Below, one piece after another: positions 1-64,000 of a stretch of 64,000 nt of DNA (positions are counted from its first letter, which is position 1; each line of letters begins with the position of its first letter). The stretch is from positions 20,527 through 84,526 of the forward strand of contig JAGYIO010000008.1 in assembly GCA_018402585.1 (NCBI GenBank), in the 5' to 3' direction. The notes under the pieces were generated by a model. The model was not told where the DNA came from and did no database searches. It saw nothing but the letters and a program-made list of their open reading frames with translations. Source of the stretch: Chthoniobacterales bacterium. GTDB lineage: Bacteria; Verrucomicrobiota; Verrucomicrobiia; Chthoniobacterales; JACTMZ01. A program made the position numbers and the translations under genes.

Positions 1-238
1 TTGACGTCACACCGTTGAGCAGAACAGCTCGGGTGAAATCGAACGTATTGTCATCCATCTTAAAACCAGTGATATCGGCCTCGGTCGTTCCGTAGTTGGT
101 CACTTCGAACCAGTCGGCCGTCCCGCCCGTGCCGGAGGAACTCATCGCTTCGGTTATGCGCAAAACGGCCTGGGCCTGCGCCGACGCGCCGGTGCAGGCT
201 AGGAGGGATGCGATGAGGAGCAGAGGGATGGATTTCAT
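1..238 (-). CDS. Secreted lamin-tail-domain-like protein, N-terminal part only
   Basis: The reading frame opens with ATG at 238 on the minus strand and runs off the left edge, so only about 79 residues are visible and the ORF track misses it. It starts with a clear signal peptide (MKSIPLLLIASLLACTGASA) and continues with ITEAMSSS, TADWFEVTNYG and a following DITGF, which is the opening beta-strand pattern of a lamin-tail (LTD) domain; such domains occur in secreted or cell-surface proteins of many environmental bacteria. It begins only 7 nt after the stop of the pilin-like gene, so it is probably the third gene of that transcript. The LTD assignment rests on the short motif only; the rest of the protein and any catalytic partner domain are outside the window. 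Confidence 0.6.
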   Translation of the reverse strand, partial: MKSIPLLLIASLLACTGASAQAQAVLRITEAMSSSGTGGTADWFEVTNYGTTEADITGFKMDDNTFDFTRAVLLNGVTS

Positions 239-245
239 GGGGTTT

Positions 246-959
246 TCAGTTGTTGGCGAAGCGCCAGATGACGACATTGGTGTCGAAGACTTGGTCTTTG
301 GGCACGATCTTGGCATGGCCGTCGGCGAAACCGATGATGCCGGCGTTGCCGTAGCGGCCGACAAAACGTTCGTCGCGCACTTTGGGCTGTCCGAGACTGT
401 CGGAAGCGCCACCGGGCGGCAGCAGATGCTTCTCGTCGGGCAAGGCCGCCTCGGCGAAAAGCGCGGTGCGCGAGGGGTGGGGCAGCAGGGCGAGGTTGAC
501 GCGGATCCCGCCGGGCTGGTTGGCCATCCCGTGGTCGATCTGCGAATTGATGCCGAAGGCGAAGTAGGCACTATTCAGCTTCTGCTTCGGGTACGCAGCG
601 GCTTTGACATAAAACACGCTGCCTTTCTCATAAAAAGAGGCGGGATTGGCGCGGTAGTTGCTTGCTGCCGTCAGGCCGGCGAGTGGCGGGAGGACATTAT
701 ACCAGGCATTGGTCTGGGTGCGCAGGACGGAGAAGGACTGCACGCCGTCGCCACCCTCGGCCGGCAGACGGTAATTATTGTCCGCCGCGTAGGCGACGGC
801 CAGTGTGCTGATTTGCTTGATGCTATTGAGCGTGGAGACTTTCTGCGACGAGTTCATCGCGTTGCCCACCGCGGGCACGGCCAAGGCCGCCAGAATGGCG
901 AGGATGGCGATGACCACGAGGAGTTCAATCAGGGTGAAGGCGGACGGTGGTTTTTTCAT
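246..959 (-). CDS. Type II secretion/pilin-like protein with prepilin leader
   Basis: A 237-residue protein. I start it at the internal ATG at 959 because the ORF-track start adds an unlikely Arg/Pro-rich leader. It begins MKKPPSAFTLIELLVV, a classic prepilin peptidase site (cleavage before F, E at +5) followed by a hydrophobic N-terminal helix. The C-terminal part contains GNAGIIGFADGHAKIV, resembling the H-X9-DG motif region of the large paralogous pseudopilin-like family of Planctomycetes, Verrucomicrobia and Lentisphaerae, though the usual His is replaced (GRYGN). The ATG overlaps the stop of the upstream phytase-like gene as ATGA, indicating translational coupling. Role inferred: processed, membrane-anchored pseudopilin-like surface protein; the individual function of this expanded family is unknown. 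Confidence 0.8.
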   Translation of the reverse strand: MKKPPSAFTLIELLVVIAILAILAALAVPAVGNAMNSSQKVSTLNSIKQISTLAVAYAADNNYRLPAEGGDGVQSFSVLRTQTNAWYNVLPPLAGLTAASNYRANPASFYEKGSVFYVKAAAYPKQKLNSAYFAFGINSQIDHGMANQPGGIRVNLALLPHPSRTALFAEAALPDEKHLLPPGGASDSLGQPKVRDERFVGRYGNAGIIGFADGHAKIVPKDQVFDTNVVIWRFANN

Positions 960-2260
960 GCCGTGCGGTGGATGGATGGGTTGGCGCTCCGGGAAGCGGA
1001 AGGCGGCGGCAGGGGGGTTTCCACTTCGATGATCCAAGTGTCCTGCGCCTGCTCGGCGCGCGGGAACGGGACCGGCGACGGCGGTCCTTCGCCCGAGCGG
1101 AGCAGGAGGGTGGACGCGAGGAAGTCGTTGTCGGAGGACATGAGGAGGCGCAGGCGGCCGTCTTCGACCCCGGCCACGGCGAGGCCTTCCCATTTGGCCG
1201 GCAGCGCTTCGCGCGGGAGACCGACGGAGGCGGTGTCGAGTTCGGCCAGGTTGAAGAGCACAGTGCGGGCCACCGGCACGGCATCGGCCACCTCGTCGCG
1301 GCCGAGAATGTCGTCTGCGCCGGCCGGGTCGAGGAGCACCACGGCTTTCCAGCGCGCCGGATCCGGAGCAGCCGATCCGTCGGCCCCGTGGTTGTCACGC
1401 TCGAGGGCGAGCAGGCGTCCGTCGGGCAGCGTGGCTAGCGCGCTATAGACGAGGTGTGACGCTTTGAGCAGCGCACCGGGCGGGGCGGTCGCGTCGAGTT
1501 CGGCGGCTGGCGGAAAGGCCACGCGGTAGGCCGCTACTGCGGCGCCATCGCGGCCGTCGAAAAGAAAGAGCCGCGCAAACCCGGCCTGACGGCCACCATC
1601 CTGGGCCAACCCGCTCTGCAGGATGGCGGCGAGACGCCCGTCGGGCAGGAGGGTCAGCCCCTCAAACCCGCGGTTGGGGTCGCGGCCGGAGACGGCCTGC
1701 TTGCGGCTGGCGTTGACGAAGTCGCGGCCTTGCGTGGTGGACGGCAGTACTTCGGGCGGCACGGCGAAGCGCCGCACAAAGCGGCCGTCGGGCCTGAATT
1801 CGCGGATGGACGGCATGTATTCCTCGGAGACGAAAAAATTCCCGCCGGGCGCGAGGGCCAGTCCCTCGGGATCGAGGCACATGCGCCCGTCGGCGCGTTG
1901 CGGCGGCTCGGTCGCGGGTAAATCGGGGAAAAGCCCGGTGAAGGCACGGCCTTCGGAATCGCGCAGCACCGCGGTGCGGACCAGCTGCAGGTCGAGGCTC
2001 GACCCGTCGCGGGTTATAGTGAAAAATTGCAAGCGGGGACGGTAATCGATCGTGCCGTCCCCCGCCCCGCGGTCGCTGAGCATGACGATTTCCCCCGAGG
2101 GCAGAACTTCGATGGCGGACCCAATCCCGCCGATCGTCTCGCCCTCGGCGTCGCACGCATCGGCCGCGATCCGCCCCGCGGCAAGCAGAAGGGTAGAGGG
2201 TTCCACCCCGGACACAGTGACCGCCGCCGCGAGAATCAGAATGGCGCAGAGACGTTTCAC
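956..2260 (-). CDS. Phytase-like esterase domain protein (secreted)
   Basis: A 434-residue protein when started at GTG 2260; the ORF-track extension upstream of this has no protein character, whereas VKRLCAILILAAAVTVSG from this start is a good signal peptide. The body has features of the esterase-like phytase family (Phytase_like domain): GGIGSAIEV, VMLSDRGAGDG, LDPEGLALAPGGNFFVSEEY, FEGLTLLPDG and LLALERDNHG, i.e. repeated beta-propeller blades with the LSDRG and EGLA signatures. Known members are periplasmic or outer-membrane-associated proteins of mostly untested substrate. The gene heads a transcript continuing into the pilin-like gene (ATGA overlap). The family call is fairly safe; the substrate is not known. 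Confidence 0.75.
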   Translation of the reverse strand: MKRLCAILILAAAVTVSGVEPSTLLLAAGRIAADACDAEGETIGGIGSAIEVLPSGEIVMLSDRGAGDGTIDYRPRLQFFTITRDGSSLDLQLVRTAVLRDSEGRAFTGLFPDLPATEPPQRADGRMCLDPEGLALAPGGNFFVSEEYMPSIREFRPDGRFVRRFAVPPEVLPSTTQGRDFVNASRKQAVSGRDPNRGFEGLTLLPDGRLAAILQSGLAQDGGRQAGFARLFLFDGRDGAAVAAYRVAFPPAAELDATAPPGALLKASHLVYSALATLPDGRLLALERDNHGADGSAAPDPARWKAVVLLDPAGADDILGRDEVADAVPVARTVLFNLAELDTASVGLPREALPAKWEGLAVAGVEDGRLRLLMSSDNDFLASTLLLRSGEGPPSPVPFPRAEQAQDTWIIEVETPLPPPSASRSANPSIHRTA

Positions 2261-2370
2261 AGCGGAGCCATTTATGAGTCCGCTCCCGCACCCGCGCAAA
2301 GGCAGCAGATGTGAATTTTCTGTCACAACCCGGCGCGCGCCGCCGGTCACACCATGACGGCCGAGCAGAA

Positions 2371-2404
2371 ACCAACAAAAGAGGGCAGGATTGCTCCCGC
2401 CCTC
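2371..2404 (-). terminator. Rho-independent terminator downstream of the UvrD-like gene
   Basis: In the 359-bp gap between the helicase stop (2620) and the next minus-strand start (2260) there is a 10-bp stem with one mismatch and a 4-nt loop (GAGGGCGGGA...TCCTGCCCTC on the minus strand), followed directly by TTTTGTTGGTTT. Orientation and U-tract fit termination of minus-strand transcripts from the helicase gene. I see nothing else coding in the gap. Confidence 0.75.
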
Positions 2405-2619
2405 CAAAATCGACCCTTCTTTGGTGCTGCGACGCCAGCACCATCGGCCGGTCAATCTCCGACCATGGCAACAAAACCGGCCGCCATGCTCGCGAGGCCC
2501 GCGGCGCCACCTTTACCCAACCAGCCCGGGACACCGCGCTGCGGCCAGCGAAAAATAGACACCATTGGTCCGCACTTGGTAGCTCACTACCCGCCACCAC
2601 GTTGCCGGTGTCGGTAGTG

Positions 2620-4659
2620 TCAATACCACCAGTCGCGCTCGCCGGATTTTTTAGCCGGCTTGGGCGGGATGGTTCGGGGGGATTCGTCGGCCCCGGGCTT
2701 TTCCAACAAGTGGGCCGGAATTTCGGCGAGGAAACGCGAGCGGCGTTGGAAGGGCTCGCCGTAGCCGCCGCCGAGGCGGATTTGCGGGTAGCACAAATGC
2801 AGGTGATCGCGTCCGCGCGTGATGGCCACGTAGAAGAGACGGCGTTCTTCTTCCAGGGCGTCGGGTTTTTCCAGCGAGCGGGAGCCGGGGAACATGCCTT
2901 CGCTCAGCCAGATGACGAAGACCGCGCGCCATTCGAGGCCTTTGGCTTGGTGCACGGAGGAAAGCACGACGCGGTCGGTCTCGGTGTCCCGGCGCGATCC
3001 GGCGCCGTCGACATTAGTCAGGAGAGCGAGCTGCGCGAGAAATTCGTCGGTCGAGGTGAATTGCCGCGCGTATCCGGCCAGGGTGCGCAGGTCCTCGCGG
3101 CGGTTTTCGAAATTGGCGAATTCCGCCTTCAGGTAATCCTCGTAAAAGGCCTCCATGATCGACTCGATAGCTCGATCCGGCGCGATGGGCTTACGTTCCG
3201 GCGCGATTTCGTCGAGCGTGGCGGCGAGCTGCTCCCAGATTTTTTCGGCCCGCGCCGGCGGCTTGGCCCTGCGGAGAATTTGGCCGAAGGGTGCGGGCGA
3301 TTCGACCCCGGCCCGGACCACCGACCACAGGGTGTCGGCGGTTTTCTCCCCCACCCCGGGGAGCAAACGAACCATGCGGCGGAAGGCGGTTTCGTCGGTC
3401 GGGTTGACCGCGAATTTCAAAAAGGCGGCGACGTCTTTGACGTGCGCCTGCTCGAAAAAGCGCAGACCGCTGGTCACTTCAAAGGGAATCCCGCGACGGG
3501 TCAGCTCAAGCTGGATTTCCATGGAGTGAAAATGCGCGCGGTAGAGCACGGCCATCTCGCGGAACTCGAGGCCCTCGCGGTTGAGTTCGAGGATCTGCTG
3601 CGCAAGGTAAGCGGCCTGGTCGTTGTTGGTCGGCAACTCGGCGAGCACGGGGCGTCCGCCCGCCTTGCGCCAGGCGACGAGGTTTTTTTCAAATTGCTTC
3701 AGGTTGCCGCGGATGGCGGCATTGGCCACTTCGAGGATGCCGGGCACGCTGCGGTAATTCGTCTCGATCCGGTAGGTCTGCGCACCGTGGTGGCGCTTGG
3801 GGAAATTGAGGATATTTTCGAAGTTGGCCCCGCGCCACGAATAGATCGATTGTGCGTCGTCGCCGACCACCATGACATTGCCGTGTTTCGAGCCGAGCAG
3901 ATCGACGAGGTCGGCCTGCACAAGGTTGGTGTCCTGGTATTCGTCGACCAGCACGTGGCGGAATTGATGGCGGTAATGTTCGCCCACTTCCGCATGGTCG
4001 CGCAGCAGGTGGTTGGTGCGGATGAGGAGATCGTCGAAGTCCATCGCATTGGCCGAGACTTTGCGCCGTTCGTAAGCGGCGCGGACGGAGGCCAGGGTCT
4101 CGGCCACACCGTCAAAGTAACCGAAGCGGTCGTGCACGATCTGCTCGAGCGGTTGGCCCGTATTCGCCGAGAGGGAAAACAATTCGGCGAGCACATCAGG
4201 TTTGGGAAAACGTTTGTCGCGGGGCAGGCCGGCATCCCTGACCACGCTTTTGAGCAAGTCGGATTGGTCCTCGCGGTCGAGAATGCTGAAGCCGGGGCGG
4301 AAACCGATCGTCTCGGCATGGCGGCGCAGGATGCGGTTGCCGATCGAGTGGAAAGTACCGCCCCAGATGCCGTCCGCATCCGGGCCGAGCAGTTCGGTGA
4401 CCCGGCCGGTCATCTCCCGCGCCGCTTTGTTCGTGAATGTGAGGAGGAGAATTTCCCAAGGTTTGATCCCGTTCTCAAGCAGCCAGGCCACCCGGTAAAT
4501 CAGGGTGCGGGTCTTGCCGCTGCCCGCCCCGGCGATGACGAGGGCAGCTCCGCCCGGCGAAGTCACGGCGGCAAGTTGCTGCTCGTTCAACTCGGTCGTA
4601 TAATCGATGCGCGTGCCGGAGGACGGCGCGATATTCCGGTTCACAATCGCAGCCCCCAT
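2620..4659 (-). CDS. UvrD/PcrA-family superfamily 1A DNA helicase
   Basis: A 679-residue protein from the ATG at 4659; the track start lies further inside the upstream carboxypeptidase gene and adds an unlikely leader. Helicase motifs are all present in order: Q-motif region LNEQQLAAV, Walker A GAGSGKTRTLIYR near residue 44, TFTNKAAREM (Ia), LVDEYQDTN (II), VGDDAQSIYSWRGA (III), TNYRS (IV), SSVHQAKGLEW (V) and YVAITRGRDHLHL (VI). Family members unwind DNA 3'-5' during repair, replication-fork maintenance and RNA polymerase backtracking. The length is close to PcrA/UvrD/Rep. Its start overlaps the stop of the carboxypeptidase gene by 19 nt. Sequence alone does not settle UvrD versus PcrA versus Rep. 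Confidence 0.93.
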   Translation of the reverse strand: MGAAIVNRNIAPSSGTRIDYTTELNEQQLAAVTSPGGAALVIAGAGSGKTRTLIYRVAWLLENGIKPWEILLLTFTNKAAREMTGRVTELLGPDADGIWGGTFHSIGNRILRRHAETIGFRPGFSILDREDQSDLLKSVVRDAGLPRDKRFPKPDVLAELFSLSANTGQPLEQIVHDRFGYFDGVAETLASVRAAYERRKVSANAMDFDDLLIRTNHLLRDHAEVGEHYRHQFRHVLVDEYQDTNLVQADLVDLLGSKHGNVMVVGDDAQSIYSWRGANFENILNFPKRHHGAQTYRIETNYRSVPGILEVANAAIRGNLKQFEKNLVAWRKAGGRPVLAELPTNNDQAAYLAQQILELNREGLEFREMAVLYRAHFHSMEIQLELTRRGIPFEVTSGLRFFEQAHVKDVAAFLKFAVNPTDETAFRRMVRLLPGVGEKTADTLWSVVRAGVESPAPFGQILRRAKPPARAEKIWEQLAATLDEIAPERKPIAPDRAIESIMEAFYEDYLKAEFANFENRREDLRTLAGYARQFTSTDEFLAQLALLTNVDGAGSRRDTETDRVVLSSVHQAKGLEWRAVFVIWLSEGMFPGSRSLEKPDALEEERRLFYVAITRGRDHLHLCYPQIRLGGGYGEPFQRRSRFLAEIPAHLLEKPGADESPRTIPPKPAKKSGERDWWY

Positions 4660-5435
4660 TGCAAGAGCCGCTTCGAGTCGCTGAAGACATTGGCTTTGTT
4701 GCTGCCGAGGATGACCGCGATAATATCGCGCCCGTTGTTTTGTCCGCTCGAGACCAGGCAGTGCCCGGCGGCATTGGTGTAGCCGGTCTTCATCCCGGTG
4801 CACCAGGGAGCTTGGTGGAGAATGCGGTTGGTGTTGACCAACTGGCGCACGCGACCGTCCGCATAGCGGAATTCGGCCCGCGGGATGGCCACGATTTTGC
4901 GGATGACCGGGTTGGCGTAAGCGTTGCGGGCAATGATCGCGATGTCACGCGCGGTGGAGAATTGTCCTTCGGCCGGCAGACCATTCGGGTTCATGAAGCG
5001 CGAGGTTCGGGCACCCATGGCACGAGCCCGGCGGTTCATCTTGGCCACGAATTCCTCGGCGCTGCCGGCATTGTCGCGGGCCAGGGCGAGGGCGACATCA
5101 TTCGGGCTTCTCACCAGCAGGGCCTCGAGCAATTCGTAGCGCGAGTAGGTCTGGCCAGCCTTGAGGTAAAGCTTGGTCGGTGCGGCGGCGGTGTCCTCGG
5201 GCTTGATCGTAACCGTTTCCTCAAGGTTGCCCTCCTCGGCGATGAGCAAGGCCGTGAGGAGTTTCTGCGTGCTGGCCACGGCGCGGGGTTCGCGCGAGTT
5301 GCGGTGGCCGAGGACACGACCAGTCTTGACATCGACCACGATGAAGGCCTTGCCATGGACCGGCGGCGGATTGGCCGTGGCCTGGACCGTCTGGCCGCAG
5401 AGGCAGGCGATGGCACAGGCAAGGAGGAAACGCAT
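4641..5435 (-). CDS. D-alanyl-D-alanine carboxypeptidase (peptidase S11)
   Basis: A 264-residue protein from ATG 5435 (a start at 5450 is also possible), beginning with signal peptide MRFLLACAIACLCGQTVQA. The penicillin-binding triad is visible: SXXK as ASTQKLL (nucleophile Ser), SXN as RSPNDVAL, and KTG as GMKTGYTN. It would trim the terminal D-Ala from peptidoglycan pentapeptides in the periplasm. It is shorter than E. coli PBP5 because it ends soon after the KTG-bearing core and lacks the C-terminal PBP5 beta domain and membrane-anchoring helix. The 3' end overlaps the helicase start by 19 nt. Confidence 0.9.
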   Translation of the reverse strand: MRFLLACAIACLCGQTVQATANPPPVHGKAFIVVDVKTGRVLGHRNSREPRAVASTQKLLTALLIAEEGNLEETVTIKPEDTAAAPTKLYLKAGQTYSRYELLEALLVRSPNDVALALARDNAGSAEEFVAKMNRRARAMGARTSRFMNPNGLPAEGQFSTARDIAIIARNAYANPVIRKIVAIPRAEFRYADGRVRQLVNTNRILHQAPWCTGMKTGYTNAAGHCLVSSGQNNGRDIIAVILGSNKANVFSDSKRLLQWGLRL

Positions 5436-5505
5436 GGGACCGGACACCATGCCCTTTTTCCGCGGGCAAATCAACCGGCAGACCGCGTGGACCGCGGGAC
5501 CGGTC

Positions 5506-6246
5506 TCATTTCAGAGCTTTCTCGAGAAGCGGATCCGGAGCGGCGCCGAGTTCGAGGGCTTTCTCGTAGTGGCGCCGCGCTAATTCGACCGCCGGCGGGC
5601 TGCGCTCCAGACAGAAGACAGCCAGGTTGAAATGTGCATCGGCGTAGTCGGGTTGCAGCTCGACGGCGCGGCGCAGTTCCGATTCTGCAGCATCAAACCA
5701 GCGGTTACGGCCCGCCGCCACCCCGAGGTAGTTGCGGGTCACCGCGTCGTTGGGGTCTTGCGCCACGGCCTGCGCGATGGCGGCGAGGGAGCGCATCGGT
5801 TCATCGCGCTCAAGATAGATGATGCCGAGGTTGAGCCAGGCGGTCGGGTTGTCGGGCTTGATCTGCAGCGAGCGGCGGAGGAGACGTTCACCTTCTGCGC
5901 TGTTGCCAAGTTGATATTCGCTCGAACCGAGATTGACCAAAGCGGGCAGGTTGTCGGGTTCGATTTTGAGCACGCGCAGGTAAGCCTCGCGCGCACCGGC
6001 ATAATTGCCGGACCGGAACGCGGCAATTCCTTCGGACCCGATCTTTTCCGCGATCGCAGTCTGCACGGGAGGCCTCGCCTCGTCGGGCACAGTGACCGGC
6101 ACAAGGGCGGGGACCGGGGCATTGACCAGCGCACCGCCCGATCCGCGGTCGGTTAAGCGCCCGGTCTCCGCAGTTTCCCCGGCGAGGGAGAAAGCCGCCA
6201 GCGCCAGAGCGAGGGCGGAGAGCAGGGCGTATTTACTCTTCCGCAT
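5506..6246 (-). CDS. TPR-repeat protein with signal peptide
   Basis: A 246-residue protein from ATG 6246 (MRKSKYALLSALALALAAFS, a signal peptide). The rest is built of tetratricopeptide repeats: GNYAGAREAYLRVLKIEPDN, LVNLGSSEYQLGNSAEGERL, WLNLGIIYLERDEPMRSLAA, YLGVAAGRNRWFDAAESELR and YADAHFNLAVFCLERS. TPRs mediate protein-protein contacts, so this is probably a periplasmic or envelope scaffold. It overlaps the end of proC by 14 nt and sits upstream of a D,D-carboxypeptidase. No catalytic domain is visible; the partner is unknown. Confidence 0.8.
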   Translation of the reverse strand: MRKSKYALLSALALALAAFSLAGETAETGRLTDRGSGGALVNAPVPALVPVTVPDEARPPVQTAIAEKIGSEGIAAFRSGNYAGAREAYLRVLKIEPDNLPALVNLGSSEYQLGNSAEGERLLRRSLQIKPDNPTAWLNLGIIYLERDEPMRSLAAIAQAVAQDPNDAVTRNYLGVAAGRNRWFDAAESELRRAVELQPDYADAHFNLAVFCLERSPPAVELARRHYEKALELGAAPDPLLEKALK

Positions 6247-7045
6247 CGCCACCGCCCAATTCACGCGCCCGCAGGGTGGCCGCGCGCACCGCGTCCATCA
6301 CCGCGACCCGCAGACCGCCGCGCTCCAGCTCGGCCAGACCGGCAATCGTGGTCCCCCCGGGACTGGTCACCATTTCGCGCAGGAGAGCGGGGTGCATCAT
6401 GGTTTCCGCGGCCATCCCCGCAGCGCCGGCCACGGTTTGCACCGCTAATTTGGTCGCAAGATCGCGGGGTAAACCCATCTGCACCCCGCCGTCGGAGAGC
6501 GCCTCGATAAAAAGATAAACGTAGGCCGGGCCGCTGCCGCTCAGACCAGTGACGGCATCAAGCAGGGGTTCCTGGACCGGGAAAGCACGGCCGACCGCAG
6601 TGAAAATTTCCTCCACCGACGCCACATCCCGTTCCGTGACCCCGGCGCCGGTCGCGTAAGCAGAGGCGCCTTTCTGCACGAGGGCCGCGGTGTTGGGCAT
6701 AACGCGCACCACTCGGCACTGTGGTCCGGCCGCTTGCTGCAGCGAATCGATGGTCAGACCGGCCACGATAGAGACGAGTAGCTTGCCCGACAAATCCGCC
6801 GAGGCCGCGGCCAGGGCGGGCAAGGCGTCCTCGGGTTTGACGCAGAGAAGGATGACCTCGGAAGCCGCCGCCACCTCGTGATTATCCCGGGCCACGCGAA
6901 TTCCGCTCTCCGTGCCGAGCACTTCAGCCGGTTCGGAGTGCTTGTCGTGCACGACCACTTCCGCGGGTGCGCAGACCTTGGCCGCCAAAACGCCTTGGAT
7001 CAGAGCGGAGGCCATTTTCCCGCAACCGATGAAACCGATCTGCAT
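6233..7045 (-). CDS. proC: Pyrroline-5-carboxylate reductase
   Basis: A 270-residue enzyme from ATG 7045. The N-terminal Rossmann motif IGFIGCGKMASALIQG binds NAD(P)H; the C-terminal half has the ProC signature (LLDAVTGLSGSGPAYVY, and TSPGGTTIAGLAELERGG near the end). It reduces pyrroline-5-carboxylate to L-proline, the last step of proline synthesis, in the cytosol. Length matches the family. The gene heads a minus-strand run (proC, TPR, carboxypeptidase, helicase) and is divergent from the EamA-type transporter, so 7046-7211 should carry both promoters. Confidence 0.95.
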   Translation of the reverse strand: MQIGFIGCGKMASALIQGVLAAKVCAPAEVVVHDKHSEPAEVLGTESGIRVARDNHEVAAASEVILLCVKPEDALPALAAASADLSGKLLVSIVAGLTIDSLQQAAGPQCRVVRVMPNTAALVQKGASAYATGAGVTERDVASVEEIFTAVGRAFPVQEPLLDAVTGLSGSGPAYVYLFIEALSDGGVQMGLPRDLATKLAVQTVAGAAGMAAETMMHPALLREMVTSPGGTTIAGLAELERGGLRVAVMDAVRAATLRARELGGGDAEE

Positions 7046-7211
7046 AGGAGTAAACGTAGGAGAGCCCACCGCTCGGGCAAGCGGAAAGAAGCCTCTGGGC
7101 CGCGTGGCCGCTGCGGGTAGGCCCAGTTCAAGGCGAACCAAGGCCAGCCCGATTTGCCATTCGAAGCCGCCGACCTGACCTGACTCGCCTCGGGGCGGGA
7201 AACCAGTTATT

Positions 7212-8105
7212 TTGGCGGAAATTTTGCATTCCTACCTCCTTTTGCCGCTCGCCGCAGCCGTTCTCTACGCCGCTGCTGCCCTCTGCCTGAAGATCGCGCT
7301 CGGACGCGGCGTCACCACTTGGTCGGTCCTCTTCTACAGCAATATCGTCCTCGGCCTCTTTTTTGCCCCCCTCCTTCTGGCCGGTCCATCCGGATGGAAT
7401 CCCGGCGCTGCCGTCTGGGCTCTCGCCTCGGGGGTGCTCTTTTTTCTCGGGCAAATCGGGACCTTCCGGTCGCTGCAAAGCGGCGATGTCTCGGTGGCCA
7501 CGCCGGCCCTCGCCTCCAAGGTGGTCTTCGTCGCGCTGCTCAGTCTGCTCGTGCCCGGCAACCAGGCCGATCCCGACCTCTGGCTGGCGGTGGTCCTGAC
7601 CATGGCCGGGATGATGCTGCTCCATCGCGGACCGAAAATCAGCTCCTCGCGTCCGCTCCTCACCTTGGCCTGGGCGCTGTTTGCCGCGCTAAGTTTCGCC
7701 GCGGCCGACATTGTAGTCCAAGTCGGCGCGCCCGTGGCCGGCTTCACCCTCTTCATGCCCGTGATGTTCGGCACGGTGGCCTTGCTTTCCCTCCCCTTGT
7801 TGTGGCCGCATATCCTGGGTCCGCCGCGGCGCACCGTGGCTCGGGGTGCCCTCGGCTGGTTGGCGGTCGGCGTGCTTTTGCTCGGACTGCAGGCCACGGG
7901 GATGGCCTCGGCAATCGGACTCTTCGGCGACGCCACGGCGGCCAATGTGGTCTACAGTTCGCGCGGACTGTGGAGTTTGCTCCTCCTTGCCCTCGTGGCC
8001 CGTCGTTTGGGTATCACGGATAGCGTGTTCGACCGCCGCACGCTGGCCCTGCGGATCGTCGGATGCGTGCTCATCCTCGGAGCGGTCACCTTGGTTTTGT
8101 TCTGA
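7212..8105 (+). CDS. EamA/DMT-superfamily membrane transporter
   Basis: A 297-residue, very hydrophobic protein with about ten predicted transmembrane segments in two similar halves (for example LLLPLAAAVLYAAAALCLKI and LVARRLGI...VGCVLILGAVTLVLF), the layout of 10-TM drug/metabolite exporters. The start is TTG at 7212, the first codon of the track ORF; no stronger start is visible. It stands alone between divergent proC and convergent squalene/phytoene synthase. The substrate cannot be read from sequence. The 145 bp after its stop contains only short weak stem-loops and no convincing terminator. Confidence 0.75.
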   Translation: MAEILHSYLLLPLAAAVLYAAAALCLKIALGRGVTTWSVLFYSNIVLGLFFAPLLLAGPSGWNPGAAVWALASGVLFFLGQIGTFRSLQSGDVSVATPALASKVVFVALLSLLVPGNQADPDLWLAVVLTMAGMMLLHRGPKISSSRPLLTLAWALFAALSFAAADIVVQVGAPVAGFTLFMPVMFGTVALLSLPLLWPHILGPPRRTVARGALGWLAVGVLLLGLQATGMASAIGLFGDATAANVVYSSRGLWSLLLLALVARRLGITDSVFDRRTLALRIVGCVLILGAVTLVLF

Positions 8106-8250
8106 GCCCTGACGGGGCAACAGCTGTGGCCTTTGCAATGCTTTGGCCGAGGGGAAAGTATTTTCAGGGCGACCCACTTTTTGGTGAACATTTTCGCCCG
8201 TGCCCCCTGGAGAAACCAAGCCCGGCCGCCTTCGGAGAAGACGATCCACC

Positions 8251-9150
8251 TTACTCAGCCGCCCGCCGGGCCAACCGGGCGACCGACCCCGCCGACCACC
8301 AGACCGGTAAGGCACGGCCCAGCCACTGCCGCAGCTCGCGACGCGGAACTTTGGCCGGCGTGATCACGGAAGCCGGCTGAGCTTCGGTCAAAAGCAAAGT
8401 GCGCCAACCAAGCAGAGCCGGCAGCAGGGTGGCATAACGGAGCCGTCCGGAACGCAAGGCGGCAGAGTAGTCCGCACCATCCTGCAACCACCGGCGCGCC
8501 TGCTCCGTCCAAGGTCCGACCTCTCCCGGCGAGAGATAGACCCGGCCGAGCGCCGCATCCATGCGCTGGTCACGCAGGATGTTGACCAGCTGCAGGCCCT
8601 GACCGTAGTGGCGCGCGCGCACCCGCATGACTTCCACCGGCTCGTAAGCAAACTGGCCCAAGCGCGCCGCGCACAGATCGGTCCAGAATTCCCCCACGCT
8701 CCCCGCCACGAGGTAGGTGTAGCGCTCGAGTTCCTCGGCGGTCAGCGCTGCAGCCTCCGGGGCAAATCTTTCCAGGTCGAAGATCTGCCCTTCCAAAATA
8801 GAACCCAGCACCGCGATGACCGGCCGGCGCGCTGCTGCCTCGCCCTCTCCCATCCGCCGCCACAAGTCCGGCAGAGCGAGGAGCAAGTTCCGCTCGGCGC
8901 CGTCGCGGTGTCGCCCGGCCCAGGCCGGCGCAGCGTAGCCGGGGATCTCCGCCCGACCCAAAGATTCGCGCGCTGCACGCAGCAAGTGCCGCCTTTCGTC
9001 CTCCGGCGCCGTTGCCGTGTCGGCTATGGTGTCTGTGGCCCGGGCCAGCAGATAGGCCAGAGCAATGTCATCACGCACCGCCCGCGGCAGGAGACAAATG
9101 GTCAGGTGGAAGGAACGCGCAGTGCGGCGGAGGATTTCCTTCTCGTTCAT
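8251..9150 (-). CDS. Squalene/phytoene synthase family protein
   Basis: A 299-residue enzyme with both aspartate-rich motifs of head-to-head prenyl synthases: the first as ATDTIADT (DxxxD) near residue 40 and the second as NILRDQRMDAALGRVYLSP, almost the family consensus. It condenses two farnesyl- or geranylgeranyl-diphosphate molecules; product (squalene, presqualene diphosphate or phytoene) cannot be decided without phylogeny. Its ATG overlaps the stop of the DUF362 gene as ATGA, making it the last gene of the dnaJ-yhaM-C39-DUF362 chain. No hopanoid or carotenoid partner gene lies in the window. Confidence 0.88.
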   Translation of the reverse strand: MNEKEILRRTARSFHLTICLLPRAVRDDIALAYLLARATDTIADTATAPEDERRHLLRAARESLGRAEIPGYAAPAWAGRHRDGAERNLLLALPDLWRRMGEGEAAARRPVIAVLGSILEGQIFDLERFAPEAAALTAEELERYTYLVAGSVGEFWTDLCAARLGQFAYEPVEVMRVRARHYGQGLQLVNILRDQRMDAALGRVYLSPGEVGPWTEQARRWLQDGADYSAALRSGRLRYATLLPALLGWRTLLLTEAQPASVITPAKVPRRELRQWLGRALPVWWSAGSVARLARRAAE

Positions 9151-10184
9151 AAACGGGGACCGACCCGGATCACGCTGATCCGTTCACGCGCGGCCGTGCC
9201 AAGGCCGAGCACTTCGGCCGAAGTTATCCAATGGACGTCTTTACCCAGCGGCGGCAAACCGCCTTTGCTCCGAAAGCGATCGAGCAGCTCAAGGCCCAGC
9301 GCATCGAGGGCCACTGGGTCGCGTGACGCATAAATCGCACCGTGGTGCACCTGATATTGCGGCTGGGGAAATGGACCGCCTCCATACTGCGGACGGAGCG
9401 CATCGAGGATGGTCAGCACGACTTTGCCGCCAATCCGCTCATCGGCGTAAATCTCGGGAAGGAACGGATCTCCGAAGTGGGGAGGACGGGCCAAGCGCCG
9501 CCAATTGTCCAGGTTGTCCAAGACCATCCCGGAAAGCGCGCCATTCACCCCGGAAGACAAGTGGTCGGTCAGGGCTGGCAAATGAACCACCTTGTCGACC
9601 GTGCCCAGCACGACGGAAAGATAGCTCTTGCTCGCGGTCTGTCCGCTGGAAGGAGACGGATTGAAATCGCGGTCGCCAATGATCAGCTGGCCCATGACCG
9701 CTGCCGTGACTCTCTGCTCGGGATCATAACCACCGACCCGGTCGGTCGCCACGACCTTGAAGCGTTGTCCCAGAACCCCGTAGCCGGCGCGCTTCATATC
9801 CTCCCACTCGCGGTCCCAAATGATGATCCGCGAAGGCGCGACCCCCGCCGCGACCAATCCCTCGGCCACCGCGGCCACCACCGCCGGGTGGGTCGAAGAA
9901 ACCGGGGCGCCGGAGGCCGAAACCTTCAGGCCGACCCGGTCCTGCGGCCGGACAAAGACGCGCCACGCCTCGCCGATTGTCTCACGGCCGGCGGCCGCCA
10001 TGACCAAGCTGTTCACCATGCTGCGCACGGCCGCAGCTTCAAACTTTCCCCCGTGGGTCTCCCGCGGGTCTTCGGCCAGAAAGACGGGGGCCGGACGCGG
10101 CAAGGGGGCCGGCAGGATCACTTCCTCGCCGCGCAATTCCGCCGCAGCAGCCAGCCCTGCAGCCATGAGAAAAAGAATTTTCAC
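9147..10184 (-). CDS. DUF362 domain protein, exported
   Basis: A 345-residue protein started at GTG 10184, because that GTG overlaps the upstream stop as GTGA and gives a signal peptide (VKILFLMAAGLAAAAELRG). It shows the DUF362 pattern: VGLKVSASGAP, STHPAVVAAVAEGL, IIIWDREWEDMKRAGY, HLPALTDHLSSGVNGALSG, and YASRDPVALDALGLELL near the C terminus. DUF362 proteins are often fused to ferredoxin domains; here there is no Fe-S cluster motif. The biochemical function of this subfamily is unknown. It is translationally coupled on both sides. Confidence 0.75.
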   Translation of the reverse strand: MKILFLMAAGLAAAAELRGEEVILPAPLPRPAPVFLAEDPRETHGGKFEAAAVRSMVNSLVMAAAGRETIGEAWRVFVRPQDRVGLKVSASGAPVSSTHPAVVAAVAEGLVAAGVAPSRIIIWDREWEDMKRAGYGVLGQRFKVVATDRVGGYDPEQRVTAAVMGQLIIGDRDFNPSPSSGQTASKSYLSVVLGTVDKVVHLPALTDHLSSGVNGALSGMVLDNLDNWRRLARPPHFGDPFLPEIYADERIGGKVVLTILDALRPQYGGGPFPQPQYQVHHGAIYASRDPVALDALGLELLDRFRSKGGLPPLGKDVHWITSAEVLGLGTAARERISVIRVGPRL

Positions 10185-11437
10185 CAGGCGACCACGGCCA
10201 TCGATCCTTGCGAAATGGCGGCCGCTTCTTCTTCCGTAATCCAGCGCTCCGCGTAGTCCGGGCCCCACGAGTCGGAGAGGGCGATTTCCCCGGTTTCCGC
10301 GTTGAAGCCACTGATGAGACAGACGTGGCCCTCGTCGGCACCGCGGGCCAGTTGACGGGCGGCACGACGCGCCCCCCGCAGCGATTCCTTCCATTGCCCC
10401 CAGTCGTCAACCTTAAGCCGTTCGCGCGTGCGCTGGTTGATCAATTGGTTGACCGGCCCGGATGTGTCGATCGCCCACAAAACCGGAACACCGGATTCGA
10501 TCCAGGAAGCGACCGTCGAGCCGGCCGGCCGGCCCGCAACCGTGACCACGCGGCGTCCGTGCCGCTGCGCGGCTTGACGGACGGCGGCAACCACACCGGC
10601 CACCGTTGTGCCTCCGCCCGGTCCGGTATTGGCGGCCATGGCGAGGAGATACATATCCGCGGGAATTCCGAGATGTCGGAGCATGCGCTCCATGGTGGCC
10701 GGAACGCAGAAGCCCTTCGGTCCCTGGTTCACCATGGGAATATCACGGATGACCACATCGCCATTCGGGCGGCGCTCGACCCGCTCCGCCAGCCGGGTCC
10801 GCAATTCCCGGTTTGTCACCCGCTCGGCGCGTGCGTTCTCTCCCACCACGGTCGGAGGCACGAGACGCAGGGCGACATACTCCTGGCGCACCGAGACGAG
10901 CTGCAGGGCGTGGCCCTGCCAATCGCGCCGCCGGCTCCGTTCCTGCAGCTGGCCGCCGGCGCCGGTTTTTTCCGCGGTGGCCGGACCAAGCAATGCCTCG
11001 AGCACCGCATCAAGCGCCTCGTCATCGGCCGCGATAGCCTGGCCGTAGTCGCGGAGGATTTTCGCCGCGGGGGGCGGTCGTTCACCCGGTACGGTGCGGC
11101 CGAATTGACCGACCGAATCGCCCTTGTTGGCAAAGATGATGTTGAGGGCCACCGGCTGACCCTCCCGCGCGGAGAGGGAGACCGAATGCGGACGACAACC
11201 GAAAAGGCGCGCGTCGTCCGGCGGATAAAGCCGGTAACTTGCGTCAGCGGGGGTGCGCGATTCGACCGGCAGACCCAAACGCTCCGCCACGGCCCCGGCT
11301 TCTTCGTCCCATAACGTTCCGGCTGCGGGAAAAAGCGGGACGCCAGCCGCTCTGTTCAGCTGGTCGGCCGAAGGTGGTTCGGCCTGCGCGGGCAGGAGGC
11401 TGGCGAGCAGCGCGCCGATCAGGCCGGCACATCTCAT
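10181..11437 (-). CDS. C39-like/papain-fold cysteine peptidase domain protein
   Basis: A 418-residue protein with a signal peptide (MRCAGLIGALLASLLPAQA). Residues from about 245 onward form a cysteine-peptidase-like domain: IPMVNQGPKGFCVPATMERM (probable nucleophile Cys), GHVCLISGFNAETGEI (His) and LSDSWGPDYAERWI (Asp/Asn position). This fits peptidase C39-like proteins, which cut Gly-Gly leaders or act on cell-wall or exported peptides. The N-terminal 240 residues match nothing I recognise. ATGA overlap with the YhaM-like gene upstream and GTGA overlap with DUF362 downstream. Whether it is an active protease is not proven. Confidence 0.7.
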   Translation of the reverse strand: MRCAGLIGALLASLLPAQAEPPSADQLNRAAGVPLFPAAGTLWDEEAGAVAERLGLPVESRTPADASYRLYPPDDARLFGCRPHSVSLSAREGQPVALNIIFANKGDSVGQFGRTVPGERPPPAAKILRDYGQAIAADDEALDAVLEALLGPATAEKTGAGGQLQERSRRRDWQGHALQLVSVRQEYVALRLVPPTVVGENARAERVTNRELRTRLAERVERRPNGDVVIRDIPMVNQGPKGFCVPATMERMLRHLGIPADMYLLAMAANTGPGGGTTVAGVVAAVRQAAQRHGRRVVTVAGRPAGSTVASWIESGVPVLWAIDTSGPVNQLINQRTRERLKVDDWGQWKESLRGARRAARQLARGADEGHVCLISGFNAETGEIALSDSWGPDYAERWITEEEAAAISQGSMAVVAW

Positions 11438-12456
11438 ACCCCGGCCGCGGGCCCCAGTGGCGCGACAAGGCGGACATTGAGGGGCTTGACCTTGTCATAA
11501 ATGCGTGCCGCCACGGTCGGTCCGCCTTCGTAGCCGCGGGAGAGCATCTCGAGCTTGGCGTCGAGGTTGTCGATGTAATGCAGCGCAATGGCTTCGGGGG
11601 TCTTGGGTTGCACCGGCGAACCGAAGGCCAGTTCACCGTGGTGCGCAGCGACGAGGTGCAACAAATGCAGGCGCACGTCCTCGTTGTCCGGTTGGAGATT
11701 TTTCCACTCGTCGAGGGGGAGTGTCTTCCACAAGGAATTGACCAGTTCGATCCCGATATTGATGTGACCGAGCAACTCTCCCCGTTCGTCGAACGGCATG
11801 GCGAAACCGCCTTCCTCGATGCAGTTTTCCCAGAGCTTGCCGCAATCATGAAAGAGCACCCCCGATTGCAGCAGGTCGCGGTGCAGGGACGGGTTGGCGG
11901 CACAAATGGCCTCCGCGTAACGCATCATTTGCGCCACATGCTCGACCAGTCCGCCGCGCCGCGCGTGGTGGAAAAAGCGGGCGGCCGCGCTGCGGCGGAA
12001 GCGCGGGCCGAATTTTTCGAGGAAGGCTTGACCCAACCCTTTGAGCCTCGGGTCCCGCAGCGCCGCGACGGCCGACTCGAGGAACTTATAATCCTCTTCC
12101 TGCCGGGCCCGCAGGTCGGCCGGACCAGCGAGGAACTCCTCTTGCTCCGCAACGGTCAGCGGCGCGAAACTCCAACCCTTGGCTTCGAGACCGAATTGCG
12201 CATGCACCACAAATTCGCCTTCCAGCTTGAGGCAGGCGCCGGTCGCCAACTCCCGCGCCGCGCTGAATTGCCCGTTGTCCGACCAGACCCGGAGGACAAA
12301 ACGATCACGCGCATCGACCAATTGCACTTCGAGGAACGGCTTGCCGTCCTTGGAGGCTTTTTCCGTCACCGTCTCGACCAGGACGGGCAAGACAGCCCGG
12401 GCGCGCCCTGCACGGGCGGCCAGGCGGAGCGAAGCGATGTCGGTCAAGTCGGACAT
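11434..12456 (-). CDS. HD-domain 3'-5' exoribonuclease-like protein (YhaM type)
   Basis: A 340-residue protein using ATG 12456; a GTG at 12462, right after the dnaJ stop, is an alternative. The N-terminal ~100 residues look like an OB-fold (LEVQLVDARDRFVLRVWSDN), followed by an HD phosphohydrolase domain: GLVEHVAQMMRYAEAI, GVLFHDCGKLWEN (the HD pair), GHINIGIELV, and LHLVAAHHGELAFGSP. OB plus HD in this order is the architecture of YhaM/CBF1, Mn-dependent 3'-5' exonucleases acting on RNA and single-stranded DNA. It lies in a coupled chain between dnaJ and the C39-like gene. Confidence 0.82.
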   Translation of the reverse strand: MSDLTDIASLRLAARAGRARAVLPVLVETVTEKASKDGKPFLEVQLVDARDRFVLRVWSDNGQFSAARELATGACLKLEGEFVVHAQFGLEAKGWSFAPLTVAEQEEFLAGPADLRARQEEDYKFLESAVAALRDPRLKGLGQAFLEKFGPRFRRSAAARFFHHARRGGLVEHVAQMMRYAEAICAANPSLHRDLLQSGVLFHDCGKLWENCIEEGGFAMPFDERGELLGHINIGIELVNSLWKTLPLDEWKNLQPDNEDVRLHLLHLVAAHHGELAFGSPVQPKTPEAIALHYIDNLDAKLEMLSRGYEGGPTVAARIYDKVKPLNVRLVAPLGPAAGV

Positions 12457-12462
12457 TGTCAC

Positions 12463-13419
12463 TCAGGCTTTGGCCAGGGCTTCCCAGGCGGCACGCTGCG
12501 CGTCGGACAACACCGCGGGCAATTCCACGTCGACGACGGCAAAGAAATCCCCGCGCGTGCCGCCGCGTTGCGGCATGCCCCGGCTCGGGATGCGGAACTT
12601 GCGGCCATTCTGGGTGAGGGGCGGAATCTTCAACTTGGCCCGTCCGTCCAAGGTGGGAATCATGACCTCGCCCCCGAGCACGACCTGGGCAACGGGCAAT
12701 TCGACTTCGTGAATGATGTCCGCTCCCTCCACCGTGAATTCCGGATGACGTTCGAAGCGCACGCGCAGGTAGAGATCGCCGGCCGGACCGCCCCCACTGC
12801 CCTCGCCACCGATGCCGGCCAGGCGGATGCGCTGCCCTTCGGCCACTCCCTTCGGGATTTTCACGGTGTAGGTCTCGACTTTGCCGGAACGACCGCGGGT
12901 GAAGGAAATTTGCCGGGTCGATCCATGCAAGGCTTCCTCCAACGTGACCATGATGTCGGCCTCCGCATCCTGCCCGCGCAGCGCGGCATCCCCGCCGGGA
13001 AAGGCGCTGCCACGGCGGCCCCCGCGCGCTTGGCGTCCGAAAAATGCCTCGAAGAAATCGCTGAACCCCGTGCCGCCGAATTGGAATTCCTCCTCGCCCG
13101 CGCCGGCGCCATAGCCGCCATAGCCGCCAGGGAAACCGCCGCCGCCCGGAGGCGGACGGAAACCGCCGCCGGGTTGCTGCCAATTCGGGCCGAGCTCGTC
13201 GTATTTTTTGCGCTTCTCCGTATCGCTGAGCACCTCGTAAGCCTCGTTGATCTCTTTAAACTTTTCCTCGGCCGTTTTTTTGTCCTTGGCCAGATCGGGA
13301 TGGTGCTGGCGGGCCAGCTTGCGGAAGGCCTTTTTGATTTCCTCAGCCGTGGCCGTTTTGGCCACCCCGATGGTTTTGTAGTAGTCGCGGAATTCCACAG
13401 GCAGAAAAATTTCCTCCAA
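12463..13419 (-). CDS. DnaJ-type co-chaperone, CbpA-like (no zinc finger)
   Basis: A 318-residue protein. The J domain (residues about 12-75) contains the essential HPD tripeptide in [11 protein letters not shown] and the following [14 protein letters not shown] Gly/Pro/Phe-rich linker ([20 protein letters not shown]) leads to two C-terminal substrate-binding domains ([42 protein letters not shown]). The CxxCxGxG zinc-binding repeats of true DnaJ are absent, so it is the CbpA class, which stimulates DnaK ATPase activity. It heads a minus-strand chain and is divergent from serS (81-bp gap). Confidence 0.9.
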
Positions 13420-13500
13420 CTATAGGTTCCCTTTCCCTCACCCGGCGAACAGATTCCGCCGCTTGGCGGAGGAAGGCCGCCGCGCTACGCTGCCCCGACC

Positions 13501-14769
13501 ATGTTGGATATCCGCCGCCTCCGGGAAACCCCGGAAACCGTCAAAGCCCTCCTCGCCCGGCGCGGTCCGGGCCTCGAAACCCTGGTCGACGCAGTGCTCG
13601 CCACCGACCTCGAACGCCGCACCAACGAGACCCGCTGGCAGCATCTGCAATCCGGGCGCAAACAGCTGAGCAAAGAGATCGGCGCCCTTCGCGCGAAAAA
13701 GGAGGAGAGCACGGCCCTCGAGGCCGAATCGAAAAAGATGGGCGCGGAAATGGAGGCCCTGCAACTCGCCTCGACCGCGGCCGAGGAAAAACAACGCGAA
13801 TTGCTTCTTTCCCTCCCCAACCTGCCGCATGACGAAATCCCGCCGGGCCACGACGCCGCGGCCAACCCCGTCCTCCGCACCTGGGGTGCTCCGCCCGACA
13901 TCGCCGACCCGCAGGACCACATGGCGATCGGCACGCGGCTCGGGCTCTTCGATCTGGAGCGTGCGGCAAAAATCAGCGGGAGCGGATTCATTTGCTACAC
14001 CGGGCCAGGCGCGCGGCTCGAACGGGCCCTCCTTTCCTTCCTCCTCGACCTGCACACCCGCGACCACGGCTACACCGAAATGAGTCCGCCCCTGCTCGTC
14101 AATCGCGCGACCATGACCGGCACGGGACAATTGCCCAAGTTCGAGGCGGATCTCTTCGCGGTGACCGCCGGCGACCTCTTCCTCATTCCCACGGCCGAAG
14201 TCCCGGTGACAAATTTCCACCGCGGAGAAATCCTCCCCGCAGAAAAACTCCCGCTGAAATACGCGGCCTACACCCCCTGCTTCCGCCGCGAGGCCGGCTC
14301 GACCGGCCGCGAGACGCGCGGCCTCATCCGCCTGCACCAGTTCGACAAAGTCGAGCTGGTCAAAATCACCTTGCCGGAACAGGCCGCGGCCGAACTCGAG
14401 TCCCTCACGGCCGACGCCGAACGCGTCCTGCAATTGCTCGGACTCCCCTACCGCGTGATCGAGCTGTGCGGCGGCGACCTCGGGTTCAGTGCGCTCCGCA
14501 CCTATGACATCGAGGTCTGGGCCCCCGGCCACCGCGGCTGGCTCGAGGTTTCCAGTTGCTCGGGATTCGGCGACTACCAGGCCCGCCGCATGGGCCTGCG
14601 TTACAAAGGGGCGGACGGCAAAAACCATTTCTGCCACACCCTGAACGGTTCCGGCACCGCGCTGGCCCGGCTTTACGTCGCGCTGCTCGAGAACGGTCAG
14701 CAACCCGACGGCTCCGTGCACCTTCCGGAAATTCTCCACCCTTATTTCGGCGCGGCAAAACTTTCCTGA
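13501..14769 (+). CDS. serS: Seryl-tRNA synthetase
   Basis: A 422-residue class II aminoacyl-tRNA synthetase. The N-terminal ~110 residues form the tRNA-binding coiled-coil arm (alternating Glu/Lys/Arg around QSGRKQLSKEIGALRAKKEE). Catalytic motifs follow: motif 2 as CFRREAGSTGRETRGLIR, and motif 3 as LNGSGTALARLYVALLENGQ. It charges tRNA-Ser (and tRNA-Sec where present) in the cytosol. Length is typical. A small 6-bp stem (TCCGCC gctt GGCGGA, 13455-13470) lies in its leader, without evidence for a T-box. tilS starts 3 nt after its stop. Confidence 0.97.
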   Translation: MLDIRRLRETPETVKALLARRGPGLETLVDAVLATDLERRTNETRWQHLQSGRKQLSKEIGALRAKKEESTALEAESKKMGAEMEALQLASTAAEEKQRELLLSLPNLPHDEIPPGHDAAANPVLRTWGAPPDIADPQDHMAIGTRLGLFDLERAAKISGSGFICYTGPGARLERALLSFLLDLHTRDHGYTEMSPPLLVNRATMTGTGQLPKFEADLFAVTAGDLFLIPTAEVPVTNFHRGEILPAEKLPLKYAAYTPCFRREAGSTGRETRGLIRLHQFDKVELVKITLPEQAAAELESLTADAERVLQLLGLPYRVIELCGGDLGFSALRTYDIEVWAPGHRGWLEVSSCSGFGDYQARRMGLRYKGADGKNHFCHTLNGSGTALARLYVALLENGQQPDGSVHLPEILHPYFGAAKLS

Positions 14770-14772
14770 CCC

Positions 14773-15750
14773 GTGAAAAAAGCGGCCGAACTCCTGCCGC
14801 GCTTCCTCCGCCGGATCGGAACGGTCCCTCCCGCACAGTGCGCCTTGGTCGGTGTCTCCGGAGGCATCGACTCGGTCGTCCTCCTCGACCTTTTGCAGCG
14901 GGCCGGTTTCCCTCAACTCGTCGTGGCCCACTTCCACCACGGTCTGCGCGGGAAAGCCGCCGACCGCGATGAGCAATTTGTGCGCGAACTGGCCGCTTCG
15001 GCCGGCGCCCGGTTCGTCTGCCGCCGCGGCCAGACCCGCGCGCGGGCCGCGCGGAAGAAAGAATCACTGGAGGAAGCCGCCCGGGAATTACGGCGGAACT
15101 TCTTCGCCCGGGCGGCGACCCAACACGGGGCCTGTACGGTTTTCCTCGGTCACCAAGCCGGCGACGCCGCGGAAACCCTCCTCTTTCACCTCGCCCGGGG
15201 GGCCGGACGCCGCGGGCTGGGCAGTCTGCAGGGGGAGGCACCGTTGGAAAAAAGCCCGGCAATCATCGTGCGTCCTTTGCTCGGCTTCACCCGGGCCGAA
15301 ATCACGGCCTATGCCCGCGCACGCCAACTCACCTGGCGCGAGGACAACTCAAACACCTCGCGGGCCTTCACCCGCAATCGCCTGCGCCACGACGTCCTGC
15401 CCGCCCTGGCCCGGGCCGTGGGTTTCGACCCCGTACCCGCCCTGGCCCGCAGTGCGGAAATTTTCGCCGCGGAGGAAACGTGGATGGAAAGCCTCGTCGG
15501 GCCCGAGGCGGAGAGCAGGCAACTCGACCTCCGCACCTTGCGGGGTAAACCGCTTGCCGAGCAGCGCCGCCTGCTCCGCACCTGGCTGGGCGCCCGCACC
15601 GCGACCAGCGTGGATTTCGCCACCATCGAGGCCGCCCGCCAGCTGGCGCTTTCCGGGGGCCCGCCGGCCAAACTCAATCTGCCGCGCGGGCACCACCTGC
15701 GCCGGCGGGCCGGAAAGTTGTTCGTCCAGGGGGCGAAGGGACCGAAATGA
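14773..15750 (+). CDS. tilS: tRNA(Ile)-lysidine synthase
   Basis: A 325-residue protein from GTG 14773. The PP-loop ATP pyrophosphatase motif GVSGGIDSVVLLDLL (SGGxDS) is near residue 30, followed by AHFHHGLRGKAADRDEQFV, the LRG/AD signature of TilS, and NRLRHDVLPAL further on. TilS converts the wobble C34 of tRNA-Ile2 to lysidine so that it reads AUA. It is shorter than E. coli TilS (about 430) because the C-terminal TilS_C domain is missing or reduced, as in several other phyla. Likely co-transcribed with serS. Confidence 0.9.
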   Translation: MKKAAELLPRFLRRIGTVPPAQCALVGVSGGIDSVVLLDLLQRAGFPQLVVAHFHHGLRGKAADRDEQFVRELAASAGARFVCRRGQTRARAARKKESLEEAARELRRNFFARAATQHGACTVFLGHQAGDAAETLLFHLARGAGRRGLGSLQGEAPLEKSPAIIVRPLLGFTRAEITAYARARQLTWREDNSNTSRAFTRNRLRHDVLPALARAVGFDPVPALARSAEIFAAEETWMESLVGPEAESRQLDLRTLRGKPLAEQRRLLRTWLGARTATSVDFATIEAARQLALSGGPPAKLNLPRGHHLRRRAGKLFVQGAKGPK

Positions 15751-15753
15751 CAA

Positions 15754-15783
15754 GCGCCACGGCAGGTAAACCCACCGTGGCGC
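15754..15783 (+). terminator. Stem-loop just after tilS
   Basis: A perfect 9-bp inverted repeat (GCGCCACGG ... CCGTGGCGC, 12-nt loop) begins 4 nt after the tilS stop. It has no following T-tract, so it could be a U-less terminator or an mRNA 3'-end stabiliser. The rest of the 342-bp gap to the histidine kinase gene has a second hairpin (next entry) and no coding signal. Confidence 0.5.
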
Positions 15784-15846
15784 CGCTCACTACGCCAACA
15801 GACCGGGCATTTCGCCCTCACGGGTGCCCGATACACATCTGCGTTC

Positions 15847-15864
15847 GTCGGGCTTGCGCCCGAC
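15847..15864 (+). other. Perfect 7-bp stem-loop in the tilS-lytS intergenic region
   Basis: GTCGGGC ttgc GCCCGAC is a perfect 7-bp stem with a 4-nt loop. No T-run follows on either strand. Role unknown; possibly a second transcription end or leader structure for the downstream kinase gene. A weak promoter-like pair TTGACG (16018) and AAATAT (16042) lies downstream of it, but I do not regard that as strong evidence. Confidence 0.35.
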
Positions 15865-16092
15865 AACCAACAAAGAACCAGCCAAGCACCCGCCTGACCG
15901 CCCCTATTTTGCCGCGCCAAATCGGGGGACGGGACCACGGCGGGACGAACGGCAGGGGAAATGTGATGAGTGGTCGCTGTGCCTTGTTAAGTTCTTATTC
16001 CAAAGGTCTTAACTCAATTGACGATTCGGGACGCGGGGAGCAAATATCATTGGCCATTGACCATCCCCCCGTAGTTTTGGTCTGACCAACCT

Positions 16093-17901
16093 GTGCAATC
16101 AACCCCGGCAACCTGGCTCGCGGCAGCGGACCCACTTCACGACCTCCAGCGGCCGCAGGTCTGGGTGCACTTGGTCTTCACCACCCTGACCTGTTTGATT
16201 GCCGGCTTTGCCGGGATCATCTTCACCCGCGATGAGGTTTTTTTTAGCCCGTTCTGGCCGCTCTCCGGGGTGGCGGCCGGATGCGTCCTCTTGGGCGGAC
16301 CCTGGATGGCGCTTGGCGTTTACGCGGGGCTCGTCTTGCACAACGCCCTGTGGGGACTGCCGGCCTTGCTCACTTGGGCCGGACCGGTCGGTCTTGCTTT
16401 GGAGTCATTGGCCGCTTACGCCATTGCGTCTTTTTTTCTCGGGCCGCGCCCGCGCTTGACCGACCTGCGCGGGTGCCTTGTCTTTCTGCTCGCCCTTCCG
16501 TGGTTACCCGCTGCGCTCAATGGGCTCTACGCCTCCGGCTTGATCTTCCGCGACGAAACCATCCTCGGGCCGCAGTTCGGTCGCGAATTGACCACCTTTA
16601 TTCTGGCCAACGGCAGCGGCCTCGCCCTCCTCGCGCCCGCCTTCGCGGTTTGGACCCAGGCTCCCGATCCCGCCTGGTGGCGCCGCCTCCTGATTCTCGG
16701 GCCGCTCTGCCTCGGCACGGCCTGGCTGGTCTTTTTCACCCCATGGGGTCTGCCGCTTTACCTTCTTTTCCTCCCGCTGCTCGCGGCCGCCGTGGTGCTC
16801 GGGCTACGGGGCGCGGCCCCGCTCATCAGTCTGGTCTCGCTTTTCTTCGCATTTTCCATCCTGCACAATCTCGGTCCTTTCCTTGGCGCGGCCCACGGGT
16901 CCGGGGTTTACGCAGCGATGTATCTCTTCCTCGGCGTCACCTCGTTTTGCATTTTGGGCATCGCGGCGATTGTCGATCACTACCGCCGCCGGCTCGACCT
17001 GGCCGCGCGCGGCGCGGCCAGTGCCGGGCTCATCGTCTGGGAATGGGACGGCGCCGCTGGTCTGCGTTTCGACCGTATCGGCCAACAGTGCCTCCTCGCC
17101 GCGGGGCCCGTCTCGCCGCTCGCCCCGGAAACCCTGTTCCACCCGGAGAAAGACCGCGGCACGCGCGAGACGAAAATCGACGGACGGCCCGTCTTGTCTT
17201 TCTGGGAAGTCTCGCGGCGACTGCCTTCCGGCCAAGCCGATGCGGCGAGCGGTCTCATTCTCGACCTTTCCGAACGCCTCTCGCTCGAACAAGCGCAGCG
17301 CCAAGCGTGGCAGTCGGACCTCGAATTGCGCAATCTGCGGGCCAGCCTCGCCCCGCACCTGCTCTTCAATTGCCTCGCCGCAGTCCGCGGCATCGTGCGC
17401 TCCGATCCCGAGCGCGCCCGCGCCTTCATCGACCACCTCGCGCGCTTCCTGCGCGATAGCACCAATGCGCAATCTCGCGAGACCATCCCCCTGCGCGACG
17501 AATGGCAACTCTGCGAAGATTTTCTCGCCCTTCAAGCTATGCGCTTCGAACGCGAACTGCCCCGGTTGGTCGAAATCGAAGGCGCGGCCTATCATGCCCG
17601 CCTCCCCCCCATGATCCTCCTCAACCTGGTGGAAAACGCGGTCAAACACGGCGAAGTCAACCAACGCCACCCGCTCCTTGTTTCCGCGCGCCTTAAAGGC
17701 GGACGCCTTGATGCTTTGGTCCGGAGTCATGGCGCGCTCGGACCCCAACCCTCCGACCGCCCGGGCGGCCTCGGTATGGCGCGCGCACGGTTGCTCGCCG
17801 TCTACGGTGCCGCGGCCTCGCTCGAGATTTCGGGAGCCGGCGGCGAAGTCACCGCCTCCCTGCACCTGCCTGCGGAGCCTCCGCCCGACCGGAACCGTTG
17901 A
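16093..17901 (+). CDS. LytS-family sensor histidine kinase with MASE1-like membrane domain
   Basis: A 602-residue protein starting at GTG 16093. The first ~300 residues contain about eight to ten transmembrane segments (FFSPFWPLSGVAAGCVLLGG, TFILANGSGLALLAPAFAVW), resembling a MASE1-type sensor domain. A linker precedes a His_kinase domain: ASLAPHLLFNCLAAVRGIVR, whose His corresponds to the phosphorylated His of the LytS/NatK family, and ILLNLVENAVKHGEV, the N-box of the GHKL ATPase. It would autophosphorylate in response to a membrane or intracellular cue. Its partner regulator starts 3 nt after its stop. Signal unknown. Confidence 0.85.
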   Translation: MQSTPATWLAAADPLHDLQRPQVWVHLVFTTLTCLIAGFAGIIFTRDEVFFSPFWPLSGVAAGCVLLGGPWMALGVYAGLVLHNALWGLPALLTWAGPVGLALESLAAYAIASFFLGPRPRLTDLRGCLVFLLALPWLPAALNGLYASGLIFRDETILGPQFGRELTTFILANGSGLALLAPAFAVWTQAPDPAWWRRLLILGPLCLGTAWLVFFTPWGLPLYLLFLPLLAAAVVLGLRGAAPLISLVSLFFAFSILHNLGPFLGAAHGSGVYAAMYLFLGVTSFCILGIAAIVDHYRRRLDLAARGAASAGLIVWEWDGAAGLRFDRIGQQCLLAAGPVSPLAPETLFHPEKDRGTRETKIDGRPVLSFWEVSRRLPSGQADAASGLILDLSERLSLEQAQRQAWQSDLELRNLRASLAPHLLFNCLAAVRGIVRSDPERARAFIDHLARFLRDSTNAQSRETIPLRDEWQLCEDFLALQAMRFERELPRLVEIEGAAYHARLPPMILLNLVENAVKHGEVNQRHPLLVSARLKGGRLDALVRSHGALGPQPSDRPGGLGMARARLLAVYGAAASLEISGAGGEVTASLHLPAEPPPDRNR

Positions 17902-17903
17902 CC

Positions 17904-18635
17904 ATGAAAACGCTCACCGCCCTCATCGTCGACGACGAACCCGCGGCCCGCCGCGACCTGCTCGAGGTGCTCGCCTCTATCGGGCAGGTCGACGTCGTGG
18001 CGCAAGCTTCTGATGCCGCTGCGGCGCAACTGCTCGCGCGCCGCCATCGGCCGAACCTCGTCTTCTTGGATATCCAGCTGCCGGGAGCCAACGGATTTGC
18101 CGCCTTGGAGGGGATCGATGCCTCGCGCAGTTGCGTCATTTTCACCACGGCTTACGCGCAATTTGCCCTCCGCGCCTTCGAAGTCGGGGCCACGGACTAC
18201 CTGCTCAAACCGGTCGAGGAGGAGCGTTGCCGGCGGGCCATCGAACGGGCCCGGGAAATCCTCCAACGGGCCCAAGGCGAGACCCCAAGCGGCACGTTGG
18301 AAATCGAGGAACGGGGACGCCACGTGCGCGTGGCCATGGATTCCGTCCGCCTGCTCAAGGCGGAGGGCAACTACCTTGAAGTCGTCCATGACCAGGGCCG
18401 CGGGCTGGTCCGCCGCACCCTCGAAGGTCTGCTCGCCGATCTGCCGGCGGGCCAGTTGGTCCGCCTCAACCGCCACCAAGCGGTGGACCCGTCCACGGTG
18501 CAAGCCTGGAGCGGCAGCGGACAGCGCGGTCTCCGCCTTGTCCTGCGGGACGGCACCGAATTGTCCGTCTCGCGCCGCCGCAGCACCGAGGTCGTAAACC
18601 GGATCCGCCGGACCGCCACGATGCGGGTCAAGTAG
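17904..18635 (+). CDS. LytR/AlgR-family response regulator (LytTR DNA-binding)
   Basis: A 243-residue protein from ATG 17904 (MKTLTALIVDDEP). The receiver domain has the acidic pair VDDE, the phosphoacceptor Asp in LVFLDIQLPG, Thr in FTTAYAQFA and Lys in YLLKPVEE. The C-terminal ~100 residues are a LytTR domain (DSVRLLKAEGNYLEVV, LVRLNRHQAVDP). LytTR regulators bind direct repeats and frequently control extracellular polysaccharide, autolysis or competence. Paired with the LytS-type kinase immediately upstream, so a cognate two-component system is very likely. Confidence 0.92.
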   Translation: MKTLTALIVDDEPAARRDLLEVLASIGQVDVVAQASDAAAAQLLARRHRPNLVFLDIQLPGANGFAALEGIDASRSCVIFTTAYAQFALRAFEVGATDYLLKPVEEERCRRAIERAREILQRAQGETPSGTLEIEERGRHVRVAMDSVRLLKAEGNYLEVVHDQGRGLVRRTLEGLLADLPAGQLVRLNRHQAVDPSTVQAWSGSGQRGLRLVLRDGTELSVSRRRSTEVVNRIRRTATMRVK

Positions 18636-18723
18636 AGAGGTTATTCTTGCCGCCCGCCGCCGCTTGGTGACAATCGTTCCGGTTTGCGGCGCGGGTCAGG
18701 AGCCTTCGTCCCGACCAATCATT

Positions 18724-19992
18724 ATGGCAAATACAATCCTTGTCGGCGCCCAGTGGGGTGACGAAGGCAAAGGGAAAATCATCGATTACCTGACCGACGG
18801 AGCCGATGCCGTCGTGCGCACCCAGGGCGGCAACAACGCCGGCCACACCATCGTGCACGGCAAGCGGAAATTCGTTCTCCACCTCATCCCCAGCGGCATC
18901 CTCCGGCCCGGCAAAACTTGCGTGATGGCCAACGGCGTGGTGGTCGACCCGCTCGCCCTCGTCGCCGAAATCTCCGGCCTGCGCAAGAAAGGCATTCCGG
19001 TAGGCAAAAACCTCCTGCTCAGCGATGGCGCCCACCTCGTTATGCCCTGGCACCGCGCGCTGGACGAAGCCCGCGAACAGCGCAAAGGGAAAAACAAAAT
19101 CGGCACGACCAAGCGGGGCATCGGCCCGGCTTACGGCGACAAAGCCGCCCGCACCGGACTGCGCGTCGGCGATCTCCTCGACCCCGCGGAGTTCGCCGGA
19201 AAATTCAAAGCGCGCCTGCGGGAGAACAATGCCGTCCTGCGCTCGCTCGGCGCGAAACCCGTCCCGCTGCAACCTGCCCTCCGGCAATACCTCGCCGCGG
19301 CCAAAACCCTGCGTCCCTTCATCACCAACACGGTGGTCTGGCTCCATGGCGTCATGGCCCGCGGACGCGGCCTCCTTTTCGAGGGGGCCCAAGGCACTTA
19401 CCTCGACCTCGACCACGGCACGTATCCCTTCGTGACCAGCTCAAACACCACGGCCGGGGGCGCCTGCACCGGATCCGGGGTGCCGCCGCACCGGATGGAC
19501 AAGGTCATCGGGGTGATCAAAGCCTACACCACACGCGTCGGGGAAGGACCCTTTCCGACCGAGGACGAAGAGATCTCGTACCTCCTCCACGGCATGGGCC
19601 GCGAATACGGTGCCACCACGGGACGCGCCCGGCGCTGCGGGTGGTTCGACGCCGTGGCCACGCGTTATGCCGCGATGATCAACGGGATTGATGAACTGGC
19701 CATCACCAACCTCGACGGGCTCGACCACGTTCCCCTGATCAAGGTCTGCACGGCCTACAAACTCGGCGGCAAAACGCTGAAACACCCGCCGACCAGCGCA
19801 GCCGACTGGGCCCTTTGCCGTCCGGTCTACCGCACCTTCCGCGGTTGGATGCAGGATACTTGCAAAGCCCGCCGCTTCGGCCAATTGCCCCCCGCCGCCC
19901 GGGTCTACGCCAAGGCCCTCGCGGAATTGACCGGGGCAAAACTTTCCATTGTCAGTATCGGCGCCGCGCACGACGAAACCATCCGGCTGTGA
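18724..19992 (+). CDS. purA: Adenylosuccinate synthetase
   Basis: A 422-residue enzyme from ATG 18724 (MANTILVGAQWGDEGKGKI); the track's longer start is unnecessary. Signature GAQWGDEGKGKI is the P-loop-like GTP site, followed by RTQGGNNAGHT, GTTKRGIGPAY (IMP binding) and TTTGRARRCGWFD. It makes adenylosuccinate from IMP, aspartate and GTP, the committed step to AMP. It opens a long plus-strand cluster and overlaps uppS as GTGA. Confidence 0.97.
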   Translation: MANTILVGAQWGDEGKGKIIDYLTDGADAVVRTQGGNNAGHTIVHGKRKFVLHLIPSGILRPGKTCVMANGVVVDPLALVAEISGLRKKGIPVGKNLLLSDGAHLVMPWHRALDEAREQRKGKNKIGTTKRGIGPAYGDKAARTGLRVGDLLDPAEFAGKFKARLRENNAVLRSLGAKPVPLQPALRQYLAAAKTLRPFITNTVVWLHGVMARGRGLLFEGAQGTYLDLDHGTYPFVTSSNTTAGGACTGSGVPPHRMDKVIGVIKAYTTRVGEGPFPTEDEEISYLLHGMGREYGATTGRARRCGWFDAVATRYAAMINGIDELAITNLDGLDHVPLIKVCTAYKLGGKTLKHPPTSAADWALCRPVYRTFRGWMQDTCKARRFGQLPPAARVYAKALAELTGAKLSIVSIGAAHDETIRL

Positions 19993-20714
19993 GCAACCCC
20001 GCCGGAGTCGCCGCCGAGAGAATCCCGCGCCACATCGCGATCATCATGGACGGCAATGGCCGCTGGGCCCGCGAGCGCGGGTTGCCCCGCATCGAGGGGC
20101 ACCGCCGCGGCTCCGAAGCGGTACGGGCCTGCACCGCCGCCTGCATCAAAGCCGGCGTCTCGCACCTCACCCTCTACGCCTTCAGCAAGGAGAACTGGCA
20201 ACGTCCGCCCGACGAGGTCAAGGCCCTCATGAACCTGCTCGACCGCTTCCTCGCCGAACGCACGACCGAAATCATGAAGCGCAATATCCGCCTGCATGCC
20301 ATCGGCCACCTCGACGATTTGCCGGCCAACACCCGGCGACGACTCGATTCCGTGAGGGAGAAGTCGGCCGGAAATACCGCCCTGACCCTCACCCTCGCCC
20401 TGAGCTACGGCGCGCGCACCGAAATCACCGATGCGGCCCGCGCCATCGCCCGCGCAGTGCGCGACGGGGACCTCGATCCGGATGCCCTGAGCGAAGAGAC
20501 CATCGCCTCCCGCCTTTACACCGCCGGACTCCCCGACCCCGACCTCCTCATCCGCACCTCCGGGGAAATGCGGGTTTCCAATTTCCTCCTCTGGCAGATC
20601 AGCTACGCCGAAATCGTGGTCACGGCGAAACTTTGGCCGGAATTCGGGGAAGAGGATCTTTTCGCCGCGATCCGGGAATATGCTGGACGGCACCGGCGTT
20701 ACGGAGGCATCTGA
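19989..20714 (+). CDS. uppS: Isoprenyl transferase / undecaprenyl diphosphate synthase
   Basis: A 241-residue cis-prenyltransferase from GTG 19989, which overlaps the purA stop (GTGA). Signature motifs: HIAIIMDGNGRWARERGLPR (catalytic Asp, diphosphate binding), GHRRGSEAVR, TLYAFSKENWQRP, and DLLIRTSGEMRVSNFLLWQ near the end. It makes undecaprenyl diphosphate, the lipid carrier for peptidoglycan and surface polysaccharide. The track start at 19815 lies inside purA and is not used. Confidence 0.95.
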   Translation: MSNPAGVAAERIPRHIAIIMDGNGRWARERGLPRIEGHRRGSEAVRACTAACIKAGVSHLTLYAFSKENWQRPPDEVKALMNLLDRFLAERTTEIMKRNIRLHAIGHLDDLPANTRRRLDSVREKSAGNTALTLTLALSYGARTEITDAARAIARAVRDGDLDPDALSEETIASRLYTAGLPDPDLLIRTSGEMRVSNFLLWQISYAEIVVTAKLWPEFGEEDLFAAIREYAGRHRRYGGI

Positions 20715-20725
20715 CAACTTTGTCC

Positions 20726-22150
20726 ATGACCGCGCAGCAGACCGTTCTTGTCGTCGATCCCGATCCCGATTTTCTCGCTTGGGCCCGGAGCCAACTTGCC
20801 GCCGGTGATGTCCGCGTCCTCACCGCGGAAGGCTCCGAGGAGGCTTTCAAACTTTTCTGCGCGGAGGATCCCCTCATGGTCATCACCGAAATGCGGCTCG
20901 GCACCCACAGCGGCTTGGAATTGCTCGCCCGCCTGCGCAAGCGTGATCCCAACGCCCTGGTCATCATCACCGGCGCACTCGGCACGACGCAAAGCGTGAT
21001 CGAATCGATGCGCCTCGGCGCCTTCGACTTCGTGCGCAAGGAACAGCTGCCCTTCAATCTGAAAATTGTGGTCGACGCGGCACTCAAAGCCGCCGCCGAA
21101 ATGCGCCTGGCCAAACCTTTCGAATCCACCCTCAGCCTCGAGCAGCACCAGGACAGCATCGTCGGTCAATCCGCGGCCATGCAGGAGGTCTTCAAAATGG
21201 TCGGGCGCATTTCGCACAGCGATGCCGCCGTCATGATCACGGGCGAAAGCGGCTCGGGGAAGGAACTTGTCGCCCGGGCCATCCACCAATACAGCGCCCG
21301 GCACGACCGTCCCTTCCTCGCCATCAATTGCGCGGCTATTCCGGAAAATCTGCTCGAAAGCGAACTCTTCGGTCACGAAAAAGGTTCCTTCACCGGGGCC
21401 AGCGCCCAACGTATCGGCCGCTTCGAACAATGCGATGGCGGCACCCTCTTCCTCGACGAGATCGGCGACATGCCGCTCTCCCTCCAGAGCAAACTCCTGC
21501 GCGTCTTGCAGGACGGCACGTTCTCCCGCGTCGGGGGCAACCAGACCATCCAGACCGATGTGCGCATCGTGGCCGCGACGAACAAAAACCTCGAGGCCGA
21601 GGTGGCCGGAAAAAAATTCCGCGAGGACCTTTTTTACCGGCTCAACGTGGTCCGCCTCCACCTCCCGCCGCTGCGCAGCCGCAAGGAGGACATCCGTCTC
21701 CTCGCCGAATATTTCCTCAAACGCATCGCGACCCAAAAACTGAAACCGCAACTCCAGCTGAGCAAGGAGTCGGTCGAGCTGCTCGAGAACCATCCTTGGC
21801 CGGGTAACGTCCGCGAATTGGAAAACACCATCCAACGGGCCGCCGTCCTCTCGACCAGCGACGTCCTCCTGCCCAAGGATCTTCCCCTCGGACTGGCCGC
21901 CAGTGCGCCACCCGGCGCAGCGGCCTCGGCCGCCCCCGCACCGGCCAACCTCGACCAGGCCGCCCGCCTCCTTTTCGCAGCCGCCGCCGCGCAACCCGGG
22001 CTCGAACTGCTCCCCTGGCTCGAGCAGGAATTCACCCGCCGCGCCATGGAATCCACCGGGAACAACCAATTGCGCGCGGCCAAGCTGCTCGGCATCACCC
22101 GCGCCACCCTGCGCAAACGCCTCGAGCATTTGCGTGGCACCCTCGCGTGA
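20726..22150 (+). CDS. NtrC-family sigma-54-dependent response regulator, atypical receiver
   Basis: A 474-residue protein from ATG 20726, 11 nt after uppS. It has an N-terminal receiver-like domain (1-120), a central AAA+ sigma-54 interaction domain with Walker A GESGSGKELVARAI, the loop motif GSFTGASA (usual GAFTGA), Walker B GGTLFLDEIGDM and arginine-finger region FREDLFYRLNVV, and a C-terminal Fis-type HTH (NNQLRAAKLLGITRATLRKR). Oddity: the expected phosphoacceptor Asp position reads VITEMRLG (Glu), and the acidic pocket reads VVDPDPDF. It may be phosphorylation-independent. No kinase gene is adjacent, and its target promoters are not known. Confidence 0.88.
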   Translation: MTAQQTVLVVDPDPDFLAWARSQLAAGDVRVLTAEGSEEAFKLFCAEDPLMVITEMRLGTHSGLELLARLRKRDPNALVIITGALGTTQSVIESMRLGAFDFVRKEQLPFNLKIVVDAALKAAAEMRLAKPFESTLSLEQHQDSIVGQSAAMQEVFKMVGRISHSDAAVMITGESGSGKELVARAIHQYSARHDRPFLAINCAAIPENLLESELFGHEKGSFTGASAQRIGRFEQCDGGTLFLDEIGDMPLSLQSKLLRVLQDGTFSRVGGNQTIQTDVRIVAATNKNLEAEVAGKKFREDLFYRLNVVRLHLPPLRSRKEDIRLLAEYFLKRIATQKLKPQLQLSKESVELLENHPWPGNVRELENTIQRAAVLSTSDVLLPKDLPLGLAASAPPGAAASAAPAPANLDQAARLLFAAAAAQPGLELLPWLEQEFTRRAMESTGNNQLRAAKLLGITRATLRKRLEHLRGTLA

Positions 22151-22929
22151 AAAGCGCCCCGCGCGCTTGGCTCCACCGCAACGGCTCATGGCAGCCGGAG
22201 GCCGCCCTTCCCCTCACCGACCGCGGCGCGCGCTACGGCATGTCCGTCTTTGAAACCATCGGCATTCGCCAGGGCCAACCCCTCCTTCTGGCTGAACATC
22301 TCGCCCTGCTCGCCGCGGGCGCAGACCTCTTGCTCTCGACCAACCTGCCCGACCTCCAGTTGCCTGTCTTGGCCCCCGGGGCCACCGGTGTCCTCCGCCT
22401 CTACCTCACGGCCGGGGACGGGGCCCCCAGCGCACCAGTCTGTGACCCGCGGCTCTTCGCCCTTTTCGAGCCGCATGAGTCCGCCGGCGTGCCGGACGAA
22501 CAATCCGCGCGTTTGCACCCCGCACCAGTCACCCCGTTTGCGTCCGGACAAAAAACAGCGAACTACTGGCCGAATTGCGCCGCACAGACCGCGGCCCAGA
22601 AGGCCGGGTACGATCATGCCCTCCTCGCCGATCACGACGGGAACCTCCTTTCCGCCGCCTTCGGCAACCTCTTCTTCGTCCTCGACGGCCAACTCTGCAC
22701 CCCGTCTCTCGCCCTCGCGGTCCGCGCCGGGGTCATCCGTGCCCGCCTGATGCAAAGTCATGCCGTGCGCGAAGTGGAATTTCCCGCCGCCCGCCTCCCC
22801 GCCGCGAGCGAACTCTTCCTGACCAACAGCCGGCTCGGCGTCATGCCCCTGCAATACGCGGCGATCGCCCCCGGACCCCTCGGCCGCGCTTTACGCGCGA
22901 CCCTCCTCCGCGAAAATCTCGTGCCGTGA
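22147..22929 (+). CDS. Class IV PLP aminotransferase, aminodeoxychorismate lyase-like
   Basis: A 260-residue protein from GTG 22147 (GTGA overlap with the regulator). Features: DRGARYGMSVFETIGIRQG (fold-type IV entry motif with YG-FET), the PLP-binding Lys in ASGQKTANYWPN, DHDGNLLSAAFGNLFFV (the usual E-x-x-x-x-N-x-F position) and LFLTNSRLGVMPL. PabC makes 4-aminobenzoate for folate; related members are branched-chain or D-amino acid transaminases. The length and RYG/FET motif favour PabC, but I do not assign the symbol because no pabA/pabB is nearby. Confidence 0.75.
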   Translation: MKSAPRAWLHRNGSWQPEAALPLTDRGARYGMSVFETIGIRQGQPLLLAEHLALLAAGADLLLSTNLPDLQLPVLAPGATGVLRLYLTAGDGAPSAPVCDPRLFALFEPHESAGVPDEQSARLHPAPVTPFASGQKTANYWPNCAAQTAAQKAGYDHALLADHDGNLLSAAFGNLFFVLDGQLCTPSLALAVRAGVIRARLMQSHAVREVEFPAARLPAASELFLTNSRLGVMPLQYAAIAPGPLGRALRATLLRENLVP

Positions 22930-25900
22930 ACCACGAACTTCTTTCCGCCGGCGAGGCCAGCGCCGCCGCGCGGGCCTGGCTCGAGGCCATCCGCCGCGCC
23001 GCCCCCGCCGTGGCCGGCGGCGCCGCCGCCCCGGCCCAGCCCTTCCTTGTTGCTTGGCTGGCCGCTCATCTGCAGCGGCCGGTCTGCGTGATCTGTGCCG
23101 ACGTCAAAGGCCAGGAAGAATTCCACCACGACCTGCAATTCTGGAACCAACGCGCCCTCTTCGTGCCGGACCTCGAACTGGCCGCCGCCGGCGTAGGCAA
23201 CCCGGACCCCGAACTGGCCGCCGCCCGCCTCGCCGCGCTGCGCGAACTCGACACCAACCCGCCGCCGCTCACCGTGGTCACCGCAGCCGGCCTCGATCAT
23301 CCCGCACCCTCGCGGGAAAAGCTGGCCGGCGATATCCTCACCCTCCGGCGGGGAGAAGCACTTCCACTCGCGGGCTTGCTCGCCCGCTTGGAGCAGACCG
23401 GCTTCATCCGCGTGCCCACCGCGGCGCAACGCGGCCACTACGCGGTGCGCGGCGGCATCGTCGATGTCTTCCCCTGGCAGACCATCCTCCCCCTGCGCCT
23501 CGAATTTTTCGGCGACGAGATTGAATCCATCCGCTCCTACGATCCCGATTCCCAACGCTCGGTCGAAACACTGGAGAGCGGTGAGCTTGGCCTCGGGGAC
23601 GGCGGCGGGGCGGACGACGCCACCTTGCGGGCACATTTTGCGCCCGACACCCTGTTCCTCTCGATCGAAGACGCCGCCCCCGACGCGCCGGCCCGGCTGC
23701 ATTCCGGCCCCGTCTTGGCCGACGACGAGGACCTCGACATCCTCGCCACCGATCACCCGCTCGGGGATTTCGCCGCCGGGGACATCGTTCTGCTTGAACA
23801 ACGCCGCCGCGATCTTTTCCGCCAGATCGCGCAATGGCAGGCCGACGGATGGACCGTGCGTATCGTCTGCGCCAACGAAGGCGAGGCCACCCGGTTGCGC
23901 GAGTTGGCTGCTTCGGGCGAGACCACCCCGCGCGATCTTCCCGTCCTCTTCGGCACCCTGACCCGCGGATTCACCCTGCCGGATGCCAAACTGGCCCTCC
24001 TCACCGATGCCGAACTTTTCGGCCGGGCCGCCAGCCTGGAACAACGCCGGGGTGGCTGGGCCCGCGCCCGCGCCGCCCTCTCGCGCCAGACTTTGCGCTT
24101 CGATGATTTCGAGACGGACGACCTCGTGGTCCACCTCGACTACGGGATCGCGCGCTACCGCGGGCTGCAGGTCTTGCCCGGACAAGAGGACGCCGGGGAA
24201 GTCCTCACCCTCGAATTTGCCCGCGGGTCGAAACTCTACGTGCCGCTCGAACAGGGGTGGAAAGTTTCCCGTTATGTCGGGGTCGGACGGAAAAATCCCG
24301 CGCTGAGCGAACTCGGGGACGGCCGCTGGCAACGCGCGCGGAGCAAGGCGGAAAAATCTGTCCTGGTCTACGCCGAAAAACTCCTCCGCGTGCAGGCCGA
24401 GCGGGAACTGGAGACCGGCGTGGTCTTTCCCCCGGACAATACTTGGCAACGCGAATTCGAAGATTCCTTCCCCTTCGAGGAAACCCCCGACCAACTCCGC
24501 GCCATCATCGATGCCAAAAAGGACATGGAATCAACCAAGCCGATGGACCGCCTCATCTGCGGCGACGTCGGCTTCGGGAAAACCGAAGTCGCCATCCGCG
24601 CCGCCTTCAAAGCCGTCATGGGCGGCCGGCAAGTCGCCCTGCTCGCCCCCACCACGGTGCTCGCCCAGCAGCACTGGCAGACCCTGCGCGAGCGGATGTC
24701 CGACTACCCCGTCACGGTGGGATTGCTCAGCCGCTTCCGCACGGTCAAAGAGCAAAAATTGACCCTGGCCGGACTGCGCGACGGCAGTGTCGACATCGTG
24801 GTCGGCACCCACCGCCTGCTCGGCAAAGATGTCGCCTTCAAAAATCTCGGCCTTGTCGTGGTCGACGAGGAGCAACGGTTCGGCGTGCTGCACAAGGAAC
24901 GGCTCAAGGAAAACTTCCGCGCTGTCGACGTCCTCACCCTCTCGGCCACCCCCATCCCGCGCACCCTCTATCTTTCGCTCCTCGGGGCGCGCGACATGAG
25001 CACGATCGAGACGCCCCCGGCCAACCGCGTTCCGATCGAGACCGTCATCTGCGGCTATGACGAACGCCTCATCCGCGACGCCATCCAACGCGAGCTGACC
25101 CGCGGTGGTCAGGTCTATTTCCTGCACAACCGGGTCAAATCGATCGGCCTCCTCGAGAAGCGCCTGAAGGAACTCCTGCCCCGCGCGCGGATCCTGACCG
25201 GACACGGACAAATGCCCGAAGAGGAGCTTGAAGACATCATGGCCACCTTTGTCGCCGGCCGGGCCGACATCCTGCTCTGCACCACGATCATTGAAAGCGG
25301 CCTCGATATTCCCAACGCCAACACCATCATCATCGACCGGGCCGACCGCTTCGGCCTGGCCGACCTTTACCAATTGCGCGGACGCGTCGGACGCTCCAAC
25401 CACAAGGCCTACGCGTATCTCCTCCTGCCGCGCGACCTGATGGGCGCGGGCGAGGCACGCCAGCGCATCGCGGCCATCCGGCAGTATTCCAGCCTCGGGG
25501 CCGGATTCCGCGTCGCCATGCGCGACCTCGAAATCCGCGGCGCGGGCAACATCCTCGGCACGGAGCAGAGCGGACACATCCTGGCCATCGGTTTCGAATT
25601 TTACTGCCGCCTGCTCAAAGCCGCGGTGGCCAAGCTGAAAGGGGAAAGGGCCCCCGGCCGGCCGGACATCAAGGTCGACCTCGACTTCATCGCGCCAGAC
25701 CCCGCGACGGCCCGCAGCGGACAACTTCCCGCTTGGATCCCGCCCGGCTACATCGCCGAACCGAAGGAACGCATTGCCGCCCACCGCGCCCTGGCCGAGA
25801 CCGAAACCCTCGCCGGGCTTGACCAGCTGAAGAACCAGTGGCGCGACCGCTACGGGCGCCTCCCGGCCCCCGCCCGGAATCTCCTCAAGACCGCCGCCGC

Positions 25901-26072
25901 CCGTCTCCGCGCCGCCGGGGCAAACATCGACCTGGTCGAAACCGAGGGAAAAGTCCTCCGCCTCCGCCGGGGCGGAGATTTCATCATGATCGGCCACCGC
26001 CACCCCCGGCTCGACTCCGAAGATCCCGCCTTGAAATTGCGCCAGATTCTTACACTCTTGCAGCAGCTGTGA
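22926..26072 (+). CDS. mfd: Transcription-repair coupling factor
   Basis: A 1048-residue protein from GTG 22926 (GTGA overlap). N-terminal UvrB-homology region (YAVRGGIVDVFPWQTILPLR), a CarD-like RNA polymerase interaction domain (DDLVVHLDYGIARYRGLQ), then the RecG-like translocase: RLICGDVGFGKTEVAIRAAF (Walker A), VGTHRLLGKDV, VVDEEQRFGVLHKE (DEEQ box), LTLSATPIPRTLYLSL and IIIDRADRFGLADLYQLRGR, and a C-terminal TRCF domain. It removes stalled polymerase and recruits UvrA. It is about 100 residues shorter than E. coli Mfd, mostly N-terminally. Confidence 0.96.
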   Translation: MNHELLSAGEASAAARAWLEAIRRAAPAVAGGAAAPAQPFLVAWLAAHLQRPVCVICADVKGQEEFHHDLQFWNQRALFVPDLELAAAGVGNPDPELAAARLAALRELDTNPPPLTVVTAAGLDHPAPSREKLAGDILTLRRGEALPLAGLLARLEQTGFIRVPTAAQRGHYAVRGGIVDVFPWQTILPLRLEFFGDEIESIRSYDPDSQRSVETLESGELGLGDGGGADDATLRAHFAPDTLFLSIEDAAPDAPARLHSGPVLADDEDLDILATDHPLGDFAAGDIVLLEQRRRDLFRQIAQWQADGWTVRIVCANEGEATRLRELAASGETTPRDLPVLFGTLTRGFTLPDAKLALLTDAELFGRAASLEQRRGGWARARAALSRQTLRFDDFETDDLVVHLDYGIARYRGLQVLPGQEDAGEVLTLEFARGSKLYVPLEQGWKVSRYVGVGRKNPALSELGDGRWQRARSKAEKSVLVYAEKLLRVQAERELETGVVFPPDNTWQREFEDSFPFEETPDQLRAIIDAKKDMESTKPMDRLICGDVGFGKTEVAIRAAFKAVMGGRQVALLAPTTVLAQQHWQTLRERMSDYPVTVGLLSRFRTVKEQKLTLAGLRDGSVDIVVGTHRLLGKDVAFKNLGLVVVDEEQRFGVLHKERLKENFRAVDVLTLSATPIPRTLYLSLLGARDMSTIETPPANRVPIETVICGYDERLIRDAIQRELTRGGQVYFLHNRVKSIGLLEKRLKELLPRARILTGHGQMPEEELEDIMATFVAGRADILLCTTIIESGLDIPNANTIIIDRADRFGLADLYQLRGRVGRSNHKAYAYLLLPRDLMGAGEARQRIAAIRQYSSLGAGFRVAMRDLEIRGAGNILGTEQSGHILAIGFEFYCRLLKAAVAKLKGERAPGRPDIKVDLDFIAPDPATARSGQLPAWIPPGYIAEPKERIAAHRALAETETLAGLDQLKNQWRDRYGRLPAPARNLLKTAAARLRAAGANIDLVETEGKVLRLRRGGDFIMIGHRHPRLDSEDPALKLRQILTLLQQL

Positions 26073-27055
26073 TCACCGTCCTCCGCTTCTCCCCGGGCGC
26101 CCTGGCCCTTGCCCTCGTTCTGCTCCCGCTCACCGCCCCGGGCCAGGAGCGCGACCGGCTGGTCGACGGCATTGCCGCAGTGGTCAATTCCAATGCCATC
26201 ACCTTCGGTCAAGTCCGCGAACTTCTCATGTTCCGCCAGCGGTCCCTCTCCGAAATGTACCAAGGCGACGAATTGCGCGACAAGATGAAGGAGTCGCAGG
26301 ACGCCGCGCTCAAAGACCTCATCGACCGCCAACTCATCATCGACTACTTCAAAAGCGAGGGTTTCCAAATTCCGGCCCACGTGGTCGAAGACCGGGTGAA
26401 CACGATTATCCGCGAGGAATTCGGCGGCGATCGCCAAGCCTTTGTGCGCACGCTCAAAGCCCAGGGCTTCAGCCTCGGGCGCTTCCGCGAAATCGAACGC
26501 GACAAAATCGTGGTCCAAGCCATGCGCCAGCGCGCCGTGCAGTCCGACTTCATCATTTCACCCGACAAGGTCGACACCTACTACCGCAAGAACCGCAAAC
26601 AGTATTCCACCCAGGCGGAAATCAAACTCAACATGATCGTCCTGCGGCCCGAGTTCGACGGTTCGGACAACCCGGTCGAAGCCAAACGCGCCATGGCCAA
26701 GGAAATCCGCGCCAAGCTGGCCGGCGGCGGGGATTTCGCCAGCATGGCCCAGATGTATTCGGATGACAGCACGGCCGACTTCGGTGGCGACTGGGGATGG
26801 ATCGACGAGAACACGCTGACCGGGTCGCTCAACGAAATCGCCTTCTCTCTCCCACCCGGCACGCTGAGCGAGACGGTCCAAGTCGGAGACACCTTCTACC
26901 TCATGCGGGTCGAAGCCAAGAAGCCGGCCGTGGTCCAGCCCCTGGCCGAAGTCCGCGAGGAAATCAGTAAAAAGCTCGTCGAGGAAGAACGCATCCGCAT
27001 GCAGGACCGCTGGATCGGCACTCTTCGCGAAAAGGCTTACGTCAAAATCTTCTGA
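26069..27055 (+). CDS. SurA-like periplasmic peptidyl-prolyl isomerase
   Basis: A 328-residue protein from GTG 26069 (GTGA overlap with mfd); VITVLRFSPGALALALVLLP is a signal peptide. The N-terminal SurA_N-like chaperone region (VDGIAAVVNSNAITFGQVRE, RQLIIDYFKSEGFQIP) is followed by one PpiC/parvulin domain (YSTQAEIKLNMIVLRPEF, FASMAQMYSDDSTADFGGDW, FSLPPGTLSETVQVGDTFYL). Such proteins assist outer-membrane protein folding in the periplasm. Only one parvulin domain is present, versus two in E. coli SurA. The order surA-pdxA also occurs in proteobacteria. Confidence 0.88.
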   Translation: MITVLRFSPGALALALVLLPLTAPGQERDRLVDGIAAVVNSNAITFGQVRELLMFRQRSLSEMYQGDELRDKMKESQDAALKDLIDRQLIIDYFKSEGFQIPAHVVEDRVNTIIREEFGGDRQAFVRTLKAQGFSLGRFREIERDKIVVQAMRQRAVQSDFIISPDKVDTYYRKNRKQYSTQAEIKLNMIVLRPEFDGSDNPVEAKRAMAKEIRAKLAGGGDFASMAQMYSDDSTADFGGDWGWIDENTLTGSLNEIAFSLPPGTLSETVQVGDTFYLMRVEAKKPAVVQPLAEVREEISKKLVEEERIRMQDRWIGTLREKAYVKIF

Positions 27056-27057
27056 GC

Positions 27058-27918
27058 GTGCCCGCCCGTCCCATCCTCGGACTCACCACCGGCGATCCGG
27101 CCGGAATCGGACCGGAACTCATCACCCGCTGCCTCGCCGCTCCCGGACTGCCCGACGGCGTCGACTTCCGTCTCATCGGCCACGCCGGCGGGCCTGCCCC
27201 CGGAAAGCCCAGCCCCGCCTCCGCGCAGGTCGCGTGGGACGCGCTGGAGGAAGCAGCCCGGCTTTTGCAGGCCGGCGCCATCCAGGCCGTGGTCACCGGC
27301 CCCGTGCACAAAGCGTCGCTCCACGCCCTCGGCTTTCCTTTTCCGGGGCAAACTGAATTTTTCGCCGCCCGGGCCGGGGTCGGGAATTTTGCCATGTGTC
27401 TGACCGGCGGACCGCTCACCGTGGCCCTCGCCACCGCGCACCTCCCCCTGCGCGAGGTGCCGTCCTCGCTCCGCACGGAAGAAATCGTCCGCATCGGGAA
27501 ACTGCTCCACGCCTTCCTCCAGCGGCGCCTCGGCCGCGCACCGCGCATCGCGGTGGCCGGACTCAATCCCCACGCCGGTGAAAACGGGCAATTCGGTCAG
27601 GAGGAAAAAACCCTCATCGCGCCCGCCATCGCCCAACTCGCCCGCGAGGGCGACTTCAGCGGCCCGCACCCCCCCGACACCGTCTTCCATCGCGCTGCCC
27701 ACGGAGCGTTTGACGGCGTCCTTTGCATGTATCACGACCAAGGCCTCATCCCGCTCAAACTCCTCGCCTTCGAGACCGGAGTGAACGTGACCCTGGGTCT
27801 GCCCCACCCGCGGACCAGCCCCGACCACGGCACCGCCTTCGACCTGGCCGGCACCGGTCGCGCCAACCACCAAAGCATGCTCGCCGCGATCCATCTCGCG
27901 GCCGACCTGCTGCGGTAG
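27058..27918 (+). CDS. pdxA: 4-hydroxythreonine-4-phosphate dehydrogenase
   Basis: A 286-residue enzyme from GTG 27058, 2 nt after the surA-like stop. Signature: LGLTTGDPAGIGPELITRCL at the N terminus; VVTGPVHKASL; FPGQTEFFA; metal-binding histidines in ALATAHLPL, AGLNPHAGENG and MYHDQGLIPLKLL; and HGTAFDLAGTGRAN. It oxidises 4-phosphohydroxy-threonine in the DXP-dependent vitamin B6 pathway. Somewhat shorter than E. coli PdxA (about 330), with the deletion in the N-terminal half. Confidence 0.93.
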   Translation: MPARPILGLTTGDPAGIGPELITRCLAAPGLPDGVDFRLIGHAGGPAPGKPSPASAQVAWDALEEAARLLQAGAIQAVVTGPVHKASLHALGFPFPGQTEFFAARAGVGNFAMCLTGGPLTVALATAHLPLREVPSSLRTEEIVRIGKLLHAFLQRRLGRAPRIAVAGLNPHAGENGQFGQEEKTLIAPAIAQLAREGDFSGPHPPDTVFHRAAHGAFDGVLCMYHDQGLIPLKLLAFETGVNVTLGLPHPRTSPDHGTAFDLAGTGRANHQSMLAAIHLAADLLR

Positions 27919-27966
27919 ACGTCCTTGTCGCCGCAGGATTGCTCAAGGTGGATTACGATCCACCAA

Positions 27967-28012
27967 CTCCCTCAACCCTCAACGCTCAACGCTCAACGCT
28001 CAACCCTCAACT
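27967..28012. repeat. Heptanucleotide tandem repeat, (CTCAACS)n
   Basis: Between the convergent pdxA and cysH genes there are about six head-to-tail 7-bp words: CTCAACC, then CTCAACG three times, then CTCAACC and CTCAAC. It almost abuts the cysH stop. Same period as the A/T-rich heptamer tracts of the 51-63 kb region, but a different word. Confidence 0.8.
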
Positions 28013-28014
28013 TT

Positions 28015-28752
28015 TCAAATCATATATTCCGGCCCGCCCGCCTGCTCATGCAGACCGCACTCGCGCTTCAGCCCGCTGAAACGCGTGTCCTCCACCTTCA
28101 TCCCGTCGGCAAAGCGGATCGTACTGTGCGTGTCGCCGATGCTGATGTAGCCCTGCTCCCAAAGTGGATGGTAAGGCAGGTCGTGCTTGCGCAAATATTC
28201 GCCCACTTGCCGGTCGGACCAATCGACAATCGGGTGAATTTTGAGCACCCGATTCTGGCGTTTGATCACGGGCAAATCCTCGCGGGTCGCGGCATGCTCA
28301 CGGCGCAGTCCGGCGAACCACACGCTGGCCCCGAGGTCCTGCAGCGCCCGGTTCATCGGCTCAACCTTGTTCAGCCGTCCGTATTTCTCCAGCCCCTCGA
28401 CCCCCTGTTCCCAAAGTTTTCCGTAAAGCGCCTCCTGGCGCGCCGCGGTCAGCAAGGGCGCATAGACCTGCAAATTCAGCCCCAGCTTTTCGGTCAGCTC
28501 CCCGGCGAAGCGGTAGGTCTCGGCAAAAAGGTAACCGGTATCGACCAAGACCACGGGAATCTGCGGGTCGACCCGTGTGACGAGATGGAGCATGACGGCC
28601 GCCTGCACCCCGAAACTCGTGCTTAGCACAACATGGCCGCGGAACTCCTCGTGCGCCCAGCGCACCCGCTCCGTGGCGGACCGTGCCCCAAGCTCGAGAT
28701 TCCAAGCCGCGACTTGGGCGGGGTCAAATTCGGGCTGGAGCGGCTTGGTCAT
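28015..28752 (-). CDS. cysH: Phosphoadenylyl-sulfate (PAPS) reductase, CysH family
   Basis: A 245-residue protein from ATG 28752; the 817-aa track ORF is a GC-driven extension through the divergent gene. Motifs: [19 protein letters not shown] (the SGG-like PP-loop variant), [50 protein letters not shown] and the catalytic ECGLH near the C terminus. The only cysteine is that of ECGLH, so the CC...CxxC cluster ligands of Fe-S APS reductases are absent and the substrate is expected to be PAPS with thioredoxin as donor (inference). No other sulfate-assimilation genes lie in the window. Confidence 0.9.
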
Positions 28753-28857
28753 CAAAAAAAGGCCTTGCCGAATACGCCTCCCGGGCCCCCGCGGCAAGCA
28801 GCAAATCAGCGGAAATTCCATGGACCACCGCCGTCCAGACGCGGCATAAAACATCCC

Positions 28858-30987
28858 GTGCCCCGCCGCTTCATCCTGCCGCTCGCCCTCGGCCTCCTCC
28901 TTTTCCCCGCCGGTTGCGGGAAAAAGGGGCCTCCCATCCTGGCCGAAAAAGACGACCCCTGGGCCGTTTGCGCTTTTGCCCGCCATATTCCGGCCTCGAG
29001 TGAAGGCTTTTTCTGGTGCCGTCACCCCGCCGAAAGCTGGCGGGACCTCGCGGGCCGCGCGGCACCCCTGCTCGAGCCACCCGGTTTGCCCCGTTCCTGG
29101 CAAGGCACCTCCCCGGGACGGATCTTCCAAGCCTGGCTCGAAGCACCGCGCACCCCGGAAATCCTCACCGCGCTCGGTCCGGTCGACCAAGGGGAAATCT
29201 TCCTCGCCCTCGGGGCCGGCAGCGGATCGCAACTGGCCGCCCTGCAGCAAGTCAAACGACTCTTCGCAGTCGCGCGCCTGCGCAACCTCTTCACTCCGCT
29301 GCCGGCCGAAGAGGCCCCGCCGGAGGAAATTATCCCCCTTGAAGCCCTGCCGGAGGACCTCGCTGCGGCCGCCTTCACCGAGGTGATCACACCGCTCGCG
29401 CCCGCCATGCAGGAGGCCCTGGAAAAATTTGTCCGCGAGGCCGTTGTCCCGCCCCTCCTCCTCGGCGCCAAACTGCCCCCCGACTCCCCCCTGCCGGGAC
29501 TGCTCGAAACATGGGCCGCCAGCCTTCCCGAAAAAATCCCGCGCGACCGCGTCGAGGCCGGTGAGCACGGAGAATTCACCCGTCTGCGGCTTCCCCTCAC
29601 CCTCCTCGTGCCGACCAATGTCGCGGTGCGCACCCGCGACATCCTCGCGGCCAACCTCGGCGACCCTTACGCCGCCACCTACCTCGTGCGCGACCTGCTG
29701 GCCAAGGTCACCACGCTCGGATTCGGACAGATGCACGGCTATTTCGTCATTTCGATCGGCACGGACTCCGGCCGGCCAACCTTGGCCGCCGGGCCGGCCG
29801 ACGCCTTGCCCTCCACCCCCGTCATGCAACGCCTCGAACCCTTGCTCACCGCGGGGGCCGACACCGTCTTCTATGCCGACCCACTGGTCGTCAGCCTCGC
29901 CGCCGCTCCCCCTCCGGTGACCGAATATCTCGAGGCCGCCCTCGAAGCGGCCTTGGAATTCGCGCCGGCCGAAACCATCGATCCCCTCCGGGCCCAAGCC
30001 GCCCCGCTCCGCATGCAGGCGGCGGACCTTTTCCGGCCGCGGGTCTCCGCGGTCGGAGGCCTCGCCCGATACGAGGCAAATACCTGGCGGGCCGAAATCT
30101 TCGGCGGCTCCCTCGCGCCGCGCCTCGCCCTCGCTAACGCCGCCCCCTTGCTCAGGCCGGAGACCGGCGTGGATCTTTTCTGGACCGAAAATTGGGAGGC
30201 CGGCTACGTGCGGCGATTGACCGATTTCAGCGCAGGGCTGGCCACCTTTGCCGCCGCGTGGACCAAAGCGCTCGGGCCGGTTTTCCTCGACGAACAAGGC
30301 CAGGCCACGGTCAAAGCTTTTCTGCACCTCGCCGCCGGACCGTTGGAACAACTCAAATCCCAGGCCGGGCCGCTCCTCGAGGCCGCGCTCGGAACCCAGG
30401 TCGCCCTCGCCGTTGCCTTCGCTGGCTCCATGCCTCCCCCTCCGCTGCTGCCGCCCGCCGCCGCGCAAGCCAGCTTGCCGCGCGTCGCCCTAGCCGCCGC
30501 CCTGCGGGATCGCGCGGCGCTCAGCCGTGGTTGGGAGGCAGTGACCCAGGCGGGTGAGACCGCGCGCTGGCCGGCCCCCGTGGCCTGGCCCGAGTTGGGC
30601 GGGGCCGTGACCTACGCCTATCCCTTGCCCCTCGGCGGACCCGACCTCGGCCTGGCTGTCACCATCGATGGCAACCGCTGGCTCCTCGGCAACTCCCGGG
30701 CCTTCAACCTGCAGGTTGCCGCGTCGCCGCCCGCGGCAGCCGGCCGCGATGCGGTTCAGGCCGGGGAATTCCAGACCGCACCGCTGGCCACCTTCGCCGC
30801 GGCCTGGGCCACGGCCTTGGACGAGGATCCCTCGCTCGCCGGGATGACCGCCGGACTCATCCCTTCCGATCCGCAGATTCTCTCCGCCGCGGCTGAGGTG
30901 CTGAAAACACCGCGCCGCTTCCGTTACGAAGCCCGCTGGGAGCAGGAGATGCTCCACCGCGTGCTCGAGCTCGCGCCGGTTCCCTGA
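28858..30987 (+). CDS. Large predicted lipoprotein of unknown function
   Basis: A 709-residue protein from GTG 28858, in frame with but later than the track start. [20 protein letters not shown] is a lipoprotein signal peptide with lipobox FPAGC, so the mature protein is probably anchored by lipidated Cys. The body is rich in Ala/Leu/Pro without transmembrane helices; I find no catalytic motif. Two regions start similarly ([12 protein letters not shown] near residue 460 and [12 protein letters not shown] near 645), suggesting an internal duplication. The overall look is that of a DUF3352-like extracytoplasmic protein, but I cannot assign it. It is divergent from cysH (105 bp between starts). 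Confidence 0.7.
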
Positions 30988-31033
30988 TTTGACCTTGTGA
31001 CCCCGCACCGCGTCTCCTAATTTTTACCTTCCC

Positions 31034-31978
31034 ATGTCCGTTCTCATTGTTGGTTCCATCGCGCTCGACGACGTCAAAACTCCGGTCGAGGAACGTTTCG
31101 CTCTTCTCGGCGGCTCCGCGTCCTACGCTGCGGTCGCTGCCGGTTACTTTTCCCCGGTCAATCTTGTGGCCATCGTGGGCCACGATTTCCCGGCCGATCA
31201 CTGGAACTTCCTCCAAGCGCGCGGGATCAACCTTGAAGGCGTGCAGCGGGCCCCGGGGAAAACCTTCCGCTGGTCCGGCGAATACATGTCGGACATGAAC
31301 ACCCGCGAAACCCGCTCAGTCGCCCTCAACGTCTTCGAGACCTTCGCCCCGAAGCTTCCGACCCACTTCAAATCGAACGACTTCGTCCTCCTGGCCAACA
31401 TCGCACCCGACTTGCAACTGCAGGTGCTCGACCAGATGGAAAAACCGAAATTCGTCATCGCCGACACGATGGACCTCTGGATCAACATCGCCCGACCCGC
31501 CCTGCTCGACCTGCTCAAGCGGGTCGACCTGCTCATCCTCAACGACAGCGAAGCACGCGAACTGACCAAGGAAACCAGCCTGATCAAAGCGGGCAAAAAA
31601 ATCCAGTCCCTCGGACCCCGCATCGTCGCGGTGAAAAAAGGCGAACACGGCTGTCTGCTCTTCGGCCAGGACAACGACTTCTTCAGCTGCCCGGCCTACC
31701 CGCTCGAGGATATCCACGATCCGACCGGGGCGGGCGACACCTTCGCCGGCGGCCTCACCGGCTACCTGGCGAGCCGCGGGAACCATGATGTCGGCTTCAA
31801 GGCGCTCAAGACCGCCGTGGTCGTCGGCAGCGTCTTGGCCAGCTACAACGTCGAAGCCTTCAGCCTGGAACGCCTGCGCTCGGTCGAAGAAAAGGACATC
31901 TTCTCCCGCTTCACCGAATTCCAAGACCTCGCCCACTTCGACGCCGACCTGCCCTCGCCGCACTTGGACCAAAGCTGA
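31034..31978 (+). CDS. PfkB/ribokinase-family sugar kinase
   Basis: A 314-residue protein. N-terminal VGSIALDDVKTP and LLGGSASYAAVAAGYFSP (substrate-binding Gly-rich strand), LLILNDSEARELT, and the C-terminal PfkB signature DIHDPTGAGDTFAGGLTGYL carrying the catalytic Asp and anion hole. It phosphorylates a sugar or nucleoside; the substrate cannot be assigned from motifs. It stands alone, convergent with the respiratory locus. Confidence 0.88.
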   Translation: MSVLIVGSIALDDVKTPVEERFALLGGSASYAAVAAGYFSPVNLVAIVGHDFPADHWNFLQARGINLEGVQRAPGKTFRWSGEYMSDMNTRETRSVALNVFETFAPKLPTHFKSNDFVLLANIAPDLQLQVLDQMEKPKFVIADTMDLWINIARPALLDLLKRVDLLILNDSEARELTKETSLIKAGKKIQSLGPRIVAVKKGEHGCLLFGQDNDFFSCPAYPLEDIHDPTGAGDTFAGGLTGYLASRGNHDVGFKALKTAVVVGSVLASYNVEAFSLERLRSVEEKDIFSRFTEFQDLAHFDADLPSPHLDQS

Positions 31979-31995
31979 CCGCCGACCATTCCGGC

Positions 31996-32028
31996 CTTCG
32001 TTCCCTTTGTTACCTTCTGTTCAAAAAA
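31996..32028. repeat. Nonamer-type repeat between convergent genes
   Basis: TTCGTTCCC, TTTGTTACC and TTCTGTTCA are three consecutive 9-bp words followed by an A-run. The same pattern recurs at 54592-54627, 54700-54735, 59501-59530 and 59548-59583. No classical terminator is visible in the 54-bp gap between the kinase and the DUF420 gene. Confidence 0.6.
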
Positions 32029-32032
32029 TTCC

Positions 32033-32473
32033 CTACCCGGCCAACTGCGCCGACGGGAACCAGATGTAGAGCATGAGGTAAACGATCACTCCGGTCACCG
32101 AGACATAAAGCCAGAGCGGCAAGGTGATCCGGGCCCACTTTTTGTGACGGTCAAAGCGCGCGCGCAGCGCGGGAATCACCGTGATCACGACGAGCGGCAC
32201 AATGGCCGCGGCCAGAATCACGTGGGTGATCAGGATGCAAAAGTAGAGCGGACGAATAAACGCGTGCTCATAGGTGAAACGCACCGATCCGACATGGTAA
32301 TGATAGATGAGGTAGCTGGTCAGGAAGAGGGCGGAGACGGTCAGCGCGGAGACCATGCAGATAATGTGCTGGCCTTTGCGCTCGTGCCGGATGAACCACC
32401 ATCCGGCGAGGAGGAGGAGAGTGCAGAGGGAGTTGAGCGTGGCGTTGACCGCCGGAAGATCCGTGACGCTCAT
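32033..32473 (-). CDS. DUF420 membrane protein (CtaM-like oxidase assembly factor)
   Basis: A 146-residue protein with about four transmembrane helices (LNSLCTLLLLAGWWFIRHER, MVSALTVSALFLTSYLIYHY, LITHVILAAAIVPLVVITVI, LPLWLYVSVTGVIVYLMLYI). The HYHVG, YEHAFIRPLYF and LITHVILA histidines match DUF420 proteins; CtaM of Staphylococcus is a DUF420 protein needed for maturation of the aa3-type oxidase. Placement at the 3' end of an aa3 oxidase operon supports the same role. Its ATG overlaps the stop of the upstream 78-residue gene (ATGA). Confidence 0.8.
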   Translation of the reverse strand: MSVTDLPAVNATLNSLCTLLLLAGWWFIRHERKGQHIICMVSALTVSALFLTSYLIYHYHVGSVRFTYEHAFIRPLYFCILITHVILAAAIVPLVVITVIPALRARFDRHKKWARITLPLWLYVSVTGVIVYLMLYIWFPSAQLAG

Positions 32474-32706
32474 CGCGCGGACCCATGCCCGGCATCAACC
32501 GCCTTGATCGTCTTCATGACGAACCAGCCCAATCCGCTGCAAAGCGCGAAAAGGAAGACCAACATGACTACCACGCCCGAGGAAAAGGCCGCGCCGGCCA
32601 TGACCGTGGTGGCTTCGGAATCCTTGGTCATCACGCGGCATCCGGCGCAAGCCCACGCAGGGGCGTTGAGCAGAAGGATGACCATCAATGTGGCGAGAGA
32701 TCTCAT
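32470..32706 (-). CDS. 78-residue signal-peptide/one-TM protein in the oxidase operon
   Basis: Starting at ATG 32706 gives MRSLATLMVILLLNAPAWA, a signal peptide, then CAGCRVMTKDSEATTVMAGA and a C-terminal transmembrane helix (VVVMLVFLFALCSGLGWFVM). The CAGC pair just after the probable cleavage site could bind metal or form a disulfide. It lies between SCO1 and DUF420, so I infer an oxidase-assembly or minor-subunit role, but there is no recognised family. Confidence 0.65.
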   Translation of the reverse strand: MRSLATLMVILLLNAPAWACAGCRVMTKDSEATTVMAGAAFSSGVVVMLVFLFALCSGLGWFVMKTIKAVDAGHGSAR

Positions 32707-32803
32707 GCCCGAAAGATAACCTCTGCCGCTCGCCCCTTCAAGCCCTGCGCACAAGATTGTCTCTCGGCGGGAGAGCGTCCCCGCAAGCCACCCCTGATCC
32801 CGC

Positions 32804-32823
32804 GGCGGCCCGGGACGGCCGCC
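32804..32823 (-). other. GC-rich stem-loop between SCO1 and the 78-residue gene
   Basis: A perfect 7-bp stem (GGCGGCC ... GGCCGCC) with a 6-nt loop occupies the 124-bp gap after the SCO1 stop. No U-tract follows. It could be a processing site or partial terminator that lowers expression of the last two genes. Confidence 0.4.
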
Positions 32824-32830
32824 CTCCAAT

Positions 32831-33475
32831 TCAGTTTGCCCCCTGCTCCCGCAGCAAATTCCCGGTGTCCGTCAGGATTTTCGGGATCAACTCGGGGTCC
32901 TCCAGCATCCGCGCGCTCCGCACCATGCCGTTGCCGTCGACCATGAGGAACATGGTCCCATGGACCGGTTCCCCGCCTTCCTCCGAGAGATGTTGCATGA
33001 AGCCCTCGGTGACCAATTTTTCGATCACCGCTTGGTCCCCGGTCAAAAATTTCCAGCGCTCCGGGTCGGCGAAGTTGGCTTCGGCATAAGCGTTGAGCAC
33101 TTCCGGCGTGTCGTAGGCCGGATCGACCGTCACCGAGACCAATTTTACCTCAGGGGTTTTGACCAGCGCTTTCTGCATTTCAAGCATGCGCGCGGTCATG
33201 AGCGGACAGGGTCCCGCACACCGCGTAAAAATGAAGTCGGCGATCCAAATCTTGCCCTCCAGATCGGCATTGGTCACCGTCTCGCCGTTCTGGTCGGTGA
33301 GCGAAAATTGGGGGACGGCACGGATGACCGGTAATTGTTCGACCTCACGCCGCACCGAGCCCTGCCACATGGAATAGCCCAGGACGACGACCAGGACGAA
33401 ACCGAGGAAGGCTCCGGCCCAGCCCAATTGGCGCATCCGTCCGGGAATGGGGTCTGCTTGCTCGGGCTCGTTCAT
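32831..33475 (-). CDS. SCO1/SenC copper chaperone for cytochrome oxidase
   Basis: A 214-residue protein with one N-terminal TM anchor (LGWAGAFLGFVLVVVLGYSM) and a thioredoxin fold carrying the copper site: FIFTRCAGPCPLMTARM (CxxxC) and the distal His in EPVHGTMFLMVDGNG. SCO proteins deliver copper or thiol reductant to the CuA site of subunit II. It follows ctaE by 28 nt in the same locus. Confidence 0.92.
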   Translation of the reverse strand: MNEPEQADPIPGRMRQLGWAGAFLGFVLVVVLGYSMWQGSVRREVEQLPVIRAVPQFSLTDQNGETVTNADLEGKIWIADFIFTRCAGPCPLMTARMLEMQKALVKTPEVKLVSVTVDPAYDTPEVLNAYAEANFADPERWKFLTGDQAVIEKLVTEGFMQHLSEEGGEPVHGTMFLMVDGNGMVRSARMLEDPELIPKILTDTGNLLREQGAN

Positions 33476-33503
33476 GGCATGCGGCGGCGGCGCCTAATGC
33501 AGT

Positions 33504-34103
33504 TCAGACCAAATACAGCACGGAGTAAAGAAACAGCCAAACCACATCGACAAAGTGCCAATACATGCCGGCAAGGATCAGATAGGTGTGGCTCTGCGCG
33601 GTGTAAGCGCCACCCAGCTGACGGATCAGCGCCCAGGCAATCATGAGCACGCCGATGATTACGTGCAGTCCGTGAAACCCGGTCAGCACAAAGAAGGTCG
33701 CCCCATAGGCCCCGCCTTGGTTGAACCAGAGGCCTTCATGGTGCATGTGATACCACTCGTAGGCCTGCACCCCGACGAAGAGGCTGCCGAGTAGCACGGT
33801 GACCAAAAGCCAGGCGACGCCGCTTTTCCCTTTCTTCACCGCAACTTCCGCGGCGTGGAAAGCGAAACTGCTGGCAATGAGGAAGACCGTGTTGATCCCG
33901 GTGAGCAGGACGGGAAGCTTTGGCAAATCCGGCGAGGGTGGCCAAGCCGGCGAACTCAGACGCAGCACGATGTAACCCGCGATCAACCCCGCGAAGAGCA
34001 TGGCTTCGGAGGCAAGGAAGATGGTCATGCCGAAGACCGCCGTGCGCTGCGAGGCGCGGTGATCGGGTGAATCGTCGTGGGCGGTCAGGGCGGCGGTGCT
34101 CAT
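33504..34103 (-). CDS. ctaE: Cytochrome c oxidase subunit III
   Basis: A 199-residue integral membrane protein with about five helices. Family motifs: TIFLASEAMLFAGLIAGYIV (conserved Glu in TM1), WYHMHHEGL, GATFFVLTGFHGLHVIIGV and YWHFVDVVWLFLYSVLYLV at the C terminus. The length fits the short bacterial form (as in Bacillus CtaE). It begins 11 nt after the 38-residue ORF. Confidence 0.93.
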   Translation of the reverse strand: MSTAALTAHDDSPDHRASQRTAVFGMTIFLASEAMLFAGLIAGYIVLRLSSPAWPPSPDLPKLPVLLTGINTVFLIASSFAFHAAEVAVKKGKSGVAWLLVTVLLGSLFVGVQAYEWYHMHHEGLWFNQGGAYGATFFVLTGFHGLHVIIGVLMIAWALIRQLGGAYTAQSHTYLILAGMYWHFVDVVWLFLYSVLYLV

Positions 34104-34114
34104 GGACGGTTATT

Positions 34115-34231
34115 TCAGGTGAAAAAAGTTTTCCAGACAACGACCAGCAGCCCGAGAAAAAGAGCAAAGACCGCGATCCCGGCGAAGAGCCGCCGGTTGG
34201 CCTTTCGGATCTGGACATCCGGCGGGTTCAT
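34115..34231 (-). CDS. 38-residue single-TM protein between ctaB and ctaE
   Basis: This ORF is below the track's cutoff. It starts with ATG at 34231, immediately next to the ctaB stop (34232-34234), and ends with TGA at 34115, 11 nt before ctaE. Translation: MNPPDVQIRKANRRLFAGIA then VFALFLGLLVVVWKTFFT, i.e. a short basic cytosolic head and one transmembrane helix. This size and topology resembles small accessory subunits of heme-copper oxidases (CcoQ-like or subunit IV-like). The tight packing argues that it is real; the function is inference. Confidence 0.7.
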   Translation of the reverse strand: MNPPDVQIRKANRRLFAGIAVFALFLGLLVVVWKTFFT

Positions 34232-35119
34232 TCATCGGGCCAGCACCATGAGGGCGAGAAGAAACGGCAGGTAAGCAATCGAGGCGAGAAAAAGCCAGCG
34301 GGCCGCCGGGACCGACCCGCCGCTCACCGCGAAATTGGCCGCCACCGAGGCAAAGCCGGCACCCAAAAGGAGCGCACCGTAAAAATAGACAGCCGAGTAA
34401 GCGAAGAAAACGGAGGGTAACAAACTCACGGCCAAAAGCGCGAGGGCGTAAAGGAAAGCCTGACGTCCGGTAGCCGCACCACTCTCGTCATTTTCAGAGA
34501 TCATGCGAAAACCCGCCTGCGCATAGTCCGCCCGGTAAAGCCAGGCAATGGCCAGAAAATGCGGCATCTGCCAGAGGAAAAGGAGGGCAAAGAGGGTGAC
34601 GCCCTCCGCATTGATCGAACCGCGCGCCGCCGTCCATCCGATGAGCGGGGGCAGGGCACCGGGCACCGCCCCGACAATCGTGTTCAGGGTGGTGACGCGC
34701 TTGAGCGGAGTGTAGATGAAAATATAAAGAATAATCGTGGCGGCAGCCAAACCCGCCGCCAGCAGATTCGCGAAAAGGGCGAGGCAAAGGACGCCGCTGA
34801 GCGAGAGTCCCACGCCCGTGAGCAACGCGTCCGAGGCCGCCATCCTTCCGGCCGGCAAAGGACGTTCGCGCGTGCGCTTCATCCGCGCGTCGTAGGCCCG
34901 CTCCCACCACTGGTTGAGGGCCGCGGCGCCGGCGGCGCTCAGGGCCGTCCCGGTAATCGTGGCGGCGAGCAGCAGCCAGCTCCATGCATCTTTGACCCCG
35001 AGGGTGAAACCCGCCATGGCCGTGACCACGGTGAGCAAGCTGAGCCGGGCTTTGACCAAATCCGCCAGATCGGACAGGGCAGAGGTCGTGCGCGGGGAGG
35101 ACTGGACGGCGGCTTTCAT
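34232..35119 (-). CDS. ctaB: Protoheme IX farnesyltransferase (heme O synthase)
   Basis: A 295-residue protein from ATG 35119, sharing one base with the ctaA stop (TGATG). Nine-helix UbiA-type prenyltransferase with the Asp-rich first motif in AALNQWWERAYDARMKRTRE followed by RPLPAGRM, and a second motif around LYRADYAQAGFRM. It adds a farnesyl group to heme B to make heme O, the precursor used by CtaA. The track start upstream is an extension into ctaA. Confidence 0.93.
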   Translation of the reverse strand: MKAAVQSSPRTTSALSDLADLVKARLSLLTVVTAMAGFTLGVKDAWSWLLLAATITGTALSAAGAAALNQWWERAYDARMKRTRERPLPAGRMAASDALLTGVGLSLSGVLCLALFANLLAAGLAAATIILYIFIYTPLKRVTTLNTIVGAVPGALPPLIGWTAARGSINAEGVTLFALLFLWQMPHFLAIAWLYRADYAQAGFRMISENDESGAATGRQAFLYALALLAVSLLPSVFFAYSAVYFYGALLLGAGFASVAANFAVSGGSVPAARWLFLASIAYLPFLLALMVLAR

Positions 35120-36135
35120 CAGGCGGGGACAAGCTGGGCCTTCTCGCGCTTGAGCTGGGCCGCCCGGGGCGAGAAGGCTCCCAGAAGAAAACACTGCGCC
35201 ACGCCGAAAAACAAGATCAGGGCCCCGACCGCCACATGGGCGGTGGTCACGTCGGCCGCTTTGTTCGACCACACAGTCCAGGCGCCCAGCGTGACCTGGA
35301 CAATGAGGAGGGCCAACCACCAACGGGAAGCCAGCCGCACCCCCACCGCGGCGCGCCGGGCTTTCCAAACATAGACCAAAAAGAGCGCGGTTAAGACCAC
35401 GGCCATCGTGCGATGGACCATTTGCAGGTGGATCTGGCCGACCGTGGTCGGCACTTCGCCCGCGGCAATGCGTGCTCCATTGATCACGGCCAGTTGCTCC
35501 GCAGTGACCATCGGCCAGACCTCACCATAGGCCAGCGGGAAGTCATGGATGGAGAGCCCGGCGTGCTCGTGACGAATGGTCGCGCCGAGGGCGAGTTGCA
35601 GGTAGACTAATCCAGTCAGAGCGAGGGCCCACCGCATCAAGCCGGGGGCATGCCAACGCCAACGCGCCCCGCCGGTGGCAAAGGCTTTGCTCGTGGCCAC
35701 CGCAATCACGATCAAAAGCGAAATGTAAGCCTGGGCCAACATGCCGTGAAAGATACCGAGTTCATCGAGGATCATGGTCACCCGCAAACCCCCGAGCACC
35801 CCCTGCACGATGACCGCCGCCACCGCGAAGTAACCCAGGACACGCACCCACTTGCGCGGCTCGGCCATCCAGAGCGCGAGGGCGAGAAAGATGGTCATCA
35901 GGCCGACGCCGGAAGCGATCAGGCGATGAACGTGTTCGTAAAAAATCCCGCCGACCCAGCGCGAGAGGGGAAAAAGAAACATGTTGTAGCCGTAACTGTT
36001 CGGCCAGTCGGGCACGGTCATGCCCAAGCCTTTCGAAGTGACCAGCCCGCCGCTCAGGAGGAGGACAAAGGCCACCGACACGGTGAGCACCGCGTAAGCA
36101 AAGACCAGCGTGCGAGCCGTGCCGTAGTGATTCAT
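35119..36135 (-). CDS. ctaA: Heme A synthase
   Basis: A 338-residue, eight-helix protein with the conserved histidines of CtaA/COX15 in FYEHVHRLIASGVGL, a second HGMLAQAY site, LQMVHRTMAVVLTALFL and VTTAHVAVGALIL, and the acidic/Pro-rich TVPDWPNSYG loop. It oxidises the methyl group of heme O to the formyl group of heme A. Together with CtaB it supplies heme A for the aa3-type oxidase encoded just upstream. A 75-bp gap separates it from ctaD, with nothing recognisable in it. Confidence 0.93.
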   Translation of the reverse strand: MNHYGTARTLVFAYAVLTVSVAFVLLLSGGLVTSKGLGMTVPDWPNSYGYNMFLFPLSRWVGGIFYEHVHRLIASGVGLMTIFLALALWMAEPRKWVRVLGYFAVAAVIVQGVLGGLRVTMILDELGIFHGMLAQAYISLLIVIAVATSKAFATGGARWRWHAPGLMRWALALTGLVYLQLALGATIRHEHAGLSIHDFPLAYGEVWPMVTAEQLAVINGARIAAGEVPTTVGQIHLQMVHRTMAVVLTALFLVYVWKARRAAVGVRLASRWWLALLIVQVTLGAWTVWSNKAADVTTAHVAVGALILFFGVAQCFLLGAFSPRAAQLKREKAQLVPA

Positions 36136-36210
36136 AAGGTAGGAACGAGCGGACGACTGGGCCCGCCACCCCCGCGAAAAGAAGAAAATGCCCCGTAATT
36201 CATAAGACGC

Positions 36211-37992
36211 TCAATGCACCTCCAACCGTGCACCCTCCGGTGCCCTTTCGTTCTGGGGCAGGAAATCTTTCGCCATGCCCGGCACACTGTATTCATAGGG
36301 GCCGTTGTAAACCGTCGGCGTGGTCTCGAAGTTGCCGTGCCCGGGAGGCGAGGGAACCGTCCATTCCAAGGTGGTCGCCTTCCAGGGATTTTTCCCCGCC
36401 ACCTTGCCGTGACGCAGGCTCCAGATAAAATTCCAGAGGAAGATAAAGGTGGCCAGACCCATGCCGAAGGCGGCCCAAGTGACGAAGACGTTGATCGGTT
36501 GCAGGGCGCGCAAATGCTCGTAGACCGTGGGGTCCGCAATGCGACGCATCATTCCGCCCAACCCGAGATTGTGCATCGGGAAAAAAGTCAGGTTGAAAAA
36601 GATGAAAGTGGCAAAGAAATGAATCTTGCCCAGGGTCTCGTTCATCATCCGTCCGAACATTTTCGGATACCAAAAATAGATCGCGGCGAAAGCGCCGAAG
36701 AGACTGCCGCCGAAGAGCACATAGTGGATGTGGGCCACGATGAAATAGGAATTGTGGACAAAGAGATCGACCGGGGTGGAAGCCATGAAAATACCGCTCA
36801 AGCCGCCGATGACAAACATGGAGACAAAGGCCAGGGCGAAAAGCATCGGCGTGGTGAACTCGATCGACCCGCGCCAGACCGTGCCCATCCAGTTGAAGGT
36901 CTTGATCGCCGAGGGCACGGCAATGATCATGGTCGAGACGGAGAAGGCCGCCCCCAGGGTGAGGTTCATCCCGCTGACAAACATGTGGTGGCCCCAGACG
37001 ATGAAGCCGAGGAACCCGATGGCCACCATGGCCCAGACCATCGCCTTGTAACCGAAGATCGGCTTGCGCGCGAAGACCGGAAGGATTTCCGAGACCAACC
37101 CCATGGCGGGCAGGATCATGATGTAAACCTCCGGGTGCCCGAAGAACCAGAAAAGGTGCTGCCAGAGAAGCGGCTGACCGCCCTGCGCGGCAAAGAAAGT
37201 CGTGCCCAGGTTCAGGTCGGCAAAAAGCATCGCGGCCGCGGCCGAAAGTACCGGCACGGCGAGAATGAGCAGCCACGCAGTGAGATAGAGCGACCAGACC
37301 GAGAGCGGCAGGCGGAACATGGTCATACCCGGCGCGCGCATGTTCGTGATCGTCGTGATGTAGTTGGTCGCGCCGGCAATGGAGGACAACCCGTTGACGA
37401 ACAACCCGACACACCAAAGGCTCTGCCCCATCTGCGTGTTGTTCATGTAGGCCGGGGTGGAACTCAAGGGCGCGTAGGCCGTCCAACCCGATTGGGCCGC
37501 CCCGCCATCGACAAAGAAACTGGCCAGGATGATCACGCCGGAAAGGACGTAGAGCCAATAACTCATCGCGTTGAGGGTCGGAAAGGCCATGTCCCCCGCC
37601 CCGATTTTCAGCGGGATCAGGTAGTTGCCGAAGCCGCCGATGAGGAGCGGCATGACCACGAGGAAGACCATGACCGTGGCGTGCATGGTGAAGAGCATGT
37701 TGTAGCCGCCGGGCAGAATGACGCCGTCGATCGCGATGGTGGAGGGCAAGAGCGCGCCGATCAGCGGCACCGGCATGCCCGGGTAGGCCAATTGGAAGCG
37801 GATGCCCATGGCGAGCAGTCCGCCGAGGAGCAGAAAGAAGAAACTGGTCCAGAGGTATTGCAGGCCGATCATCTTGTGATCGAGCGACCAGATGTATTTG
37901 GAAAAGAAGCTCTGCTTCTGCTCGTCGTGCCCGTGCTCGACGGCGGCCGCTTGGCCGGACTCCGGGATGAAGGTCGTGGCGCTCGTACTCAT
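36211..37992 (-). CDS. ctaD: Cytochrome c oxidase subunit I (aa3-type)
   Basis: A 593-residue heme-copper oxidase core subunit with about twelve helices. Low-spin heme ligands in NMLFTMHATVMVFLVVMPLL; the CuB/Tyr motif FWFFGHPEVYIMILPAMG; CuB histidines in FIVWGHHMFVSGM; and heme ligands in YFIVAHIHYVLFGGSLFG. The GHPEVY motif supports the A-type family. It reduces O2 to water and pumps protons. ATGA overlap with ctaC upstream. Confidence 0.97.
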   Translation of the reverse strand: MSTSATTFIPESGQAAAVEHGHDEQKQSFFSKYIWSLDHKMIGLQYLWTSFFFLLLGGLLAMGIRFQLAYPGMPVPLIGALLPSTIAIDGVILPGGYNMLFTMHATVMVFLVVMPLLIGGFGNYLIPLKIGAGDMAFPTLNAMSYWLYVLSGVIILASFFVDGGAAQSGWTAYAPLSSTPAYMNNTQMGQSLWCVGLFVNGLSSIAGATNYITTITNMRAPGMTMFRLPLSVWSLYLTAWLLILAVPVLSAAAAMLFADLNLGTTFFAAQGGQPLLWQHLFWFFGHPEVYIMILPAMGLVSEILPVFARKPIFGYKAMVWAMVAIGFLGFIVWGHHMFVSGMNLTLGAAFSVSTMIIAVPSAIKTFNWMGTVWRGSIEFTTPMLFALAFVSMFVIGGLSGIFMASTPVDLFVHNSYFIVAHIHYVLFGGSLFGAFAAIYFWYPKMFGRMMNETLGKIHFFATFIFFNLTFFPMHNLGLGGMMRRIADPTVYEHLRALQPINVFVTWAAFGMGLATFIFLWNFIWSLRHGKVAGKNPWKATTLEWTVPSPPGHGNFETTPTVYNGPYEYSVPGMAKDFLPQNERAPEGARLEVH

Positions 37993-38903
37993 AGTTTGCT
38001 TTTTTGGTTACGCGGGATGGAGCCCGCTGGATCGTTTGCCGCGGTCGAAGTGCGCAGGGCGCGCGCCGCGGTGGCGGCCTTTGCTTCTTCGGCCTTGGCC
38101 GCAATCTTGCCGGCTTGCCATTTGGCGAATTCCTCCTGCGAGACCACGCGGATCGGGGCTTTCATGTTGTAGTGACCCGAACCGCAAATCTGGCTGCAGG
38201 CCAGTTCAAAATTTCCCGTTCGGGTCGGCTCGAACCAGACCCAGGCAATGGTCCGGCCCGGCACCGCCGCCTGGTAAAGACGGAACTCGGGGACGTAGAA
38301 GGAATGAATCACGTCGCGCGAGTGCAGGTAAATGTGGACCGGTTTGTTCACCGGAATGACCAGTTCCGTGCTGGCAAAATCGTCGTCGCCGGCCGGATCG
38401 TCGGGGAGGAGACCGAATTTGTTCTCCACCGAATAACTGTGCACATCGACCTGACCGAGTTCTCCGTCCGCCCCCGCATAGCGCATGTCCCAGCCGAACT
38501 GGTAGCTGACCACATCGATCCGCACCGAGTCTTCCGGCGCGGGGCTGTGCAACTCGGCCCAGAGGCGGTTGCTGTAGATGACCAGGCCGAGAAAGATCGC
38601 GGTGGGAATGGCCGTCCAGATCAGCTCGAGCTTGTTGTTCCCGTGGCTGTAGTAAGCCTTCGACCCGGGGCGGCGGCGGTATTTGATCAGGTAGTAAATG
38701 TAAACAGACTGGGTGAGGACAAAGACCGTGGCGGTGAGGTAAAAGATGAAGTTGAGCAGGGTGTCGACTTTCTTCGCGCCGACCGTGGCCGCTTCCGGCG
38801 CCCAATAAAGGTTGCGCTCGCGCACTTCCGCGCCCGCGTCGAAAGTGACCGCCAAAAAGATCCCCACGGCGCAGAGGAGCAGTTTGGTCAGACGGTTTGT
38901 CAT
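37989..38903 (-). CDS. ctaC: Cytochrome c oxidase subunit II
   Basis: A 304-residue protein from ATG 38903. Signal peptide (MTNRLTKLLLCAVGIFLAV), two TM helices (FIFYLTATVFVLTQSVYIYY; LIWTAIPTAIFLGLVIYSNR) and a cupredoxin domain with the CuA motif CSQICGSGHYNM. An aromatic patch, VSYQFGWDMRYAG, feeds electrons. The C-terminal ~50 residues are an Ala/Lys-rich tail without heme motif, so this is not a caa3-type fusion. It accepts electrons from cytochrome c. Confidence 0.95.
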   Translation of the reverse strand: MTNRLTKLLLCAVGIFLAVTFDAGAEVRERNLYWAPEAATVGAKKVDTLLNFIFYLTATVFVLTQSVYIYYLIKYRRRPGSKAYYSHGNNKLELIWTAIPTAIFLGLVIYSNRLWAELHSPAPEDSVRIDVVSYQFGWDMRYAGADGELGQVDVHSYSVENKFGLLPDDPAGDDDFASTELVIPVNKPVHIYLHSRDVIHSFYVPEFRLYQAAVPGRTIAWVWFEPTRTGNFELACSQICGSGHYNMKAPIRVVSQEEFAKWQAGKIAAKAEEAKAATAARALRTSTAANDPAGSIPRNQKSKL

Positions 38904-38905
38904 GG

Positions 38906-39697
38906 TCAGGCCGCGGCAGGGTTGGTGACGGGTTGGGCTTCGCGCGGCGCACCGGGCGGCGTGGCGCCTTCGGCCGGGGCGGCCCCACCCTCCGGCGCGG
39001 GCGGGGCGGCGGATTCGAAGATCACCGCGGGGATGGCCTGCAGCTGCGACTGCGTCCACGGTTCGGTCTGGCCGGCATGTTCCTCCCGGATCTTGGCCAC
39101 CTGCTCGGCCACGATGGGCGGGGCGCTGTTGCCCCATTCGTTGCGGATGTAAGTAAGGATCAAAGCGATTTGCTCGTCCTTGAGTTGTTTCCACGGCGGC
39201 ATGGCACCGTTGTAGGTCTCGCCTTTGACTTGGATCGCACCCTGCAGGCCGTGCAGGAGGATTTTGACCAGATGGTTGTCGCCATGCCAGTCGCCGCTCA
39301 GCACCCACTCACTACCGACCAAGGTGGGGAACTGTCCGGCCACCCCCTGACCGGTCGGCTGGTGGCAGGCCACACAGTTGGCGGTGTAAAGGCGTTTGCC
39401 CACCACCATGGGATCGGGCGGACCTTTGGCCACCGCACCGCCCCCGGCCCAGGAAACTTGGACCGGATCAAAGACGTTCGACTGGAACCCCCCGCTGTAA
39501 AAGGACAGGTAGGCCCCGGCCCAGAAAACGAGCGCCATGAAAATGGAGACCAACCAGAGCGGGATCGGCTCGTAGCCGTCGCGCGGGTCGTCCTTCTCGC
39601 GCAGGATCGCCCCGTGCACGTCGCGCACGTTGAGCCCCTCCCCCTCCAGGCGGGCCTGCAGTTCGTCGGAACCGGCTTTGTGCGGGTCGTCGATCAT
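38906..39697 (-). CDS. CcoP-like membrane-anchored monoheme cytochrome c
   Basis: A 263-residue protein. N-terminal CcoP-type start (REKDDPRDGYEPIPLWLVSI, one TM helix), then one cytochrome c domain with heme site NCVACHQPTGQG and axial Met in NGAMPPWKQL. The C-terminal ~40 residues are Ala/Pro/Glu-rich. Canonical CcoP has two CxxCH sites; here only one exists. Encoded between ccoO (ATGA overlap) and ctaC, it could serve either oxidase. I therefore call it CcoP-like rather than ccoP. Confidence 0.82.
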   Translation of the reverse strand: MIDDPHKAGSDELQARLEGEGLNVRDVHGAILREKDDPRDGYEPIPLWLVSIFMALVFWAGAYLSFYSGGFQSNVFDPVQVSWAGGGAVAKGPPDPMVVGKRLYTANCVACHQPTGQGVAGQFPTLVGSEWVLSGDWHGDNHLVKILLHGLQGAIQVKGETYNGAMPPWKQLKDEQIALILTYIRNEWGNSAPPIVAEQVAKIREEHAGQTEPWTQSQLQAIPAVIFESAAPPAPEGGAAPAEGATPPGAPREAQPVTNPAAA

Positions 39698-40317
39698 TGC
39701 GGCGGTTCCGGAGCCTCCGGTAAAGGGTAGTTGCGATTGAGCGAGAGCAGGTAGGCAATGAGGGCCTCTGCTTCCTGAGTGGGCACCACCTCAAAACCCT
39801 CCGGCGGGTTATCTGGCGGCAACAAAACGATCGCCTCGGCCGAAGGCTGGCCCTCGATCTTGCGCGTTGCGTAAAGGTAACGAAAACTGGGCATGATCGA
39901 GCCGGGACTGACCACCGCCGGTTGATAAAGATGCTGATGGTGCCACATCTCGGAGGGTTGTCGCGCGCCGATGTTGGTCAGATCGGGTCCGGTCCGCATC
40001 GTGCCGAGAAAAACCGGGCTTTCCCGCATGTAATCTCGGGCCACGGTGGGACGTGATCCCCAACCGCGCTCCAGGTCGCTCCCGTAGCCGACTTGGCGGA
40101 CTTGCTGGCTATGACAATAGATGCAGCCGGAGGAGGCATAAATTTGCTGGCCGCGCTCGGCCAGACCCGAGAGCGCGGGTGGATTGATCTCCCCCGTTTC
40201 CTCGTCGACCACCGGGGTGTAGCGCGCCAGATTGAAATAAGGATAGGCGACCAACCCCAGCCAGGAGCTGAGGAAGGTCAGAAAAACCCCGATCACGATG
40301 ACCGTCATCCGGTTCAT
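39694..40317 (-). CDS. ccoO: cbb3-type cytochrome oxidase subunit II, monoheme
   Basis: A 207-residue protein from ATG 40317 (ATGA with ccoN). One N-terminal TM helix (MTVIVIGVFLTFLSSWLGLV) and a cytochrome c domain with the CcoO signature SSGCIYCHSQQVRQVGYGSD (CxxCH), GTMRTGPDLTNIGARQPS, and Met ligand in PGSIMPSFRYL. It relays electrons from CcoP to the CcoN hemes. Confidence 0.93.
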   Translation of the reverse strand: MNRMTVIVIGVFLTFLSSWLGLVAYPYFNLARYTPVVDEETGEINPPALSGLAERGQQIYASSGCIYCHSQQVRQVGYGSDLERGWGSRPTVARDYMRESPVFLGTMRTGPDLTNIGARQPSEMWHHQHLYQPAVVSPGSIMPSFRYLYATRKIEGQPSAEAIVLLPPDNPPEGFEVVPTQEAEALIAYLLSLNRNYPLPEAPEPPQ

Positions 40318-41813
40318 GCCCTGATCGGCTCCGGTTGGCGGTCCTGCTCGCTCATGAACAATGTCGGCTCGCTGCGGGTTGCCCCGACTTTGAGCAAGAG
40401 CAGGGTGAAACTGACCGCAAAAATGATGTGCCCCGCGGTGAGGAGCAGACCCGAAATGCTGCGCAGGAAAAGCCACGGCTTGGTGTAGTCAAGGGTGGCC
40501 ATGAAGGTGATTTCCGGGTCGAGCAAGGCCAGACCTTGCAGGAGCCCGCCCAGGCTGAGGACCACGACCATCATGCCGATCCCGATCGCGACCAGCCAGA
40601 AATGCCAGCGGATAAGGCGGGCCGAGGGCCACTCCCAGCCCACCACCCGGGGCAGGATGTAATACATCGCGCCGAACATGATCATGGTGAAAAACGCGTA
40701 AAGCCCGAGGTGCGCATGGCCGACCGTGTAATGCGTGAAGTGCGTCACCACGTTGAGCGACGGGATGGCCATGGAGATACCCTGCAGGCTGGCCAGGGTG
40801 TAACACATCGCGCCAAAGACCGTGAATCGCAGGGTCGGGCTCCATTTCAGCGCTTCGAAATTGCCCGCCACCGTCATGTGGTGGTTGATCGCTGTGGTGA
40901 TGACCGGAATGAACATCATCACGCTGGCCACCACGCTGGCGCTGATCAACCACGCGGGGAAGGGCCCGCCGATCAGGTGATGCATTCCGTTCCAACTGTA
41001 GAAAAGCGCGAGCGACCAAAATCCCAGAATGCTCAAATAGTAACTGTGGATCGGACGGCCGAGAACTTTCGGAATAAGGTAGTAGGCGGTGGCCAGCCCG
41101 ATCGGGGTGAACCAAAGTCCCAGCGTGTTGTGGGCATACCACCAATTGACCGCCCCCTGCGCGCCGCCTTGGATCGGCTGGAAATTGAGCAGGATGTTCG
41201 CCGTGGAATAAAGCCAGGGGAACCAGAGAAAGGCGGCGAGCAAATACCACTGGCTCACGTAAATGTGCCCGGGTTCACGGAAGCGGAACATGAGGATGGC
41301 CCAGACCGCAATCAATCCGAAGGCGACAAAAAGCATGAAGCTGGCGTAGTTCGGGAATTCCAGCCACTCAATCGAGCGGCCGTCGCCGGAGAGAATCCCG
41401 AGGACCCCGAGGGTGACCCCGAGGTTCCAGAAAATGGCCGCGCCGATCAGCAGCTTGCTGTGCCGCAGAGGCGTGCGGCAAAGCCGGGCCATCAGCCAAA
41501 GCGCCGTGCCGATCCCGGCGGCCGAAGCCCAGCCGTAAACCACCGCGTTGAGATGCGCCGGCCGCACCCGGCCGAAGGTCAGCCAACCCCACTGGTTGAG
41601 CAAACCCGGGTCGTTCAACTTGAAGGAGGCCACCAGCGCAAGGAGCGAACCAATGAGGAGCCAGAAAATGGCCGACCCGTAAAAGAGAATGACCGGCAAA
41701 CGCGTTGACGCGTCAATCACGGCCCGCTGCGTCTTTTCCATTTCCGGCGTCACCGTGGCGGGATGGTCGAGGCTCGCGGCCAGCGGGGCGGGATAATCAA
41801 GGGTTGCGTTCAT
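40314..41813 (-). CDS. ccoN: cbb3-type cytochrome oxidase subunit I
   Basis: A 499-residue heme-copper oxidase subunit of the C family. Conserved histidines: RPAHLNAVVYGWAS; the WWYAHNTLGLWFTPIGLATA helix; YSWNGMHHLIGGP (CuB); and HFTHYTVGHAHLGLYAFF (heme b and b3 ligands). It lacks the HPEVY motif of ctaD, as expected for cbb3. The enzyme is a high-affinity oxidase. ATGA overlaps with ccoS upstream and ccoO downstream. Confidence 0.93.
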   Translation of the reverse strand: MNATLDYPAPLAASLDHPATVTPEMEKTQRAVIDASTRLPVILFYGSAIFWLLIGSLLALVASFKLNDPGLLNQWGWLTFGRVRPAHLNAVVYGWASAAGIGTALWLMARLCRTPLRHSKLLIGAAIFWNLGVTLGVLGILSGDGRSIEWLEFPNYASFMLFVAFGLIAVWAILMFRFREPGHIYVSQWYLLAAFLWFPWLYSTANILLNFQPIQGGAQGAVNWWYAHNTLGLWFTPIGLATAYYLIPKVLGRPIHSYYLSILGFWSLALFYSWNGMHHLIGGPFPAWLISASVVASVMMFIPVITTAINHHMTVAGNFEALKWSPTLRFTVFGAMCYTLASLQGISMAIPSLNVVTHFTHYTVGHAHLGLYAFFTMIMFGAMYYILPRVVGWEWPSARLIRWHFWLVAIGIGMMVVVLSLGGLLQGLALLDPEITFMATLDYTKPWLFLRSISGLLLTAGHIIFAVSFTLLLLKVGATRSEPTLFMSEQDRQPEPIRA

Positions 41814-42037
41814 GGTTGCAGAGAATCCGCGCCGCGCCGCAGCGGGCGGTCGGCCGTCTTGTCGCTGAAGGCGTCGGTCGCCGTGCCCACCGGCTCGTCC
41901 GCATCAAAAATAGATTTCGACCCGTCCTCCAGCTTGCGGAATTGCCCGCTCCTTGCCGCCCAATAAAAGGCGGCCAAAGTCGACCCGCCGAAAAAGACGA
42001 GACCGACGGCAAGAAGGATGATCACGATTGTGCTCAT
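41810..42037 (-). CDS. ccoS: cbb3 oxidase maturation protein CcoS-like
   Basis: A 75-residue protein: one N-terminal TM helix (MSTIVIILLAVGLVFFGG), then AAFYWAARSGQFRKLEDGSK and IFDADEP, the CcoS signature (W-x-x-R-S-G-Q-F-x-D/K-L-E ... D). CcoS is required for cofactor insertion into cbb3 oxidase. It is placed before ccoN rather than after the usual ccoGHIS block; no ccoG, H or I gene is in the window. Confidence 0.82.
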   Translation of the reverse strand: MSTIVIILLAVGLVFFGGSTLAAFYWAARSGQFRKLEDGSKSIFDADEPVGTATDAFSDKTADRPLRRGADSLQP

Positions 42038-42528
42038 GGGGTGGACGGTATCGCCGCCGGGGCAGCCGGAACGGACGACAGAGGAACCGGTTCGGCGGCG
42101 GGCGGTTCGGTCGCCGACGCCTTGAAAGGTGGCGGGGTCGGCTGGGCCGCGGCAAAACCGCCGGGCTTCACCGCGGAACCAAGCGGCAGATTCGGATCGA
42201 TCGGATTGGCCGGGCGGGGCTCGCTTTGTGCCGACAACTTAACCACCGCCATTTCCAGGGCGCGGTCGAGCGGGATGCGCACCGTGCCTTTGGCCTGGTC
42301 GACCCAACCGTATCCGCTGGTCAGATTCCGGTTTTCCTCCTGCACCTTGGCCAGAATATCATAGCGCTCCGTGGCGCGGATCGCTTCCTCGTCGAACGAG
42401 GCGACGTCACCGGAGCGCAACATCCAGAACACAAACCCGGCGAAAAGCGCGAAAAGCAAGAAGGTGCCGGTGAACATCGGCCAGATGCTTTTTTCGCGCG
42501 GGCCCGTATTGTGCGTTGCCGGATTCAT
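42034..42528 (-). CDS. One-TM protein of unknown function between actF and ccoS
   Basis: A 164-residue protein with one TM helix (WPMFTGTFLLFALFAGFVFW), a periplasmic-side segment with SGYGWVDQAKGTVRIPLDRA, and a Pro/Ala-rich C-terminal tail. It shares one base with the actF stop (TAATG) and overlaps ccoS (ATGA). I recall similar 'GWVD...VRIPIDRAM' proteins near SCO/oxidase genes in other bacteria with Alternative Complex III, but I know of no assigned function. Possibly an accessory subunit linking the reductase and oxidases. Confidence 0.65.
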   Translation of the reverse strand: MNPATHNTGPREKSIWPMFTGTFLLFALFAGFVFWMLRSGDVASFDEEAIRATERYDILAKVQEENRNLTSGYGWVDQAKGTVRIPLDRALEMAVVKLSAQSEPRPANPIDPNLPLGSAVKPGGFAAAQPTPPPFKASATEPPAAEPVPLSSVPAAPAAIPSTP

Positions 42529-43724
42529 TAATTGCGCAGTTTCAGCGAGTTGCCCAGCCTCGGATCCTTCACCGGCCAGAGGGCCGCATCACCGAGGCGT
42601 TTCAAGAAAATAGCGACCAGTGTCGCGCCGATCGCGAGCAGGCAGACCAAGTCGAGCCAGTGGGGCGAAGCACCAGCCTTATGGTAAGTCGGCAAGACGA
42701 CGATGTAAAGATCGAGAATGTGCATGAGCAAGATCCACCCCGCCACCGCGCAAAGGAGCAGCGGTTTTTTCTTCGTCGCTTGGAAAAGAAGAACCACGAA
42801 GGGCAGGAAGAAATGGCCGAGGACCAGGATGATATTCAGGGTGTTCCAACTGCCGGTGTTGCGGCGGAGGAAGTAAATCGTCTCTTCCGGAATGTTCGCA
42901 TACCAGATGAGCATGTACTGGCTGAAGCCGATGTAGGCCCAGAACACGGTGAAGGCCAGCATCAGCTTGCCCATGATGTGGTAGTGCTCGATTGTCACCA
43001 CGCCCCGGAGATAACCCGCACTGCGCAAGGCCGTGACCAGCAAAACCAGCACGCAGAGCGAGCTGAGCGCCGACCCCGCGAAGATATAAACCCCCCACAT
43101 GGTGGAGAACCAGTGGAAGTCGAGGCCCATCAGCCAGTCGAAGGCCCCGAAAGTGAGGGACAAGGCGAAAAAGGGCAACATGGGGAAGACCATTTTGCGC
43201 GAGGACCAGGTATAACGCGGGTCGCCGTCCTTGTCCTGCCGCACCGAATTGCGGCGGAGCAGAAAGGTCGCCAGGATAAAAAAGAGAAAATAAAACCCGG
43301 CCCGGGCCCAAAAGAACGGTTCGTTCAAATAGGCTGCTTTGCCGTCAAGCAAGACGTCCTCGCCCGGGGCGATCTTCATCCATTTGAAAAGGGTGGGCGC
43401 GCTGAAAATGATCGGAATAAAAAGGACGGCCAGGACCGGAAAGAGCCAGGCCATATTTTCCAGCTGCCGCCGCACCACCACGCTCCAATCCGCATCGACC
43501 GCGTGATGGACCAGGATCCAAAAAAGCGCGCCGGTCAGGATGGTGAAGAAGAAGCTGAAAGCGAAAAGCCAGGAGAAGGCAAACTGCTTGGGCGCAAGGA
43601 ACCCCCCCCACGCGGCCAGCGCGAGCGAGACGGCAGCCAGCGCCACGGTGAAAAGCAATTTTCCACCGAACCCCTGGTAATCGAAATACTCCCTCGAGCT
43701 CACCGCGCTTTCGGTTGCATTCAT
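42528..43724 (-). CDS. actF: Alternative Complex III subunit ActF
   Basis: A 398-residue integral membrane protein with about ten helices, e.g. FAFSWLFAFSFFFTILTGAL, FLPFVVLLFQATKKKP and HILDLYIVVLPTYH. It shows the conserved FGAFDWLMGLDFHWFSTMWG and FSQYMLIWYANIPEETIYF blocks of ActF, which is distantly related to ActC/NrfD. ActF is thought to join ActC in the membrane quinol-binding module. ATGA overlap with actE. Confidence 0.9.
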   Translation of the reverse strand: MNATESAVSSREYFDYQGFGGKLLFTVALAAVSLALAAWGGFLAPKQFAFSWLFAFSFFFTILTGALFWILVHHAVDADWSVVVRRQLENMAWLFPVLAVLFIPIIFSAPTLFKWMKIAPGEDVLLDGKAAYLNEPFFWARAGFYFLFFILATFLLRRNSVRQDKDGDPRYTWSSRKMVFPMLPFFALSLTFGAFDWLMGLDFHWFSTMWGVYIFAGSALSSLCVLVLLVTALRSAGYLRGVVTIEHYHIMGKLMLAFTVFWAYIGFSQYMLIWYANIPEETIYFLRRNTGSWNTLNIILVLGHFFLPFVVLLFQATKKKPLLLCAVAGWILLMHILDLYIVVLPTYHKAGASPHWLDLVCLLAIGATLVAIFLKRLGDAALWPVKDPRLGNSLKLRN

Positions 43725-44407
43725 GGTTGGGGCGGCACCTCCAGTTTGGCCCGTTCGTCCGTCGGCACATCATTGATCGTCGCGGTCTGGGCCATCTGCA
43801 GGGCCCGCACATAGGACACGATGGCCCAACGGTCATCGACCGGGATCTTTGCCGCGTAACCGACCATCGTGTTCTTGCCGTGCGCGATCGTGTTGTAAAT
43901 CTCCCCGTCGGCCATCTCGCGCAGGCGCTCCTGGTGAAAGCTGGCGATGGCCACCAGTCCGTATTGACCCGCCACCCCGTTGCCGCCGCCGCTCGCCCCG
44001 TGGCAGACGCCGCAATAAATGGTGTAACGCTCTTGCCCCCGTTGGAGCAGCTTCGCCGTGACCGGCAGGGGAAAACCCGTGCCCCACTGGTCGCCGAAGC
44101 GGCCCGTATTCAGGTAGTCCGTGCCGGAAGCATAGCGCACCATGCGGTATTTGCCTTCGTCGGGAAAGGGGTTCTCCTTGGAAACCGGCGCCTCGTAGCC
44201 AATCGGCACCGTGCCGGCCACCGGCAGACGGTTGCCCCGGTCGTCGGCAAAAAAGTTGCTCGGCACCTGGGCCTTCACCTTCGGCTGATGGTCCATGTCC
44301 GGAAAAATCTCGATCGGCGGCTTGCCGCTTTTCTGGCCGCGGAAGCCGGCCACCGCGGCAAGCATCACGAGAAAGAGCCCGAGGGCGATGAAGAAGTAGC
44401 GCAACAT
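43721..44407 (-). CDS. actE: Alternative Complex III subunit ActE, monoheme cytochrome c
   Basis: A 228-residue protein with an N-terminal TM or lipid anchor (MLRYFFIALGLFLVMLAAVA), the ActE signature segment KPPIEIFPDMDHQPKVKAQ, and one heme site, IYCGVCHGASGGGNG, with a likely Met ligand (KNTMVGYAAKIP). It passes electrons from the multiheme module to periplasmic cytochrome c or the oxidases. Starts just after the actD stop. Confidence 0.9.
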   Translation of the reverse strand: MLRYFFIALGLFLVMLAAVAGFRGQKSGKPPIEIFPDMDHQPKVKAQVPSNFFADDRGNRLPVAGTVPIGYEAPVSKENPFPDEGKYRMVRYASGTDYLNTGRFGDQWGTGFPLPVTAKLLQRGQERYTIYCGVCHGASGGGNGVAGQYGLVAIASFHQERLREMADGEIYNTIAHGKNTMVGYAAKIPVDDRWAIVSYVRALQMAQTATINDVPTDERAKLEVPPQP

Positions 44408-44408
44408 A

Positions 44409-44969
44409 TCAGTCCCCGTAAATCAGCGTGATGTGCTTCGCCCCGACACTCTCCAGCATGGCGCGGGTCGACTCTTCGTCGAACTTCGGATCGGTCGACT
44501 CGATGGCGAGAAAGAAGCCGTCATTGCTTACCTTCTTGAAAAGATCCCAGTTGAAAATCGGATGGTTCCACCGCGGCAACCCGTTCAAGGCGAGCATCCC
44601 GAAGGTCGCAGTGAAGGCCGAAAGCAGGATGGTCAACTCGAACATGATCGGAAAGAAGGCCGGCACGGTGAAAAAGTCCGTCGGCTTCCCCGCCACGACG
44701 AGCGGATACTCGATCGAGGACGGATAAAACTGCAGGGCCGCCGCGATGGTCAACCCGGTGATGCCGGCGATGAAGACCAGCGCGCTCAACCACGATTTTT
44801 TCAGCCCCATGGCCCGGTCCATCCCGTGGATCGGAAAGGGCGAGTAAACATCCCACCGCGAATAACCCGCGTCGCGCACCCTCTCCGCGGCCTGGTAAAG
44901 GGCGGAGGCCGTGGGCACTTCGGCCCCCATGCCGAAGAGTTGCGCCTGCGTATTGCCGTTGATCGTCAT
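44409..44969 (-). CDS. actD: Alternative Complex III subunit ActD
   Basis: A 186-residue protein of the DUF3341 type: a cytosolic N-terminal part (YQAAERVRDAGYSRWDVYSP, FPIHGMDRAMGLKKSWLS), two TM helices (SALVFIAGITGLTIAAALQF; FFPIMFELTILLSAFTATFG), then GLPRWNHPIFNWDLFKKVSN. It is a peripheral or membrane subunit without cofactors. Located 1 nt after the actC stop. Confidence 0.9.
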   Translation of the reverse strand: MTINGNTQAQLFGMGAEVPTASALYQAAERVRDAGYSRWDVYSPFPIHGMDRAMGLKKSWLSALVFIAGITGLTIAAALQFYPSSIEYPLVVAGKPTDFFTVPAFFPIMFELTILLSAFTATFGMLALNGLPRWNHPIFNWDLFKKVSNDGFFLAIESTDPKFDEESTRAMLESVGAKHITLIYGD

Positions 44970-44970
44970 T

Positions 44971-46410
44971 TTAGTGTGCGACCTCCTTCAGCGCGCCGAC
45001 CGGGGCGTGCGCCTGGTCGTCGTGCCCATGGTGCGGATCGGCCTCGGGCAGCACGGCCTTCACTTCGAAAATACAAATCATGGGGAGCCAGCGGATGAAG
45101 AGCAGGAAGAGGGCGAAGAAAATGCCGAAGGTGCCGACAAAGGTCCAGATGTCCACCCAGGTCGGATAGAACATGTTCCAGCTCGAAGGCAGGAAGTCGC
45201 GGTGCAGCGAGGTCACGATGATGACAAAGCGCTCGAACCACATGCCGGTGTTGACGAACATGCAGACGATGAAAACCGAGAGCACGTGGCGGCGGAAGAA
45301 ACGGAACCAGAACAGCTGCGGCGCGACCACGTTGCAGAAAATCATGGTCCAATAAGCCCACCAGTACGGACCCGTGGCCCGGTTGATGAAGGCGTATTGC
45401 TCGTACATGTTGCCGCCATACCACGCGATGAAGAACTCCATGGCGTAGGCGTAACCGACAATCGAACCGGTCAGCAGGATGATCTTGCACATCTTGTCCA
45501 CGTGGTCGTCGGTGATCATGTCGTGCAGCCCGAAAATGGCGCGGGCCGGCAACATGATGGTCAGCACCATGGCGAAACCGCCGAAAATGGCCCCGGCCAC
45601 GAAATAAGGCGGGAAAATCGTGGTGTGCCAACCCGGAATGACCGAGGTGGCAAAGTCGAAGGAAACCACCGAGTGGACCGAAAGGACCAGCGGGGTGCTC
45701 AGGCCGGCCAGGATGAGGTAGGCCATCTCGTAGTGCTTCCATTGCCGGTTCCCGCCGCGCCAACCCAAGGCCCCGATGCCGTAGAAAAATTTGCGGAACT
45801 TGTTCGTCGCGCGGTCCCGCAAGGTCGCCAGGTCGGGAATCAGGCCGGTGTACCAGAAGAGCACGGAAACTGTGAAATAGGTCGAGACGGCGAAGACGTC
45901 CCAAAGCAACGGACTGCGGAAATTCTGCCAGATGGCATTCGAATTCGGCACCGGGGCGAGGAACCAGACCATCCAGATGCGGCCGACGTGGACCGCCGGG
46001 AAAATGCCCGCGCAGACCACGGCAAAGAGGGTCATGGCCTCGGCCGCCCGGTTGATCGAGGTGCGCCACTTCTGGCGGGTGAGGAACAAGATGGCGGAAA
46101 TCAGCGTGCCGGCGTGACCGATGCCGATCCAGAAAACGAAGTTTGTGATGTCCCAGGCCCAGCCGACCGGATGGTTCAGGCCCCACACCCCGACGCCGGT
46201 CGAAATGAGGTAGCCGATACAAAAGACGCTGACCAAAGCGAGCGAGGAACTCAGGGTGAAAGCAATCCACCACCAAGTCGGTGCGGGTTTCTCGGTGCAC
46301 GAGGCCACGTGGTTGGTGATCCACGACATCGAGCGGTTGTTCGTCACGAGCGGCGCGCGTTTCAAGCGCTCCGCCGCGGCTTCGCGACTCTGCATGATTG
46401 CGTCGGCCAT
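44971..46410 (-). CDS. actC: Alternative Complex III subunit ActC (NrfD/PsrC-like)
   Basis: A 479-residue membrane protein with about ten helices, e.g. [60 protein letters not shown] and [20 protein letters not shown]. This is the NrfD-type quinol-oxidising subunit; the [13 protein letters not shown] helix lines the quinol pocket in characterised complexes. It feeds electrons to ActB or ActA hemes. Confidence 0.93.
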
Positions 46411-46412
46411 AA

Positions 46413-49400
46413 TCAGGTTCCTTGCGCCTCCGTCGCCGGGGCGGCTTCCTCACCATGGTGGCCGTAGCCGTTGGCCCGGCCGACCTTCTCCGCGCCGGGC
46501 ATGGCCATGTTCGGGTTCTTGATCCGCGCCAGGTAGGTCGTGCGCGGGCTCACGTTGAGATACTTCAGCATTTCGTAATTGCGCGGCTCGGTCTTCAGCT
46601 CGGCCACGCGGCTCTTCGGATCCTTGATGTTGCCGAAAACGATCGATTCCGAGGGACACGCCTGCTGGCAGGCGCTCTTCACCGCGGGGAAGGGCACGAG
46701 CAATTTGTCCGACGCGCCCGCCCGCACCGTCTGCGTGATGCGCGCTTCCTCGATCCGCTGGATGCAATAAGTGCACTTCTCCATCACGCCGCGCATGCGC
46801 ACCGTGACATTCGGGTTTTTCGACATCTGCAGGCTGTCCGCCATGCCCTTCTTGGCAAATGGCCCGAGATAAAGCTGGTCGAGCGGACGCTGGTTGTAGT
46901 CGAAGAAATTGAAGCGCCGGACCTTCCACGGGCAGTTGTTCGCGCAATACCGCGTGCCGATGCAGCGGTTGTAGGCCATCAGATTGAGGCCGTCCTCGCT
47001 GTGCACCGTGGCATTGACCGGGCAAACCGTCTCGCACGGCGCGTTTTCGCAGTGCTGGCACATGATGGCCTGCGAGAGCATTTCCGGGTCGTTCTCGTCG
47101 CCGGCAAAATAACGGTCCATGCGGATCCACGCCATGTTGCGGCCGCGCGAGACCTGGTCTTTGCCCACGATGGGCACGTTGTTCTCCGCCTGGCAGGCGA
47201 CCACACACGCGTTGCAACCCATGCAGGTGCTCAGGTCGACCGTCATGCCCCACTGCTCGGGCGAGGTGAAGGGCGGATGGGTGAAGAGCGAAATGTTCGG
47301 CGGGATGTGTCCGTCCATCCCCATGGTCCGGGCAAACGTGGGCTCCGCGGCGTAACGCTCGGCCGTGGCCTCGCGCACCAAATCACGGCCTTCCATGCTC
47401 TGATGCGTCTGCGCTTCGGCAAATTTGTATTCTCCCCCGGTGCGCTTGAGCACCGCATTCGAAACGTGGGTCATCCCGCGCGTGGTGCGCAGCGGGTAGG
47501 CATTGAAACCCGCTTTCTCCGCCACAGGTGTGGCCTTTTCCCGCCCGTAACCAAGCGCAATGCTTACCGCGCCGTCCGCCTGACCAGGTGCAATCAAGGC
47601 GGCAGCCTCGATCGAGCGGTCGCCGGCCGAAAGTTGCACCAGGTCGCCGCTCGCCACGCCGAGTACCTCCGCGGTGGCAGGACTGATCAGCGCCGCATTG
47701 TCCCAGGTGATCTTCGTGGCGAAATCCGGCGTCTCCTGCAGCCAGCCGTTGTTGGCGTAACGCCCGTCGTCCAATGTGCTGCTCGGCATGAACTCGATAT
47801 CCAGGCCGCCGCCCGCTGGTTCGTATTGCGCGGCAAGCGCCGCGGCGGCACCGGCCTTGAAGGCCAAGGGGGCTTCGGGCCACGCGGTGTCGGGGAGGAA
47901 ACCCTGACGCAAAAACTCGGTCCACTTCGCCTCGAGGTCGCCGCCGCCCGCCATCCGGGCAAAAGTTTCCCGCACCAATTGCGGGCCGATCGGCTCTTCG
48001 TTCCCGGCCAGACGATTCAAAATTTCCACTTCCGCCACCCCGTCCCACAGCGGGAGAATCATCGGTTGCACCGCACCGATCGTGCCGTCCGCACTGCGCG
48101 CATCGCCCCAACTCTCAAGGTAATGGGCCTGCGGCACATGCCACTGGCAGACCGCGGAAGTTTCGTCTTCGTAAAATCCGAGACGCACGCTGACCGGCAC
48201 GCCGGAAAGCAGCTCGCCGAAACGCAAATCGGCCGGTGCATTGTACACCGGGTTGCCGCCCAGGATGAACAGATTTTGCACCCGGCCGGCCTGCATCGCG
48301 GCGGCCAGTTCCCCGATCGTGGCAGCCGGCGGGGCTTCGGTCCGCATCCCGCGCAAAGTCTGACCCGGCGCCCCGAGCGCCTGGTTGATCGCCAAACCAA
48401 GCGCCTGCACCGCGGCGGGCTGCTGGTCGCCGACCACGATGACGCTTTTGCCCGCCGAAGCGGCAAGGTCCTTCGCGCACTCGGCGATCCACTGGGGATC
48501 GGTGGCCAGCGGACTCTCGGGGAAAGCAGCCACCACCGCCGCCAAATCCCCGTGGCCGGTCAAGGCGGCGACCTGCGCCCCGAGCGCCCGGAGGAGCGGG
48601 GCAATCTCGGAGGGCTTGAGGCGCAGCCGGTGATCGGCCAGGCCGCCAGTCGAAGAATAATGCGTCTCCGCGACGTAGAGCCGGTTCATGGCCTGGCCCG
48701 GCTCGCTGATCCGGCGGCGCGCCATGAAGCCGCGCACCTGATCCAGACCGCTGAACGAGGCATTGAGAAAATCGCTGTCCACCGCGAGCACTTTGTCCGC
48801 GCGGCTGAAGTCGGGGCGAATATTGATGCCCCCCCCGAAGCAGGCCGCCGTGGCCGCCGCAGTCTCGCTCGTACCGAGCGGCTCGTATTCGGCCCAAAGC
48901 AGGTTGGGGAACTTCTCCCGCAGCTGCCCAAGCAACCGGTCACGCGTGGGGGAATCAACCCGCTCGACCAGGAAGGCCAGGCCGGCCCCGCCCCGGGCGG
49001 CCGCCGCGATCTCGTCCAGCTTGGCCCCCAGCGCGGCGGCATCCGTCTTCACCCCCTCAGCCTTGATCGTTTTCGCACGGTTCGGATCGTAAAGGTCGAG
49101 CACCGAGGCCTGGGCAAAGGTGTCCGTCGCGCCATTGCTCATCGGATGCAGCGGGTTGCCCTCCAGCTTGGTCGGACGTCCATCACTCGTCGTGGCGATG
49201 AGCGGCATGGCGCCGTTGCGGCGCGGCATGGTCGTCGCGTAATAAAGGAATTTCCCCGGAATGGTCCACTCCGCGCCCTGCGTGAAAGCCACCAGATAGG
49301 CTTCGGGACGCCGGCAACCGGTCAGACCGATCCCGGCCAGCGCCATCGATCCGCCCATCAGTTGGAGAAAATTGCGGCGCGACAACTCGCCGCCCTTCCA

Positions 49401-49529
49401 CTCGGAGGCCCCTTGCGGGAATTCGCGCTCGAGCTTGGCCGCGAAATCGGGCGAGGAGGACAATTCGTCGAGACTACGCCACAAGGTGGGCTTCGCTTCG
49501 CGGGCAGGATGGGTCAGGACGCGTTTCAT
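46413..49529 (-). CDS. actB: Alternative Complex III subunit ActB (fused molybdopterin-like and Fe-S domains)
   Basis: A 1038-residue protein. A twin-arginine signal ([18 protein letters not shown], residues about 49-66) precedes a molybdopterin-oxidoreductase-like domain without an evident cofactor ligand, as known for ActB1. The C-terminal ~260 residues are a ferredoxin domain with four Cys clusters: [53 protein letters not shown] and [11 protein letters not shown] with CQQACPSES. In characterised complexes these carry three [4Fe-4S] and one [3Fe-4S] clusters. Exported by Tat to the periplasmic side. Confidence 0.95.
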
Positions 49530-49530
49530 C

Positions 49531-50184
49531 TCAACGATGGCAACCTCCGCAGCCGACGGGCGGGTTGACCTTCCATTCTTTCTTGTATTGCGCCCCCATG
49601 GCGAGCTGGTCCTGCGCCGAGGCCGGACGCCAACTTAGGTTGTAGATTTCAGAAGGAGGACGGAGGAACTTTTCCGGCTCGCGGTGGCACTCGAGACACC
49701 AGGCCATGCTCAGCGGCTCGGCCTGATAGACCACGGGCATTTCGTTGATCTGACCATGACAGCTGTAACAGCTGATCCCGCGGTTCACGTGCACCGCATG
49801 ATTGAAATAGACGTAGTCCGGCGCCTTGTGGATCCGCACCCACTCGACCGGTGTGCCCTTTTCCCAACTGGCCCGCACCGCGGCAAGTTTCGGGCTGAGC
49901 GCTTTGATCTGGGAGTGACAAGCCATGCAGGTCTGCGTATCGGGCACATTCGAGTGGGCCGCGACTTCGACGTGGCTGTGGCAGTAACGGCAATCCATCC
50001 CGAGCTGTTCCGCATGGATGGCATGGGAAAACGGCACCGGCTGTTCCGGCATGTAACCCACATTGGTGTACTTCGGGGTGAAATAATACCAGATGCCACC
50101 CGTGACCACCGCGCCGAGAACGGACGCGATGACGAGCAGCTTTAAAGGGAGCCAATTGGCCCAGCTTGGGAAAAAGTTTGCCAT
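49531..50184 (-). CDS. actA: Alternative Complex III subunit ActA, pentaheme cytochrome c
   Basis: A 217-residue protein with one N-terminal TM anchor (LPLKLLVIASVLGAVVTGGI) and five CxxCH heme sites: CRYCH, CMACH, CYSCH, CLECH and CGGCH. Additional His ligands occur in PFSHAIHAEQL and YFNHAVHVNRG. It conducts electrons through the periplasmic module. First gene of the respiratory locus; actB starts right after its stop. Confidence 0.94.
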   Translation of the reverse strand: MANFFPSWANWLPLKLLVIASVLGAVVTGGIWYYFTPKYTNVGYMPEQPVPFSHAIHAEQLGMDCRYCHSHVEVAAHSNVPDTQTCMACHSQIKALSPKLAAVRASWEKGTPVEWVRIHKAPDYVYFNHAVHVNRGISCYSCHGQINEMPVVYQAEPLSMAWCLECHREPEKFLRPPSEIYNLSWRPASAQDQLAMGAQYKKEWKVNPPVGCGGCHR

Positions 50185-50317
50185 CCAATTAACGACGGAA
50201 TCGCCTTTAAGCGAAAACCAAAAATAAGCGTACTATTAACGCAGCTTATAGCAATCCAGATTCGACCCTGACTAAAAAAATGTGTTCCTCCGGCCCGCAT
50301 GCGCTATTTCTTCGCTT
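50185..50317. promoter_or_regulatory. A/T-rich divergent region: presumed promoter of the act-cco-cta locus
   Basis: This 133-bp region between actA (minus) and the DUF192 gene (plus) is visibly more A/T-rich than its surroundings and contains the imperfect inverted repeat TAAGCTGCG...CGCTTA (about 50227-50250). It is the only sizeable noncoding gap upstream of the minus-strand chain down to ctaD, so the main promoter should lie here. No -35/-10 pair is good enough to name. Confidence 0.5.
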
Positions 50318-50848
50318 ATGGCCGTTCCGCCCCCCACCTCCCCCACCTCCTCCGCCTCCCGCGCCCCCCTCGGCAAACCCCGGGCTCTCCTCGCGCTCGC
50401 CCTCCTCGCCGGCCTTCAATTTTGCCCCCGCCCCGCCCCGGCCGACACCCCGCGGCAAGACCCCTTGCCCACCATCACGCTCCAGATCGGAACCAGCACG
50501 GTCCAGGCAGAAGTGGCCGACGAACCTGACGAACGGATCACCGGGCTGATGGGGCGGACTCACCTCGCCGAAGGCGCCGGCATGCTCTTTGTCTTCCGCG
50601 AGCCCCGACCGCTCGGCTTTTGGATGGCGGGTACCCTCATCCCGCTCTCGATCGCTTACATCAACGCCTCCGGCGTCATTCGCGAGATCCACGACCTCCA
50701 ACCCTTGGACAAAAACCCCGCCCGCAGCACCTTCCCGGATCTGAGCTACGCTCTCGAGGTCCCCCAAGGCTGGTTCCAACGGAACAAAATCCTCGCCGGC
50801 GACCGCATCCTCGGCCTCCCCGCCCCCCAAACCGCCCAGCCCGATTAA
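50318..50848 (+). CDS. DUF192 family secreted protein
   Basis: A 176-residue protein from ATG 50318; an earlier in-frame start at 50282 is possible but the leader then looks poor. N-terminal signal-like stretch (PRALLALALLAGLQF) and a DUF192 domain: VADEPDERITGLMGRTHLAE, GMLFVFREPRPLGFWMAGTL and PLSIAYINASGVIREIHDLQ. DUF192 proteins are small beta-rich extracytoplasmic proteins of unknown role. It is the last densely packed gene before the repeat-rich region. Confidence 0.82.
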   Translation: MAVPPPTSPTSSASRAPLGKPRALLALALLAGLQFCPRPAPADTPRQDPLPTITLQIGTSTVQAEVADEPDERITGLMGRTHLAEGAGMLFVFREPRPLGFWMAGTLIPLSIAYINASGVIREIHDLQPLDKNPARSTFPDLSYALEVPQGWFQRNKILAGDRILGLPAPQTAQPD

Positions 50849-51086
50849 CCCCCGGAAAAAATCGCCAAATCCCCCCCCAAGCTCAACACATCCGCTCAAG
50901 GTAAACCATTTGCCCCCAATTATTAAAGAGATACTATCTAACATTCTGCAGAATATCAGACAATAACCCACACCTGCACACTCAGGCCTCAAATTTCAAG
51001 CTTGGTGGCTGCGACACCCTATTTGCCTTCCGACCAACTCGCGTTACGGCGGACCCGCCAGGCGAGTCGACTTCTGCTTTGGGCAG

Positions 51087-51205
51087 GGGGCACGGGCGTC
51101 CCGCCCGTCACGATCCGACAACACGGCCGGGACGGCCGTGCCCCCTGGACAAACCGAGCCAAGCCGCGCTTTTATTGCGTCTTCAACGGCATGAAGACGG
51201 CTTAG
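51087..51205 (+). mobile_element. CTTAG element, 3' half only, in tandem with the next copy
   Basis: From the GGGGGCACGGGCG arm to the right end this matches the full copies almost base for base (one change in the loop), but the left half is unrelated and the right terminal repeat is degenerate (CATGAAGACGG instead of CATGGTTACGG). It ends in CTTAG, shared with the left side of the next copy. Confidence 0.75.
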
Positions 51206-51422
51206 CCGTAACCATGCAAAACATTCTGCCATTTCTGGCACGGCAACAGAGTCGCGTCTGGGCGAGAGTTGACTAACTATTTGGTGAGCGAGGTGGCACG
51301 TCGCCAAGGGGGCACGGGCGTCCCGCCCGTCACGACCCGACAACACGGCCGGGACGGCCGTGCCCCCTGGACAAACCGAACCAAGCCGCGCTTTTATTGC
51401 GTCTTCAATTGCATGGTTACGG
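51206..51422 (+). mobile_element. CTTAG element copy 1 (217 bp, intact termini)
   Basis: Begins CCGTAACCATGCAA and ends TTGCATGGTTACGG: a perfect 14-bp terminal inverted repeat. CTTAG flanks it on both sides (51201-51205 and 51423-51427). No ORF of meaningful length. The interior holds a 23-nt/23-nt inverted repeat starting GGGGGCACGG, with two mismatches. The right flank GGCCATCCACACTTTGTTCC is closely matched at 63927 downstream of an apparently unoccupied CTTAG. Confidence 0.88.
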
Positions 51423-51682
51423 CTTAGGGCCATCCACACTTTGTTCCGGTATCAGTTGATCGCTAACGCGACCTATTTGCCTAAAGGCTATTTGGTCGCC
51501 GCAGCGACCTATCTGCGCTGCGCTGCGATTCACCAAGCCTCGGTTGCGGCTTCGCCTCCAGTTCCACTCACTCAACATTAAACATTCATATTTCAAAATT
51601 TACCCGCCCCCCTTGTCACGCCAGCACGCCCCGCCCTCCAGAAACACAAGCCAGAGCAACGCGAAGGCGAGTCTCCTCAAGC

Positions 51683-51876
51683 GCAACCATGCAAAACATT
51701 CCGCCATTTCCGGCACTGCCCCAAAGGTGCGCCTGAGCGAAAGTTGACTAACGTATTGGGCGACCGAGTTGGCACGTGGCCAGAGGGGCAAGGGCAGCCT
51801 GCCCGCCGCGCCCCCGGGACAAACCGAGCCAAGCCGCGCTTTCATTGCCTCTCCCACTGCATGGATCCGGGGGCTA
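51683..51876 (+). mobile_element. CTTAG element, decayed copy
   Basis: Recognisable relative of the full copies: CAACCATGCAAAACATTCCG at the left, AAAGTTGACTAACG and GACAAACCGAGCCAAGCCGC in the middle, and TGCATGGATCCGG at the right, but with numerous substitutions and a shortened inner inverted repeat. Suggests an older insertion than the three near-identical copies. Confidence 0.65.
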
Positions 51877-52196
51877 AGCCCTCCGCGCTCCCCATCTCTC
51901 CGTGAGAGCCACTCCCCCCAGTTTGTGTAAGCGCTGAAGCGACCTACTGGCCAAAAGACTATCTCACCCCCATTCAAAATCCAAAATCCAACATCGCGGC
52001 CTCCGGCTCGCTCCGCTCGGCTCCCACCTTCCCACCTTCCCACTTTCACACTTTCAAACCTTCCTACCGCGGCCTCTGGCCGCCTCATTCAAAATCCAAA
52101 ATTAAACATTCAACATTCACCATCTCCCCCCCGCTCTTCCCCACCCCTTCCTTTCGCCTTCTCAACTCCAGATCTCCGCGCCACAATCCTGGCGCC

Positions 52197-53792
52197 ATGC
52201 CCGAGAGCGCCCCCGCCGAGCAAGTCACGCCCGCCCCCCCACCACTTTCGCGGGCCGTGATCATCGCCGCCGTCGTTACCTCGCTCCTGGTCGGCGGCCT
52301 CGCCATCAGCACGCAGAGCTATTGGATCGACGAAGCCCTCTCTCTCATTGTCGCCATGGCGCCGGATCCCGCCGAAGCGTGGCGTTACGCCCAAGCCGTC
52401 AGCGGATCCACCCTGCAGATGCCTCTCTACCAAGTGTATCTCTACGGCTGGCATAAATTTTTTGGCGGCGACGAATGGGTCATGCGTGCTTCGAATCTCC
52501 CTTGGTTCGTGCTCAGCCAACTCGCCTTCCTCCTGCTCCTCCGCCACCGCGCGCAGCTCGCTCTCCTCGTCTGCCTGCTCGCGGTAGTCTGTCCCATCCT
52601 CTGGGTCTACTTGGACGAAACTCGCCCCTACCTCATGCAGTATGCAGCGGCTTGCTGGCTCACCGCCGCCTTGGTGCGACTCACCGCCAATCCACCCGCA
52701 TCCCCGCTGAATGGCGCATCGCTGGGCTTAACCCCGCACCCTCTTCCCTCCAAATCCATCCTGGCCGTCCTCGCCGCTGCCACCTTGGTCCTGCTGGCTT
52801 CCAGTCTCCTTGGGGTCATCTGGGCCGGGGCCTTCGTCTTGGCCTTGGCCCTCTTGGTTCTACCCGGCCGAGGCAGGCCACCGGCCAAACAGCCCGCCCT
52901 CTGGCTCGCCGGCACTGTCACCCTGGTTCTCTTCCTCGCCTTCGCCGCTTACTACATCCTCACTTGGCAAGCGGCCGGCCGCGGACATTTCCGCGCCGGT
53001 CTCACGCTGCTCAGCCTCCCCTTCCTGGCCTACGAATTTCTCGGCTTCTCCGGGTTCGGACCCGGCAAACTGCAACTTCGCGCCGACCCCACGGGTTCCC
53101 TTTGGCGCAGTGTGCCCGCCTTGCTCCCGCTGGCCGCCATCCTCGCCGCCCTTGGCTTCTTCGCCTTGCGGCAACTCCGTCCCCGCGCCTGGTCCAAGCA
53201 GGCCGTCATCGCTTGGGCACTGGCCCTCGGACTCCCCACCCTCGCCATCTTCGCCGCGATGTTCCTCTCCGACCACCGCGCCCTGCCTCGCCATTTCATC
53301 CCCGCGCTGCCCGCGTTGCTCCTCGTCTTGGCCGCTTCGCTGCAGCAGGCCTTCCGGCAAAAATCCGTCTTCTGGAGGGCCGTCGCCTTGCTCCTGCCCC
53401 TCCTCTGGCTGGCTTCGGCCTTCAATCTCCGCTGGCGGCCGTCCCACGCCAAAGACGATTACCGCACCGCCTCCAAGGTGGCCGCCGCTGCGCTCGCTGC
53501 AAACAAGGAAGTCTGGTGGGCCGCCGATGCTGCTGCCGCCTACATTTACCTCACCCCGGTCGCTCTGGAGGAAGTCCCCGGCCGTGCTTGGGCCATGCAA
53601 GCCCCGGCCTGGAACGACATCCGCTTCAAATTCCCGCCCCGGGTCATTGTCATGAGCAAACCCGACATCTACGACCCGCAAAGAGCCGTCGCCCGCTACG
53701 CCTCCGAAAACCGCTTTGTCCCCGCCCTCGAACTCCAAGCCTTCACCATTTTCACCCGCGAAGGCGAGGAGCTCCCCGCGGTCCAACCCTGA
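52197..53792 (+). CDS. GT-C-fold membrane glycosyltransferase (ArnT/PMT-like)
   Basis: A 531-residue protein with about ten or more TM helices (AVIIAAVVTSLLVGGLAIST, LALLVCLLAVVCPILWVYLD). The first external loop carries the acidic motif TQSYWIDEALSLIVAMA, matching the D-E catalytic position of GT39/GT83-type dolichol- or undecaprenyl-sugar transferases. It probably transfers a lipid-linked sugar to a surface acceptor. Followed by a GmhA-like gene (60-bp gap) and a GT2 gene, suggesting a small surface-glycan cluster. Confidence 0.75.
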   Translation: MPESAPAEQVTPAPPPLSRAVIIAAVVTSLLVGGLAISTQSYWIDEALSLIVAMAPDPAEAWRYAQAVSGSTLQMPLYQVYLYGWHKFFGGDEWVMRASNLPWFVLSQLAFLLLLRHRAQLALLVCLLAVVCPILWVYLDETRPYLMQYAAACWLTAALVRLTANPPASPLNGASLGLTPHPLPSKSILAVLAAATLVLLASSLLGVIWAGAFVLALALLVLPGRGRPPAKQPALWLAGTVTLVLFLAFAAYYILTWQAAGRGHFRAGLTLLSLPFLAYEFLGFSGFGPGKLQLRADPTGSLWRSVPALLPLAAILAALGFFALRQLRPRAWSKQAVIAWALALGLPTLAIFAAMFLSDHRALPRHFIPALPALLLVLAASLQQAFRQKSVFWRAVALLLPLLWLASAFNLRWRPSHAKDDYRTASKVAAAALAANKEVWWAADAAAAYIYLTPVALEEVPGRAWAMQAPAWNDIRFKFPPRVIVMSKPDIYDPQRAVARYASENRFVPALELQAFTIFTREGEELPAVQP

Positions 53793-53852
53793 TCCCCGTT
53801 TCTCCGTGCCCACGCCAGCACTCACCATGCAAGGTCCCGCCTCAGCCTCGAG

Positions 53853-54407
53853 ATGAATCTGCAACACTACCTGGCCGAATATTCGCGCCTCCTCGCAGAT
53901 CCGGCAATCCCGGCCCTGCTCCGCCGGCTCGAAGCCCGCGTCGTCGTCGCACGCGCGGCGGGAAGCAAAATCCTCCTCGCCGGCAACGGGGCCAGCGCCT
54001 CCATCGCCAGCCACCTCGCCACCGATTTTTCCAAACAAGGCGGGGTCCGTGCCATGGCCTTCAACGACGCCAACCTCATCACCGCCCTCGGCAACGACTG
54101 CGGTTACGAACATTGGATCGCCCGCGCCCTCGACCTCTACGCCGACCAGAATGATGTCCTCATCCTGATCAGCAGCAGCGGCCAGTCCCCCAACGTGGTC
54201 AACGCCGCACGGCACGCGAAACAACTCGGGCTCTACGTCGCGGCCTTCACCGGCTTCGCCCGGGACAACCCGCTCGGCGCCGCCGCCGACCTCAACCTCT
54301 GGGTCGAGAGCCACTCCTACAACATCGTCGAATGCACCCACATGATCTGGCTCACCGCTGTGGTCGACCTCCTCCGCGCCCCCACAGACCTCGACCCATC
54401 CGCCTAA
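53853..54407 (+). CDS. SIS-domain sugar isomerase, GmhA-like
   Basis: A 184-residue protein with the sugar-isomerase (SIS) fold: KILLAGNGASASIASHLATD, FNDANLITALGNDCGYEHWI, DVLILISSSGQSPNVVNAAR and NIVECTHMIWLTAVVDLL. The pattern and length match sedoheptulose-7-phosphate isomerase (GmhA/LpcA), which makes heptose precursors for LPS or other glycans. Neighbouring glycosyltransferases agree with that role. Other SIS phosphosugar isomerases are not fully excluded. Confidence 0.82.
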   Translation: MNLQHYLAEYSRLLADPAIPALLRRLEARVVVARAAGSKILLAGNGASASIASHLATDFSKQGGVRAMAFNDANLITALGNDCGYEHWIARALDLYADQNDVLILISSSGQSPNVVNAARHAKQLGLYVAAFTGFARDNPLGAAADLNLWVESHSYNIVECTHMIWLTAVVDLLRAPTDLDPSA

Positions 54408-54748
54408 ACCCGATCCACGGCCAAAAACCTCCGCCCGGCTCTCACTTTGATCGCGCCCCCCGGCGACCTGTCTACGCTTCGATCCAGTCTGTTTGATCGT
54501 TAAAGCGACCTGTCTGCACCTCCTTGCGGTTCGCTCCGCGGCCTCCAGCCGCCCATGCAAAATTCAAAACCTCCGCCCGCCCCCCTTCCGGCCTTGGTTA
54601 ACTTCGTTACCTTCTGTTAGAAAAACCTCCGCTCACGCCCCCTTCACGACCTTCGGACCCATGCACTTCTAACTGCGGTCTCTGGCCGCTCCCCTCCGCC
54701 CTTGGTTAACTTCGTTACCTTCTGTTTAAAAAACCCGCGCCAGCCCTC
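54408..54748. repeat. 341-bp repeat-bearing gap upstream of the GT2 gene
   Basis: No gene. It holds a member of the palindrome family (TGTTTGATCGTTAAAGCGAC, 54490) and two copies of the nonamer-type repeat GGTTAACTTCGTTACCTTCT (54592-54627 and 54700-54735), about 108 bp apart, each followed by an A-run. The second copy ends about 13 nt before the GT2 start codon, so it lies in the expected leader. Confidence 0.65.
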
Positions 54749-55768
54749 ATGAAATTCTCCGTCGTCATCCCCTGCCACAACGAAGAAGACTCCATCGGCC
54801 TCTTACTCGACACCCTCGCGCCACTACTCATCGCGCAATTCGGGGAAGACTGGGAAGTTATTCTCGTCGATGACGGCAGCCGCGATGCCACCCGAGATCT
54901 TATCCAGGCAGCCAGCGACCTCGACTCCCGCATCAAAGGCGTTTTCCTGAGTAGAGCCTTCGGTCACCAGCCCGCCATATTTGCCGGCCTCGGCTATGCC
55001 ACCGGCGCCCACGTCGGAGTGATCGATGTCGACCTGCAGGATCCTCCCTCCGTCTTGCTCCAGTGCCTCGAGAAAGCCACCGCCGAGAAATTGGACGTCG
55101 TTTATGCCGTCCGCAAAAATCGCCAATCCAGCCACAGCTTGAAGCTCTGCTATTGGTTCTTTTACCGCCTCATGGGCCTCCTCTCGTCCCACTCTTGGCC
55201 GCTCGATGCCGGCGACTTCTCCGTCATGTCCCACCGCGCCGTCTCGCTTCTCCTCGCGCTGCCCGAGCGCGTCCGTGTTCTGCGCGGCTTGCGGTCCTGG
55301 ATTGGTCTCCGCCACGGATACGTCGAATACGATCGCCCCGAACGCGCCCGCGGCGAATCAAAATACGGCTTTTTGAAACTCCTGGCCCTCGCCTTGAATT
55401 CCCTCTTCAGCTTCAGCCACATCCCCTTGCGCCTGGCCAGCTTGATCGGACTGCTCATGACCGGCCTTTCGCTCCTCGCCGCCCTCCTCCTCCTCGCCAA
55501 CCGCCTCATCCCCCAGTTTACCTTCTTCGGCTACTACATCGGAGCCAACCCCGGAACGGCCACCATCGCCCTGCTCCTCCTCTTCCTCGGCAGCCTGCTC
55601 TTTCTCTGTCTCGGCATCATCGGCGAGTATCTGCGCATCTTAGTCGACGAAACCAAACGCCGCCCCGTCGCCATTGTCGAGGCCCGGGCCGGCTTGCCCA
55701 CCCGCGCCGCACCCCACGACCTCATCCTCGAAGCCGTCCCCCCCGGCGCAGGTTCAGGACATAGGTAA
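54749..55768 (+). CDS. GT2-family glycosyltransferase (DPM1/GtrB-like), 3' end replaced by IS
   Basis: A 339-residue protein: GT2 domain with MKFSVVIPCHNEEDSIGLLL, VILVDDGSRDATRDLI, VGVIDVDLQDPP (DxD) and DAGDFSVMSHRAV, then two C-terminal TM helices (LRLASLIGLLMTGLSLLAAL; TIALLLLFLGSLLFLCLGII). It would attach a sugar to a polyprenyl phosphate. The last codons, Gly-Ser-Gly-His-Arg-stop, are encoded by the left terminal repeat of the IS481 element (from 55751), so the native C terminus is lost; the TM part is intact, and activity may persist. Confidence 0.85.
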   Translation: MKFSVVIPCHNEEDSIGLLLDTLAPLLIAQFGEDWEVILVDDGSRDATRDLIQAASDLDSRIKGVFLSRAFGHQPAIFAGLGYATGAHVGVIDVDLQDPPSVLLQCLEKATAEKLDVVYAVRKNRQSSHSLKLCYWFFYRLMGLLSSHSWPLDAGDFSVMSHRAVSLLLALPERVRVLRGLRSWIGLRHGYVEYDRPERARGESKYGFLKLLALALNSLFSFSHIPLRLASLIGLLMTGLSLLAALLLLANRLIPQFTFFGYYIGANPGTATIALLLLFLGSLLFLCLGIIGEYLRILVDETKRRPVAIVEARAGLPTRAAPHDLILEAVPPGAGSGHR

Positions 55769-55775
55769 CACTTAG

Positions 55776-55992
55776 CCGTAACCATGCAAAACATTCTGCC
55801 GTTTCTGGCACGGCAACAGAGTCGCGTCTGGGCGAGAGTTGACTAACTATTTGGTGAGCGAGGTGGCACGTCGCTAAGGGGGCACGGGCGTCCCGCCCGT
55901 CACGACCCGACAACACGGCCGGGACGGCCGTGCCCCCTGGACAAACCGAACCAAGCCGCGCTTTTATTGCGTCTTCAATTGCATGGTTACGG
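55776..55992 (+). mobile_element. CTTAG element copy 2, inside the IS481 element
   Basis: 217 bp, near-identical to copy 1 (for example one change in ATTCTGCCGTTT), with perfect 14-bp terminal repeats and CTTAG on both sides (55771-55775 and 55993-55997). The flanks are IS481 left end (GGTAACA) and the transposase leader (GGCGCTCTGG). Its position shows that it moved after the IS arrived. Confidence 0.88.
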
Positions 55993-56022
55993 CTTAGGGC
56001 GCTCTGGCAGAGTGAGCGGTCT

Positions 56023-57378
56023 ATGCCGTGGCAAGAGATTAAACCTACGGAAAAGAGACCGGAATTTGCGTTCCGAGCGCAGCGTTGCGAGAACTTCCGA
56101 GCCCTGTGCCGGGAGTATGGGATCAGCCCGCGGGTGAGCTACAAATGGCCGAAGCGACTGCTGGAGGAAGGGAGGTGGCAGTAAGCCGCGAAGAGCCGGC
56201 GGCCGCAGAAGAGCCCCCAGCAACTCGGGGAAGTTGAGGTCTGCCGATTGGTGCAACTGCGCCAACGGCCTCCGTCCTGGAGTGCGCGCAAGCTGCAAGA
56301 CATCTACCAGCGGGCCTACGGGAAGGGGCCAAGCGAGAGCACCATCAAGCGGATCTTGGAGCGCTGTGGGTTGGTCAAAAAGCGGCGCAAGCGCCGGGCC
56401 AGCCTCGGTGGACAACTCGGTGGTCAGCAGGTGGCCGCGGCCTGCCACGACATCTGGACGGTGGACTTCAAGGGCTGGTGGCACGATGCCGAAGGTCGCT
56501 GCGAGCCGTTGACGGTGCGAGACGAATGCAGCCGCTACGTGCTCGAAGCCAGAGCCCTGGCCGACGCCAAGACCGAAAGCGTTCAAGCCAGCTTCAAGCG
56601 GCTCTTTGAGTTGCACGGATTGCCTCTGGCCATCGGCAGCGACAACGGGTCGCCCTTCGCCAACAGCGCCAGTCCCTTGGGGCTTTCCCGGCTCTCGGCT
56701 TGGTGGGTCTCCCTGGGCATCAACCTGCTGCGCAGTCGTCCGGGCCGACCCGGCGACAACAGCCATCACGAGCGCCTGCATCGCGACCTCTGCGCCGAAG
56801 TCCAGGGCCTCGATTACACCCAGAGGCAAGCCGCCCTCGACCATTGGCCTAAAGAGTTCAATGCAGAGCGGCCCCACGAGGCGTTGGGCATGAAGCGGCC
56901 AGCCGAAGTCTACACCACCAGCGTGCGCCGCTGGGAGGGCAGACCCGCGCAAATCGACTACGAAGGGCTCATGACCCGACGCGTACAGAAACGTGGCACC
57001 ATTCGCTTCGAGGACCAGATTTACTTCATCTCCACCGCCCTGGCCGGCTGGGACGTGGGCCTCAAACTGCGGGCCGACGAAACCTGCGAAGTCTACTTTG
57101 CCAAGCTCTTGGTCGGCCATTTGGAGCTGGCCACCGCCAGCTTCCTGCCCGTTGTCCGCGGCCCAAGCCAACCAACGCCATGCCGCCTGACCCCCTCGGC
57201 GCCCGCCGCGCCCTGCGCTCCGGGGACTCGGCCTGCTCGGCTCCGCCTCGCAAGCCAGCGTCCCCTCCGCTTCGGGCGCGGCGGCTGCATTCCTCCACCT
57301 CTCTGCCTGCCATTGAGCAACCACAACCAACACATCAACACCACCAACAAATCACGGCAGGTGTTACCCATGTCTTGA
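56023..57378 (+). pseudogene. IS481-family transposase with an in-frame stop
   Basis: The frame starts MPWQEIKPTEKRPEF, reads a helix-turn-helix (ALCREYGISPRVSYKWPKRL), then meets TAA at 56182-56184 after GRWQ. The same frame continues with AAKSRRPQKSPQQLG and the catalytic core: DIWTVDFKGWW (D), AIGSDNGSPFA (D) and HHERLHRDLC (E), ending at 57378 inside the right end. Since both parts are in one frame, a single nonsense mutation is the simplest explanation; readthrough is the alternative. The core alone (ORF from 56248) lacks the DNA-binding domain. Confidence 0.85.
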
Positions 57379-57527
57379 ACCTAAAGTGTTACCTATGTCC
57401 TGACCGCGCCCTCCGGCCGCCTCATTCATCATTCTTCATTCTGCATTCATCATTCATTATTTCCCCAGCCCCCTCCGGCCGCTCCGCCCTCCTCTTCGTC
57501 TTTTAATTCCCCAAACCCCCTTGACTT

Positions 57528-57557
57528 AGCCATATTTATAGCCATCTTAAAAGCCAT
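57528..57557 (+). promoter_or_regulatory. Three AGCCAT direct repeats at 12-bp spacing in front of the antitoxin gene
   Basis: AGCCAT occurs at 57528, 57540 and 57552, exactly 12 bp apart, the last overlapping the ATG of the Phd-like gene. A TTGACT hexamer lies at 57521. Phd/YefM antitoxins repress their own operon by binding repeated sites, so this may be the operator; unproven. Confidence 0.45.
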
Positions 57558-57807
57558 GATCCACACGGTCAACATTGCGGTCTTGAAGAACGGCCTGAGC
57601 GAGTTCCTTGGCAAGGTGCAGTCTGGGGATTCCATCTTGGTTTGCTCGCGCAACAAACCGGTCGCGAAAATCACTCCGCTCGCCTCGCACCCGAACCGCT
57701 CGACAAAGGGATTTGATCCCGCCGTCAAAATCTTTGCCGACCTTGAAGGCCCCGCGATTCCGCCGGCGGACTGGGGCATCTTGGCCGGGGCTGATGGCGC
57801 CCGATGA
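57556..57807 (+). CDS. Phd/YefM-family antitoxin
   Basis: An 83-residue protein with the Phd N-terminal fold: VNIAVLKNGLSEFLGKVQSG, then DSILVCSRNKPVAKITPL, the conserved RNKPVAKI strand. The C-terminal ~35 residues (PADWGILAGADGAR) would wrap the toxin. It overlaps the PIN toxin gene as ATGA, the standard antitoxin-toxin arrangement, and probably binds the upstream repeats. Confidence 0.88.
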   Translation: MIHTVNIAVLKNGLSEFLGKVQSGDSILVCSRNKPVAKITPLASHPNRSTKGFDPAVKIFADLEGPAIPPADWGILAGADGAR

Positions 57808-58193
57808 TCCTGCTCGATACTTGCGCGCTGCTCTATCTCGCTGCGGCGCCCGAACGACTCAGCTCCGAGGCCTTGGAACTGGTTGCTTCACCCGATCAAC
57901 TCGTCCACTGCAGTCCCATCGTCGCAGCCGAACTCGCCTGCTTGCAGGAACGGCAAAGAATTCATCTTCCGCAGCACTGGAAAAAATGGTTTCGCACCCA
58001 AGCCGACCGGAACGGATGGAACATCATTCCCATCTCCCTCGAAATCATCGAGGAAGCTTACTCCTTGCCCGATCCCGTCCATCGTGATCCCGCAGACCGC
58101 CTCATCATCGCCACAGCGCGCCTCGAAAATCTGACCATCATCACGACCGACCGCCTCATCCTCGACTACCCTCACGTAAAGTCTCTTGGCTGA
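57804..58193 (+). CDS. VapC-type PIN-domain ribonuclease toxin
   Basis: A 129-residue PIN domain. The acidic residues expected for Mg-dependent RNase activity are visible: Asp in MILLDTCALLYL, Glu in AAELACL, Asp in HRDPADRLIIATARLENL and Asp in IITTDRLILDYP. VapC toxins cleave tRNA or rRNA when the antitoxin is lost. It overlaps its Phd-type antitoxin. All catalytic positions appear intact. Confidence 0.88.
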   Translation: MILLDTCALLYLAAAPERLSSEALELVASPDQLVHCSPIVAAELACLQERQRIHLPQHWKKWFRTQADRNGWNIIPISLEIIEEAYSLPDPVHRDPADRLIIATARLENLTIITTDRLILDYPHVKSLG

Positions 58194-58203
58194 CTCCAAT
58201 TTC

Positions 58204-58568
58204 AATCAGCCACCGATAAAAGAAGATAAACAGCTAGGATAAAATTCAGAAAACTCTTTGCTGCTGCAGCAAAAACATCTTCCCCCATCTTCTTCAATTT
58301 GCCTATGGGCCATCTACGGCCTCCGGCCTTCGGTTGTGGCCTGCCTTTACCCCCCGCCCCCTCCTCCCTCCGCTCCCCCTCATCCAAAATCCAACATTCA
58401 ACATTTCCCCTCCCCCCCTCCCCGGTAATTTAGTCGCCGTGGCGACCGGCCTCCGGCCGTCCCGTCCGCTTCCCTCCGTCATTCACAATTCATCATTAAA
58501 CATCACAGCCTCCGGCCGCCCCGCCCTCCGAGCCGTAAACAAATTAACTTGCCCGCCAACTCGTCGCG
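58204..58568. repeat. Gap after VapC: GATAAAA repeat, hairpin module and palindrome
   Basis: No gene. It contains the ~40-bp repeat AGCCACCGATAAAAGAAGAT... (58206), also found at 62059 upstream of the GxxExxY gene; a hairpin module with TTTGCTG ctg CAGCAAA (58257-58273) followed by AACATCTTCCCCCATCTTCT; a heptamer tract (58383-58406); and a palindrome copy TAGTCGCCGTGGCGACC (58431-58447). Confidence 0.7.
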
Positions 58569-59219
58569 ATGAATGGTGACCGACATGACGACCGACCGCG
58601 AAACCTTGTTGGAATTGATCCGCAAGCAGCCGCCCATGAGCTCCGAGCAATTCTGGCAGCAGGTGGAAAAGGCGAGGGAATTGTCGCCCAACTTGGAGCC
58701 CTCAACTCTTGGGCAGATAAAACCGGTCGAAGAATCCCTGCAGACTACGACCTGAGTCAGGCCAGGCTCGGCGGCTGGGAACACTACGTCTGGAAGGACA
58801 GCTCCGAGAGCATTGTCCGAAAATTCACTTACGGGGGGTCATTTGGTCGAACCGTTCGAAGCATAGGGCAAGGACTCGTTCCCGCCACGCCGCTCGAATA
58901 TTTGGTTCGCTGGGCAAATCACAATGCCCTCTTTCCGCCCATCACCCGCATCAATGGTTTACTTGAGGCAAATCGTGACGGATTGGCGATCCTCATCGAA
59001 CAGGAAGCTTTGCTCGGCGACCTTCCATCCATGTCCGACGTCGAAGAATTTCTGCGCAGCGCCTGCTACACGCCGCTGGCCTCCCATCCTTACGCATGGG
59101 AAAACAGAGAAGCCGGCTTTGCACTTTTTGACGCACGCCCCGCAAATTTTGTCAAAGTTGCCGGCGTGCCGATACCATTCGATCTGATCGTTGTCCCTCT
59201 CGAGAACCTCCGCAGGTAG
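58569..59219 (+). CDS. Polyvalent-protein-kinase-like protein
   Basis: A 216-residue reading frame. From about residue 45 it resembles the small kinase-like domain found in polyvalent proteins: ARLGGWEHYVWKDSSESIVR (nucleotide-binding Lys region), TPLEYLVRWANHNALFPPIT, LAILIEQEALLG, and FALFDARPANFVKVAGVPIP with the kinase-like DxxxxN. Such domains occur on mobile elements and next to toxins; the activity is untested. The first ~45 residues are doubtful because another frame (58585-58755) looks more protein-like there. Stands alone among repeats. Confidence 0.6.
   Translation: MNGDRHDDRPRNLVGIDPQAAAHELRAILAAGGKGEGIVAQLGALNSWADKTGRRIPADYDLSQARLGGWEHYVWKDSSESIVRKFTYGGSFGRTVRSIGQGLVPATPLEYLVRWANHNALFPPITRINGLLEANRDGLAILIEQEALLGDLPSMSDVEEFLRSACYTPLASHPYAWENREAGFALFDARPANFVKVAGVPIPFDLIVVPLENLRR
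58585..58755 (+). CDS. 56-residue ORF overlapping the 5' part of the kinase-like gene
   Basis: MTTDRETLLELIRKQPPMSS, then EQFWQQVEKARELSPNLEPS and a stop at 58755, in a different frame from the kinase-like gene. Composition (charged, amphipathic, Gln/Glu-rich) looks more natural than the competing frame over the same bases. It may be the true N terminus of the kinase-like protein split by a frameshift, or a separate small gene with overlapping coding. Confidence 0.4.
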   Translation: MTTDRETLLELIRKQPPMSSEQFWQQVEKARELSPNLEPSTLGQIKPVEESLQTTT

Positions 59220-59682
59220 AACCATCTCGCCGCTCAGTCACAATTCATCATCCAAAATTCAAAATTAAACATTAAACATCGTCCGTCCCAGACCCCCTCC
59301 GCTCCGCTCCCCCATCCAAAATTCAACATCCAACATTTCCACTCCTCCCCTCCCCCCCTCCCCGGTAGTTTAGTCGCCGTGGCGCCCCCCCCTCGCTCCC
59401 CTTCGTTCTGCAGTTTAGTCGCCGCGGCGACACTCGCTCGCTCCTGCTCATCTCGCCTGCGGTGGCCTGCGGCCATCTGCCCCGAGCGACCTCGCGCTCC
59501 GTTAACTTCGTTATCTTCTGTTAAAGAACCTCCGGCCTCCCCCTCCGCCCTTCGTTAACTTCGTTACCTTTTGTTAAAAAACCTCTGGCGCCCATCCGGT
59601 GCTGGGGACCTTCTGTAGAAAATCCCGCCCCTATTTTTCAAAATAAATTGAATATCTGCCATATTACGGCAATATTGGCCGT
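59220..59682. repeat. 463-bp repeat region upstream of the GbsR-like gene
   Basis: No gene. It holds a heptamer tract (ATCCAAA, ATTCAAA, ATTAAAC, ATTAAAC; about 59249-59279); a second one at 59312-59340; two palindrome-family copies (59371 and 59414); and two nonamer-type repeats (59501-59530 and 59548-59583). A/T-rich sequence from 59630 leads into the next gene and is likely its promoter. Confidence 0.7.
59658..59679 (+). promoter_or_regulatory. Near-palindromic operator-like site just upstream of the GbsR-like start
   Basis: GCCATATT acggc AATATTGGC is an inverted repeat with one unmatched base, ending 3 nt before the ATG at 59683 in an A/T-rich stretch. MarR/GbsR proteins are dimers that bind such palindromes, often in their own promoter, so autoregulation is plausible. 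Confidence 0.5.
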
Positions 59683-60240
59683 ATGCGTTCCTCCCCACCT
59701 TCCAACCTTCCCACCTTGCTACCTTCCCACCCTTTACCGCAGCCTCCGGCTGCTTCCCCTGCCCCCGCCGAGCAATTTAGCGACGGCCTGGCTGAGGTCT
59801 TCTCCGACCTGGCCGACCTCTTCGGCAACCCCCGCTCCGTCGGCGCCATCTACGGACTCCTCTTCGCCTCGGCAGAACCCCTCACCATGGATGCCATCGC
59901 CACCCGCCTCGGCCTCAGCATGGGCTCGGTCAGCCAAGGCCTGCGCACCCTCGAAGACTTCGGTGCCATCGAACGCCACGGGCAAAACGGCGATCGCACC
60001 GCCCGCACCTACCGGGCCAAACACATGCTCAAGCCCCTCATCGCCGGCTTTGTCGGCCAACGCCTCGTGCCCCGCTTGGAGGCCACCAACCAGCGCCTCA
60101 TGGGCCTCGAAGCCCTGCTCGAGCAAATGCCCCAGGACCAAGCCCGAGAAGCCGCTTGGCGCTTGGAACGCGTTGTCCAATGGCACGACAAAGCCCGCAC
60201 CTTCCTTCCCCTCGCCCGCAAAATCCTCGGCGCCGGCTAA
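59683..60240 (+). CDS. GbsR/MarR-type transcriptional regulator
   Basis: A 185-residue protein. From about residue 30: FSDGLAEVFSDLADLFGNPR and SVGAIYGLLFASAEPLTMDA, then a winged HTH (IATRLGLSMGSVSQGLRTLE, DFGAIERHGQNGDRTARTYR), followed by a helical dimerisation region. This matches GbsR-type MarR relatives that control osmolyte uptake or similar genes. The first ~28 residues (SSPPSNLPTLLPSHPLPQ) are a translation of the 8-bp repeat ACCTTCCC, so the repeat has been recruited into, or mis-annotated as, coding sequence; no later in-frame ATG precedes the domain. Confidence 0.82.
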   Translation: MRSSPPSNLPTLLPSHPLPQPPAASPAPAEQFSDGLAEVFSDLADLFGNPRSVGAIYGLLFASAEPLTMDAIATRLGLSMGSVSQGLRTLEDFGAIERHGQNGDRTARTYRAKHMLKPLIAGFVGQRLVPRLEATNQRLMGLEALLEQMPQDQAREAAWRLERVVQWHDKARTFLPLARKILGAG

Positions 60241-60456
60241 AAAACTTTCCCATCTGTTTCCAATGACCGCCAAGCAACTGAACCCCAGTTTGCGAGATGG
60301 CCCTTAGGCAACACTGAACCCAACTGAACACTGTAAACTCCTTCCTTCCAGGAAGGTCCGCCCGGTCCCACGCCATCTGGCGCCACGACCAAGGGCGGCA
60401 GCTTGCCAAAATCTAATTTTCTCCCCCCCGGTAGTTTAGTCGCCGCCCCCCTCCCC
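60241..60456. other. Short gap after the GbsR-like gene
   Basis: No gene. A 6-bp stem CCTTCC ttcca GGAAGG lies near 60340-60356, and a truncated palindrome-family copy (TAGTTTAGTCGCCGCC) at 60432. A heptamer-like ACTGAAC/ACTGTAA tract occurs at 60315-60335. Confidence 0.5.
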
Positions 60457-60461
60457 CTTAG

Positions 60462-60679
60462 CCGTAACCATGCAAAACATTCTGCCATTTCTGGCACGGC
60501 AACAGAGTCGCGTCTGGGCGAAGAGTTGACTAACTATTTGGTGAGCGAGGTGGCACGTCGCCAAGGGGGCACGGGCGTCCCGCCCGTCACGACCCGACAA
60601 CACGGCCGGGACGGCCGTGCCCCCTGGACAAACCGAACCAAGCCGCGCTTTTATTGCGTCTTCAATTGCATGGTTACGG
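60462..60679 (+). mobile_element. CTTAG element copy 3 (218 bp)
   Basis: Near-identical to copies 1 and 2, with one inserted base (GGGCGAAGAGTTG). Perfect 14-bp terminal repeats and CTTAG on both sides (60457-60461 and 60680-60684). Its right flank GCGGCTGCGGTCCGCAGCC also occurs at 62657 directly after a single CTTAG with no element. Confidence 0.9.
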
Positions 60680-60684
60680 CTTAG

Positions 60685-60772
60685 GCGGCTGCGGTCCGCA
60701 GCCGGCAAAACATCTTCTTCAATCATCCCCCATCCGTGGCCTGCCTTTCCCTCCGCGCCCTCCGCGTGAGCC
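60685..60772 (+). repeat. Hairpin-plus-tract repeat module
   Basis: GGCTGCGG t CCGCAGCC is a perfect 8-bp palindromic arm pair, followed by a conserved tract reading AAAACATCTTCTTC, CCCCCATCCGTGGCCTGCC and CCTCCGCGCCCTCCGCGTGA. Relatives at 58257, 61701, 62541 and 62656 keep the tract but change the hairpin sequence. Confidence 0.75.
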
Positions 60773-60803
60773 GTAAGACAGGCGCTAGCCAAAACTACCA
60801 AGA

Positions 60804-61129
60804 ATGAACCTTGCCGCATTTAGAGGCCTGCAGCTTCCGAACGGCTTTACTTTGCTCAAGATCGAACTTGTGGCGCCCCATGAGCGACGCCATCGGGCGG
60901 CCTGCCTTGGCCCGGGCAGTGGTCGAAGGCGACACCGTTTCCATCGATCTGGTTGCCGATCAAACGTCAGACGAATTGTCCGTCTCTGTTTACCATGAAC
61001 TCCTTGAAGCATTGACCGTGGGCGTTCCGTCGCCACCGCAGGCGGTTTGCGATCTGAATGAAGCAGGATTTGAAAAAGCGGCCCAAGATGCACACCACCG
61101 ACACGGCTTGGCAAACCCGCACAACGTGC
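60804..61129 (+). pseudogene. Small gene broken by a frameshift and by a 276-bp element
   Basis: The gene starts MNLAAFRGLQLPNGFTLLKI, then loses frame at a CCCC run (60876-60879); removing one C joins it to MSDAIGRPALARAVVEGDTV, SVSVYHELLEALTVGVPSPP and FEKAAQDAHHRHGLANPHNV. The match is interrupted at 61130 by the inverted-repeat element. After the element another frame reads FLHEFGFTE-stop (61412-61441), which looks like the natural end. I recall the YHE.LEALTV...NPxN pattern in small hypothetical proteins but know no function for it. Confidence 0.65.
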
Positions 61130-61131
61130 TA

Positions 61132-61407
61132 GAACCTATCCCAGAACCTGACGGGGTGGCGTTGCGGATAATTTTCGTCTGCCGCAAGGAGCAAGCGAAG
61201 AGGTTGTATCCTCTGCGATACTGTCCCGAGCGCCGTGACGCCGCGGCCGGCGAAAGGCGCCGCAACCCCCTCGGGCAAAGTCTTGGCGAGTCGTCTGGCG
61301 GCGTTGCTTCGTCGGTCACGATGCGCAGAGGCATCGCTCCCTCCTCGCGCCTGGCCAACCGACCCGCCAAGACCCTGCGCCACCTCGTGAGGTTGTGGGA
61401 TAGGTTC
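61132..61407 (+). mobile_element. 276-bp inverted-repeat element flanked by TA
   Basis: The ends GAACCTATCCCAGAACCTGA... and the reverse complement of the right end match at 27 of 30 positions. TA lies on both sides (61130-61131 and 61408-61409), the target pattern of IS630/mariner-type elements. The interior has further nested inverted segments (CCTCTGCG with CGCAGAGG; TCTTGGCG with CGCCAAGA) and no transposase. A non-autonomous (MITE-like) element is the best reading. Confidence 0.75.
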
Positions 61408-61418
61408 TAACTTCCTCC

Positions 61419-61631
61419 ATGAATTCGGCTTTACAGAATAAAGAATTCACACCACGCATCGAGTCTATCCAGCTTGCCGATGGGCGACGCGTCTTCCGAG
61501 TTCTCGACACGCTGACCGGTCTTTGCCTGGAGCGATTTGCCGACCCGTCCAAGCCCGTTCGACAACAGACCGATAAACTCAGTGAGGCCCTGCGAGCTCT
61601 TCGGTCAATGCCCGTGTGCACGGCAGCCTGA
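61419..61631 (+). CDS. Small hypothetical protein
   Basis: A 70-residue ORF: MNSALQNKEFTPRIESIQLA, DGRRVFRVLDTLTGLCLERF, then KPVRQQTDKLSEALRAL. The composition is natural, and the DGRRVFRVLD...TGLCLE pattern suggests a small conserved beta-strand protein, but I do not recognise it. Its ATG lies within the FLHEFGFTE remnant of the broken gene upstream, so the two may once have overlapped as a pair. If the 276-bp element were excised at TA, the two frames would fuse. Confidence 0.5.
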   Translation: MNSALQNKEFTPRIESIQLADGRRVFRVLDTLTGLCLERFADPSKPVRQQTDKLSEALRALRSMPVCTAA

Positions 61632-62132
61632 TCCTCTCCGGTCTCAGGTTTCCGGTCTCCGCTTTCCCCCCTCCCCCCTCCCACCGCGCTGGCCCCCACC
61701 TTTGCTGCGCCGTGTCACGTCGCAGCAAAAACATCCTCTTCCATCTTCCCCCATCGGTGGCCTGCCTTTACCCTCCGCGCCCTCCGCGTGAGCCCTTTCC
61801 TCCCGCTGAGCCAGAGACCAGGCCCTAGCCAAAACTGAACACTGATACACCGGGCTATAAGCCAACTCGTGGCCCCTCAGCCCCATCCTCTTCCATCATC
61901 CCCCATCCGTGGCCTGCCTTAGCCCGGTATCAGTTGATCGCCCTGGCGACCTATCTCGCAGACTCGGTGTCAGTTGATCGCCATGGCGATCTATCTCGCA
62001 GACTCGGTTGTATCCTGCCTTTTCAATCTTCAACCACAGCGAAGCCAAGAAGGAGATTAGCCACTGATAAAAGAGGATAAACGACGAGGATAAAAGCTTA
62101 GCTGGTGGACACGCCGCAAGCTCAATAGCGCC
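61632..62132. repeat. 501-bp repeat region, with a 40-bp tandem duplication
   Basis: No gene. A hairpin module (TTTGCTGCG...CGCAGCAAA, then the CATCCTCTTCCATCTTCCCC tract) at 61701-61792; a heptamer-like ACTGAACACTG near 61832; a partial module at 61884; two 40-bp tandem units (61926-61965 and 61966-62005, 3 mismatches), each with a degenerate palindrome (GTTGATCGCC...GGCGA); and the GATAAAA repeat at 62057-62096. Confidence 0.7.
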
Positions 62133-62531
62133 ATGAAAGAAACGCTGCCCTATGGTAATATCACCGAAGCGGTCATCGGCGGCGCCTTTGAAGTGCATCG
62201 CATCCTCGGCTATGGATTTCTCGAAGCCGTTTATCGTAATGCCATGGCCGTGGAGTTGCGCCACCGAGGGTTTCGCGCCGAGATGGAGAAGCGTCTCGAG
62301 GTGCATTACAAGTCGGAGCCGGTGGGGCTATACATAGCCGATCTGCTCATTGATGACTCCGTGCTCGTCGAACTCAAAGTCGCTGAGGCCTACCGGTCTG
62401 TCGATGAAGCGCAGTTGCTCAATGAATTGGCAGCGACACAAAAGCCAGTCGGACTGCTCATCAACTTCGGTCGCCGCAAAGTTGAGTTCAAAAGGCTTGC
62501 GTGGAACCTGGGTGAGACGATCGATTTTTAG
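62133..62531 (+). CDS. GxxExxY family protein
   Basis: A 132-residue protein with the defining motif GYGFLEAVYRNAMAVEL (GxxExxY) and the nuclease-like core of this family: KSEPVGLYIADLLIDDSVLV, ELKVAEAYRSVDEAQLLNEL, PVGLLINFGRRKVEFKRL. The D...E-x-K arrangement (DLLIDDSVLVELK) fits a PDDEXK-type fold. These proteins are very common near repeats in Planctomycetes and Verrucomicrobia; their function is unknown. A GATAAAA repeat precedes it. Confidence 0.88.
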   Translation: MKETLPYGNITEAVIGGAFEVHRILGYGFLEAVYRNAMAVELRHRGFRAEMEKRLEVHYKSEPVGLYIADLLIDDSVLVELKVAEAYRSVDEAQLLNELAATQKPVGLLINFGRRKVEFKRLAWNLGETIDF

Positions 62532-62540
62532 TTTCCACCG

Positions 62541-62720
62541 TTGCCGGCTGCGGTCCGCAACCGGAAAAACATCCTCTTCCATCTTCCCCCATCGGTGGCT
62601 CGCCTTTCCCTCCGCGCCCTCCGCGCCCTCCGCGTGAGCTTCCTCCTCCCCCTTAGGCGGCTGCGGTCCGCAGCCGGCAAAACATCCTCTTCCATCTTCC
62701 CCCATCGGTGGCTCGCCTTT
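62541..62720 (+). repeat. Two consecutive hairpin-plus-tract modules
   Basis: Module one (62541-62640): CCGGCTGCGG t CCGCAACCGG, then the ACATCCTCTTCCATCTTCCC tract and CCTCCGCGCCCTCCGCGCCC. Module two (62656-62720): GGCTGCGG t CCGCAGCC with the same tract. The CTTAG at 62652-62656, between them, matches the flank of CTTAG element copy 3 without an insertion. The 338-bp gap also has a heptamer tract (62748-62768) and a palindrome copy (62797-62812). Confidence 0.75.
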
Positions 62721-62869
62721 CTCCTCCCTCCACTTCGCTCCGACATCCACCATTCAACATTAAACATTTCCACTACCCCCCCCTTCCTCGTCAGTTTAGT
62801 CGCCGCGGCGACCGGCCTCCGCCCCCCAGCTTGCCACCCCATCTTGAGGCCACTATTCATACCTACGTC

Positions 62870-63190
62870 ATGGCTCCACAAATCCAGAACGCTCTAGAAA
62901 CGAACGAGCCCCGTGTCGTTGGCCTTTGCCAAAAACTCTCGGTTCGCGAACTCCGGCTTTTTGGATCAGCCGCCACCGGGTCATACAACCCTGAAACGAG
63001 CGACGTGGATATCGTTGTCACCTTCCATGACCACGACCAGCCGGGTATTGCCGAGAGATACATGACCCTCGCCGAAGGATTGGAAGACATCTTCCATCGA
63101 CCCGTCGACCTCTTGACCGACCGCTCCATTCGCAACCCGATCTTTCGTCGGATCATCGACCAAACCAGCCGCCAAATTTATGCTGCCTGA
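62870..63190 (+). CDS. MNT-type minimal nucleotidyltransferase (antitoxin of HepT)
   Basis: A 106-residue protein from ATG 62870. The nucleotidyltransferase signature is LRLFGSAATGSYNPETSDVD with the following IVV strand (GS-x10-DxD). In MNT/HepT modules this enzyme AMPylates a Tyr of the HEPN toxin and neutralises it. Its stop overlaps the HepT start by 11 nt. The track's longer start reads through repeats. Confidence 0.9.
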   Translation: MAPQIQNALETNEPRVVGLCQKLSVRELRLFGSAATGSYNPETSDVDIVVTFHDHDQPGIAERYMTLAEGLEDIFHRPVDLLTDRSIRNPIFRRIIDQTSRQIYAA

Positions 63191-63515
63191 AAGCAGCAAG
63201 TTACTCCTCGACATCCAGCAAGCGCTGCAGGACATCTCCCGCTTTACCCGGGGAAAAGATTTAGTGTCCTACCAAGCCGACGCCATGTGTCGTGCCGCCG
63301 TGGAAAGAAAATTCGAGATCATTGGTGAAGCATGTGTCCGGCTGCGCGAACGTTTCCCCGAGACCTACGAAAAACTGCCCGATGCGCCTCGTATCGTGGG
63401 ATTTCGCAACCGCATCATTCATGGATACGACGACGTGGACGACGCCATTGTTTGAGATGTTGTCACCGGCAAGCTTCCTGATTTATCGGCGCAAGTAGAC
63501 CTGCTGTTGCCATAA
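63180..63515 (+). pseudogene. HepT-like HEPN ribonuclease toxin with a premature TGA
   Basis: MLPESSKLLLDIQQALQDIS opens a HEPN domain; VERKFEIIGEACVRLRERFP and GFRNRIIHGYDDVDDAIV follow, including the RNase motif R-x4-H as RNRIIH and the Tyr of HGYD that is AMPylated in characterised systems. The frame then meets TGA at 63453, where relatives usually have Trp, and continues for 19 codons (DVVTGKLPDLSAQVDLLLP) to TAA at 63513. So the toxin is 91 instead of about 111 residues; it may be an inactive allele or a sequencing error. Confidence 0.8.
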
Positions 63516-64000
63516 ACACTCATCCTCCCGCGCCCTCCGCGTGAGACCCTTCTGATTCTAGCTTCGTTACGTTGCCTCGCTCGCGCCCCGCGTGCTCTCC
63601 AACCTTCATGATTTAGTCGCCGTGGCGACCCTTCCCACCTTCCCACGTTGATCTCGCCCGCTGGCGAGCCCGCTTCGCGGCTGTCGCTTCGCTCCAGTCT
63701 GTTTGGTCGCCGCGGCGACCTATCTCCGGCTTCGCCTCCGGTTCGCTCCGCTCGGCTCCCACTTTTTAACCTTCCCACTTTTTACCGCAGCGCCCGACTC
63801 CGACTCCCACCTTCATACCTTCCCACTTTTTAACCTTCCCACTTTTGTACCGCAGGCATGGCCCGCTCTCCCACGTTGCCCTCGTCAGTTTAGTCGCCGC
63901 GGCGACCCTCACGCTGTTTGCCTTAGGGCCATCTACACTTTGTTCCGGTTCCGGCCTTCGGCCTCCGACTCCCACCTTCATACCTTCGCACCTTCATACC
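63516..64000. repeat. Terminal repeat region
   Basis: No gene. Palindrome copies at 63612, 63698 and 63893 (TAGTCGCCGCGGCGACC-like); octamer tracts around 63755-63790 and 63805-63850 (ACCTTCCC, ACTTTTTA and similar words); CCTCCGCGTGAG fragment at 63535. At 63922-63926 a CTTAG followed by GGGCCATCTACACTTTGTTC matches the right flank of CTTAG element copy 1 but lacks an element. Confidence 0.7.

Follow-up and report, generated by a model that had tools for sequence, protein, structure and literature searches.

RESULTS

The window palindrome is a REPIN with relatives around a transposase gene inside leuS

The palindrome at 51308–51367 of the analysed DNA (the window, 64,000 nucleotides of a Chthoniobacterales genome, G000) is a REPIN, an inverted REP doublet, and not a switch. 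With a probability of roughly 0.86, we take it to be a non-autonomous derivative of a REP-RAYT-REP element whose transposase gene lies in frame inside leuS. The window feature itself is of a known kind; the RAYT in leuS, and the class of such genes in other core genes, appears to be new. The doublet is made up as follows.

51308–51330, plus strand: left REP arm, with foot GGGGGC (51308–51313) and perfect hairpin ACGGGCG-TCC-CGCCCGT (51314–51330)
51331–51344, no strand: doublet spacer, 14 nt; the RAYT element has its gene at the corresponding place
51345–51367, minus strand: right REP arm in inverse orientation, with hairpin ACGGCCG-GGA-CGGCCGT (51345–51361) and foot complement GCCCCC (51362–51367)

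In letters, the left arm is GGGGGC followed by ACGGGCGTCCCGCCCGT, identical to the left end of the leuS RAYT described below, and the right arm is ACGGCCGGGACGGCCGT followed by GCCCCC. Read from their own feet, the arms become ACGGGC-GTCCC-GCCCGT (left) and ACGGCC-GTCCC-GGCCGT (right). The initial annotation had described two 23-nt arms pairing with each other at 21 of 23 positions, and the arms at 51308–51330 and 51345–51367 bear this out (24 nt at 92% if the flanking A/T pair is included). It had also noted that the two mismatches suit the self-complementarity of each arm, which is correct: they are the two partners of one stem pair that reads G-C in the left arm and C-G in the right, so that a perfect hairpin is kept in each arm.

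Both arms have the anatomy of REPs (G-rich foot, 6–8 bp stem, TCC-type loop), and the doublet that of a REPIN, with two inverted, hairpin-capable REPs around a short spacer. The foot of the window arms is GGGG(G)C and not GTAG; related nested RAYTs have GTAG, GTGG, GTAA and GGGAG. We found eight matches to arm 20-mers in the window against 0.05–0.10 expected by chance, and the fold of the doublet has a z-score of −5.2 to −6.3 relative to dinucleotide shuffles. An Rfam search gave a best score of 24.8 bits, compared to a gathering score of 100, these being weak chance matches to microRNA models.

Each local hairpin, and not the long stem, is conserved

We gathered 136 arms in stretches of the window genome, choosing them for sequence similarity and not for pairing. 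The swapped stem pair was G-C in 83 of them, C-G in 52 and G-T in one, and none of the 136 had a mispaired G-G or C-C. Numerous unpaired substitutions in the arms would have spoken against the structural interpretation of the initial annotation; they were not numerous in this set. In an alignment of 13 distinct arms (12 gathered by similarity and one, GTGGAT..., from a pairing-selected list), 98.7% of the cells pair, four of the six pairs have both-sided changes and 0 of 500 shuffles were as good. This result leans in part on one divergent row, of which the G-C/C-G swap is independent. Covariation between species is much larger, and is illustrative, as that alignment was selected by pairing and the test alone would be circular.

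Over 60 doublets, 11.8 of the 12 local stem pairs were kept, whereas the long stem had 2.45 mismatches on average. The conserved unit is therefore each local hairpin, a palindrome with compensatory changes as expected for the REPs of a REPIN, and the long stem is worse conserved, being the automatic outcome of an inverted doublet of nearly identical REPs. The proposal of selection for a switchable structure thus stands in its first half, selection on hairpins (136 arms, compensated swap, 0 of 500 shuffles), and is not supported in its second, the two-state switch, because the long stem is the less conserved fold.

The arms are dispersed in the genome, and a MITE carries many of the doublets

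Over the whole genome the arm pattern matched 312 times and its reversed control 16 times. The plasmid and phage collections searched gave no match. In a 464-kb sample, picked independently of the repeat, 29 of the 48 arms lay outside MITE-like copies. Arms also occurred singly or at spacings of 14, 15, 24 and 86 nt, within a coding frame, and bounding a gene on both sides. Their location mostly outside the MITE and the varied spacing indicate that the doublet is an element of its own that was later picked up by a MITE. High copy number, together with a cognate RAYT having the same flanking REPs, is again what characterizes a REPIN. The MITE features of the window are listed below.

51206–51422, plus strand: MITE-like element with REPIN, 217 bp; TIRs CCGTAACCATGCAA (51206–51219) and TTGCATGGTTACGG (51409–51422), 14 nt each
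51201–51205, no strand: left target-site duplication CTTAG, CTNAG class
51423–51427, no strand: right target-site duplication CTTAG, CTNAG class
51085–51205, plus strand: truncated tandem MITE copy with REPIN arms and right half, 94% identical to 51307–51427
51681–51870, plus strand: degenerate shorter MITE copy (∼190 bp), in which the arm search detected no REPIN
55776–55992, plus strand: further full MITE copy with REPIN, arms near 55881 and 55915
60462–60679, plus strand: further full MITE copy with REPIN, arms near 60568 and 60602

The truncated copy had been said to retain the arms intact, and the same arms are indeed present at 51086–51108 and 51123–51145. TIRs combined with a 5-bp CTNAG duplication are what a MITE mobilized by a DDE-type transposase would have, and the element has the fixed-length target duplication and the absence of coding capacity that define the group. 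The flanking 5-mers were equal in 33 of 51 own-genome copies, nearly all being CTNAG with the middle base covarying. Nearly full copies (∼50) were restricted to this species among the 11 genomes of the genus. As to an autonomous partner, two loci in relatives (L138 and L140) were 80–83% matches to the left 90 nt only, and no transposase was recognized in them. Many copies of the exact window REPIN were probably spread by the MITE, so its copy number in G000 is no demonstration of recent RAYT activity.

Tandem MITE copies sharing one CTNAG were seen at G000:C23:355085-356006, C1:465131-465810, C32:104186 and 122709, C35:12032 and C30:155983. They look as if new MITE copies enter beside or into the ends of old ones.

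A RAYT bounded by the same arms lies in frame inside leuS

The Y1 transposase family (PF01797) has three matches in the genome. The one at G000:C1:320 kb is a RAYT bounded by window-type arms, GGGGGCACGGGCGTCCCGCCCGTCACGACC on the left and CACGGCCGAGACGGCCGTGCCCCC on the right, the right end differing from the window right arm by one loop base. It is ∼190 aa long and carries the motifs MPNHVHVLF (HUH) and YIERNP (Tyr). No in-frame ATG, GTG or TTG precedes the HUH motif and there is no stop codon; the RAYT is part of an uninterrupted LeuRS-RAYT-LeuRS open frame of 1103 aa (P0001). Family scans of this fused protein gave leuS_bact at 985 bits, Y1_Tnp over its cut-off, and REP_Tyr_transpos. The last, an NCBIfam model, scored 75.1 bits, slightly below its curated cut-off of 80, and 58.7 to 87.4 bits for nested relatives. 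Pfam and NCBIfam scans of the fused proteins found host and Y1_Tnp/RAYT families and no intein family; with no splicing domain in these scans, the insert is likely to remain part of the protein. The initial annotation had correctly read the left arm as GTGVPPV and the right arm as GRDGRAP, and GTGVPPV stands inside the LeuRS reading frame.

A profile search with the RAYT core gave PDB entry 4er8, a RAYT bound to a REP hairpin, as the best relative (E 1.1e-6); the profile was needed, as the single RAYT sequence had no match in PDB. The same entry ranked first for the predicted fold of the core (AlphaFold pLDDT 87; TM about 0.5–0.6). The gene has the attributes of a RAYT: HUH motif, catalytic Tyr, a predicted Y1 transposase fold, and a single copy of its own type flanked by REPs of its own type.

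Within LeuRS, the insert occupies a variable loop of the editing domain, and in the three genus members examined this site has a short loop. The sister species (G009) has the same leuS-RAYT arrangement, and a second leuS-level gene was found neither in its genome nor in G000. The other nine genomes of the genus have leuS without such a long frame (864–929 aa; one shorter, perhaps cut).

We also observed the following. The leuS RAYT is followed downstream by another partial left end (∼50 nt), also in frame (L032, 1820-1880), so that GTGVPPVTT occurs twice. A second, free-standing RAYT of the same genome (L033, 1300-1930; G000:C31, about 68.1–68.7 kb; L112 in G009) has its own GTGG-footed hairpins (ATCGCGCC-GTCCC-GGCGCGAT), with solo arms on C1 (128392 and 301050). 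At G000:C30:93 kb (L031, 900-2700), a Y1 transposase gene has on either side a nearly identical copy of one coding stretch, a few hundred bases long.

By analogy with characterized RAYTs, the transposase would be made as an internal LeuRS domain and would bind the foot and the single-stranded hairpin of each arm. It may then cut and join REP DNA as TnpA_REP does in vitro, thereby spreading REPINs. Such recognition of each arm as a hairpin would make the perfect local hairpin the selected unit, and would account for one-sided stem changes being matched by a change opposite. Many copies, including that of the window, probably owe their later multiplication to a DDE-type transposase that is unrelated to the RAYT and acts at the ends of the MITE.

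RAYTs are nested in frame in housekeeping genes of other genomes

Among the 150 RAYT matches listed for 213 genomes of the order, 105 were in open frames of at least 420 aa and 89 in frames of at least 700 aa, a free RAYT being about 220–250 aa long. In a phylum-wide sample, 55 of the 150 matches listed had frames of at least 420 aa. As frames shorter than ∼700 aa can arise by chance in GC-rich DNA, these counts of nested frames are upper bounds.

Reading of individual loci, together with NCBIfam and Pfam scans, identified carB, leuS, valS, alaS, thrS, recG and clpB as hosts in the order, and in addition the genes for L-threonylcarbamoyladenylate synthase, a menaquinone-biosynthesis enzyme, hsdR and MmeI/Eco57I-type enzymes. 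Public records, where some hosts were assigned from flanking sequence only, added leuS and carB in Akkermansiaceae/Verrucomicrobiales, xseA in Pontiellaceae, valS in Phycisphaerales and other Planctomycetota, and hsdR in proteobacterial MAGs. In the single-contig genome G524 a RAYT is nested in ispG, which argues against assembly artefacts.

Other arrangements were also noted. Three genomes of the genus (G005, G003 and G002; L103, L104 and L105) have RAYT-like genes with classical GTAG-footed REP doublets of wholly different stems. In one of them (L253, G005:C139) a different RAYT (clade B) with GGGGAGC-footed hairpins is in frame in alaS. At G083:C330 (L195/L178), one 717-aa frame holds two RAYT copies, apparently from a tandem duplication.

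Nested RAYTs are under purifying selection and group by host gene

Nested RAYTs evolve under purifying selection: the dN/dS of the RAYT core was 0.05–0.29 in 11 of 12 pairs (where computable). The HUH and Tyr motifs are both present in 79 of 83 nested RAYTs. Hairpins (stem of at least 7, 3-nt loop) occur at 6.19/kb beside nested RAYTs compared to 0.23/kb in the rest of the same frames, a 27-fold difference; their loops are mostly TCC/GGA, and their stems vary between species yet stay paired. The REP end of the recG-nested RAYT had 46 matches in its own genome (G177) and that of the valS-nested RAYT had 16 in G094, against 0 in four other genomes in either case. The valS-type REPs of G094 show compensated stem variants, with modest support (3/500 shuffles), sequence matching having been the main or sole means of collecting the rows.

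In a tree of 90 RAYT cores, the sequences cluster according to host gene, with 16 label changes against 54.9 after shuffling, the hosts having been assigned partly by motif. The clpB, mqnA-like, tsaC-like and free RAYTs form one group each, and leuS requires two origins. Synonymous divergence of insert and host was compared in 12 pairs: five inserts were host-like, which is the expectation of vertical descent inside the host gene, four were lower and three higher. That every nested RAYT was recently transferred is ruled out by these pairs. The strongest of the lower cases is the leuS insert of G000 and G009, with a dS of 0.12 against 0.46 in the flanks (p 2e-8), and the step in dS falls at the borders of the insert. 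The divergence pattern suggests either a later transfer into the same site or local gene conversion, the data fitting both.

Alternative explanations

We considered an RNA or DNA switch, with selection on the arms to alternate between the pair of hairpins and the long stem, for instance in regulation or termination. Either fold can form, and the mismatches are compatible with both. On isolated strands, however, the long stem is ahead by 13 kcal/mol as DNA (−29.7 against −16.6 for the two hairpins) and by 23 kcal/mol as RNA (−47.1 against −23.6), it is the worse conserved of the two folds, and no Rfam family reached threshold. A switch also leaves unexplained the single arms, the range of spacings, the arms in coding frames and those bounding a gene, and we find it highly improbable. 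The hairpins might instead be a mere internal part of a DDE-type MITE without any tie to a RAYT, given that the window copy lies within a 217-bp element with TIRs and a CTNAG duplication that is common to about 50 copies. This is improbable too, in view of the majority of arms found outside MITE-like copies in the unbiased 464-kb sample and of the ends of the leuS RAYT, of which the left equals the window arm and the right is one loop base short of identity.

The nested RAYTs could be inert passengers, RAYT and REPIN insertions alike being loop peptides that the host enzymes tolerate. The location in a variable editing-domain loop of LeuRS is what such passengers would show, and their frame would have to remain open in any case, as a stop would kill the host gene. 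Against this stand the purifying selection on RAYT amino acids, the retention of HUH and Tyr in nearly all copies, and the cognate REP populations in both species tested, so that we hold inertness to be unlikely, though deserving of some weight. That the long fused frames are assembly chimeras or annotation errors would come to mind as the majority of the genomes are MAGs. But the same junctions recur in many independent assemblies, on long contigs and in two species of the window's genus, the ispG case is in a one-contig genome, and REP ends are positioned at the junctions; we give this explanation practically no credence. The derivation of the palindrome from a REP-RAYT-REP element is accordingly the one that we retain.

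DISCUSSION

The window doublet resembles the REPIN/BIME (Bertels & Rainey 2011, PMC3116915; REP background PMC8266576) in its inverse REPs, short spacer, high copy number, hairpin arms and the cognate RAYT in the genome. It is unlike them in its GGGGGC foot in place of GTAG, in the many copies residing within a DDE-type MITE, and in arms that are stop-free in coding frames. In vitro, TnpA_REP binds a REP by its foot and single-stranded hairpin, and it cleaves and joins REP DNA (Corneloup 2021, PMC8266576). The nested genes share its HUH and Tyr core and the REP hairpins at both ends, and a RAYT (PDB 4er8) is their best relative in sequence and fold; they differ from it in their position, in frame within leuS or, in relatives, within other housekeeping genes, the leuS case having neither a start before HUH nor its own stop. 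It has been stated that there is no evidence of tnpA_REP mobility (PMC8266576), whereas the RAYT genes described here are housed in a wide range of host genes.

GTAG REPs, TIRYT elements with GGGGWSAS ends and intragenic REPs of Opitutus terrae have been reported (Di Nocera 2013, PMC3733652). Those elements and ours have in common REPs in the PVC group, GTGG/GGGG feet, REPs within coding genes and one REP set per transposase. The difference is that REP sequences inside genes were reported there, and whole transposase genes are found here. Rickettsia palindromic elements (RPE) are likewise palindromic repeats in frame in genes of functional proteins (PMC3733652). RPE have no transposase inside, unlike the present elements with their whole nested RAYT.

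Inteins with homing endonucleases also place the enzyme of a mobile element in frame in conserved housekeeping genes, in host-gene-specific lineages. As a comparison of how such systems work only, nested RAYTs are similar in housing and in their host-specific lineages, and differ in having an HUH transposase instead of a homing endonuclease and in the absence of a splicing domain from the scans.

The non-subscription literature searched contained no description of complete RAYTs nested in frame in housekeeping genes, and in-frame nesting across the phylum appears undescribed. TnpA proteins of unexpected length were set aside in an earlier survey, being taken for fusions or annotation errors (PMC6006769), and the nested class could thus have escaped notice.

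We lean, by a modest degree, towards the view that a large group of RAYTs live as in-frame, non-spliced internal domains of housekeeping enzymes. They would form lineages, each specific to a host gene, that neither a frameshift nor most deletions could remove without death of the cell. These lineages would at times pass from one species to the same site in another, and would drive the REPIN population of the species. How RAYTs persist and spread despite their single-copy, seemingly immobile state is an open question (PMC8266576), and nesting in genes indispensable to the cell offers a simple, testable answer. If true, this would mean that LeuRS, CarB, ValRS, AlaRS, RecG and ClpB of many Verrucomicrobiota carry a DNA transposase domain. 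It would also explain the GTGVPPV/GRDARAP-type peptides of PVC genomes, with nested RAYTs and REPINs as a source of the stop-free repeat peptides in PVC annotation.
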